Virus record (IMG/VR): IMGVR_UViG_3300020380_000865
Location: 1 to 31,487 of that record
DNA length: 31,487 nt
DNA from: a virus
Strand: one strand, 5' to 3'
Shown here in pieces: positions 1 through 31,487 of this stretch (position 1 is its first letter; every line of letters starts with the position of its first letter). The notes under the pieces are model-generated. The model had not been told where the DNA came from. It saw nothing but the letters and a program-made list of their open reading frames with translations, and did not search any database. Both the position numbers and the translations under genes were made by a program.

Positions 1-55
1 CAGGAGCCACTGGAGGCTGTGCAGGAGCCACTGGAGGCTGTGCAGGAGCCACTGG
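1..55. repeat. 21-bp tandem repeat encoding VAPAQPP
   Basis: Two perfect 21-bp units (1-21, 22-42) are followed by a 13-base partial unit to 55, and a degenerate copy lies at about 89-101. The period is a multiple of three, so the array encodes a 7-residue VAPAQPP repeat in the minus-strand protein. The array may continue to the left of the window. Confidence 0.9.
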
Positions 56-340
56 GACTTGCTGCGTTGGCGCAACTGGAGCTTGTGCAGGAGCCACTGG
101 AACGATTGGTTTAACTCCCTGCGGCATCACTGGTACTGGAGGGGTCGCTGGTGCTGGAGGGGTCGCTGGAGTCCTTTGCGTTGGTGGAGCAATGGGTTGA
201 GTTTGTTGCGCTGCATCAACCTTGGCTGGAGGCAAAGATATTCTAATGGTATCTTTAGCAGACGGTTTGACGGGCAAACCGATTCTTACCGTTGCCCTTT
301 TTTGCGTGGGCGTACTTGGAGGTGGTGTAGGCTTACTCAT
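1..340 (-). CDS. Proline/alanine-rich repeat protein, C-terminus cut by window edge
   Basis: I read this frame directly from the minus strand. It starts at ATG 340 and runs off the left edge after 113 codons without a stop. The N-terminus has the pattern TVRIGLPVKPSAKDTIRISL, followed by Pro/Ala/Gln/Val-rich low complexity ending in VAPAQPP repeats. No signal peptide or membrane segment is visible. TVRIxLPxKP-type starts remind me of uncharacterised Verrucomicrobiota proteins; this is recollection and not a database match. It follows the gene ending at 355 by 14 AT-rich bases, so it is probably the last visible gene of the long operon starting at 3509. Function unknown; an extended linker or adhesion-type protein is possible. 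Confidence 0.75.
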   Translation of the reverse strand, partial: MSKPTPPPSTPTQKRATVRIGLPVKPSAKDTIRISLPPAKVDAAQQTQPIAPPTQRTPATPPAPATPPVPVMPQGVKPIVPVAPAQAPVAPTQQVPVAPAQPPVAPAQPPVAP

Positions 341-354
341 ATATTTAATAATAT

Positions 355-540
355 TTATTCATTGATTCCACCATGAACCCATCCAGATAGATTCAAGGGA
401 TATTGTAAGTCTCCAGACGGAGGCACATCGCGCTCTGCTTCCTCCAAGGAGGAATAAGGGCCGTTCAATATTGAGAAATCGTCTTGGATAAAAAACGCTT
501 CCCCATCTTCGTGTTTTTTCTTAATGATTTCGTATTTCAT
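355..540 (-). CDS. Hypothetical 61-aa protein
   Basis: The protein is small, charged and soluble, beginning MKYEIIKKKHEDGEAFFIQD. A beta-rich N-terminal half precedes an SSLEEAERD segment, a layout like the small phage proteins at 2514-2732 (FDTREEAEAYRQ) and 17363-17881 (FASIEEAQNFID), where a strand ends in a short EEA helix. Its start overlaps the end of the gene at 537 by four bases, so it is probably co-transcribed. No Shine-Dalgarno is obvious. Function unknown. Confidence 0.6.
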   Translation of the reverse strand: MKYEIIKKKHEDGEAFFIQDDFSILNGPYSSLEEAERDVPPSGDLQYPLNLSGWVHGGINE

Positions 541-974
541 AGCTTTATTGTAGTATATTTATTCTTGTACCAATCATATAATTTAAGCAACTGATTGACA
601 GTAGACTGCCTTGGCTTTCTGTACCCACCACTTTTTCTGGTCATCATCCATTTTTGAGCCTTGGGGTTGTTTATGAACAAATTCCACATATCTATAACCC
701 CTTCATTGGTCAAATATTTAAGAGCAACATAGTTAAGTTTTACTATTGAATCTTGTGTGCCATCATAATAATCACTATCTTCAAAGTTTTTCAAAACCCA
801 TTGCATAGATGATTTTACTCCATTATCAAGGTAATAAAATTCAATATCTAATCCAGCAACTTTAAACTCATCCAACTTAACCAAGGTTTTCGCCGTTGAT
901 ATGGGGATGCTTCCGTAGTCATTTCCTTCTTTCATTGGTGTCATTGTATGAGATATTTTTTTTGGATCAAGCAT
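537..974 (-). CDS. Hypothetical 145-aa protein
   Basis: This is a soluble, lysine-rich protein with no motif I recognise. The frame is open up to an ATG at 1001, but I prefer the ATG at 974 (MLDPKKISHTMTP). That start has a GAGG element nine bases upstream and overlaps the stop of the small membrane ORF just upstream in the usual way. The ATGs at 983 and 1001 have GAGG directly against the codon, which is too close. The C-terminal half (SGGYRKPRQSTVNQLLKLYD) is basic. Function unknown. Confidence 0.6.
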   Translation of the reverse strand: MLDPKKISHTMTPMKEGNDYGSIPISTAKTLVKLDEFKVAGLDIEFYYLDNGVKSSMQWVLKNFEDSDYYDGTQDSIVKLNYVALKYLTNEGVIDMWNLFINNPKAQKWMMTRKSGGYRKPRQSTVNQLLKLYDWYKNKYTTIKL

Positions 975-1065
975 TTTCTTCATCCTCTTTATCATCCTCA
1001 TCTAGCACCCAAGCTACTGCTACCAATGATATAAATACTGCTAGTATGTATATTAAGATTTCCAT
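967..1065 (-). CDS. Small single-pass membrane protein (32 aa)
   Basis: A short ORF read by hand: residues 2-21 are hydrophobic (MEILIYILAVFISLVAVAWV), followed by an acidic tail DEDDKEDEENA. Its ATG overlaps the TAA of the upstream gene (TAATG), the same coupling seen at 2844, 5480 and 29196. The length, membrane segment and coupling support a real gene. Function unknown; the layout suits a small inner-membrane regulator or accessory protein. Confidence 0.55.
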   Translation of the reverse strand: MEILIYILAVFISLVAVAWVLDEDDKEDEENA

Positions 1066-1295
1066 TATCCTAAATAATCATTTTCTTGAGCATCGCCTTC
1101 GCTTGTGTCATCTAAATCCCAATCGTCCATTGCAACTTGGACTGCCATTTCCATTGGGTCGTTTGGGTAAGTCCTAATGTGTGTTGCCAAGCTCCACGCA
1201 AACTCTGCTTGTAATCCCCAAGGCTTCGCTTTCTCAAGCCCTAGAGCAATGAGTTGAATGTCGTGTGGTCGTGGATTGTTTGGGTCAGTTTTCAT
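1065..1295 (-). CDS. Hypothetical 76-aa protein
   Basis: A soluble protein with the motif NPRPHDIQLIALGLEKAKPW followed by acidic C-terminal residues. The start overlaps the previous gene by ATGA, so it is translationally coupled. No domain recognised. It belongs to the ladder of small genes between 967 and 2732. Confidence 0.6.
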   Translation of the reverse strand: MKTDPNNPRPHDIQLIALGLEKAKPWGLQAEFAWSLATHIRTYPNDPMEMAVQVAMDDWDLDDTSEGDAQENDYLG

Positions 1296-1444
1296 CGTTC
1301 TATTTTTTTAAAGTGTTTGTCTATAATTTTATAGAGTGATTTCTCCATATCTTTTCTCCGTTGTGAGGAGCGCGATGATATATTCAAATAAGTAGAAATA
1401 TCTGTTTTAATATCTTCTTTTAAGTCTGGTATTTTGTATCCCAT
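1292..1444 (-). CDS. Hypothetical 50-aa protein
   Basis: A small, charged, mostly helical protein (MGYKIPDLKEDIKTDISTYL..., C-terminus HFKKIER) with a basic C-terminal half, unlike its acidic neighbours. It is preceded by GGAGGATTAAAT and an ATG at 1444; that GGAGGA also forms the last codons of the upstream gene. It ends in an ATGA overlap with the next gene. Function unknown. Confidence 0.55.
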   Translation of the reverse strand: MGYKIPDLKEDIKTDISTYLNISSRSSQRRKDMEKSLYKIIDKHFKKIER

Positions 1445-1446
1445 AT

Positions 1447-1620
1447 TTAATCCTCCAATTTACTTAATGCCTCTGCCATAGCTTCACCATAGTAATCCAA
1501 TTCTTCTTGCGACATTGACACTGAACCTTGAAGGGTAATGGTGCAAGCACCTTCTTTATTATCTAAAAAGAGATGTGCCTCTGGGTTGTCTCTATGGTGT
1601 TTTCTGTATGTTACTTTCAT
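1447..1620 (-). CDS. Hypothetical 57-aa acidic protein ending KLED
   Basis: A small protein (MKVTYRKHHRDNPEAHLFLD...) with a strand-rich N-terminal half and an acidic helical C-terminal half (SQEELDYYGEAMAEALSKLE). The final codons GAG GAT TAA are also the ribosome-binding GGAGGAT of the next gene. Function unknown. Confidence 0.55.
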   Translation of the reverse strand: MKVTYRKHHRDNPEAHLFLDNKEGACTITLQGSVSMSQEELDYYGEAMAEALSKLED

Positions 1621-1773
1621 TTAATTATCCATGTGTTGTTGTAGTTGGTCACGCAAACGGACAAGCTCATCGTCAGACATATCCATTTCCTCGACTATTG
1701 TATCTGGAACAGTAGCCATTGCTATCCGTGCCATTTCTAAATAAGTAATACTATCTTCTTTTAGTGCTTTCAT
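1621..1773 (-). CDS. Hypothetical 50-aa acidic protein
   Basis: An acidic helical protein: MKALKEDSITYLEMARIAMA, then SDDELVRLRDQLQQHMDN, suggesting two amphipathic helices. It starts just after the GGAGGATTA junction of the upstream gene and is tightly packed in the small-gene ladder. Function unknown. Confidence 0.55.
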   Translation of the reverse strand: MKALKEDSITYLEMARIAMATVPDTIVEEMDMSDDELVRLRDQLQQHMDN

Positions 1774-1774
1774 A

Positions 1775-1912
1775 TTAATCCTCCATTACATCGTTATAAT
1801 AATCTTCCATTTGCTGCATCGCTTCGTGAAGCTCGTCTTGGTTTTTGCAACCCCATCCTAGAATTTTATCGGACGCTTCCAAGACTATCCTCAATGCTTC
1901 TTTGTTTGTCAT
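1775..1912 (-). CDS. Hypothetical 45-aa acidic protein ending VMED
   Basis: A short acidic helical protein (MTNKEALRIVLEASDKILGW). It resembles the start of the gene at 2115-2261 (MKLEEAIEIVLREARS), so the two may be distant paralogues. It ends GAG GAT TAA, which doubles as the Shine-Dalgarno of the gene at 1621. Function unknown. Confidence 0.55.
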   Translation of the reverse strand: MTNKEALRIVLEASDKILGWGCKNQDELHEAMQQMEDYYNDVMED

Positions 1913-1913
1913 T

Positions 1914-2114
1914 TTAATGAATCCAATCTTCTACTTGTTGGTGAACCCATTCGCTGTCTAGGCTTTCCAGTTCATCTTCTGTTAAGTCTCTGTATCCATT
2001 TACAGGGTCATCATACTTTGCACTTGCAATGTAAGCGTCCACATAGTCGGGGGAATCTGAATTATCTATTCCTTCCACAACTACATCATCAATTTTATTG
2101 TAATCTAATTTCAT
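1914..2114 (-). CDS. Hypothetical 66-aa acidic protein
   Basis: A strongly acidic small protein (MKLDYNKIDDVVVEGIDNSD..., C-terminus WVHQQVEDWIH). It starts after a GGAGGAC element that also encodes the end of the upstream gene. The composition suits a small phage-encoded inhibitor or DNA mimic, but nothing specific identifies it. Confidence 0.6.
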   Translation of the reverse strand: MKLDYNKIDDVVVEGIDNSDSPDYVDAYIASAKYDDPVNGYRDLTEDELESLDSEWVHQQVEDWIH

Positions 2115-2261
2115 TTAGTCCTCCGTTCCATCAAATACATTGTTTACAAAGAAGTCCTCCACCACACTCGCGGCTTCGTGGGTCTGATCGTCGGCTAATC
2201 CTCCAACCCCATTCGACCTAGCTTCTCTCAATACAATCTCAATAGCTTCTTCAAGTTTCAT
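2115..2261 (-). CDS. Hypothetical 48-aa acidic protein ending GTED
   Basis: Begins MKLEEAIEIVLREARSNGVG and ends FFVNNVFDGTED. The last two codons and stop (GAG GAC TAA) form the ribosome site of the next gene. The start is set by GGAGGATTAAATG at the upstream junction. The N-terminal helix resembles that of the 45-aa gene at 1775. Function unknown. Confidence 0.55.
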   Translation of the reverse strand: MKLEEAIEIVLREARSNGVGGLADDQTHEAASVVEDFFVNNVFDGTED

Positions 2262-2513
2262 TTAATCCTCCTCCACTCCTTCAAAGATGGCATCTCCATA
2301 ATGGGAACCTTGATTCGACTGAATGTGTTCAATAATATCTTGACTTATATCAGACCAATCCACTTCGTCCATACAGGATTGAGCAATGTCGGCCCAATCG
2401 TCATCTTCCTCCAGTAAGGGAGCGAACTGTTCTTTGTCCCATGTGGCTACAATCAGACTATCTTCTGGATTGTAATTCTTCTTTAGTGTTTCAATAATGT
2501 CTTTTACTTTCAT
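2262..2513 (-). CDS. Hypothetical 83-aa acidic protein ending EED
   Basis: A very acidic protein (MKVKDIIETLKKNYNPEDSL...) whose opening matches a pattern common in phage and mobile-element proteins (KVKDIIETLKKxxNPEDxLI). A run of Asp/Glu/Trp residues (EEDDDWADIAQ, DEVDWSDISQDIIEH) follows. An AGGAGG Shine-Dalgarno overlaps the stop of the upstream gene. Function unknown; an anti-restriction-like acidic protein is possible but unsupported. Confidence 0.65.
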   Translation of the reverse strand: MKVKDIIETLKKNYNPEDSLIVATWDKEQFAPLLEEDDDWADIAQSCMDEVDWSDISQDIIEHIQSNQGSHYGDAIFEGVEED

Positions 2514-2732
2514 TTAATCCTCCTTCATTAGTTCAGCTTCATAGGCTGCGTAATCTGCACGAACATTTTCTGTTGTATATTCTGTGTATCCAAGAGTCTG
2601 ACGATATGCCTCGGCTTCTTCACGGGTATCAAAATCGTCTCCGATAAACCCTTGGACTACACTATCATCTCCGTACCACCAGCCAACAGAGGATTTGCCT
2701 CCGAGGGTAACTACTTTTGTGTATTTTTTCAT
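2514..2732 (-). CDS. Hypothetical 72-aa protein ending KED
   Basis: A small protein with beta strands (YTKVVTLGGKSSVGWWYGDD) followed by FDTREEAEAYRQ and an acidic helix. It ends with GAG GAT TAA, which serves the next gene. The leader is AT-rich with no Shine-Dalgarno, so this may be the first SD-independent start of the small-gene ladder. Function unknown. Confidence 0.6.
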   Translation of the reverse strand: MKKYTKVVTLGGKSSVGWWYGDDSVVQGFIGDDFDTREEAEAYRQTLGYTEYTTENVRADYAAYEAELMKED

Positions 2733-2751
2733 AATATTTTTAATAATTTAT

Positions 2752-2844
2752 TCAACCGTATATTAAGACCCTTAACTCTTTTGCTACATTAACTATAACA
2801 AACCAATCAACACATATTAAGGTTGTCTCTACTAATGTTTTCAT
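2752..2844 (-). CDS. Small membrane peptide (30 aa)
   Basis: Read by hand: MKTLVETTLICVDWFVIVNV then AKELRVLIYG. It is hydrophobic enough for one membrane segment. Its ATG overlaps the TAA of the upstream gene as TAATG, the coupling used repeatedly here. Without it, 2733-2843 would be an unusually long gap for this compact genome. Function unknown. Confidence 0.4.
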   Translation of the reverse strand: MKTLVETTLICVDWFVIVNVAKELRVLIYG

Positions 2845-3509
2845 TATATTCCTTCCCCGTAGGGTACTGCTCGTATTCTACGGATTTCATTTTGTAGATT
2901 ATCAATGTGGTATTCTTTTACCGCTTCGTTCTTCTGCTCTACGGAGTCAAACTCTTTGTAGAGGTAGATCGTCTCCAGATGCAAGTCATCTTGAGTAAGG
3001 TCTTGAGCCTTGATAATATCAAGCGGAGTCGTTTCACCGCTCCACTTACTAGCTAAATTGTTGTATGGACTTGTGAGTTGCTTCCACACACTTTCCTCCA
3101 TCATTGCCTTGGCAGTCCACCAGACATCAGAACGCTGCTCCCATGCGTTAGCTTCCCAAAGCATATACTTACCAGCGCGTCTCCAGTAGGATTTAGATAC
3201 TGGGTCAAAAGGGTAATCACCCATGCTATCATCAAAGTAAAGACCATACCCGTCAAAGTCATAACGTGGACTCCACCAATCGTTAGAATTAAAGTCACAC
3301 TGTTCGGTAATGCCGAGGTTGGCCCCAAAAAACTCCCGCTTCTTTCGTTTTGGGCCAAGAGTCTTGTCGTTGTCGGTTTCGTATGTGTACCCCTCGAAAG
3401 ATACGGCCCATGTGCCGAGCCTCATGTAAAGTAATTCAGATTCATCTATGCGGAAGGCGGGGATGCCTGTCTCGACTACTTTCAGTGGGTCTGTTCCTAT
3501 TGTTTTCAT
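2844..3509 (-). CDS. Hypothetical 221-aa protein, first gene of the left operon
   Basis: An aromatic-rich soluble protein (MKTIGTDPLKVVETGIPAFR; SNDWWSPRYDFDGYGLYFDD; YWRRAGKYMLWEANAWEQRS). No family recognised; the charged C-terminal third is probably helical. The start codon lies six bases after the -10 box of the promoter at 3516-3543, so its mRNA is probably leaderless. It heads the long minus-strand operon running to the left edge. Confidence 0.7.
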   Translation of the reverse strand: MKTIGTDPLKVVETGIPAFRIDESELLYMRLGTWAVSFEGYTYETDNDKTLGPKRKKREFFGANLGITEQCDFNSNDWWSPRYDFDGYGLYFDDSMGDYPFDPVSKSYWRRAGKYMLWEANAWEQRSDVWWTAKAMMEESVWKQLTSPYNNLASKWSGETTPLDIIKAQDLTQDDLHLETIYLYKEFDSVEQKNEAVKEYHIDNLQNEIRRIRAVPYGEGI

Positions 3510-3515
3510 ACTTTT

Positions 3516-3543
3516 AATATACCACCTTTTTTAAGAAATGCAA
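3516..3543 (-). promoter_or_regulatory. Promoter, TTGCAT-16-TATATT, leaderless start
   Basis: On the minus strand the -35 is TTGCAT (3538-3543) and the -10 is TATATT (3516-3521), with a 16-base spacer containing TTCTTAAAAAAGGTG. Six bases separate the -10 from the ATG at 3509, so transcription should begin at or beside the start codon. The spacer is nearly identical to those at 4414 and 5336. Confidence 0.75.
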
Positions 3544-3553
3544 GTAAAATTTT

Positions 3554-3748
3554 TTAATAATCTATTCCTGCTTCTTGTTGAGGATTAATGTCACTTTGTA
3601 ATTCTTTAGGAATTGTGGGTCGCTCTCTTTCAATTAAGTCTATAATATCTTGACAACGATCAACGTATTGATCTGTGGTCAAAGGGATGCCATCACGCAT
3701 ATCGGGGCATCTGTCGTAAATTGCTTTTAGGATTTCGTAATTTCTCAT
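3554..3748 (-). CDS. Hypothetical 64-aa protein
   Basis: A small soluble protein (MRNYEILKAIYDRCPDMRDG; then DIIDLIERERPTIPKELQSD), likely all-helical. It lies 20 AT-rich bases downstream of the 118-aa gene, in the transcript that also carries tRNA-Arg. Its end is followed at once by the promoter at 3516-3543. Function unknown. Confidence 0.6.
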   Translation of the reverse strand: MRNYEILKAIYDRCPDMRDGIPLTTDQYVDRCQDIIDLIERERPTIPKELQSDINPQQEAGIDY

Positions 3749-3768
3749 AATATTTATTTAAATTTATT

Positions 3769-4125
3769 CTAGTGGCTCATTAGTCGTTGAACCTTTTCCA
3801 GTGCTTCCCCAACTTCTTTCAGGTTTAATTGACCATCGAGTTCTCCAGAGAGACTGTAATCATTATATTCATGCCCAAAATGGATTCTCGCAGTTTTGGC
3901 ATACGATCCCCAACTTGCTCCCGCAGGGCCGTGATGCTGCTTTACCTCACCTCTAACGTGTAAAGTAACCCAAGGTTTCCGCGACCTTACATCTTTCATT
4001 CTGACTGTTATTGCGTTTGCTGGAAAATTATCAGTCGATGTGCGATCAATAATATCCTCCGATTGTATCAAGCCCATACTTGCTAGTGACTTGACCCTGC
4101 TATTTGTTTCCCATTTTAATTTCAT
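3769..4125 (-). CDS. Hypothetical 118-aa protein
   Basis: A strand-rich protein (ITVRMKDVRSRKPWVTLHVR; ARIHFGHEYNDYSLSGELDG) with a C-terminal helix. No recognised domain. It starts 19 bases after the 3' end of tRNA-Arg, so it probably shares the transcript initiated at 4414-4441 and is freed by tRNA processing. Function unknown. Confidence 0.65.
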   Translation of the reverse strand: MKLKWETNSRVKSLASMGLIQSEDIIDRTSTDNFPANAITVRMKDVRSRKPWVTLHVRGEVKQHHGPAGASWGSYAKTARIHFGHEYNDYSLSGELDGQLNLKEVGEALEKVQRLMSH

Positions 4126-4144
4126 GTTTATCCTTTTTTTTAAG

Positions 4145-4221
4145 TGGTAGGTAAGGCGGGACTCGAACCCACAACCTACGGTTTAGAAGACCGTTGCTCT
4201 ATCCATTTGAGCTACTTACCC
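4145..4221 (-). tRNA. tRNA-Arg (anticodon TCT), CCA encoded
   Basis: A full cloverleaf can be drawn on the minus strand. The acceptor stem GGGTAAG/CTTACCT contains one G-T pair. The anticodon stem ACGGT/ACCGT encloses loop CTTCTAA (anticodon TCT, reading AGA). The T arm is GTGGG-TTCGAGT-CCCGC, the discriminator is A, and the CCA end is encoded. AGA tRNAs are common in AT-rich phages. It lies between two protein genes in one transcript, nine bases after the stop of the upstream gene. Confidence 0.95.
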
Positions 4222-4230
4222 ATAAATTAT

Positions 4231-4407
4231 CTATGCCATTGCCAAACTTAACTCACACTTGTCTTTAAGAAGATTGGAACCATAAGCGGCGCAAACTTCT
4301 TTGTTACTATTATTAAAGGCCGTCATTTCTTCGTAGGTCATAAAACATTCGTGACCGTAAGAATCTTCGAACCAAACACCGTTTTCGTTTTCTTCAATAA
4401 TCTTCAT
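4231..4407 (-). CDS. Hypothetical 58-aa protein upstream of tRNA-Arg
   Basis: Read by hand: an acidic N-terminus (MKIIEENENGVWFEDSYGHE) with Cys at about residues 21, 39 and 51. The ATG lies six bases after the -10 box of a near-perfect promoter, so the mRNA should be leaderless. Its stop is nine bases before the tRNA, with which it shares a transcript. Function unknown. Confidence 0.65.
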   Translation of the reverse strand: MKIIEENENGVWFEDSYGHECFMTYEEMTAFNNSNKEVCAAYGSNLLKDKCELSLAMA

Positions 4408-4413
4408 GCTTTT

Positions 4414-4441
4414 AATATAACACCTTTTTTAAGAAAGTCAA
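4414..4441 (-). promoter_or_regulatory. Promoter, TTGACT-16-TATATT, leaderless start
   Basis: The -35 TTGACT (4436-4441) and -10 TATATT (4414-4419) are 16 bases apart, with six bases to the ATG at 4407. The stretch from the TAG stop of uvsE through the -35 and spacer is repeated almost exactly at the promoter of uvsE itself (5336-5369). It should drive the 58-aa gene, tRNA-Arg and two further genes. Confidence 0.85.
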
Positions 4442-4444
4442 GTG

Positions 4445-5329
4445 CTAAAGTGAAGCAATCGCATAATCTTTGCTTTTGAGTTCTATGTCATAGTCAACAG
4501 GCATATCAAAACTGATGGGGGGTGTAGCAGTAGGCATATCTGCATGACTACGAGGATTGGTCTTGTCGGGATGCGACTCTGAGTAATGAAACAGCGGCTT
4601 GTAGTAACCTCCGCGCATCCATGTCTTGTAACACAAACGATGCGCTTGCTCTTGAGTAAGATCGTCAGGCAAACATTTGTGATGCAAATTGTCGTAAGTA
4701 ATTGGAATGTCAAAATGCTTGACAAGCAATGATGGAGTCCAAATGCCCTTGTCCTCGTTTTCTACAACAAGACGAGACTGAACTGATTCGTCGCACTTGG
4801 CAAGGTTAGCCATGAAACGTGCAGCAATGTCAGCAGGGTCGCCCTTGGTGTTGTTGATATGGATATTGATGGGCGCACGGTAGTCGCGGGGCGCACCAAG
4901 CATATCCATGAGCCAGCCATGATGATTAAGTTCTTTGATGGTTTTAGCAACATTGTGTTTGCCCTCGCTCGCAAGGACATTGAACTGGTCGGGGTGACAA
5001 GAAACACGGATGCGCTTGTCTCTGATGATGGAAGCGCAATCTGCAAGTGCCGCCTCGATGTCAATGTAGTCGGGATAGTCCTCTAGTTTGAGTTCTGCAA
5101 CATCGTATGTAAGTAGGGGGAATAGATTTGAACTGACTCGATAACCCCAACCCTCTGAAGCGCATTGCTCAAGGATTTTGTATGTAACACGGATGTTGTT
5201 GAGTGTGCGAGCAGATACAGTAGCAACAGCTTCTTCACGGGGTAGCTTGGAAAACCGCGCCCAAGTCATTGTCTGAAACTTGTGACCCTGCTCTGATAGA
5301 CTGTTGGAGATACAGCATAGCGAATACAT
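4445..5329 (-). CDS. uvsE: UV-damage endonuclease (UvsE/UVDE family)
   Basis: A 294-residue protein matching the UVDE TIM-barrel family, whose members nick DNA 5' of UV photoproducts to start alternative excision repair. Family-type metal-site motifs are visible in order: SCHPDQFNVLAS, INIHINNTKGDP, VVENEDKGIW, ITYDNLHHKC and HYSES. The N-terminus (MYSLCCISNSLSEQGHKFQT) is also typical, and the length is close to bacterial UvsE. The start is fixed by a promoter whose -10 ends six bases before the ATG, giving a leaderless mRNA. The gene appears monocistronic between two promoters. A phage in sunlit water would gain from light-independent photoproduct repair. Confidence 0.93.
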   Translation of the reverse strand: MYSLCCISNSLSEQGHKFQTMTWARFSKLPREEAVATVSARTLNNIRVTYKILEQCASEGWGYRVSSNLFPLLTYDVAELKLEDYPDYIDIEAALADCASIIRDKRIRVSCHPDQFNVLASEGKHNVAKTIKELNHHGWLMDMLGAPRDYRAPINIHINNTKGDPADIAARFMANLAKCDESVQSRLVVENEDKGIWTPSLLVKHFDIPITYDNLHHKCLPDDLTQEQAHRLCYKTWMRGGYYKPLFHYSESHPDKTNPRSHADMPTATPPISFDMPVDYDIELKSKDYAIASL

Positions 5330-5335
5330 GATTTT

Positions 5336-5363
5336 AATATAGCACCTTTTTTAAGAAAGTCAA
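5336..5363 (-). promoter_or_regulatory. Promoter of uvsE, TTGACT-16-TATATT
   Basis: The -35 TTGACT (5358-5363), 16-base spacer and -10 TATATT (5336-5341) lie six bases before the uvsE ATG. The -35 begins three bases after the TAG stop of the preceding small ORF. Spacer and flanks are shared with the promoter at 4414-4441 over about 30 bases. Confidence 0.85.
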
Positions 5364-5366
5364 GTG

Positions 5367-5480
5367 CTATTTTTTGATAAATGAAACTATGGATAAAAGT
5401 AACATTGTTACTGCTGTAAGCAATACCATTGGAAGCATTAAAACAACACTTAAATAAATAATTAAAAATATTTGATCCAT
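5367..5480 (-). CDS. Small hydrophobic membrane protein (37 aa)
   Basis: Read by hand: MDQIFLIIYLSVVLMLPMVL, then LTAVTMLLLSIVSFIKK. It is hydrophobic almost throughout with a short basic end, so one or two membrane passes. The ATG overlaps the upstream lipoprotein stop as TAATG. Function unknown. Confidence 0.55.
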   Translation of the reverse strand: MDQIFLIIYLSVVLMLPMVLLTAVTMLLLSIVSFIKK

Positions 5481-5674
5481 TACTTATTTACCTTAATTAG
5501 CTTCATATCTCCATGAGACTTTTGGTAAAACTTGATGTATTGAATAGCATCAGCTTTGTCTGCTGCTGTATAAAGGTGCATATAGCCTGTTCCATCTTTT
5601 AGGTGGACTTGGTACTCATGGTTGGATGTAGCACAACCAACCAGAAACGGTAACATAATAATATATTTCTTCAT
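5480..5674 (-). CDS. Small lipoprotein (64 aa)
   Basis: Has a lipoprotein signal MKKYIIMLPFLVGC with lipobox LVGC, so Cys14 should be lipidated after export. The mature part is short (ATSNHEYQVHLKDGTGYMHL and a C-terminal helix ending MKLIKVNK), with a fold like YQVHLKDGT...YTAADKADAIQYIKF. It sits between another lipoprotein (5676) and a membrane peptide (5367), all apparently from the promoter at 5857. Function unknown; a virus-encoded envelope protein such as a superinfection-exclusion factor is possible but not shown. Confidence 0.75.
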   Translation of the reverse strand: MKKYIIMLPFLVGCATSNHEYQVHLKDGTGYMHLYTAADKADAIQYIKFYQKSHGDMKLIKVNK

Positions 5675-5675
5675 T

Positions 5676-5843
5676 TTAGCAACTCTCCTCTACTTTGTAA
5701 TCTTTAATTGTGATACTCTTGTATGCCCAATACTCAACAGTGTGCAATAAATTCTCTGGAGCAATCTCATCAATGGTCTTATTTGGCATTGAGCTTTTAC
5801 AACCAGAACCAATAATTATTAATAATAATATAATATATTTCAT
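5676..5843 (-). CDS. Small lipoprotein (55 aa)
   Basis: Read by hand: a signal sequence with hydrophobic run YIILLLIIIGSGC (Cys15), then KSSMPNKTIDEIAPENLL and an aromatic stretch VEYWAYKSITIKDYK. The lipobox (GSGC) is acceptable though not ideal. The start lies 13 bases after the -10 of a strong promoter. It leads a three-gene unit of envelope-directed proteins (5843 to 5367). Function unknown. Confidence 0.65.
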   Translation of the reverse strand: MKYIILLLIIIGSGCKSSMPNKTIDEIAPENLLHTVEYWAYKSITIKDYKVEESC

Positions 5844-5856
5844 TTAGTATGTTTTG

Positions 5857-5884
5857 AGTATAGCTTATCTTTTTATTAAGTCAA
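5857..5884 (-). promoter_or_regulatory. Promoter, TTGACT-16-TATACT
   Basis: The -35 TTGACT (5879-5884) and -10 TATACT (5857-5862) have a 16-base spacer. The -35 is embedded in the last codons of the 409-aa gene (CCC TTG ACT TAA). It is 13 bases from the ATG at 5843, giving a leader of about six bases. Confidence 0.75.
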
Positions 5885-7105
5885 GGGTAAATTTTCGGGG
5901 TTAGAGTATTTTAGCCATTTCGCAACGGAGGGCGGGTAGCCGTATTTATTCAACTCCTTCTTTTCCCAATTAATAGAAGGCACATTCTTGTTCATGTGAA
6001 ACATCTCGTTGATGATGGTTGTAGCTTGGTAGCCCCAACTATGAACTACGTTTTTATGATATTTTGAAATTGTATCCTTTTCCCAAATAAGAAGGTCTTC
6101 CTCTATCATTGCTTGAACGGTTGGTGAATGGTATCCCTCTGGAGAATATAACCTTTGGCATTCAGAATGTAACCTGTGACGCTCATCAGCGAATGCTGCA
6201 CCAAAAGCATCGTGATCCACTTCCAAGTAAACAGGTATTTTTCTGGTTCCACCTCCAAATTTTAGGTGATAAGAAGGGCCAGCGAGTGAATCACTTCGAG
6301 CCAAAAATAATCTTGGGTCATTCTCAATGTGTTTCACTTTTCGTCGTTCTTCTGGAGGCGCAGGGCCGCTTTTGGTTGCTATTACATCAACGCCCATAGT
6401 GTACCATTGTTTTTCGCCATTTTTATCAATAAAATAATACGCAAAAGTTATTTTGTGTACCATGTCGTCTAAATCATCGGATGGTATGACTCGGCCATTT
6501 TCATCTCTCATAGGACAACGTACAAACGCGCCTCTTGAAATATCAACCACGGCTTTGCAGGTTTTAAATTTTACAATAACCATTTTGTCAAATGGAAAAA
6601 GTTCAAAAAGACATTCTAACGCCCATTTGTCCTCTTGTCGCCTTTTGACGGTTTCTAATATACCTTCAAGACTCAATTCTTTCGCATCCTTTCTTCTTCC
6701 AAGGCGTTCGTAGCGTTTTTTTCGGTTATCGTAAATCTTCTGAGCTTCAGCAAGCGCATTTTTCCAATAAAGCTGCTGACGGACTTCGTAAATGAAAAGA
6801 CTACACTTATTTCTGCGGGGATCAGTTTCGGCAAAATTACTGAATTTTGGGTAATCAACATTTAAAACTTCTTGCCTCAGTAAAGTTTCAGTCGGATCAT
6901 TAACTGGAACCGATAAGCGTCCTCTCAACCGTTGAGGAAAAAATAGCATATTTCTTAACTCGGTTCTTTCATAGAAATGAATTGTTGGATAAGTCTTAAC
7001 AAGACCTGACAACATTTCCCCAGTTTCACCCGCAAAAAAGGCATGGTCGATGCTGTTTCCTTCGGATAAATGAAACCAACCATCTTTATTTCTGTTACCC
7101 TTCAT
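5876..7105 (-). CDS. Hypothetical 409-aa protein
   Basis: A large soluble protein without a recognised domain. Features: FHLSEGNSIDHAFFAGETGE near the N-terminus; a basic helical stretch (AEAQKIYDNRKKRYERLGRR); VYLEVDHDAFGAAFADERHR in the second half; a C-terminus ending SNPENLPLT. The reading frame extends to 7141, but that would place the start inside the -35 box at 7136-7141. I therefore take the ATG at 7105 (MKGNRNKDGWFHLSEGN), eight bases after the -10. The gene is monocistronic and divergent from the holin-like gene. Function unknown. Confidence 0.75.
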   Translation of the reverse strand: MKGNRNKDGWFHLSEGNSIDHAFFAGETGEMLSGLVKTYPTIHFYERTELRNMLFFPQRLRGRLSVPVNDPTETLLRQEVLNVDYPKFSNFAETDPRRNKCSLFIYEVRQQLYWKNALAEAQKIYDNRKKRYERLGRRKDAKELSLEGILETVKRRQEDKWALECLFELFPFDKMVIVKFKTCKAVVDISRGAFVRCPMRDENGRVIPSDDLDDMVHKITFAYYFIDKNGEKQWYTMGVDVIATKSGPAPPEERRKVKHIENDPRLFLARSDSLAGPSYHLKFGGGTRKIPVYLEVDHDAFGAAFADERHRLHSECQRLYSPEGYHSPTVQAMIEEDLLIWEKDTISKYHKNVVHSWGYQATTIINEMFHMNKNVPSINWEKKELNKYGYPPSVAKWLKYSNPENLPLT

Positions 7106-7113
7106 GTAAATTA

Positions 7114-7141
7114 AATATATTATTAATTTTAAAAAAGTCAA
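7114..7141 (-). promoter_or_regulatory. Promoter, TTGACT-16-TATATT, in divergent region
   Basis: The -35 TTGACT (7136-7141) and -10 TATATT (7114-7119) have a 16-base spacer beginning TTTTTAAAA, with eight bases to the ATG at 7105. The 64 bases to the plus-strand start at 7170 must also hold the opposing promoter. A TAATAT six bases before that ATG is the likely -10; its -35 is not clear. Confidence 0.8.
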
Positions 7142-7169
7142 GCTATTATTTATGGTGTAATATTAGTAT

Positions 7170-7604
7170 ATGCCAATAGAATTAATAACAATGATAGGAG
7201 GAAGCATTACTGGCTTTATTTTCAGGTATTTAGCTGAAAGAGCCAAAGAACGTGCAGAATTTTATAAAATGGCAATCGGCATGAAAGAAGCGGAAGATAA
7301 TAGTGCTGATCGAGCCGCTAAAAGAGTGCCGATTGACGTTGGAAAATGGGTCAGAAGGGCTATCGTTGTAACAATCTTATTTGGCGTTATCGCAGCACCT
7401 TTCATTTTGTCTATTTTAGGGTATTCCACGGTTGTTGAAGTAGAAACCGAAAATCCAACTTGGTTATTTGGTTTATTTGGTGGAGGAAAAGAGATACTTT
7501 TCGTGGAATTAAAGGGGTATTTGATGCTTCCAGAAGTTCGTCAAACCCTATCGGCTATCGTTGGATTTTATTTTGGAAATGCGACAGCCGCAGGTAAAAC
7601 ATAA
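7170..7604 (+). CDS. Three-TM holin-like membrane protein
   Basis: 144 residues with hydrophobic segments at about 4-20, 67-90 and 118-140. The end is SAIVGFYFGNATAAGKT; this 'GFYFG + small residues' ending and the layout recall the three-helix holins of the GTA_holin_3TM type, whose members form inner-membrane holes for lysis. The middle segment follows a basic juxtamembrane stretch (VGKWVRRAIVV). It lies three bases upstream of a spanin-like lipoprotein on the main plus-strand island, which suits a lysis unit. No endolysin is visible nearby. The family is recollection, so the function is inferred. Confidence 0.6.
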   Translation: MPIELITMIGGSITGFIFRYLAERAKERAEFYKMAIGMKEAEDNSADRAAKRVPIDVGKWVRRAIVVTILFGVIAAPFILSILGYSTVVEVETENPTWLFGLFGGGKEILFVELKGYLMLPEVRQTLSAIVGFYFGNATAAGKT

Positions 7605-7607
7605 GAT

Positions 7608-8408
7608 ATGAGGAAATATATCTTATTTGGCTTTTTTTTGTTATTATTTGCCGCTTGTAAGGGGGGAACATCTTTAGGAAAAGGCTCTGCTGGTACAGTT
7701 GTTAGACCTTCAACACCAGAAGAAATAAATAAAAAAAATAGTTCTATACCCAAAGGTAATTCTGTTACTGAGAAACCAAAAATAAAAAGTCAAGAACTTT
7801 TAGCTAACGGTAATCCCGCTCCTCAAAAACCAGAAATTGAAAGTCAAGAAAAAGTTATCCCAACTCCAATCCAACCAGTTCCTCAATCATCTTATAAAAC
7901 AAAACCAGAATCTTTAAATACAGATTCCGCTGAAGGAAGCAATACTGGATCGAACCCTCAAGCATCTAACCCAATTTCTCCAAACATAAACAGAAACGCT
8001 CCCCCAGCGGTAGTTACATCAACTATTGCAGTCAAAAATGTAGATAATAAAGCTACAACAGAAAGCATTCCTTTGGGCTTGTTGGATAACAGTGAGACTG
8101 AAATAAATAATAAAAATAATTCCGGTATTGATTTAGTAGAATTAGCATTATGGTATTTATTTGCCGCTTTAATGTTCTTATTTGCTTATATAGTGTATGA
8201 TATTATTTCTGAAAAGTTAAGAGAAAGAAAACAGTTAAATAAAGTACCAGCAAAAAAGAAAGCTATAAGAACCAGAAGGAAAACTGCTACTAAAAAGAGT
8301 TCTAAAAAGAAGAAAGCACCCAAGAAAAAGGGTGTTCCTAAAAATAAAAAACTAGAAGAATATAAAAAGAAAATACCTAAAGGTATGTTTATGAAAAAGA
8401 AAAACTAA
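7608..8408 (+). CDS. Lipoprotein with C-terminal TM and Lys-rich tail; u-spanin-like layout
   Basis: 266 residues. A lipobox LFAAC (Cys17) is followed by about 155 residues rich in Pro, Ser, Asn and Gln, then a membrane segment at about 176-196 (LVELALWYLFAALMFLFAYI). A 70-residue very basic tail with KKK runs (ATKKSSKKKKAPKKKG) ends the protein. Lipidated N-terminus, extended periplasmic span and C-terminal inner-membrane anchor are the layout of unimolecular spanins, which fuse the two membranes in the last lysis step. The lysine tail would be cytoplasmic and is longer than in known u-spanins; it resembles a nucleic-acid-binding tail. It directly follows the holin-like gene. An alternative is a structural envelope-spanning protein. 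Confidence 0.65.
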   Translation: MRKYILFGFFLLLFAACKGGTSLGKGSAGTVVRPSTPEEINKKNSSIPKGNSVTEKPKIKSQELLANGNPAPQKPEIESQEKVIPTPIQPVPQSSYKTKPESLNTDSAEGSNTGSNPQASNPISPNINRNAPPAVVTSTIAVKNVDNKATTESIPLGLLDNSETEINNKNNSGIDLVELALWYLFAALMFLFAYIVYDIISEKLRERKQLNKVPAKKKAIRTRRKTATKKSSKKKKAPKKKGVPKNKKLEEYKKKIPKGMFMKKKN

Positions 8409-8409
8409 T

Positions 8410-8883
8410 TTAGGTATCTGAAAATTTGCTTTCTCCAGTTGTATTTTCAAATTCTTTTATTAACTCTTTCCAAATTCTGCCACTATGAGGCTCGGAAGGA
8501 GCGTCATCAGTATGAATATTTCTTAATTTAAGACTACCTTTGTGTTGTCCAAACTGCATAATCCATTCATGTCCATGCTCACAATACATGGGAATTTCTA
8601 TAACATCACCTCTCACCCATGAATCTTCGGTAGATTCATAATTATTATTACCATCTTTATAACTTGGTTTAAGAAAATGGACTTCATGGCTTCCACAGTC
8701 AGGGCATTGCATTAGAACAGGCATGGGATCGCCTTTAGCTTTTAGGAAATTCACCATTTTTGAAAAACCTTCATTGTAGTTTTCTGATTCACTTTCTGAG
8801 TTATAGCATTCTTGATTTAGCCTGAGTTTTCCCCAAGTTTCGTCTGAAACAACTATGGGTTTTTCTTGGATTTCTTTTTTCAT
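8410..8883 (-). CDS. Zinc-ribbon-like protein (157 aa)
   Basis: A soluble protein with a likely split metal site: CPDCGSHEVHF in the middle and MYCEHGHEWIMQFGQHKG about 35 residues later, giving Cys/His ligands typical of a rubredoxin-like zinc ribbon. The N-terminal third (SESESENYNEGFSKMVNFLK) is acidic and helical. It converges with the spanin-like gene, whose stop is one base away. A GATAAT eight bases before the ATG may be a -10, but no good -35 accompanies it. Role unknown; binding of nucleic acid or another protein is plausible. Confidence 0.65.
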   Translation of the reverse strand: MKKEIQEKPIVVSDETWGKLRLNQECYNSESESENYNEGFSKMVNFLKAKGDPMPVLMQCPDCGSHEVHFLKPSYKDGNNNYESTEDSWVRGDVIEIPMYCEHGHEWIMQFGQHKGSLKLRNIHTDDAPSEPHSGRIWKELIKEFENTTGESKFSDT

Positions 8884-8893
8884 AATGTGTAAT
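8866..8893 (+). promoter_or_regulatory. Possible plus-strand promoter, TTGGAT-16-TGTAAT
   Basis: TTGGAT (8866-8871) and TGTAAT (8888-8893) lie 16 bases apart with a T-rich spacer, ten bases before an ATG at 8904. The geometry matches the minus-strand family, but both boxes are weaker. It overlaps the start of the convergently oriented zinc-ribbon gene. Confidence 0.35.
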
Positions 8894-8903
8894 TATCTTC
8901 GGA

Positions 8904-9032
8904 ATGAAAAGGATTGATGCTTTAAAACTACATTCACGATCTATGTGGATTGTTATAAAAAAACTACAATTTGCTAAAATTCCTTTTTATTTGCGTGGTA
9001 TCTTAAGGACTATATTTTGTAAAAGACATTAA
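8904..9032 (+). CDS. Possible small basic protein (42 aa)
   Basis: Read by hand: MKRIDALKLHSRSMWIVIKK then LQFAKIPFYLRGILRTIFCK and RH. It is basic and amphipathic, with TAA at 9030-9032 overlapping the convergent sigma-factor stop. A weak promoter lies at the expected place. It fills an otherwise empty 145-base gap, but no other evidence supports it. Confidence 0.35.
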   Translation: MKRIDALKLHSRSMWIVIKKLQFAKIPFYLRGILRTIFCKRH

Positions 9033-9958
9033 AATTTAAATACATGAATTTTATTATCTTCAACAGAAGAATTATTTAAATTAAATTCATTGTATAAAAG
9101 TTTTCTCAACTTCTTTAAGGCTTTAAACTCTAACTGTCTGATTCTTTCTCTTGTAATTTTATATCTTGCACCAATATCTTCAAGAGTTTCAAAGTCTCTA
9201 TCATTAAGTGCAAACCTGCGAATAAGAATAAATCTTTCTCTAACAGGTAGCTTTTTTAACAGCTTGTTTAAAATCTCTTTATTATTTGCAATTTCTACGT
9301 TTGCTTCTGGAGTGCTGGAAAAATCTGGAAGTATGTCTCCAAAAGTATCGTCTCCATCACTAGAGTCTTTGCCTACTGGTGCATCCAAATACTGAAAGGA
9401 TTTTCTCGCTTCCATAATGGAAATGACTCTATCTTCAGAAGTCTTAAACTTTTCAGAGATTTCTGCTACCGTTGGTTGTTCTCCAGTTTTTTCTCTTTGG
9501 TCTTCACACCATTGAACAATTTTTGCATACTTTTGATTTGCGTGTGAAGGAACTCTTACAAGTCTTCCGTGGTTATCAAGCGCACGGAAAATAGCTTGAC
9601 GAACCCAAATAGCTGCGTATGTAGAAAATCTAGCTCCTTTATCGAATTCAAACTTATCAACCGCTTTCATTAACCCTATATTACCTTCGGCAATTAAATC
9701 CATTTGATCTAATCCGAGTCCCAAATATTTTTGCGTTACTCTTACAACGAGTCTCAAGTTACTGTTAATAAGTTTTTCTCTAGCAGCTTTACCTTTTTTT
9801 CTAGTCCGTTGACCGCAGTTAGATTTATTTTTAGACCATTTTTGCATAGTCTTAAAAAGCTCTTGTTGTTCAGGCCATTTGAGTACGGGATAATTCGCAA
9901 TCTCGTTGTAAAAGGCGTCCATAGACTCTCTAGCTGCGTGTGGGATTGTGTTTTCCAT
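9029..9958 (-). CDS. Sigma-70 family RNA polymerase sigma factor
   Basis: 309 residues with the layout of a group 2 (RpoD/RpoS-like) sigma: a region 1.2-like segment near 13-40, region 2 at about 60-142 including DLIAEGNIGLMKAVDKFEF and FSTYAAIWVRQAIFRALDNH, region 3 at 143-215, and region 4 at about 232-290 with helix-turn-helix ITRERIRQLEFKALKKLRK. Region 4.2 is near the consensus for TTGACA-type -35 boxes. In region 2.4 the Gln of the IRQAI motif is kept but the Thr of ITR is Phe (Phe124). Such a factor could steer host RNA polymerase to the repeated TTGACT-16-TATATT promoters in this window. It is followed by Nudix and deoxyribosyltransferase-like genes upstream in the same transcript. 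Confidence 0.93.
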   Translation of the reverse strand: MENTIPHAARESMDAFYNEIANYPVLKWPEQQELFKTMQKWSKNKSNCGQRTRKKGKAAREKLINSNLRLVVRVTQKYLGLGLDQMDLIAEGNIGLMKAVDKFEFDKGARFSTYAAIWVRQAIFRALDNHGRLVRVPSHANQKYAKIVQWCEDQREKTGEQPTVAEISEKFKTSEDRVISIMEARKSFQYLDAPVGKDSSDGDDTFGDILPDFSSTPEANVEIANNKEILNKLLKKLPVRERFILIRRFALNDRDFETLEDIGARYKITRERIRQLEFKALKKLRKLLYNEFNLNNSSVEDNKIHVFKF

Positions 9959-9962
9959 AATA

Positions 9963-10412
9963 TTAAAGGTATTTCTTGTCTATAAAAAATTGTATAACGC
10001 TGTTTAATACTTTGTATTTTTTTGTATTCTTGAGTTTCTCTCTAGCTTCGATGAAACTGAACCAACCAAATTCTTGATGCTCAAAAGATAATGTAACATT
10101 CTTATTTGCTGATTCTGCTAGAAAATATGTAACTTGCTTTGGTTCTGGTGCTTGTAGTTTTTCTCCAGTGCTAAAGTTTTTAGTTATATTGTATTTAGAT
10201 ATATGTCTAAATCTGTGATGAATTTTTAAATCACTTAATCCGGTTTCTTCTTTCGTTTCTCTAATAGCTGCCGTCAGCGTAGTCTCATTTGATTCTACTC
10301 TGCCTTTCGGAAACTCCCAACCAAGGTCATTCTTAATCAGTAAAACCTTCGGATGATAGGGGTCATCTTCTACGATATAAGGAACTATACCAGCAGCCTT
10401 ATGCTTCTTCAT
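9963..10412 (-). CDS. Nudix hydrolase
   Basis: 149 residues from ATG 10412. The Nudix box is complete: G37-x5-E43-x7-R51-E52-x2-E55-E56-x-G58. The surrounding WEFPKGRVE and late FGWFSFIEAREKL suit the dinucleoside-polyphosphate (Ap4A-type) subgroup, but the substrate cannot be fixed from sequence. I chose 10412 over the upstream ATG at 10439 because it makes an ATGA overlap with the previous gene and has AAGGA upstream. Phage Nudix enzymes may remove signalling nucleotides or odd dNTPs. It sits between the sigma factor and a nucleotide-modifying gene. Confidence 0.9.
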   Translation of the reverse strand: MKKHKAAGIVPYIVEDDPYHPKVLLIKNDLGWEFPKGRVESNETTLTAAIRETKEETGLSDLKIHHRFRHISKYNITKNFSTGEKLQAPEPKQVTYFLAESANKNVTLSFEHQEFGWFSFIEAREKLKNTKKYKVLNSVIQFFIDKKYL

Positions 10413-10945
10413 CGTAAGTCCTTTCTTAACAATCTCCAACGATCACTATCAATATCTTTTTTACCATCATTTATTTGGTGAATCATATCTAGCACTTCCT
10501 CAATACTATTGTAAATGTAGTGATGTGGAAGCATACCCATTATCCAAAGAGGGGTTTGAGATTTACCACCCTCCATAGAAATGAAAACAGGTTTTTTCAT
10601 TCTAACAGCAGTAACAAGTTCTTCTGCGCTACCCCAACTTGCGACTTCAGGTAAAAGGTGAGCGATAATAAAGTCAGACCTATCAACAAGATTTAAATCA
10701 TAACTACGAACAAGACTCATCCTTTTTGCGACATCATTATAATAGCCATGTTTCTGGCAATGATCGAGCGAGAGGCGAGTCTCTTCTCCTTCGTCCACAT
10801 CTTTAATAAAAGGTTTTTTGTATGGATTAAAAACTGTAATATTTAGTTTCTCCAACTCTTCCTCGACGTAATCCCTCCAGTTGCGGCCATTAGCATATTG
10901 CATATGTCCTACAAGATAGGTTCTTGTTTTCTCTAATACTTCCAT
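10409..10945 (-). CDS. Nucleoside 2-deoxyribosyltransferase-like protein
   Basis: 178 residues with Rossmann-like features of this superfamily: an N-terminal strand plus glycine loop (YLVGHMQYANG), DLNLVDRSDFIIAHLLPEV in the middle, then SWGSAEELVTAVRMKKPVFI, where the Glu of SAEEL is the expected active-site region. Family members exchange bases on deoxynucleosides or hydrolyse nucleotides, and related proteins occur in phages, so salvage or modification of dNMPs is likely. The start lies seven bases after a -10 box, giving a leaderless mRNA, and the gene leads the Nudix-sigma unit. Substrate unknown. Confidence 0.8.
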   Translation of the reverse strand: MEVLEKTRTYLVGHMQYANGRNWRDYVEEELEKLNITVFNPYKKPFIKDVDEGEETRLSLDHCQKHGYYNDVAKRMSLVRSYDLNLVDRSDFIIAHLLPEVASWGSAEELVTAVRMKKPVFISMEGGKSQTPLWIMGMLPHHYIYNSIEEVLDMIHQINDGKKDIDSDRWRLLRKDLR

Positions 10946-10952
10946 TAATTAA

Positions 10953-10980
10953 ATTGTATAAGTTATTTATTTTAATGCAA
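10953..10980 (-). promoter_or_regulatory. Promoter, TTGCAT-16-TACAAT
   Basis: The -35 TTGCAT (10975-10980) and -10 TACAAT (10953-10958) have a 16-base spacer and lie seven bases before the ATG at 10945. The promoter begins at the T-run of the preceding terminator, so a transcription unit ends and the next begins within 60 bases. It would drive the deoxyribosyltransferase-like, Nudix and sigma genes. Confidence 0.7.
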
Positions 10981-10981
10981 G

Positions 10982-11008
10982 AAAAAAACCTCGCGGTTAA
11001 CGAGGTTT
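10982..11008 (-). terminator. Rho-independent terminator after tRNA-Thr
   Basis: On the minus strand AACCTCG pairs with CGAGGTT (7 bp) around the loop TTAACCG and is followed by a T-run (TTTTTTTC). It lies 27 bases after the encoded CCA end of tRNA-Thr, so it should end the transcript carrying the GMP reductase, glycosyltransferase and tRNA genes. Confidence 0.9.
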
Positions 11009-11034
11009 GTGTATATTTATTAATATTTATAAAG

Positions 11035-11110
11035 TGGAGCCGAAAATCGGATTCGAACCGATGACCTTTGGGTTACAAAACCAATGCTCTACCAACTGAG
11101 CTATTTCGGC
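11035..11110 (-). tRNA. tRNA-Thr (anticodon TGT), CCA encoded
   Basis: A full cloverleaf with acceptor GCCGAAA/TTTCGGC, D arm GCTC/GAGC, T arm ATCGG-TTCGAAT-CCGAT, discriminator T and encoded CCA. The anticodon loop TTTGTAA gives TGT (reads ACA). The anticodon stem TTGGT/CCCAA has a T-C mismatch at the loop-side pair. Its first ten bases are also the last codons and stop of the preceding protein gene. Confidence 0.92.
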
Positions 11111-11430
11111 CAAAATACTTCAATGATTCTTTTTGAAACAAAATTTCTACCAGATTCAGATGTAAGGTTTACTTGTATATCTCCTGCATCAGCTAAAATG
11201 TCATTGATTATTGTTTGTAATTCTTCCTTTGTTAAGTCTAGGCCAACTGTTCCAGTTTCTCCTTTGGGGCCAACAGGAGAGCAATATTGATGCGCTCCCT
11301 CTCCAGCGGAGTTTTCGTTGACATCGAATTCACAAAGATTATCAAGGTCATTGTGTTCATAAGGCTCACTATTTAGAAAGTAACAATCTAAATAACCTTT
11401 ATCATGCGTTAGTAGTTTTGATTTTTTCAT
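11101..11430 (-). CDS. Hypothetical 109-aa protein with short collagen-like motif
   Basis: Contains an acidic N-terminal half with Cys residues, a short collagen-like stretch (PVGPKGETGTVG) and a C-terminal helix (LTKEELQTIINDILADAG). GxY stretches of this kind occur in phage virion proteins, so a structural role is possible but unproven. The last codons (TTT TGG CCG AAA TAG) lie inside the 5' end of tRNA-Thr, so RNase P processing would cut the mRNA before its stop codon. Confidence 0.65.
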   Translation of the reverse strand: MKKSKLLTHDKGYLDCYFLNSEPYEHNDLDNLCEFDVNENSAGEGAHQYCSPVGPKGETGTVGLDLTKEELQTIINDILADAGDIQVNLTSESGRNFVSKRIIEVFWPK

Positions 11431-11448
11431 AATTTATTTGACTTTTTT

Positions 11449-11655
11449 CTATTCATAATCACCTTGTCCATCTTCAAATTCTTCGTCACTAAAATCATTT
11501 TCCATTAACTCCATGTGTTCATGTAATACGTCTGAGATGTATTCTTCTATTTCCAAGTCTCTTTCTTTTTTAGTAACACCTTTTACATAAAGATGAGGAT
11601 TGGTTTGCTTGAACCATTCTAAAAATATTTCAGGTAATTTTATTTTTTGGTTCAT
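11449..11655 (-). CDS. Hypothetical 68-aa acidic protein
   Basis: A small protein with a basic N-terminal part (LPEIFLEWFKQTNPHLYVKG) and a strongly acidic C-terminus (MENDFSDEEFEDGQGDYE). The start overlaps the glycosyltransferase stop by one base. No domain recognised. Confidence 0.6.
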   Translation of the reverse strand: MNQKIKLPEIFLEWFKQTNPHLYVKGVTKKERDLEIEEYISDVLHEHMELMENDFSDEEFEDGQGDYE

Positions 11656-12428
11656 TATATTAACTTAACGTAACTATTTTGAAATGTTAAAAATGGTCTA
11701 TTTGGGTCACTGGCTTTTTCCATGTTTATATCTAAACTTCTATCTAAATCTTTGGTAGCAAATTTAGTCAAGCCGTCCTCCTTGGGGGTGCTAAAAGTAT
11801 GTATGCTGTTTTTAAGTTTTGCGTAAGTAGTTACATTAAATAATCTTGGCGTAAATTCAAAATCATCTCCATAATTTCCGCAAAAATATTCATTGTATCC
11901 CCCCGTTTTCCAGTACATTTCTTTATGAACTAAAAATGTATTCGGATGATCGTCTACCGTTCCGTCTTCGTACCAACCCTGTATGGTATTGTATGGGGGA
12001 AAATCTTCTGCTAGGTATGTCCAAAACCAATAAACATATTTTTCATGAAAAACTGGCACACGACTTTTCTCATCCGCACATCTTCCATCAGTGTAAGCTT
12101 CTTTTATTCCCAGTAACTCATTTTCCTTTATGAAATAATCTATATCCGTTCTAAGAACCCAATCATTCTTGGATTCTTTAAAAGCTATATTATTTGCTGC
12201 TCCTTGGTTCCAAGGTATATCTGCATGAATTTTATATAAACTTAGGTTAAGCGAATCAACGTAGTCTTTAGCTACTTGAAACGCTTGTTCTTTTTGAGAA
12301 CCATCATCGACAATTAAAAATTCAATTTTATTTCTTACGTCTTCGCTAAAGGAAGAATACAAGTCTAAATTAAACTTTAGAGCTTCGTGTTGGTTATAAA
12401 AAGGAAAATATATTGTAAAATTTTTCAT
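11655..12428 (-). CDS. Family 2-type glycosyltransferase
   Basis: 257 residues with a GT-A fold: the N-terminal strand and loop [36 protein letters not shown], the probable metal-binding DxD in WVLRTDIDYFI, and the acceptor-region motif GGYNEYFCGNYGDDFEFTPR. Such enzymes transfer sugar from a nucleotide donor. In phages they may modify DNA, virion proteins or the host surface; this one has no visible membrane segment. It overlaps the GMP reductase gene by one base in a common transcript. Confidence 0.88.
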   Translation of the reverse strand: MKNFTIYFPFYNQHEALKFNLDLYSSFSEDVRNKIEFLIVDDGSQKEQAFQVAKDYVDSLNLSLYKIHADIPWNQGAANNIAFKESKNDWVLRTDIDYFIKENELLGIKEAYTDGRCADEKSRVPVFHEKYVYWFWTYLAEDFPPYNTIQGWYEDGTVDDHPNTFLVHKEMYWKTGGYNEYFCGNYGDDFEFTPRLFNVTTYAKLKNSIHTFSTPKEDGLTKFATKDLDRSLDINMEKASDPNRPFLTFQNSYVKLI

Positions 12429-13546
12429 TAAGTATTTTTTCCAAACACTTCATTTGATTGTTGGTTCACTCTAACAAATGTGGCGCACTTTGGCATATCT
12501 TTTATTTTTTTAGCCCCAATATAAGTGCAAGTAGAGCGCACCCCGCCAAGAATATTTTCCACAGTATTTCTAATAAGTCCACGATGTTTTATCCTTATCG
12601 TTTTTCCTTCTGAGGAACGATAACTAGCAACACCCCCGTGATGCTTATTCATGGCTGTGTCAGAACTCATACCATAAAATGTTTTATACTTTTCCCCATC
12701 AATTATTTCTTCTTCCCCCGCTGACTCCGTGTGTCCAGCCAGCATACCGCCCAGCATAACAAAATCAGCCCCGCCCCCAAAAGCTTTGGCAATATCACCA
12801 GCGCAGACACAACCGCCATCAGCCATAATATGACCGTTAAGACCGTGAGCCGCATCCGCACATTCGATAACCGCTGAGAGTTGGGGATAACCGACACCAG
12901 TTTGTATGCGAGTAGTGCAGACACTCCCGCCACCAATACCAACTTTGACAATATCTGCTCCACTTAATATAATTTCTTCAGTCATCTCTCCTGAGACAAC
13001 ATTACCAGCTATTATAATGTGATTGGGATATTTATCTCTAACCTTTTTTACGAACTCACAGAATTTAGCAGTATAACCATTTGCAGCATCAATACAAATA
13101 AATTTAAGCCAAAAAAACTGACGTAATATAGTATCCAAATAATCCAAGTCTTCATCTTTTATACCGCAAGACACAACCATGTGGTTGTAAATTCTATTGT
13201 GTGAACATCTTGAGTCTGGATCGTGTTCCCAAACCGTGCCTTCTCTTTGTTCTGGGAACTTGTAAACTCCATAACCGTTCATTTTATGAAGCCACTTTTC
13301 TAAGTCAAAGTGTTTACTCATGCAGGTAAGCATATGATGATTAGCAAGAGCTTTCGCCGTTTCAAACGTACCAACCGTATCCATGTTTGCCGCCACAATA
13401 GGCACACCTTTCCAAGTGGCTGTTTCTGTATTTGGAAACGTAAACTCACGCACAAGATCGACTTCACTACGGGAAGTTAAAGTAGAACGCTTCGGGCGGA
13501 AAAGAACATCTTTATAATCTAGTTTTATTTCTGATTCAATTCTCAT
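12428..13546 (-). CDS. guaC: GMP reductase (GuaC type)
   Basis: 372 residues that closely follow the E. coli-type GuaC: FKDVLxRPKRSTL-like start ([20 protein letters not shown]), [35 protein letters not shown], catalytic Cys210 in [47 protein letters not shown] and FYGMSS. It converts GMP and NADPH to IMP and ammonia. IMP dehydrogenases normally carry a CBS domain, absent here. It is about 25 residues longer than E. coli GuaC, with the extra length near residues 88-115. A phage could use it to recycle host guanine nucleotides into adenine nucleotides, which suits an AT-rich genome. Confidence 0.95.
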
Positions 13547-14076
13547 TATAAACCTAACTCTTGAAAAATATCATATTCACACTCTATGCCAAGCATTTGT
13601 TTGAGTTTATTTATGTGGTTTAACTCAAATTTAGGTACTATATGATTAACAACTTTTTGAGGCCAAGCTTGTGGAGTTTTCGCTAAGACCTCTTCTTTGT
13701 AAGTCCAACCTACAGACCACGCTGTTTCTTTATTTATGTCAAACCCATACAAAACAAATACATCTGCTCGCACATGACCCTCCTCCACTAAAAGATTATT
13801 AGGTATTTGAGCAGCTTTAACATCTATCTTTCCAACTTTAGGAAACTGTAAAAAATCTTTTCCTCCGTCTCCGTCTACTTTTAAGGATTGATCGACCTCA
13901 ACGCCAAAATCTTCAGCGAAAGCGAACTCACCGACTAATCCAACAAATTCATAATACCAAGGAGAAGCGGTTAAACCTGTTTTTTTAGAAAGTAAAGGTC
14001 TATGAGAAGATTGACCTTCGTGTAGGCCGTGCCTTTCTTTTGCTATTTTTTCGATTTTTTTAAAATCTAAATTCAT
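13546..14076 (-). CDS. Probable PD-(D/E)XK-type nuclease-like protein
   Basis: 176 residues from ATG 14076, which overlaps the upstream gene as ATGA; the ATG at 14145 is less likely. A typical order appears: an early acidic helix ([15 protein letters not shown]), then [20 protein letters not shown], where D...DxK (the D of GGKD and DVK) matches the metal-binding core of PD-(D/E)XK nucleases. The rest ([12 protein letters not shown]) also suits the fold's later strands. It is next to a zinc-finger and an HNH nuclease, so a DNA-processing cluster is plausible. The catalytic assignment is from pattern only. Confidence 0.6.
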
Positions 14077-14288
14077 TCGTATTTTTTTCTCATCGTTTTC
14101 AAATACGCTTCGTGCATTCTGATGTGAACCGGATGTTCGGGGCAATCTCCGTTTATTAATTCAGCATCACAAACCTCGCATCTACCAGTTTTTTTAGTTC
14201 TTTTATTTGTCTCGACACTCCAAGGTTTATCGCCAAGAACTTGTTTCTCTAATTCTAAAATAGTTTTTTGCTTTTCCTCTTCAGTCAT
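14073..14288 (-). CDS. Small zinc-binding protein (71 aa)
   Basis: An acidic helical N-terminal half precedes CEVCDAELINGDCPEHPVHI, a likely zinc site with Cys-x2-Cys and a second Cys/His pair. It overlaps both neighbours by four bases, linking HNH and nuclease-like genes. It may recruit one of these proteins to DNA; no direct evidence. Confidence 0.6.
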   Translation of the reverse strand: MTEEEKQKTILELEKQVLGDKPWSVETNKRTKKTGRCEVCDAELINGDCPEHPVHIRMHEAYLKTMRKKYE

Positions 14289-15028
14289 ACTTGAAGTATA
14301 TTAAGTTTTTCTTTTGTTTTCTTTGCAAGTTCGCTATCTGCCCATACACCACCAAGTTCAGGTATATATTTATTACGTTTTTTAGAATTTTCTGATACAG
14401 TAATTACTCTTAAGTTATCTTGATGGTGCGCTCCCCCAATGGATAAAGGTATTATGTGGTCTACGGCATACATTCTTTTCCCTGCTTTCGCATTCAACTT
14501 AACAGCTTCTTCGTAAAATTTTTCAATTTTTTTATAATCCGATGATGGCAACAATACATCACCGTACATTTGTACCACGCGACATTTACTTTTGATGGCG
14601 GCGATTTGGCCTTTATTGTCAGGATTATCTCTGTATTCTTTTGATTTTAATCTATAGTGATCACGTTTCTTCGAGCGATTTTCCCTACCCTTTCTACGGC
14701 AGTGATCTATGTTTTGTTGATACCATTTAGCCTTTCTGGCTTTTATTTGCTCGGCGGCTGGGCCTTCTCTATACTTTTTATCAGTGATGGCTTTCTGTTT
14801 TTTAACTTCTGGATCGCTTCTGTAAATTTTAGCTTTTCTTGTAAGTTCTTCTTTATTTTTTTCGTAATAATTTCTGCTTACTTCTCTGCATTTCTCTTTA
14901 TTCGCCTCTCTCCACTTTTTATCTTGTTTGGCTTTACATTCTCTGCAAATTCTAGTTTTTCTACCGCTTGCACTAGAATTTTGTTCGGTAAGCTTTACAT
15001 CGCATTTTTTGCAACTTAAATTTTTCAT
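14285..15028 (-). CDS. HNH endonuclease with N-terminal zinc finger
   Basis: 247 residues. The N-terminal Cys4-like site (LSCKKCDVKL ... RICRECKAKQ) is followed by a long, strongly basic helical stretch with repeated KWREANKEK-type units. The HNH core lies in the C-terminal 60 residues: YAVDHIIPLSIGGAHHQDNL and then NSKKRNK. The DHIxPxSxGG...H..NL.....N..K pattern is typical of phage free-standing or homing endonucleases. No intron is evident around it, so a free-standing HNH is more likely. Confidence 0.88.
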   Translation of the reverse strand: MKNLSCKKCDVKLTEQNSSASGRKTRICRECKAKQDKKWREANKEKCREVSRNYYEKNKEELTRKAKIYRSDPEVKKQKAITDKKYREGPAAEQIKARKAKWYQQNIDHCRRKGRENRSKKRDHYRLKSKEYRDNPDNKGQIAAIKSKCRVVQMYGDVLLPSSDYKKIEKFYEEAVKLNAKAGKRMYAVDHIIPLSIGGAHHQDNLRVITVSENSKKRNKYIPELGGVWADSELAKKTKEKLNILQV

Positions 15029-15029
15029 T

Positions 15030-15209
15030 TTAAATAATTCCGAATAATCTTAAAAGAATAATTACCTGAAGCGCAACTACAATAGTAGAACAGGCAGTAC
15101 GAACAACCTGCATTAGATAATTATATTTCTGAAACTTTTTGTTAAGATAAGGAAGGTATCCACCAGCCTCTTCTATGTCTCTTTGTTTCATTTCATACGG
15201 CGTGGTCAT
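15030..15209 (-). CDS. Small membrane protein (59 aa)
   Basis: A polar N-terminal half (MKQRDIEEAGGYLPYLNKKF) is followed by a membrane segment (STIVVALQVIILLRLFGII). The start is uncertain: ATG 15209 (MTTPYEM...) overlaps the upstream gene by 17 bases, while ATG 15191 would start one base after its stop. The frame is also open from a GTG at 15221. Function unknown. Confidence 0.55.
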   Translation of the reverse strand: MTTPYEMKQRDIEEAGGYLPYLNKKFQKYNYLMQVVRTACSTIVVALQVIILLRLFGII

Positions 15210-15447
15210 GATAAAAGTCACTTTCTATCTTAGAAAATTCTTTGTCATTAATCGCTTGCTTCCAAAACGGAACAAAGTCTTGACTTTTTGTTGATCCTTT
15301 GCGTAAAAACTTTTTTGCAAAATAGGCTCCCACATAATCTCCCTGATCGACGTACTTCAAGAATTTACCGTAAATATATTTAGCTGACTCTTCTTTATCT
15401 GAGTAATAAGGAAGAAGCTCACATTGGTATTCGTTTGATTTATTCAT
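15193..15447 (-). CDS. Hypothetical 84-aa protein
   Basis: A soluble, charged protein (MNKSNEYQCELLPYYSDKEE; VGAYFAKKFLRKGSTKSQDF). It starts after an AT-rich 12-base linker from the gene at 15460. No domain recognised. Confidence 0.6.
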   Translation of the reverse strand: MNKSNEYQCELLPYYSDKEESAKYIYGKFLKYVDQGDYVGAYFAKKFLRKGSTKSQDFVPFWKQAINDKEFSKIESDFYHDHAV

Positions 15448-15459
15448 AAATTTAAATAA

Positions 15460-15642
15460 TTATTCTTCTTTATTGTTTTTACTGCTATTGCCTTTTTCTT
15501 TGCTCCAATGGTTCTTGGTGTTATGTTTGGCGCAAAGCTCATCCCACCAATCAGTTTTTTTAACCTTCTCTGGGTTATTCATAGAAGGCTCAAATCTATG
15601 TTTATATTTACCTGTCAGGTTATTTCCACTAGAATCACTCAT
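15460..15642 (-). CDS. Hypothetical 60-aa hydrophilic protein
   Basis: A charged, Asn/Lys-rich protein without hydrophobic core segments (GKYKHRFEPSMNNPEKVKKT; KGNSSKNNKEE), likely disordered or a small binding protein. The ATG is nine bases after a -10 box, so it heads a transcript that continues to the HNH and GMP reductase genes. Function unknown. Confidence 0.6.
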   Translation of the reverse strand: MSDSSGNNLTGKYKHRFEPSMNNPEKVKKTDWWDELCAKHNTKNHWSKEKGNSSKNNKEE

Positions 15643-15651
15643 ATTAGTTAT

Positions 15652-15679
15652 ATTTTAGCTGTTTTTTATATTTAGTCAA
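15652..15679 (-). promoter_or_regulatory. Promoter, TTGACT-16-TAAAAT
   Basis: The -35 TTGACT (15674-15679) and -10 TAAAAT (15652-15657) have a 16-base spacer, nine bases before the ATG at 15642. The -35 runs into the TAA stop of the upstream gene (ATT GAC TAA). Confidence 0.7.
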
Positions 15680-15899
15680 TATCTTTAACTGTTCCATCCT
15701 CACCAATTTCTAATCCACGATGACGCTCCATTTCTTTAGCGTCCATATACCAGCTTTTACTAAAACTAGGAACGGTTTCGGGGTGGGATTGTTCGTCCTG
15801 CCTTTGCCATTCTTGTTCAATGAAGGATTTTACATCACATCTCTCAAATGGATTGCAACACATCCTGTAAACTTCATCTAGTATTTCTTTGTCAGTCAT
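15672..15899 (-). CDS. Hypothetical 75-aa protein
   Basis: A soluble, acidic protein (MTDKEILDEVYRMCCNPFER...). I use ATG 15899, directly after the thyX stop, rather than the upstream in-frame ATG at 15923. It contains a Cys pair (MCCNPFERCDVK). Function unknown. Confidence 0.6.
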   Translation of the reverse strand: MTDKEILDEVYRMCCNPFERCDVKSFIEQEWQRQDEQSHPETVPSFSKSWYMDAKEMERHRGLEIGEDGTVKDID

Positions 15900-15900
15900 T

Positions 15901-16539
15901 TTATTTCCACTCCAATGCCTCACTTACTGTCGGAAAGTTTTCTATAAAAACAGCTTTAACTGCTTCAGCTATTTCTCTATGCTCTTTCTGAGTGTTTTCT
16001 TCAGTTCTTAAATCAATGTAATGAATCCAGCTACGAATAGAACCATTCATATACATTGTAGTTTGAGTATTAAGGGGTAAAATCATTCTAGCGCATTCTT
16101 TTGCTACTCCAGCGGCGATAAGCTGGTCGTACATTTGTTTGCTTCCCTCTAAAAATGCCGCCGCCATTTTGTTAAAATATTCGTCCTGAACTATTTCAGA
16201 ACTACTTTGCCTATTCTTTTCTGCTGGAGCGCGTAATTCCAAAGGCTCCATCTCAGTAGCTTTACTATAACGCTGGCTAAACTCTTGAAAACTAAAGCTA
16301 CGATGCCTTAAAATTTGAGCAGCAATAGCTCTGCTGGTTTGAATTTCAACGCACATATTTGCCAACTCAAACGGCGACCAATGCTTGTGTTTAATTAAGA
16401 ACCTCAGAAGCCTTGGGGCGGTTTCCGTGTTCATTTGGTTAGTTGGATTAGAAACCCTAGCGCAATATGCAATAATATCTTCTGCGTTATCAATGCCTTC
16501 GACTTCGGGTTTTGTTACTGAAACTAATTTAACATTCAT
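15901..16539 (-). CDS. thyX: Flavin-dependent thymidylate synthase ThyX
   Basis: 212 residues with the ThyX signature RHRSFSFQEFSQRYS at 78-92 (family RHRxxSxNExSxRY, with Gln at the usual Asn). The family forms dTMP from dUMP using methylene-tetrahydrofolate, FAD and NADPH. The early HWSPFELA and late LPLNTQTTMYMNGSIRSWIH also match the family. It overlaps the SANT-like gene by 11 bases. Phages often carry thyX to supply dTMP, useful for an AT-rich genome. Confidence 0.95.
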   Translation of the reverse strand: MNVKLVSVTKPEVEGIDNAEDIIAYCARVSNPTNQMNTETAPRLLRFLIKHKHWSPFELANMCVEIQTSRAIAAQILRHRSFSFQEFSQRYSKATEMEPLELRAPAEKNRQSSSEIVQDEYFNKMAAAFLEGSKQMYDQLIAAGVAKECARMILPLNTQTTMYMNGSIRSWIHYIDLRTEENTQKEHREIAEAVKAVFIENFPTVSEALEWK

Positions 16540-17062
16540 TATTTTGTTTTTTTCTGGTGATGCCGAAATGTTTTCTCATCCAAGCTATTTGGTTAGTGGT
16601 TTTATTATTAAAGAACATTCTTTTTAGTTCAACAGTGGAATAATCTGCGCCGTGAATTAATAATAATTCGCGCTCTTCATTTGACCATACTGGGGGCTTT
16701 TTGAGGCCCATTTGCATTTTCTTACTTTTTATCTGTATCGGAGTTTTTGTTGTTATAAACTTTTCGCTTATTTCTCGTTGGTCGTAGTCTTTCCAAACGC
16801 TTAGGAGAGTCTCTACCTCTTCTGGAGTCCAAATTTGATGAGGCTGTGGTATTCCTTGGCGAGTTTTTCTACCCTTTTTTAAGCCAAGCTCTAATCTTTT
16901 TGCGCTAATACCTTTTTCTGGATGTCGATGTTTTAGCTTGATCACCATTTGTTTGTCTGTGATCTTCTTGTAAAATTTTTTGAGTATCTCAATTTCTTTT
17001 GGCTTCCATCCGTGGATAGACCAATACTTTCTTAAAGCTAAATGACCTTTATTGTTTTTCAC
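16529..17062 (-). CDS. Triple SANT/Myb-like repeat protein
   Basis: 177 residues with three tandem segments of about 40-45 residues, each opening with a Trp followed by a polar-acidic helix: HGWKPKEIEILKKFYKK, QIWTPEEVETLLSVWKDY, and PVWSNEERELLLIHGADY. Each is followed by a helix and, in two cases, a basic GLKK(P/G) turn. This resembles Myb/SANT or HTH repeats that bind DNA. The protein is very basic. It lies between thyX and a DUF2283-like gene. A transcription or DNA-packaging role is possible but not proved. Confidence 0.6.
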   Translation of the reverse strand: MKNNKGHLALRKYWSIHGWKPKEIEILKKFYKKITDKQMVIKLKHRHPEKGISAKRLELGLKKGRKTRQGIPQPHQIWTPEEVETLLSVWKDYDQREISEKFITTKTPIQIKSKKMQMGLKKPPVWSNEERELLLIHGADYSTVELKRMFFNNKTTNQIAWMRKHFGITRKKQNNEC

Positions 17063-17331
17063 TAATTATTTTTTATTTGTTTTTGAAGGTTAAATTTTTT
17101 AATCAATCTAGTTAATCCAATAATTTCAATTCCAACTTGAGTGTTTACTTCGTCCGTGTCTATCGAAATCATGTTATTTTGCTTATCGGAGTAAACCATT
17201 ACTGTTCCAACTTGCCCTTGTGGGGGCGCAACATAAATATACATAGAGTCAGTTTCTTTATCGTAACTGATTCTATTGTTGAAATCGTATTCCAAATACT
17301 TACCGTATCCGTCTGGGATTTGGACTTTCAC
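17062..17331 (-). CDS. DUF2283-like protein
   Basis: 89 residues beginning at GTG. ISYDKETDSMYIYV and ISIDTDEVNTQVGIEIIGL match the short beta pattern I recall for DUF2283 proteins (a YDxexDxlYi strand, then a variable middle, then GIEIL). Family function is unknown. The GTG is seven bases after a -10 box, so the mRNA should be leaderless. It leads the SANT-like/thyX operon. Confidence 0.7.
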   Translation of the reverse strand: MKVQIPDGYGKYLEYDFNNRISYDKETDSMYIYVAPPQGQVGTVMVYSDKQNNMISIDTDEVNTQVGIEIIGLTRLIKKFNLQKQIKNN

Positions 17332-17338
17332 TTAAAAG

Positions 17339-17366
17339 AGTTTAGCATTTCTTTTAAAAAAGTCAA
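17339..17366 (-). promoter_or_regulatory. Promoter, TTGACT-16-TAAACT, leaderless GTG
   Basis: The -35 TTGACT (17361-17366) and -10 TAAACT (17339-17344) have a 16-base spacer with TTTTTAAAA. The GTG start is seven bases further on. The TGA inside TTGACT is also the stop of the TAT-signal gene. Confidence 0.75.
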
Positions 17367-17881
17367 GAGCATTCTACTTTAGAATAATTTGTATAAGGCT
17401 TTTTTGAAACCCAGCTAATCTGTCTACCTGTGTCACCGTTAAACCAATAATTAGCTACTTGTGTCTCTGTTGGCTGACATGACTCATAATCAAGATTATC
17501 ATAATCAACATAATAAATGTCGTAAATGGAGTCTATAATTTTGGTGTCATCTTTGGTTTTAGCATGGGCATCAATAAAGTTCTGAGCTTCCTCAATACTT
17601 GCAAAGTGCAACTTGCCGCCGTCCATAAAGCCGTAGTAAGAGCTTTCTTTCTCTTCTTCGAGAGTCATGTATTCTCTTTGGTACGCAAAAGAACCTGTCG
17701 AATTGGTGCTGAAAGTCCACTCGCCTTGCCCTCGTTCGTAACAATAAACTCTATAACTCCACATTCTGTGTGGGTTAGTAGTTGTACCTGTTAACACTCC
17801 TTGCGGCTCTTCGGCTGGAGAAGGTAGGGAGCTTGCAGCAACGGCTGCGCCAGTGGTTTTTATGAAATCTCTTCTATTCAT
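17363..17881 (-). CDS. Exported protein with twin-arginine signal (172 aa)
   Basis: Begins MNRRDFIKTTGAAVAASSLP, a classic twin-arginine (RRDFIK) signal with a short hydrophobic stretch and an AxA-like end, so it should be exported folded by the Tat system. The mature part is aromatic- and acid-rich (HRMWSYRVYCYERGQGEWTF; FASIEEAQNFIDAHAK) and ends VECS. No cofactor-binding motif seen. Tat signals are rare in phage genes. It overlaps the spanin-like lipoprotein by eight bases. Function unknown. Confidence 0.7.
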   Translation of the reverse strand: MNRRDFIKTTGAAVAASSLPSPAEEPQGVLTGTTTNPHRMWSYRVYCYERGQGEWTFSTNSTGSFAYQREYMTLEEEKESSYYGFMDGGKLHFASIEEAQNFIDAHAKTKDDTKIIDSIYDIYYVDYDNLDYESCQPTETQVANYWFNGDTGRQISWVSKKPYTNYSKVECS

Positions 17882-18137
17882 TTTGATTCTTTATATTTTT
17901 AATATAATATTTAGCACAAAGAGCTATTGCTACTAGCACGGTCATCCATATTACTAAATTCTCTACATCTATTCTCTTCTCGGTGTTGATTTTTGTAGAA
18001 ACTTTTTTAGTAGATTCTACTTTTTCGGGAACCTCTTTTTCTTTTACTATACCTATTGATTTGCCTACCTTGCTTAAAACAGAACAAGAAACAAATAAAC
18101 AGGCCATTATGATTAAGATTATTACTTTCTTATTCAT
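17874..18137 (-). CDS. Lipoprotein with C-terminal TM (small u-spanin-like)
   Basis: 87 residues: lipobox FVSC (Cys18), a charged spacer of about 40 residues (EKEVPEKVESTKKVSTKINT), and a membrane segment near 61-78 (VIWMTVLVAIALCAKYY) with a short basic tail (IKNIKNQNE). An outer-membrane lipid anchor plus a C-terminal inner-membrane segment is the unimolecular spanin layout, smaller than that of the 7608-8408 gene. It could equally be a small envelope protein. Adjacent to the Tat-signal gene and PPase. Confidence 0.65.
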   Translation of the reverse strand: MNKKVIILIIMACLFVSCSVLSKVGKSIGIVKEKEVPEKVESTKKVSTKINTEKRIDVENLVIWMTVLVAIALCAKYYIKNIKNQNE

Positions 18138-18637
18138 TACTTATTTATTAAGGACTTTTTAACGATTTGTTTAGCTTTATTTGCGGTGAACCATTTACCA
18201 ACCGTTACCTTTTTCTTTTCTACGTTTTTATAATTCTTGAAAAAGTCTCTGGATACCTCAAGCCAATCGTCTTTCAAATCTCTGATATGGTTAACTGATT
18301 CTATAAACGTAGGAACTCCGATTATCTTGTAATCTTTTTTTCCGTTCTCGGTCATGTCAAGACCGCCAATTATTTTGCATTCTGAAACGCATCCAGTAGT
18401 AAAAGAAAACCTACTATAAATAATAATATCAAGAGGATCACCATCATCAGCTTTTGTTTGCGGCACGAAGCCGTAGTTAACAGGGTAGCGCATTGCGCTA
18501 ATTAAGCATCTATCTACTTTAAAAATATTTAAGTCTGGAAGATACTCATACTTTACATTTGTGTCTTTAGGTATTTCTACAACGCAATTTAAAATATCTG
18601 GGAAGCGATCTCCCAAAGGAATATCAAAGTAATTCAT
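18137..18637 (-). CDS. ppa: Inorganic pyrophosphatase (family I)
   Basis: 166 residues with the family I active-site motif DDGDPLD (64-70), an N-terminal half with the expected RYPVNYGFVPQT, and the DDWLEVSRDFFKNYKNV region that closes the site. It hydrolyses PPi and would pull DNA, RNA and nucleotide-sugar synthesis forward. It overlaps the ornithine cyclodeaminase-family gene by 14 bases. I recall few phage-encoded copies, so it is an unusual auxiliary gene. Confidence 0.93.
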   Translation of the reverse strand: MNYFDIPLGDRFPDILNCVVEIPKDTNVKYEYLPDLNIFKVDRCLISAMRYPVNYGFVPQTKADDGDPLDIIIYSRFSFTTGCVSECKIIGGLDMTENGKKDYKIIGVPTFIESVNHIRDLKDDWLEVSRDFFKNYKNVEKKKVTVGKWFTANKAKQIVKKSLINK

Positions 18638-19544
18638 TGTAAATAAAATTTGCTATGGCTACATCTTCAATAGCTATCCCCGTTGAATCAAATACTGATA
18701 TACCTTTATCTAGCCGCATGGACTTATGGTTATTGATTAGGTGTTTTAAACGATTGATTTGTAGGTGAGGCCACTCATTGTATTGTAATTCTCCAGAATG
18801 TAATGCTTGTTCTGTATCATCACAAATGACGTTTGCAGAACCGTCAATTACATTTGTCATTAGCTCTCGTTTACCTTCTGCGTCAGCACCAACAGCGTTA
18901 ACATGACAATCACTTTTAAGATCAAGTATATTTAGATAGCCCTCAGTCGAAGGCGTGAGCGTGGTTATGACATCAGCGTGTTTGACTGTATCTTCAACAT
19001 TGTCATTATAGCCCCACGCTTGCGCGATGTTCTCTCTCCCAATCCATTTATGAAGTTTTTTCATAGCATCCCTATTTCGGTCATAGGTTTCCACGGTCAT
19101 ATTCATGTGTCCGAAAACAGACTCATAAGCCTCAATGTGATATTGAGCTTGCAAGCCGCATCCGATAAACGCAAACTCTCTAGCTTTTGGGGCGCAGTAT
19201 TTGGTTGCGATAGCTGAAGTGGCAGCGGTTCTGTAAGCGGTAAGGGTTCTGCAATCCATTGCTACGAGCGTTTCACCAGTACGCCTATCACTTAAAACCA
19301 GCGTTCCATGTATAGTATGCTTTTCTTTTTGCCAGTTGGAGGGGAACACGCTAATCCATTTTAAAGCTGCGTAATCGCCCAACGCCGCTGGCATTGCTCT
19401 GAAGTCTCCCCCCCAACCATTAAGGTAGGTTTTCGGGATCATCTCAGCGGTAGAATCAAGGAAGGCAGATTCAATCGCTTCAATAATCCGAAGCCATTTA
19501 TTTTCTAGTAAGCTTTTTACTTCAGTGTCACTTAGATACCGCAT
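18624..19544 (-). CDS. Ornithine cyclodeaminase/mu-crystallin family enzyme
   Basis: 306 residues typical of the family: LVAMDCRTLTAYRTAATSAI (Arg105), the dinucleotide-binding FAFIGCGLQAQYHIEAY, HVNAVGADAEGKREL (Asp221), and FDSTGIAIEDVAIANFI at the C-terminus. Lys62, Thr77, Arg105 and Asp221 have the spacing I recall for the Pseudomonas ornithine cyclodeaminase site. The true family enzyme turns ornithine into proline and ammonia, but relatives include ketimine reductases and alanine or opine-type dehydrogenases. A proline dehydrogenase in the same window makes the ornithine-to-proline reading attractive. Overlaps both neighbours. Confidence 0.85.
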   Translation of the reverse strand: MRYLSDTEVKSLLENKWLRIIEAIESAFLDSTAEMIPKTYLNGWGGDFRAMPAALGDYAALKWISVFPSNWQKEKHTIHGTLVLSDRRTGETLVAMDCRTLTAYRTAATSAIATKYCAPKAREFAFIGCGLQAQYHIEAYESVFGHMNMTVETYDRNRDAMKKLHKWIGRENIAQAWGYNDNVEDTVKHADVITTLTPSTEGYLNILDLKSDCHVNAVGADAEGKRELMTNVIDGSANVICDDTEQALHSGELQYNEWPHLQINRLKHLINNHKSMRLDKGISVFDSTGIAIEDVAIANFIYNELL

Positions 19545-19875
19545 TTGTACCGTGCCTTAAATCAAAAATTTGATCATTTAACCTAACCAGTTCTGTTTTC
19601 CAGTATTGATTTATAACGTCTACTTGATTTTCAAGCATAACATTGTAAGATTTTTGACCATTATACATTGACTTCCAGTGTTCGATTGCCATGCTTCTTG
19701 AGATCGTATTGGCTGTAAAATTCTCCTGTGAAGTTTTATTCATTTCCTCCAGCTTTTGCTGTATATCTTTATCCATCTGATTATGAAAATAATAATTCAT
19801 AAACATCATTCCGATGCAGAATAAAGCTAAAAAAATGTAAAATCTTTCTTGAATTGATAGCTTGTTAATGTCCAT
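19528..19875 (-). CDS. Single-pass membrane protein with coiled coil (115 aa)
   Basis: Residues about 12-30 are hydrophobic (FYIFLALFCIGMMFMNYYFH). The rest is helical and charged (DIQQKLEEMNKTSQENF; VDVINQYWKTELVRLNDQ), likely coiled coil. A leaderless start is implied by a promoter whose -10 lies six bases before the ATG. Overlaps the cyclodeaminase-family gene by 17 bases. Function unknown; a similar membrane-plus-coil layout is seen at 27980-28258. Confidence 0.7.
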   Translation of the reverse strand: MDINKLSIQERFYIFLALFCIGMMFMNYYFHNQMDKDIQQKLEEMNKTSQENFTANTISRSMAIEHWKSMYNGQKSYNVMLENQVDVINQYWKTELVRLNDQIFDLRHGTNAVSK

Positions 19876-19881
19876 AGGTAT

Positions 19882-19909
19882 AGAATACTATTTCTTTTAA
19901 AAAAGTAAA
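19882..19909 (-). promoter_or_regulatory. Promoter, TTTACT-16-TATTCT
   Basis: The -35 TTTACT (19904-19909) and -10 TATTCT (19882-19887) have a 16-base spacer starting TTTTTAAAA, six bases before the ATG at 19875. It would drive the membrane protein, cyclodeaminase-family, PPase, spanin-like and Tat-signal genes. Confidence 0.7.
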
Positions 19910-19918
19910 GAAATATTT

Positions 19919-20497
19919 TTACTCAGGCTTTCTATGTATTTCTGAAGGAAGTAATTCGTGGAATTGCCACTCTTGCTTTTGGGATTCACTACCTTGGCCC
20001 TTTTTCTTTGGCTCGCCTTTTTCGCCAGCCTTGCCTAATTTCTGGCCCTCTTTCTTTTCGAATTTACCCATAACAGGTTGTCCTTGTCTTAATTTTTTCA
20101 TTACTCCTTTAGCAAGTTTTTCATGCAGTTGCCTGTTGTATTCTAAACTGTATAGTCTAGGTTCAATTCTGTCTTTACTGTAACCAAAGAATCTCGCTAA
20201 AAAATTATAATCTGGAATTTCAGAAGACTCTAACAATACATATATTTTTCCGTCAAACTCAGTAGCTTTATTTGGTTCTTTTACTATGACCCAATGAAGC
20301 AAAGCCTTTTCTGGCATTTCTTTTTGTGAAGCTGGCCAACCTAAAAAAGTGTGTATGCTAGTCCAAAAAATAACAGTGAAAATACAAAACACAGATATGC
20401 AAGATGTTTTTATATACCATTTGACTTTGGACTCAGTAAGTATCCAAAAACTTAAACCTCCAAACACTAATAATAAAATTGGTAATGCTATATTCAT
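19919..20497 (-). CDS. Two-TM protein with basic tail (192 aa)
   Basis: Two membrane segments at the N-terminus (about 3-20 and 30-52), then a soluble part with NFLARFFGYSKDRIEPRLYS, and a Lys/Gly/Glu-rich repetitive tail (KKEGQKLGKAGEKGEPKKKG). No domain recognised. It overlaps the secreted protein gene by four bases. Confidence 0.65.
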   Translation of the reverse strand: MNIALPILLLVFGGLSFWILTESKVKWYIKTSCISVFCIFTVIFWTSIHTFLGWPASQKEMPEKALLHWVIVKEPNKATEFDGKIYVLLESSEIPDYNFLARFFGYSKDRIEPRLYSLEYNRQLHEKLAKGVMKKLRQGQPVMGKFEKKEGQKLGKAGEKGEPKKKGQGSESQKQEWQFHELLPSEIHRKPE

Positions 20498-21198
20498 TGT
20501 ATTAATACTCCGTTTATGTCTCTATACATATAACTCGCATGGAGATAAGGCATTCTATTCATGATTCTAACTTTCATCCTGAAGTCTCCCAGCTTCATAA
20601 CCTCTTCAATATTTCTAGTGCTAACTAAGTTAGACGCATTAATTGGTGAGCCAAACGCGCTATCTACAACATTTAAATTTGCTACGCCTTGATTAGTTGT
20701 GTTAACCTCGCCTTTAATAAAATAATTGCCATACATCTCCGCGAACAAAAGACGATCAAGTGGATTGTAACGCCTCACTCCAGAATTGCTGCTATGCTGG
20801 TTAGGCTGATCCGCTAGAAAGACTAACTTATTTGTGTCGGGGTCAGTATACGACCTGTTCATAAGCATACTCTCTATAACGAAAGGCTGTTTAGCACTAA
20901 GACCAACCCTGTCGTTAGAGGTATAAGGATAAACCCAAAAAGTATCTACGGTGCTAACTTTTTTACCGTTAATAGTAACCGAACCAGTTTCTGTAACTAA
21001 ATAAGGCGTACCTAAAGTATAAGGTTTAGAAGTATTAGAATTACTATCAAAGCCTTTTTGTCTAGGGTTATTGCCATCAGGGTTTGGTACAAACTCGTAT
21101 GGCTTTACAACTGGGTTCCATAAAAATCTAGGAACCGCCTGACCCTCAACCTCGGTTAATGCAGTAAATAATAATAAAATTATTAACACCACATTCAT
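20494..21198 (-). CDS. Secreted protein (234 aa)
   Basis: A Sec-type signal of about 19-20 residues (MNVVLIILLLFTALTEVEGQ) precedes a mature part rich in Asn, Pro, Tyr and Ser (YEFVPNPDGNNPRQ; YTDPDTNKLVFLADQPNQHS). I see no Cys in the mature part. The composition is like an extracellular or virion structural protein. No family recognised. Overlaps its neighbours by one and four bases. Confidence 0.7.
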   Translation of the reverse strand: MNVVLIILLLFTALTEVEGQAVPRFLWNPVVKPYEFVPNPDGNNPRQKGFDSNSNTSKPYTLGTPYLVTETGSVTINGKKVSTVDTFWVYPYTSNDRVGLSAKQPFVIESMLMNRSYTDPDTNKLVFLADQPNQHSSNSGVRRYNPLDRLLFAEMYGNYFIKGEVNTTNQGVANLNVVDSAFGSPINASNLVSTRNIEEVMKLGDFRMKVRIMNRMPYLHASYMYRDINGVLIQ

Positions 21199-21425
21199 TA
21201 CCCGTCATCTCCTATGGCTTCAACGGGACAATTTTCCATTGCTTCTAAGCAAGCGTCTGCCTCACCTTGCTCTGTTGGCTGTTTGTAAACGTAAGAGTAT
21301 CCGTCTTCGTGATTGGTGAAATTATCTGGTGCTAATTCGCGGCAAAGATTACAGTCAATGCACTCTGTATCAACATAAAACTTACCCTTTACATTATCCT
21401 TATATTTATCTTCTTTTGTTGCCAT
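21198..21425 (-). CDS. 4Fe-4S ferredoxin
   Basis: 75 residues from ATG 21425 (MATKEDKYKDN...). The cluster site is CIDCNLC followed later by CLEAMENCPVEAIG: a Cys-x2-Cys-x2-Cys plus Cys-Pro set for one [4Fe-4S] cluster, with an extra Cys pair that could form a disulfide, as in small bacterial ferredoxins. The upstream in-frame hydrophobic extension (MFIIVLIPIINT) is unlikely for a ferredoxin. It carries low-potential electrons; its partner in this phage is not clear. Ferredoxins occur in some marine phages. Confidence 0.88.
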   Translation of the reverse strand: MATKEDKYKDNVKGKFYVDTECIDCNLCRELAPDNFTNHEDGYSYVYKQPTEQGEADACLEAMENCPVEAIGDDG

Positions 21426-21470
21426 TGTATTAATTATAGGAATTAAGACAATAATAAACAAATAAATTAC

Positions 21471-21701
21471 CTAAACATCTTTTAATTTTTTAATATCATA
21501 GCCATCTTCTTCAACTATGCCCTTTTCAAGTAGCTCTACAAAATAATCCCCAAGACCTTTTTGGCTCACGCGCTTGCGGCCTTTCTCTTTTTTATATAAA
21601 TCATCAAATGCTTTATTTGTATCAAAGGTTATCGAGCAAGTTCCATCTGGGTTATCTTTGACTTCACGAAGATAGATTTGCGGAAAATTACTATTCTTCA
21701 T
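21471..21701 (-). CDS. Hypothetical 76-aa protein
   Basis: A soluble, charged protein (SNFPQIYLREVKDNPDGTCS; LGDYFVELLEKGIVEEDGYD). It overlaps the gene at 21691 by 11 bases. No recognised domain. Confidence 0.6.
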   Translation of the reverse strand: MKNSNFPQIYLREVKDNPDGTCSITFDTNKAFDDLYKKEKGRKRVSQKGLGDYFVELLEKGIVEEDGYDIKKLKDV

Positions 21702-21924
21702 AGTCTTTAAATTCTATTTCAGAGGCCACAAGAACTGGCGTGTCTTTTATGTCTCTCAATATTTGCTCCACTTGTTCTATCGTTTCTTCCTCGGTTTCTC
21801 CAATGATAGTAATTGCGTCTTCGGTGTAAGCATAAATACTACCGTCTTTGTTGTAAAAGACTTCATGTACGCCATGCCAAATGGTTCCATTCTTTTCGTG
21901 TTTTATGATTCTATTGTTCCACAT
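21691..21924 (-). CDS. Hypothetical 77-aa acidic protein
   Basis: A strand-rich N-terminus (HGVHEVFYNKDGSIYAYTED) and an acidic helix (EETEEETIEQVEQILRDIKD). AAGGA lies just upstream of the ATG, behind a small hairpin at 21939-21956. Function unknown. Confidence 0.6.
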   Translation of the reverse strand: MWNNRIIKHEKNGTIWHGVHEVFYNKDGSIYAYTEDAITIIGETEEETIEQVEQILRDIKDTPVLVASEIEFKDYEE

Positions 21925-21938
21925 TTTTCCTTTTTAAT

Positions 21939-21956
21939 CCCGTCGAATTCCACGGG
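21939..21956. promoter_or_regulatory. Short hairpin upstream of the 77-aa gene
   Basis: CCCGT and ACGGG (5 bp) enclose an eight-base loop. On the minus strand it lies in the leader, just before the AAGGA ribosome site of the gene starting at 21924. On the plus strand it is followed by TTATATTT, weakly terminator-like. Confidence 0.3.
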
Positions 21957-21980
21957 TTATATTTACTTACGTCAAGCATT

Positions 21981-22154
21981 TTACCAAAATGGGCCATATT
22001 CACCCCAAATAGATTCTCCTGTTATCAGGCTCCATATCAACACGAACGCGAAATAAATAATAGCGGCTATAACGGGCAAGGCTGGTATTAAGACGGTAAT
22101 GCCAATAACAACGAGAATGATAATAAGAATTGCAGATAGAATATCTTTAATCAT
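21981..22154 (-). CDS. Small two-TM membrane protein (57 aa)
   Basis: Read by hand: residues about 5-24 (ILSAILIIILVVIGITVLIP) and 25-45 (ALPVIAAIIYFAFVLIWSLI) are hydrophobic, and the end is GESIWGEYGPFW. The start follows the upstream stop by four bases. Function unknown; small holin-like and envelope proteins share this shape. Confidence 0.6.
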   Translation of the reverse strand: MIKDILSAILIIILVVIGITVLIPALPVIAAIIYFAFVLIWSLITGESIWGEYGPFW

Positions 22155-22158
22155 TTTT

Positions 22159-22407
22159 TTACCAAGGGGTTATTTTATATCCTAATTGATTAAACAGTAA
22201 ATTCAACAACCATAATATTAATATATATATTGGCAACTCTATTAAGAACTGCTTCCATACGGGTTGTTTTAATTTCCAAGTCTTAAACTTATTTGGCTTA
22301 CTGGCTCCTACTTTTTTATCTACTTTCTTAGTTAAATAAGATACAGCGTTATCTTGAAAATCCTTTATCCATATTAATGGCTTGAGCAATAATTTAAGTA
22401 TCTTCAC
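22159..22407 (-). CDS. Single-pass membrane protein (82 aa)
   Basis: A basic, amphipathic N-terminal half (KKVDKKVGASKPNKFKTWKL) precedes a hydrophobic segment near 54-72 (LIELPIYILILWLLNLLF). It overlaps the YHS lipoprotein by four bases. Function unknown. Confidence 0.65.
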   Translation of the reverse strand: MKILKLLLKPLIWIKDFQDNAVSYLTKKVDKKVGASKPNKFKTWKLKQPVWKQFLIELPIYILILWLLNLLFNQLGYKITPW

Positions 22408-22598
22408 TTGATATATTTTTCAGGATTCTTTTTAAATTTTTTGATACAAGGAGCGCAGCAAACCGAGTAACTTTTACCTTCGTGTTCAAAGCTAACTGGC
22501 TTTCCCATTGAACCCAGCTTGTTACCCGTAACCACACAAACACCTTCTTCGCATCCTAAAAATGCAAAGCTAATAATAATTAAAAATAATTTATTCAT
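22404..22598 (-). CDS. YHS-domain lipoprotein
   Basis: 64 residues from ATG 22598. A lipoprotein signal MNKLFLIIISFAFLGC leads into a YHS-type metal-binding domain: CVVTGNKLGSMGKP, HEGKSYSVCCAPCIKKF, and NPEKYIK at the end, giving a Cys set (CVVTG, CCAPC) typical of the family, which binds heavy metals. An upstream ATG (22622) would bury the signal and is unlikely. Such domains are found with metal transport and resistance systems. In a phage it may protect or modify the host envelope, but the role is unknown. Its signal is duplicated in the next lipoprotein. Confidence 0.8.
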   Translation of the reverse strand: MNKLFLIIISFAFLGCEEGVCVVTGNKLGSMGKPVSFEHEGKSYSVCCAPCIKKFKKNPEKYIK

Positions 22599-22602
22599 GA
22601 CT

Positions 22603-22797
22603 TTAATGTGGTGATATTCCATTCTTTCTATAATACTCTCTATGGAAGCTGTCTATTTGATAATTATATTTATCAGTATAGTGGCCTTTGTAATTGTTGA
22701 TTCTAACAGGTTTTTTCTTCACGGGTTTTTGAGCGACCTCACTAGAGGCACAACCTATACCAAAAGCAATCAATATTAAAAATAATTTATTCATCAT
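22603..22797 (-). CDS. Small lipoprotein (64 aa)
   Basis: A signal MMNKLFLILIAFGIGC ends in lipobox GIGC, then ASSEVAQKPVKKKPVRINN and an aromatic tail (YNYQIDSFHREYYRKNG). DNA around the start shares an uninterrupted 20-base match with the YHS lipoprotein's signal-coding region. Overlaps the upstream membrane gene by 11 bases; start may be the first or second ATG. Function unknown. Confidence 0.7.
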   Translation of the reverse strand: MMNKLFLILIAFGIGCASSEVAQKPVKKKPVRINNYKGHYTDKYNYQIDSFHREYYRKNGISPH

Positions 22798-22987
22798 CAG
22801 AAATAGTATCCTGTTTTTTCATTATATCAAGCATTTCTTCAGCGTGGTGCATCATCAAATCTCTCTCCGACTCTGCTTCATTAACTCTTTCTAGCATCGC
22901 CCAAACGCCAATTATTAGACCGAATGAAGTTGCAATCAGAATTGCGATGATCATTTTCTCATCTTTATTTGGTTTAATAAAGTGCAT
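22787..22987 (-). CDS. Single-pass membrane protein (66 aa)
   Basis: One segment at about 13-31 (IIAILIATSFGLIIGVWAML) is followed by an acidic helical tail (AESERDLMMHHAEEMLDIMK). Function unknown. It follows the glycosyltransferase gene by 13 bases. Confidence 0.65.
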   Translation of the reverse strand: MHFIKPNKDEKMIIAILIATSFGLIIGVWAMLERVNEAESERDLMMHHAEEMLDIMKKQDTISDDE

Positions 22988-23000
22988 TATAAGTTATTGA

Positions 23001-24104
23001 TTATAATAATTTTCTTTCAGGTGAACCAAATGGATGCTGATATACTTCGACATATTTACCAAAATTTTCCATATTTTCTAACCAATCAGATTGAGATTGT
23101 TTCCATGCTTCATTGCAGATTTTAGCATAAGTTCCTTCGTTTTTGTTTATTTTTTTAATTAGGTCAATCATTTCGTCTCCTGTTGAGAATTTAAACTTAG
23201 CGTTTTCATAAGGGTCTAAATCCTGACAAATATTAGGTAGACCTAAAGCGTTGCATTCTTTAAGTTTTATGTCGCTTTTTGCTCTATTAAAAGCATTATC
23301 AAACAAAGGAGTGACAACTAATGAAGGCATTAGGTTTGATATTAAATAAGGAAAATCATATATATTGCAATGCTCATACAACTTTATCTTACCTTCTGAA
23401 ACAAAGCTTTTTAGTCGTTCTGGTATGCAACCACCAAGGAATACCCAATTAAAATTATTTACTGTTTTAGCAATTGATTCTGTTATATGACTGTAATCAT
23501 CTATTTGATTGTTTCGATTTTTCCAATCAAAATGAGACGAACTTCCGATAAAAAGCACTAAAGGCTTTCTTTTGTGTTTCCTGTATCTAAGATTTGCTAT
23601 TTGAGGGCTATAAAATCTGTCTAACCAAAATCTAGGAACATAATTTGGAAGAACTGTTACGTTTTTATTTCCAGTAATATTTTTGTAAAAATCAGCCATA
23701 AACTTACTTGGCACAGTAATTTCATCGCATCTCTGCATTATAGAAATAAAATTATCTTTATACTGTTTAAAGTATTCTTTAGAAAGATTCCATTTGGGGA
23801 TTTCTTCAAAATCAATTATGTCATCAACGTCATAAACTATTTTAAATTTTGCATGTACTTGTACCTCTTTTAAAAAATCAAAATATTCTACCTGTTCGTC
23901 AGTTAAAAGTCTTTGTACTCTTACTGTAGTAACGTCTTTGTAGTACGCTCCATGAACGAGCGTCATCTCCATAGAATGTACTTGAAACGCTGCGTTTGTC
24001 GATCTTGCATTAATTATTGAATTAGGCCACAGCATTCGATAATGACCACATGCCGATCTGTCTCCAACGGTTGCTATGTTTTTTATGATAGGGGATGTGC
24101 TCAT
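23001..24104 (-). CDS. GT4-like glycosyltransferase (GT-B fold)
   Basis: 367 residues. The N-terminal half has ACGHYRMLWP and VYDVDDIIDFEEIPKWNLSK; the second half has the GT-B nucleotide-sugar site (RKPLVLFIGSSSHFDWKN; DIKLKECNALGLPNICQDLD, with an E-x7-type pattern). It probably moves sugars onto a host- or virion-linked glycan. Overlaps or abuts an APS-kinase-like gene, and together with 11655, 29593 and 30855 forms a scattered set of glycan genes. Confidence 0.85.
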   Translation of the reverse strand: MSTSPIIKNIATVGDRSACGHYRMLWPNSIINARSTNAAFQVHSMEMTLVHGAYYKDVTTVRVQRLLTDEQVEYFDFLKEVQVHAKFKIVYDVDDIIDFEEIPKWNLSKEYFKQYKDNFISIMQRCDEITVPSKFMADFYKNITGNKNVTVLPNYVPRFWLDRFYSPQIANLRYRKHKRKPLVLFIGSSSHFDWKNRNNQIDDYSHITESIAKTVNNFNWVFLGGCIPERLKSFVSEGKIKLYEHCNIYDFPYLISNLMPSLVVTPLFDNAFNRAKSDIKLKECNALGLPNICQDLDPYENAKFKFSTGDEMIDLIKKINKNEGTYAKICNEAWKQSQSDWLENMENFGKYVEVYQHPFGSPERKLL

Positions 24105-24608
24105 TTACAAATTAAAAAGATCAAGTAGTTGGCAAAAAGTTATTTCCGCAGCGCAATCAGTATTTAATACATGATCTGGTGAGCCTATTTCAAAGTTATT
24201 TACATGATACTCTTTTCTTAAGTCTCTGCTGGATTGTAAAAAAACTTCCGTAACTTGATTGTTGTTATTATTTTTTAGCTCTTCTCTTAAATGTTCATAT
24301 GGATTAACAAGACACATTATAACGTCAGACCCTTTTTGGACAGGGCGACCTTTAATTAAATTCTTATCTTCACCTTTGCAATAGATGGCGCACCATTCTT
24401 CTCTTGATCCTTTTTTATTTAAATAAGTTGCTACTGCATTCGCATTGCGTATGTTTTCTTCTCGACCTTTTTTACCGTAATTATCATTTGTAAACATACC
24501 TCTAAACTCGTCTCCATCGATAACAAAAGGTGTATTAAGGTAATTCGCCAGCATGTTACCTAAAGTAGTTTTTCCTGAAGCGGGTTGTCCGTATATTGAG
24601 TAAATCAT
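24105..24608 (-). CDS. APS-kinase-like P-loop kinase
   Basis: 167 residues with Walker A GQPASGKTT (6-14) and the APS-kinase-like motif IDGDEFRGMF...REENIRNAN. In true adenylylsulfate kinases this region binds APS and gives PAPS. The C-terminal half (AEITFCQLLDLF) is less conserved, and the protein is close in length to other members. In a phage next to a glycosyltransferase, it could phosphorylate a sugar or nucleotide intermediate rather than APS. It overlaps proline dehydrogenase by four bases. Confidence 0.8.
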   Translation of the reverse strand: MIYSIYGQPASGKTTLGNMLANYLNTPFVIDGDEFRGMFTNDNYGKKGREENIRNANAVATYLNKKGSREEWCAIYCKGEDKNLIKGRPVQKGSDVIMCLVNPYEHLREELKNNNNNQVTEVFLQSSRDLRKEYHVNNFEIGSPDHVLNTDCAAEITFCQLLDLFNL

Positions 24609-25444
24609 TTAAACCATTCCTTAAATATATTATATACAACAAATTTTAAATTCTTCCATTCTTTTAGCCTTCTGATGCAATAGGGAAGCCAATCAGTTCC
24701 AAACGGAACATAGACTCTAACTCTACGGCCTTCATCTTTATAACGTCTTTGTAAATCTCTTCTTATGCCGTAAAGAAACTCATAGTCATAATAGTTAGGG
24801 TCTGGTATTAAATCTATAATATCTTCCAAAAGCTTTTCGTCATGAGTACCAACAGCAGGTTTGTTTGCTTTGTGAGAATACAGGTTTGCAGAATGATTAA
24901 AAAACGAAGCACGTATTGATTCAGGGGTTTGGTATGAAATGTCTTTCGACTCTTGATAAGCACCCTTAACCAACCTGACAGAAACACCTTTGTCAATAAG
25001 TATCTTTAAATCGTCCTCAGTTCTAAACAAGTTTGCTTGAATTGCTACCCCGCAATTACCATGCTTTTCGTTCACAGAAATAGCGAGGTTACGAGTTAAA
25101 TCTGTTGTTGAAGAGTCCTCCATATCCAAACGAATTGTATGACCTACTTTAGCGGCTCGTTTAGCTAAATTATGTAAAATTATAAAAGCAAGATATGGAT
25201 GAACATTGAGTCCGACTTGAGAAGGCTTTATCGAAATATCAATCTTACGGCCTTCGAACTCTTTAATTATGTTACAGTATTGCTTGTAAGCCTTTCTAGC
25301 CTGAGAATAAGTTTTGCTATTTTCTCCAATATAATCTACCGAAACTTCATAACCGTCGTTTAATAAACGCAATATTTCTGATTTAGCTGACTCAAGATTA
25401 TCGCCAGCTATAAACCTTTTCGCCAATGGATATAAGAAAATCAT
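24605..25444 (-). CDS. Proline dehydrogenase
   Basis: 279 residues of a single-domain TIM-barrel ProDH. Family motifs are in order: RLDMED (105-110), RLVKGAY (157-163), GTHD (199-202), EFLYGIRRD (222-230), and VYVPFGTDWLPY...RRL with the Arg pair 258-259 that holds the substrate carboxylate. FAD-bound ProDH oxidises proline to pyrroline-5-carboxylate and passes electrons to the quinone pool, usually at the inner membrane. The size is similar to monofunctional Thermus-type ProDH; no P5C dehydrogenase is in view. A phage-borne ProDH could harvest electrons from host proline during infection. Confidence 0.92.
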   Translation of the reverse strand: MIFLYPLAKRFIAGDNLESAKSEILRLLNDGYEVSVDYIGENSKTYSQARKAYKQYCNIIKEFEGRKIDISIKPSQVGLNVHPYLAFIILHNLAKRAAKVGHTIRLDMEDSSTTDLTRNLAISVNEKHGNCGVAIQANLFRTEDDLKILIDKGVSVRLVKGAYQESKDISYQTPESIRASFFNHSANLYSHKANKPAVGTHDEKLLEDIIDLIPDPNYYDYEFLYGIRRDLQRRYKDEGRRVRVYVPFGTDWLPYCIRRLKEWKNLKFVVYNIFKEWFK

Positions 25445-25456
25445 TTTTCATCTTAA

Positions 25457-26044
25457 TTATTGTATACCGTTTCTTAAAAATGCTTCTAGCTCATTCGTTT
25501 CAACAACCTCTGCTCCGCTATCTGTAACAAAACGAAATGCGGTTTTTTCCTGACCAGTGGATTCAAAAATAATATCTTTTGATAAAATTTGCTTATATGG
25601 TTTTACTTTTATTAATTTAACAGTGCATTTAACGGGTTCTTGATCTTTTTTCAAGTAAACATGAACAGTGACGATGTTTTCTCCAGCAGTGACACCTCTA
25701 AAAGATACCACCTCTTCATGGAGTTGTATGATTTTTCCTTGGGTATCTTTAGGTAATTGATTGTTTCTTCTTCCTAAAGCGTCATGGTCTAAGCTTATTA
25801 AACTACCTTCTCCACCTTCTCTTCTATTAAAGGAAACTATGTGGCCTGAAGCAGATTGAACGTATAAGTCTAAGTCATCAAAACTTTTTCCATCCCAAGT
25901 TAGAACCACCTCGTATAAAACATTCGGAGGTCTAACTTTTGTTTTTTCTTCTTCTGTCTTTAACAAAAAAAGAATTGCAACCAACATCAACAAACAACAA
26001 AATAGTACGTCGATAAAAGGTCTGAATGAAAAAAACTTTTTCAT
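25457..26044 (-). CDS. ExbD-like N-terminus fused to DUF2135-like domain
   Basis: 195 residues. The start (FFSFRPFIDVLFCCLLMLVA) resembles the ExbD/TolR N-terminal signal-anchor segment, with the conserved Asp in FID-V (Asp12) that carries protons in this family. After the single membrane segment comes a periplasmic domain (about 42-145) with VVLTWDGKSFDDLDLYV and DHDALG, which matches the pattern of DUF2135/YfaP-type beta domains (LxWdxxxDlDLhVxdP). The usual ExbD periplasmic domain is replaced. Next to an ExbB/MotA-like protein and the phage-domain protein, this looks like the rotor/stator partner in a proton-driven complex. Function inferred. Confidence 0.72.
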   Translation of the reverse strand: MKKFFSFRPFIDVLFCCLLMLVAILFLLKTEEEKTKVRPPNVLYEVVLTWDGKSFDDLDLYVQSASGHIVSFNRREGGEGSLISLDHDALGRRNNQLPKDTQGKIIQLHEEVVSFRGVTAGENIVTVHVYLKKDQEPVKCTVKLIKVKPYKQILSKDIIFESTGQEKTAFRFVTDSGAEVVETNELEAFLRNGIQ

Positions 26045-26045
26045 A

Positions 26046-27161
26046 TTAACTATTCATAATATCCGAGTCAGCTTTTCTGTAAGAGTTTTTGACTTTTCCT
26101 CCTCTAACCATTTTTAAGAACATATTAACACGAGCCATAGCCCAACCGCCGCGAGTCATTCCGGGTCTGTGGCTTTGAGAGAAAGCTCCCGCTCCCCTTC
26201 TGTAGACTTTCTTCAACTGACCAAGGGTAACTTTCTTTTTGTATTTTTCATTATGCTTCTTAACTTTTTCTTTTAAAGATTTAATAACAGATTCTGAGAA
26301 AGTAATCTTCCCGCCCTTCTCTCCAGCACTTCCGGGTTTATTTTTTTTAGAACCTTTTTTTCTTTCGCTTGGCTTGGATGGGGTTTGCGCTCCTGATTTT
26401 GGACCCGGTCTTTTGGCTTCTATTAAGTCGTTTACATCCATGACCTCTAAATATTCTTCGAGAGACATTTCATAATTGCTCTTAGCTTTTTTAAGTTGGT
26501 CTGAAGTTGGAGCACCTTTATCTCCCTTCTTACGCATTTTTTCTCCAGAGCCTCTTTTAATTCTCTCTCTCTTTTTGTGGATGTTTTCCCAAAGGCTGGC
26601 GTCATCTTCTTCCTCCGGTTCTTCTTCTTTGCCTTCTTTACCTTTCTTTTTGTCTTCGATTTTTTTCTTAACTATTTTTTCTTGCAAGGCTTTAGGTAAG
26701 GTCTTCTGCTCTTTAGTTAGTATCGCCTCAGACTCTTCGCACTCCAAGCACTGGTCTGTTACTTCTTCCTCTACGAAAGCAAGAGAAGGATTGATGGTTA
26801 GTAATTCATTATGATCGAATAAAGTTTCTCCGTCCCAAGCATATTCCTCTTCAGAGCCTTTTACTTTTTTACCAGCCCTCCACTGATAACAAGACCAGTA
26901 GCGAGCTTTCCATTTGGGGCCGGGATTCGAACAGTTGTGTCTAGCTCTAAAACTTTTTCTACGAGCTGGATCGTCTCGTTTAATCTCCATATTAGGATCA
27001 CCAAAGTTTACCTTTACGACATTACCCTTTTCGTTCTTTACATAAACGGAAAACTTTTTCGGGCCGTCTGGGGTTCTAAATGGTTTGTTTAGAGTTTTGT
27101 TTTCCTTGTTGGCTACGATTTGCTCTGTAAAATCAATCTCTTGCTCGTTTCTATTTTTCAT
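26046..27161 (-). CDS. Phage protein with two conserved virus domains, Lys-rich
   Basis: 371 residues. The N-terminal domain (about 36-94) has KFSVYVKNEKGNVVKVNFGD, SFRARHNCSNPGPKWKARYW and a second Cys at 91. The C-terminal domain (320-351) has YRRGAGAFSQSHRPG and WAMARVNMFLKM. These two patterns are ones I recall from uncharacterised marine phage and virus proteins (DUF5872/DUF5824-like), often in capsid-maturation or structural neighbourhoods. The middle is disordered, Glu/Lys-rich, with QCLECEE at about 137-143. It is encoded between the ExbD- and ExbB-like genes and overlaps the ExbB-like gene by 11 bases. Confidence 0.75.
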   Translation of the reverse strand: MKNRNEQEIDFTEQIVANKENKTLNKPFRTPDGPKKFSVYVKNEKGNVVKVNFGDPNMEIKRDDPARRKSFRARHNCSNPGPKWKARYWSCYQWRAGKKVKGSEEEYAWDGETLFDHNELLTINPSLAFVEEEVTDQCLECEESEAILTKEQKTLPKALQEKIVKKKIEDKKKGKEGKEEEPEEEDDASLWENIHKKRERIKRGSGEKMRKKGDKGAPTSDQLKKAKSNYEMSLEEYLEVMDVNDLIEAKRPGPKSGAQTPSKPSERKKGSKKNKPGSAGEKGGKITFSESVIKSLKEKVKKHNEKYKKKVTLGQLKKVYRRGAGAFSQSHRPGMTRGGWAMARVNMFLKMVRGGKVKNSYRKADSDIMNS

Positions 27162-27633
27162 TTTTTGAATCCAGTTTAAATTTTAAAATCATAAGTTGCA
27201 CTTGCAGTGGCAAGCTAAATACGATGCCACAAACTGTTGTATAAAATGCGGTGTTTAATCCCTCTTTTAATCCAGCTACAATCTGACTAGTTTGCAAAGA
27301 AGAATCTAAATTACCTTCGGTAGCTATAACTAAACCTATAATTGTTCCCAACAAGCCTAAAGAGAAAAAATGCTCGGCTGCAAACCAGCCAACTTGCGCT
27401 CTTTTTTCCAAAAAGTCTTTAGCTTCTTGCTCTTTTTTTTCGTTTATCTTATCAGCTAAGTAGCAGAGTCTACCAATATATCCAGACACTATGACGTATA
27501 AGGATATAATTAGTATCGATATACGTGACAAGTCGTTTTCAATTATTCTGGAAATGATGTCCTTCTGTTCTGCGAGAAAAACAGAAGTTAAAATAACAGA
27601 GTTAAGTAAGAACCACTTGGTAAAGGTTGTCAT
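27151..27633 (-). CDS. MotA/TolQ/ExbB-family membrane protein
   Basis: 160 residues with segments at about 8-22, 37-58, 84-103 and 124-150. The two hallmark stretches are SLGLLGTIIGLVI (91-103) and GLNTAFYTTVCGIVFSLPLQ (125-144), the proton-channel helices of the family, whose members form pentameric channels around ExbD/TolR/MotB-type dimers. It lacks the long cytoplasmic insertion of MotA and ZorA. Paired with the ExbD-like gene. The genes are co-directional and nearly contiguous, so a phage-encoded proton-driven complex is likely. Confidence 0.85.
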   Translation of the reverse strand: MTTFTKWFLLNSVILTSVFLAEQKDIISRIIENDLSRISILIISLYVIVSGYIGRLCYLADKINEKKEQEAKDFLEKRAQVGWFAAEHFFSLGLLGTIIGLVIATEGNLDSSLQTSQIVAGLKEGLNTAFYTTVCGIVFSLPLQVQLMILKFKLDSKNEK

Positions 27634-27671
27634 AATATACTAACTATATTACACAACTTTAAGGACGTTTT

Positions 27672-27983
27672 CTAACTTTCGTGGTATCTTTTGGCTTCTT
27701 CGTAGTCTGAATAATGGCTTCTAGGCTGATCTTTGTCGGATATACGAGGAGGCATGAATTTTCCGAAGATTTCCCTCTGTCTTTTACAAGTAAGGTGTTC
27801 GTATGTTTCTGTGCGAGCTTGAGCGTTGGCATCCATTTCAGCCTGTCTTTTCTGGCATTTTATGAAATCTTCTTCTTTTTTAACTTCTTCAAGGTATAAA
27901 CCGAAAATCCTGTTAACTCTTGGAGTGTCGGGGGCAACCCACCAAGTAAAACGAAAAAGTAATTTAAATAAAAAAAGCCTCAT
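27672..27983 (-). CDS. Hypothetical 103-aa protein
   Basis: N-terminal hydrophobic patch (MRLFLFKLLFRFTWWVAPDT) and a charged, helical remainder (VKKEEDFIKCQKRQAEMDAN; KDQPRSHYSDYEEAKRYHES). It may be membrane-anchored near the N-terminus. It overlaps the next upstream gene by four bases and probably belongs to the motor-gene operon. Function unknown. Confidence 0.6.
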   Translation of the reverse strand: MRLFLFKLLFRFTWWVAPDTPRVNRIFGLYLEEVKKEEDFIKCQKRQAEMDANAQARTETYEHLTCKRQREIFGKFMPPRISDKDQPRSHYSDYEEAKRYHES

Positions 27984-28258
27984 TTTTCCTGTTTTAAGTT
28001 ATTTATTTCAAATTTTAACTTCTCAATAGTTTGCTCTGAATCTTTTATTTGCTGCTTGAGCTTTTGATTTTGTGAGAATGTTTCGTTGTATAGGTTAGTC
28101 ATTGTTTGTGAAGTCTTATTGGCTCTTTCAACTTGAGTATTTATTTCTTCATCTAATTTTGTAAAATTCGACTTTTGCCATAAGAAAAAACAAACTAAGA
28201 TTGTTAAAATTAAACTTAAACAGGTTAAACTATGTTTTTTTCTAGTATCTTCAGACAT
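27980..28258 (-). CDS. Single-pass membrane protein with coiled coil (92 aa)
   Basis: One membrane segment at about 11-27 (CLSLILTILVCFFLWQK), then heptad-like coiled coil to the end (EINTQVERANKTSQTMTNLY; LKQQIKDSEQTIEKLKFEIN). The central ANKTSQ resembles MNKTSQ in the 19528 protein, so they could be paralogues. It is the first gene after the structured RNA. Possible envelope-spanning scaffold for the motor genes downstream. Function unknown. Confidence 0.65.
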   Translation of the reverse strand: MSEDTRKKHSLTCLSLILTILVCFFLWQKSNFTKLDEEINTQVERANKTSQTMTNLYNETFSQNQKLKQQIKDSEQTIEKLKFEINNLKQEK

Positions 28259-28307
28259 TAATTATTATTTGGTGAAGGCCAAATAAATTCGAATATTTAT
28301 TCAAGAA

Positions 28308-28640
28308 ATTAATGGGTAGGAGGATTCTCATTTACCTCCATCGTTTTGGGGTCACAGCTTGAGTTTTCAAGTCAAAACCCTACTTTGAGCCAACCCTCAT
28401 CGGCCCCCAGACTTGGTGAGTCCTGCCAATGAACATTGCACGTTAACTGCCGCGACAGCAGTTTATTCCGTCATACCCTTTGTCGCTCCGTCGAGCAACA
28501 AAATTTTACCGCTTGCACCTTTTCGGCTGAATAAATAGTAGCACGCACAGCGACCAACTGTTATTATTTTTTTACCTTTATGGTAATTCCCTTTATGGGA
28601 AAACTATCTACTCGTACTTTGCATCCCAAGATGCAAGCAA
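28308..28640 (-). ncRNA. Candidate structured non-coding RNA, class unknown
   Basis: 28259-28646 has no convincing gene and is visibly GC-richer than its flanks. Many hairpins can be drawn: 28619-28636 (7 bp, loop TTGG on the minus strand), 28587-28601, 28574-28584, 28480-28501 (9 bp), 28445-28463 (6 bp), 28427-28438, 28410-28422, 28389-28404, 28363-28378 and 28319-28339 (GGAGG/CCTCC). Long-range pairs are also possible: 28529-28535 with 28462-28468, and 28405-28409 with 28347-28351. Two stems (28480-28501 and 28389-28404) contain G-U pairs only if read on the minus strand, where the plus strand would have A-C mismatches. This sets the orientation. I do not recognise tmRNA, RNase P, 6S or group I/II motifs. 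Boundaries are approximate. Confidence 0.6.
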
Positions 28641-28646
28641 ATTATT

Positions 28647-28994
28647 TTAAAGAACAAAAATTTTATTTCCTTCTAGGAAAAGTTTTAAATGATATTGCTT
28701 GGGGAGTGGTTCCTTAGTTTTTGAGTCAAAGAATCTAAAGCCATTTTCCTTGCAATTATCTACATACACTTGTTGTTTCCATTTTGGTCTTGGGGCTTTC
28801 TTTTGCTCCAAGCTGTTAACCTCATTTAAATCAACCGCACCTTTAAGCCACCCAGCATTTTCAACCCTCTCGAAAGTCATGCTAAAAGCGTGACTCTTTT
28901 TTAGTCTTTGCTTTTTATTTCTAGCGTATCCCTCCTTAAAGCCCTTAATCTGTATGGACTTTTTCTTTGGGATGTATTTAGCTATTACGTTCAC
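28647..28994 (-). CDS. Hypothetical basic protein (115 aa), leaderless GTG
   Basis: A lysine-rich protein (MNVIAKYIPKKKSIQIKGFK; HAFSMTFERVENAGWLKGAV; GFRFFDSKTKEPLPKQYHLK). The open frame reaches 29162, but that would run back through a promoter and the gene at 29026. The GTG at 28994 lies seven bases after a -10 box and is preferred. No domain recognised. It is the last gene before the structured RNA. Confidence 0.65.
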   Translation of the reverse strand: MNVIAKYIPKKKSIQIKGFKEGYARNKKQRLKKSHAFSMTFERVENAGWLKGAVDLNEVNSLEQKKAPRPKWKQQVYVDNCKENGFRFFDSKTKEPLPKQYHLKLFLEGNKIFVL

Positions 28995-29001
28995 TTCAAT
29001 T

Positions 29002-29029
29002 AGTATAGTGAATCTTTTAAAAAAGTCAA
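29002..29029 (-). promoter_or_regulatory. Promoter, TTGACT-16-TATACT, leaderless GTG
   Basis: The -35 TTGACT (29024-29029) and -10 TATACT (29002-29007) have a 16-base spacer with TTTTTAAAA, seven bases before the GTG at 28994. The TGA within TTGACT is the stop codon of the upstream gene. It may also transcribe the structured RNA and the genes beyond it. Confidence 0.8.
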
Positions 29030-29196
29030 CTGCTTTTTTTATTTTTTTTAGCACGGTCTTTGCAACCGCAATCAATGCAGCACTTTGATTTTTTGTTCTG
29101 CAACCAAGGCTTTCTTGGGCCAAATATTGCGTCGAAGTTTTCGTCAAACTTTTCCTTATCAACTGGTCTTGGTTTATCTCCTTTTCCTGCGCTCAT
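29026..29196 (-). CDS. Small Cys-cluster protein (56 aa)
   Basis: Read by hand: MSAGKGDKPRPVDKEKFDEN, FDAIFGPRKP, then CCIDCGCKDRAKKNKK. The Cys4 cluster (CCxxCxC) may bind zinc. The KFDENFDAIFGPRK segment is like KFDPNYDEIFGKKD in the next gene, a motif I recall from other phage hypothetical proteins. ATG overlaps the previous stop as TAATG. Function unknown. Confidence 0.65.
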   Translation of the reverse strand: MSAGKGDKPRPVDKEKFDENFDAIFGPRKPWLQNKKSKCCIDCGCKDRAKKNKKSS

Positions 29197-29612
29197 TAGT
29201 ATTTCTTTTTAAATTTTTTAAATTTACCCGTGGCTGCTCCACGATCTTTTTTACCAAAAATCTCATCATAATTAGGATCAAACTTACCTTTGTTTATCTT
29301 ACAATGATTGCCTTGCGATTCATACCAGCCCTCGTCTCCTGTAACGCTGTCTCTGCCGTATTCAAATCTAGCTTTAGCATGATCTTTCATGTATCTTCTG
29401 GTTTTTACTGCTACTTTATCTCCACCAGTATCCTCAGTCCATCTGTATGCTACTTCAGTCGCGGTTTCAGAATGCTTTTCTGCTCTAGAAATTTGTTTAC
29501 CACTTTTCTTGTCAAAATGAGATGTACGAGGTGGGCCAGCAGAAAGATTTTCCCTTTTGTTTCGGTGTTTCTGCTTGGCGTCCACTGGTTTTTTATTTCT
29601 TTTCTTCGCCAT
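29196..29612 (-). CDS. Hypothetical basic protein (138 aa)
   Basis: A very basic protein (AKKRNKKPVDAKQKHRNKRE at the N-terminus; KFKKFKKKY at the end) with YMKDHAKARFEYGRDSVTGD in the middle and KFDPNYDEIFGKKDRG near the end. It may bind nucleic acid. Overlaps the epimerase gene by 20 bases. No known domain. Confidence 0.65.
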   Translation of the reverse strand: MAKKRNKKPVDAKQKHRNKRENLSAGPPRTSHFDKKSGKQISRAEKHSETATEVAYRWTEDTGGDKVAVKTRRYMKDHAKARFEYGRDSVTGDEGWYESQGNHCKINKGKFDPNYDEIFGKKDRGAATGKFKKFKKKY

Positions 29613-30519
29613 ATTTTAAATTCTCCTCATTAATCCAATCTTCTAACTTTATTGTAGGCTGATAGCCTAGCATTTTTCTAATTTTTGATATGTCAGCTAG
29701 GGTTTCTCTGACTTCTCCAATTCTTTCAGGGATATGCTTATATTGACCGCCTATCATATTGCAAATATCTAGAACAGAGTAGCTAGTTCCTGATCCCACA
29801 TTAAATATTTCTCCGAAGACTTGATCATCATTAGTTTCCAAAGCCAAGATATTTGCTCTAACAACATCACTTACATTAGTATAGTCTCTAGTTTGTAATC
29901 CATCTCCTACCACAGTCATAGGCTCGGCATTCGCCTTCTGTCTGTAAAAAATCCCAATAACTGGGGCGTATTGCCCCTTCAGGGGTTGCCTTTGACCATA
30001 AACATTAAAATATCTAAATGTAATTGTTTTTAAACTATATAAATCATTATACATTTTACATAAGTCTTCTGCTCCTGATTTACTTACGGAATAAGGATTC
30101 AAGCAGTCCTTTCTCATGTCTTCTCTTAAAGGGCATTCGTTTTTTAAGCCATACGTCGAAGACGTTGAAGAGAAAATAACTCTATCAACACCATGAATCT
30201 TCGACATTTCCAGTATATTTGCTGTGCCTTTAAAATTTACATCACAACAAAGTAGGGGGTTTTCTATTGTGGTTTGTATTCTGGATTTTGCCGCCAAATG
30301 AAAAACTACATTGGGGGAAAAAGATTTAAAAATATCATTTATTTTTTCTTCATTTAAAATATCAACCTTATGATAAGAAGCTTTATCATTGTAGTAGAAT
30401 TTATTATTAGACACAGCAGACAAATCATCAATTACTTCAACCCTATGCCCCGAAGATACTAAATCATCTACTAAATTACTCCCTATAAAACCACAACCAC
30501 CTGTTACTAATGCTTTCAT
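29593..30519 (-). CDS. NAD-dependent sugar epimerase/dehydratase (GalE-like)
   Basis: 308 residues of an extended SDR: glycine motif TGGCGFIG (6-13), catalytic Y143-x3-K147 in YSVSK, a Ser/Thr-rich SSTSSTYG (117-124) and later RYFNVYG. Members convert UDP- or dTDP-sugars, most often UDP-Glc/GlcNAc 4-epimerisation, but the substrate is not fixed by sequence. The divergent gap to the plus gene is only 18 bases; a TATATT eight bases before the ATG may be its -10, without a clear -35. Confidence 0.92.
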   Translation of the reverse strand: MKALVTGGCGFIGSNLVDDLVSSGHRVEVIDDLSAVSNNKFYYNDKASYHKVDILNEEKINDIFKSFSPNVVFHLAAKSRIQTTIENPLLCCDVNFKGTANILEMSKIHGVDRVIFSSTSSTYGLKNECPLREDMRKDCLNPYSVSKSGAEDLCKMYNDLYSLKTITFRYFNVYGQRQPLKGQYAPVIGIFYRQKANAEPMTVVGDGLQTRDYTNVSDVVRANILALETNDDQVFGEIFNVGSGTSYSVLDICNMIGGQYKHIPERIGEVRETLADISKIRKMLGYQPTIKLEDWINEENLKYGEEKK

Positions 30520-30537
30520 ATATGTGTAATATAATAT

Positions 30538-30858
30538 ATGAATTTAATTGTTGTTTCTAGTTTATCTTGTGATGAAGGGCTTTATTTTAGATATATTACA
30601 ATGATTGCTAAAAAAGAGCTAGATTTTGATGTACTTTTGGAGGCTCAAAAAAACGATGTAGATCACTATTTTAATACATTAAAAAAGCATGGATGGTATG
30701 ATTTCGTTGACGACTTCATTGAACCAGAATGGAATATAGATGGCGTAAGGATAGATAAAGAGTTGAATTATCCCAAGACGATAAAAGTAGATAAGATTAT
30801 GTGTGAAAATTCTTTATCTATTTTAGGTCAAATTAAAACTTTATCAGAAATCAAATGA
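30538..30858 (+). CDS. Hypothetical 106-aa protein
   Basis: A compact alpha/beta-looking protein (MNLIVVSSLSCDEGLYFRYI; VDHYFNTLKKHGWYDFVDDF; GVRIDKELNYPKTIKV). The N-terminal strand followed by a charged helix resembles a nucleotide-binding or HAD-type start, but no motif is decisive. Upstream bases are AT-rich with a TATAAT-like box; no SD. It overlaps the next gene by ATGA. Confidence 0.6.
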   Translation: MNLIVVSSLSCDEGLYFRYITMIAKKELDFDVLLEAQKNDVDHYFNTLKKHGWYDFVDDFIEPEWNIDGVRIDKELNYPKTIKVDKIMCENSLSILGQIKTLSEIK

Positions 30859-31487
30859 AGCACTTTCTTTCTGTATGTTTAATCGTAAAAAGTAAATTTC
30901 CACATGAGCTAATTCAGTGGGTTCTTTGGCATAAGTTTATAGGGGTAGATCATTTTTATATATACGATGACGGCTGCGATTTCGACTTAAAAGATGCTCT
31001 TAAGAAATTCGAGGCAAGTATAACGTATGTAAAGAAAGGTAATGAAAAAAGAACGAGAAAAAAGCATCAAATATTTATATACGAAAAAGTCTTCAACAAG
31101 TATAAAAATTGCTCAAAATGGATGGCATTTATAGACGAAGACGAATATATTTTTTCCCCAAACGACAAGAATTTTCTTTCTTTTTTACTTAAATATGAAG
31201 ACTGTGATCAAATTAATTTAATATGGAGAATGTTTTCTCCTGCTGGAAAAGTTAAAAATCAAACGCATGAGAAGTTAATATTAGGCGATTTTAATTATTA
31301 TAAGCTAAACAGATTTACTAAATCCATTGTTAACTGTGAATCAAAAAATGTTAAAGTAAAAAATCAGCATGACTTCCTAGAAACTGGAAAAAAAGTAGAC
31401 TGTTTCGGTAGAAATATTGAAATCATACACCAACAGTGTAATGACTGCGTTTACGATAACCCTGATTTCATTATAAATCACTACTCT
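30855..31487 (+). CDS. Glycosyltransferase (GT92/GT2-like), C-terminus cut by window end
   Basis: The frame is open for 211 codons from ATG 30855 to the window end. It has IQWVLWHKFIGVDHFYIYDD, SKWMAFIDEDEYIFSP (acidic donor/metal site DEDEY) and ends at IINHYS, the region where GT92-type proteins have a conserved histidine motif. It overlaps the previous gene by four bases (ATGA). Such proteins add sugars to surface or virion glycans. The remaining C-terminus lies beyond the window. Confidence 0.75.
   Translation, partial: MKHFLSVCLIVKSKFPHELIQWVLWHKFIGVDHFYIYDDGCDFDLKDALKKFEASITYVKKGNEKRTRKKHQIFIYEKVFNKYKNCSKWMAFIDEDEYIFSPNDKNFLSFLLKYEDCDQINLIWRMFSPAGKVKNQTHEKLILGDFNYYKLNRFTKSIVNCESKNVKVKNQHDFLETGKKVDCFGRNIEIIHQQCNDCVYDNPDFIINHYS

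Follow-up and report, generated by a model that had tools for sequence, protein, structure and literature searches.

In the 31,487-nt stretch of viral DNA analysed here (hereafter the window), no open reading frame (ORF) of 50 aa or longer overlaps positions 28308-28640 on either strand, and the question is what this region encodes. An earlier note had proposed a structured non-coding RNA of unknown class on the minus strand, either a free RNA or a large regulatory leader. Such an RNA is real, considering its homology to the manA RNA family (see below) and a fold that is better than those of shuffled sequences. The minimum free energy of the minus strand over 28260-28645 is -119.5 kcal/mol (z = -3.42), a value as low was found in none of 100 shuffles, and in minus-strand energy per base the region outranks each of 156 tiled 333-nt windows. 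The predicted fold has about ten hairpins and both of the long-range pairings described before, namely an 11-bp stem closing a 5' domain and a GGGUA/UACCC stem enclosing the manA core. Free energy was rejected as evidence for the strand, because the plus-strand fold of the same stretch also has a z-score of -3.06 and energy alone leaves the strand unsettled. The minus-strand orientation is nevertheless established by the manA match on this strand, by compensatory changes in the manA stems and the 5' domain, and by G-U pairs, which are A-C mismatches on the opposite strand. The description of the region as a GC-rich island is fair (44.4% GC, and 49.5% in the manA core, versus 36.3% in the whole window) but not extreme, as 5.8% of 333-nt windows and 1.9% of 192-nt windows are equally GC-rich. 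The limits first drawn for the RNA are slightly short at its 5' end, where a boxA-like site lies just beyond them (Table 1).

Table 1. Features of the manA locus and its surroundings in the window
Feature	Positions	Strand	Basis or remark
boxA-like Nus antitermination site GTTCTTTAAAA	28645-28655	-	exact consensus match
5' accessory domain (closing stem D1, inner stem D2, three variable hairpins)	28511-28638	-	outside Rfam
D1, 5' strand GCUUGCAUCUU	28628-28638	-	pairs with 28511-28521
D1, 3' strand AAGGUGCAAGC	28511-28521	-	fold, comparison
D2, 5' strand GAGUAGAUAGU	28603-28613	-	pairs with 28529-28539
D2, 3' strand ACUAUUUAUUC	28529-28539	-	fold, comparison
manA RNA core	28309-28500	-	RF01745 model 1-192
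manA P1 hairpin, GACG loop	28479-28502	-	fold and model; compensatory variation in siblings (alignment)
Enclosing stem, 5' strand GGGUA	28474-28478	-	pairs with 28314-28318
Enclosing stem, 3' strand UACCC	28314-28318	-	covariation
UGACGGAAUAA motif and P2/P2b hairpin (ACG/CGU, AACUGCUG/CGGCAGUU)	28440-28473	-	
P5 hairpin GGAGG-UAAAUGAGAAU-CCUCC	28319-28339	-	
171-aa ORF upstream of the RNA	28647-29162	-	conserved upstream partner of group manA
92-aa coiled-coil ORF	27980-28258	-	50 nt downstream of the RNA; PHROG

A search with Rfam covariance models, which the earlier note had advised, gave a known class and thereby confirmed the RNA: the core is a manA RNA (RF01745), matched over model positions 1-192 of 192 with 54.8 bits (E = 2.6e-13), and the same match was obtained when the 192 bases were searched alone. 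Because this score falls 0.4 bits short of the RF01745 gathering cutoff (55.2 bits), a scan at the gathering threshold misses it and reports only two tRNAs in the window. The label of unknown class no longer holds, as about 60% of the region is full-length manA and siblings score at or above the cutoff. In agreement with the earlier note, no match to tmRNA, RNase P, 6S or group I/II introns, nor to GOLLD, ROOL or HEARO, was detected in 28200-28760 at E values up to 10, where only manA and chance matches appeared. A sequence search with GAGGTAAATGAGAATCCTC identified six close siblings, and L248, L251 and L295 were added via relatives of a 371-aa ORF and a 5'-domain search (n = 9 siblings). Of the nine, five score at or above the cutoff (L210, 60.4 bits; L211, 57.3; L054, 56.8; L202, 56.1; L209, 55.2) and four fall below it (L248, 53.2; L295, 52.8; L251, 49.1; L207, 48.7). 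A pattern derived from the two manA motifs of highest conservation has a single match in the window (0 expected in shuffles) and fits at least 120 stretches of viral contigs; of its 21 matches on genome contigs, only L213 and L220 are manA, and the others were discarded as chance. Phage records gave no BLAST match to the region, nor to the core of the sibling L248. The window RNA belongs to a known class but is a new form of it, with a divergent core, an additional predicted 5' domain and a putative boxA.

Related phages, in which the earlier note had recommended looking for covariation, show compensatory changes in the manA stems and in the 5' domain. For the manA stems, loci were accepted by anchors only, with no pairing demanded, and a small number of chance loci among those accepted reduce the paired fraction; a previous count that had demanded pairing to accept a locus was biased and was replaced. 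Of the RF01745 stems, the enclosing stem, P2 and P5 are supported by compensatory change. Eleven fully paired versions of the enclosing stem occur across loci (including GGGAG/CUCCC, GGGUG/CACCC, GAGUA/UACUC and AAGUG/CACUU), the third pair of P2 is U-G, C-G, G-C, A-U or U-A, and the outer three pairs of P5 exist in at least ten fully paired versions; for both the enclosing stem and P5, none of 5000 partner shuffles pairs as well. The unpaired motifs UGAC-GAAUAA and GGUA-A----AAUCC are conserved over very distant phages. Two further resemblances were dropped: the CCUCC at the 3' end looks like a 16S anti-Shine-Dalgarno sequence, but its letters vary with the stem, and the apparent Shine-Dalgarno-AUG arrangement in P5 (GGAGGUAAAUG) is missing from other manA RNAs.

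Upstream of this untranslated RNA, GTTCTTTAAAA fits the boxA consensus GYTCTTTAANA (PMC5725501) exactly and is identical to the boxA of the Legionella pneumophila Lens CRISPR array (PMC7862264). A strict boxA is located directly 5' of the RNA in 8/10 loci of the window group and is almost the sole match in each locus. With a relaxed pattern, 15 of 20 loci have a site within 230 nt upstream, compared with 0.45 expected from shuffles, although the effective number of loci is below 20 because they are related, and about five independent contexts with boxA are represented. No boxA-like site is present in L249, L252, L286, L291 or L292. In the window and several siblings the site shares bases with the final codons of the 171-aa ORF, and it stays with manA in L207, L295 and L054 although other sequence lies between. 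We infer that it may bind NusB-S10 and act in antitermination.

A homologue of the 171-aa ORF, which matches no Pfam or PHROG family, precedes manA in 9/9 group loci. The 92-aa ORF, weakly similar to Rz-like spanins (PHROG E = 3e-4), is missing from the corresponding place in 9/9 siblings; within the group, the upstream gene is constant and the downstream gene changes. Between the RNA and the 92-aa ORF no terminator was found, and the window offers only a weak promoter match. The published setting of manA (5' UTRs of mannose/fructose, nucleotide and photosynthesis genes) is not that of the window. Elsewhere in the window, a MotA/TolQ/ExbB channel family protein (27151-27633, minus strand; Pfam E = 1.4e-7) and a proline dehydrogenase domain protein (24605-25444, minus strand; Pfam E = 9e-27), possibly an auxiliary metabolic gene, are encoded by the phage. 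The sibling contig L210 carries a phage-encoded tmRNA (4962-5363; 133.4 bits; ARAGORN tag ANSNIDMAPSVAEADDILARFGFQEAALAA).

Across phages, exactly one manA copy is present in each of the 69 records that have it (29 + 8 + 32), 24 of which are 100-252 kb long, and a single manA place was counted in each of 37 phage records from isolates or single cells. The genes that follow manA are diverse: 108 next genes in viral contigs fall into 43 clusters. A single family, MSFANLKKK, to which gp32 of P-HM2 belongs, accounts for 28 of these genes, and transaldolases for nine. The RNA lies after gp23 in P-HM1, MED4-213, S-SSM5 and P-RSM4, after a capsid-type gene annotated gp24 in MbCM1 and after pstS in P-SSM3 and P-SSM4; it precedes talC in P-RSM6, purL/hsp20 in P-SSM2, gp32 in P-HM2 and an opposite-strand gene in P-TIM68. 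Even P-HM1 and P-HM2, close relatives of one species, have manA at different places. In the Rhodococcus phage Francesca (L300; 72.9 bits), manA (2481-2663) fills an unannotated gap between tRNA-Met (2406-2477) and tRNA-Lys (from 2665), 3 nt after the former and 1 nt before the latter (PP978770.1, 76482-76664), and in six contigs (L261-L264, L105 and L206) manA is tight against other tRNA genes. Other inter-tRNA gaps of Francesca (143-227 nt) may contain further RNAs, and a second conserved and apparently structured stretch of ~165 nt follows tRNA-Asp in L261 (2273-2441; GCTCAGAAGCATAAGTCTGAACAACTTATGTGGAG...) as well as in L262, L263 and L264.

A perfect TTGACA-17-TATAAT promoter lies upstream of manA in L254, with a terminator downstream; the same promoter is found in L253, where a longer hairpin with a U-run follows the RNA, and a terminator follows manA in L054. 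A promoter precedes manA in 96/131 distinct loci, often with a gene 20-60 nt on, and in cyanophages the order sigma-70-like promoter, manA, gene is frequent, the spacer being short. A crude terminator scan was positive in 26/129 loci, which is not taken as a rate since the scan misses long-loop terminators such as that of L253. In the cyanobacterial host order, manA was detected in one of 250 genomes. There it sits on a 189-kb contig that has, over the manA stretch, 93% identity to DNA of the phage P-SSM4. None was detected in plasmids.

With regard to the 5' accessory domain, D1 is 11 bp long in the window, L209 and L295 (3/3 members), and its 5' strand has an alternative local pairing with GAUGCAA that is also kept in 3/3 members. 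D2 is likewise 11 bp long in all three, four of its pairs being changed on both sides in L295 (AAGUAUGUAAG/CUUACAUAUUU), while the interior hairpins vary; the z-score of the fold is -4.15 in the window and -5.28 in L209. The domain has no Rfam family, and neither has a different 5' domain (GACGGAGUUAAAUACCCC type) of a second clade. A 24-nt match of the first hairpin of the window domain to WLE3 was rejected as a chance hairpin (23.9 bits versus 50). It is most likely that 28309-28638 (minus strand) forms one composite phage RNA, made of a divergent manA core and a phage-specific 5' accessory domain. That the domain is instead an unrelated mobile or structural insert beside manA, outside one functional RNA, seems rather doubtful: it occurs in only 3/10 group loci and is cleanly absent at the same site in L207, L248, L054, L202, L210 and L211, where boxA abuts P1, and other loci have different 5' or 3' structured stretches, but neither domain type was met away from manA, as all true members of the window type (3/3) and of the second-clade type (7/7) precede it. 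Manual reading tentatively suggests that the 5' domains of the two clades are exchangeable modules, tentatively because the two types have just three and seven known members. Separately, L207 and L295 have a common structured domain directly 3' of manA (closing stem GAGCGA/UCGCUC versus GAGUAG/CUACUC), in which UAGCGAU and GCGCCGUGAC are kept and which has no Rfam match in L207. In L202, the interval about 10-120 nt 3' of manA holds a second boxA-like site (TGTTCTTTGAA) and, after it, a structured stretch whose closing stem is a perfect one of 11 bp (AAATAGCGAGC/GCTCGCTATTT).

Taking family membership, both folds, the boxA-like site, copy number and neighbourhoods as established at the sequence level, we consider it probable that 28309-28638 (minus strand) is a single-copy RNA gene of large tailed phages which functions autonomously, in trans, during infection. 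The published assignment (PMC2864571) and the Rfam type (Cis-reg) would instead make manA a 5' leader that regulates in cis, possibly as a riboswitch, with the window copy controlling the downstream coiled-coil/ExbB operon and, as part of the same reading, the 5' domain serving as an expression platform or a second sensor. We regard this as unlikely, though still to be taken seriously. We weighed copy number, neighbours, tRNA arrays, promoters and terminators, and absence from hosts against the leader-like order in cyanophages, where the RNA may indeed act as a leader because a promoter often stands right before it and a gene of a recurrent family (28/108, 9/108) soon after. Of the two roles offered by the earlier note, a cis role may apply in the window, because no terminator precedes the 92-aa ORF, but relatives favour a free RNA, because they have it in a single copy, before genes that differ between loci, in tRNA arrays and, in some cases, with a promoter and terminator of its own. 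A leader would hardly be expected to face 43 unrelated next-gene clusters, opposite-strand neighbours or tRNA genes, to be separated from the next gene by terminators in some loci, or to be missing from the hosts. This genomic pattern argues against ligand-dependent control of the downstream gene. It is quite improbable that manA is a structural element, a 5' or intergenic fold giving mRNAs and tRNA precursors stability or defined ends (as a nuclease block or processing guide) with no target in trans; its location at cyanophage transcript starts, in an intergenic position in the window group and flanked by tRNAs in the actinophage and relatives would suit such a role, but the conserved unpaired motifs exceed the needs of a stabilising stem, and one copy per genome would be odd for a general stabiliser. 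The single copy, the deep conservation of these motifs and the boxA- or tRNA-like production suggest a fixed partner for this RNA.

For the family as a whole, the balance tips slightly towards manA being a stand-alone single-copy RNA gene of marine, cyanobacterial and Rhodococcus large tailed phages rather than a riboswitch, made as its own unit, Nus-antiterminated or cut from tRNA arrays, in some phages with exchangeable domains, and acting in trans on a common target. In such a scheme, the host RNA polymerase would read through from the upstream gene or start from a nearby promoter, and the boxA RNA would recruit NusB-S10, so that the untranslated folded stretch could be transcribed without premature Rho termination, as rRNA is. 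The transcript would then fold into the closed 5' domain and the manA core held by GGGUA/UACCC, and the folded RNA, free or trimmed from a longer transcript, might bind a phage or host target. In relatives, trimming by flanking tRNA processing, or a promoter and terminator of its own, could set its limits.

To our knowledge, manA has been a candidate riboswitch since 2010 with no known ligand; if it is autonomous, a ligand search would be the wrong experiment. In that case, the small set of phage non-coding RNAs that are known but have no assigned function would gain a small and very widespread member. The boxA-like sites suggest a way for phages to have long untranslated RNAs transcribed. In the literature searched, which covered a minority of subscription papers, no paper was found that places manA in tRNA arrays, in actinophages or behind boxA, or that reports it as strictly single-copy.

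GOLLD and ROOL are phage-borne structured RNAs that occur once per genome and often near tRNA genes. manA resembles them in these traits but is much smaller, and the window has no Rfam match to either. The relatives of the window RNA suggest that manA is a one-per-genome phage RNA gene, sometimes placed between tRNA genes, rather than a switch preceding metabolic genes. Another candidate riboswitch of the same cyanophages, the wcaG RNA (RF01761; PMC2864571, PMC9964418), has no match in the window in the Rfam scan. As in boxA-led rRNA operons and CRISPR arrays (PMC4807359, PMC7862264), the boxA of the window stands shortly upstream of a long untranslated structured RNA; in contrast to them, this putative boxA precedes a phage RNA. 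Compared with the manA motif of Weinberg et al. (2010), described as a probable riboswitch in 5' UTRs (PMC2864571), the window RNA shares the full-length match, the order of stems, the P1 GACG loop, the GAAUAA motif, the enclosing stem and the GGUA-A----AAUCC hairpin, and the family is known from T4-like marine phages. However, the window copy is divergent (54.8 bits versus 165-195 for cyanophage copies), possesses a further 5' domain of 128 nt as well as a boxA, and follows a conserved gene, whereas the published manA precedes a sugar-metabolism gene.
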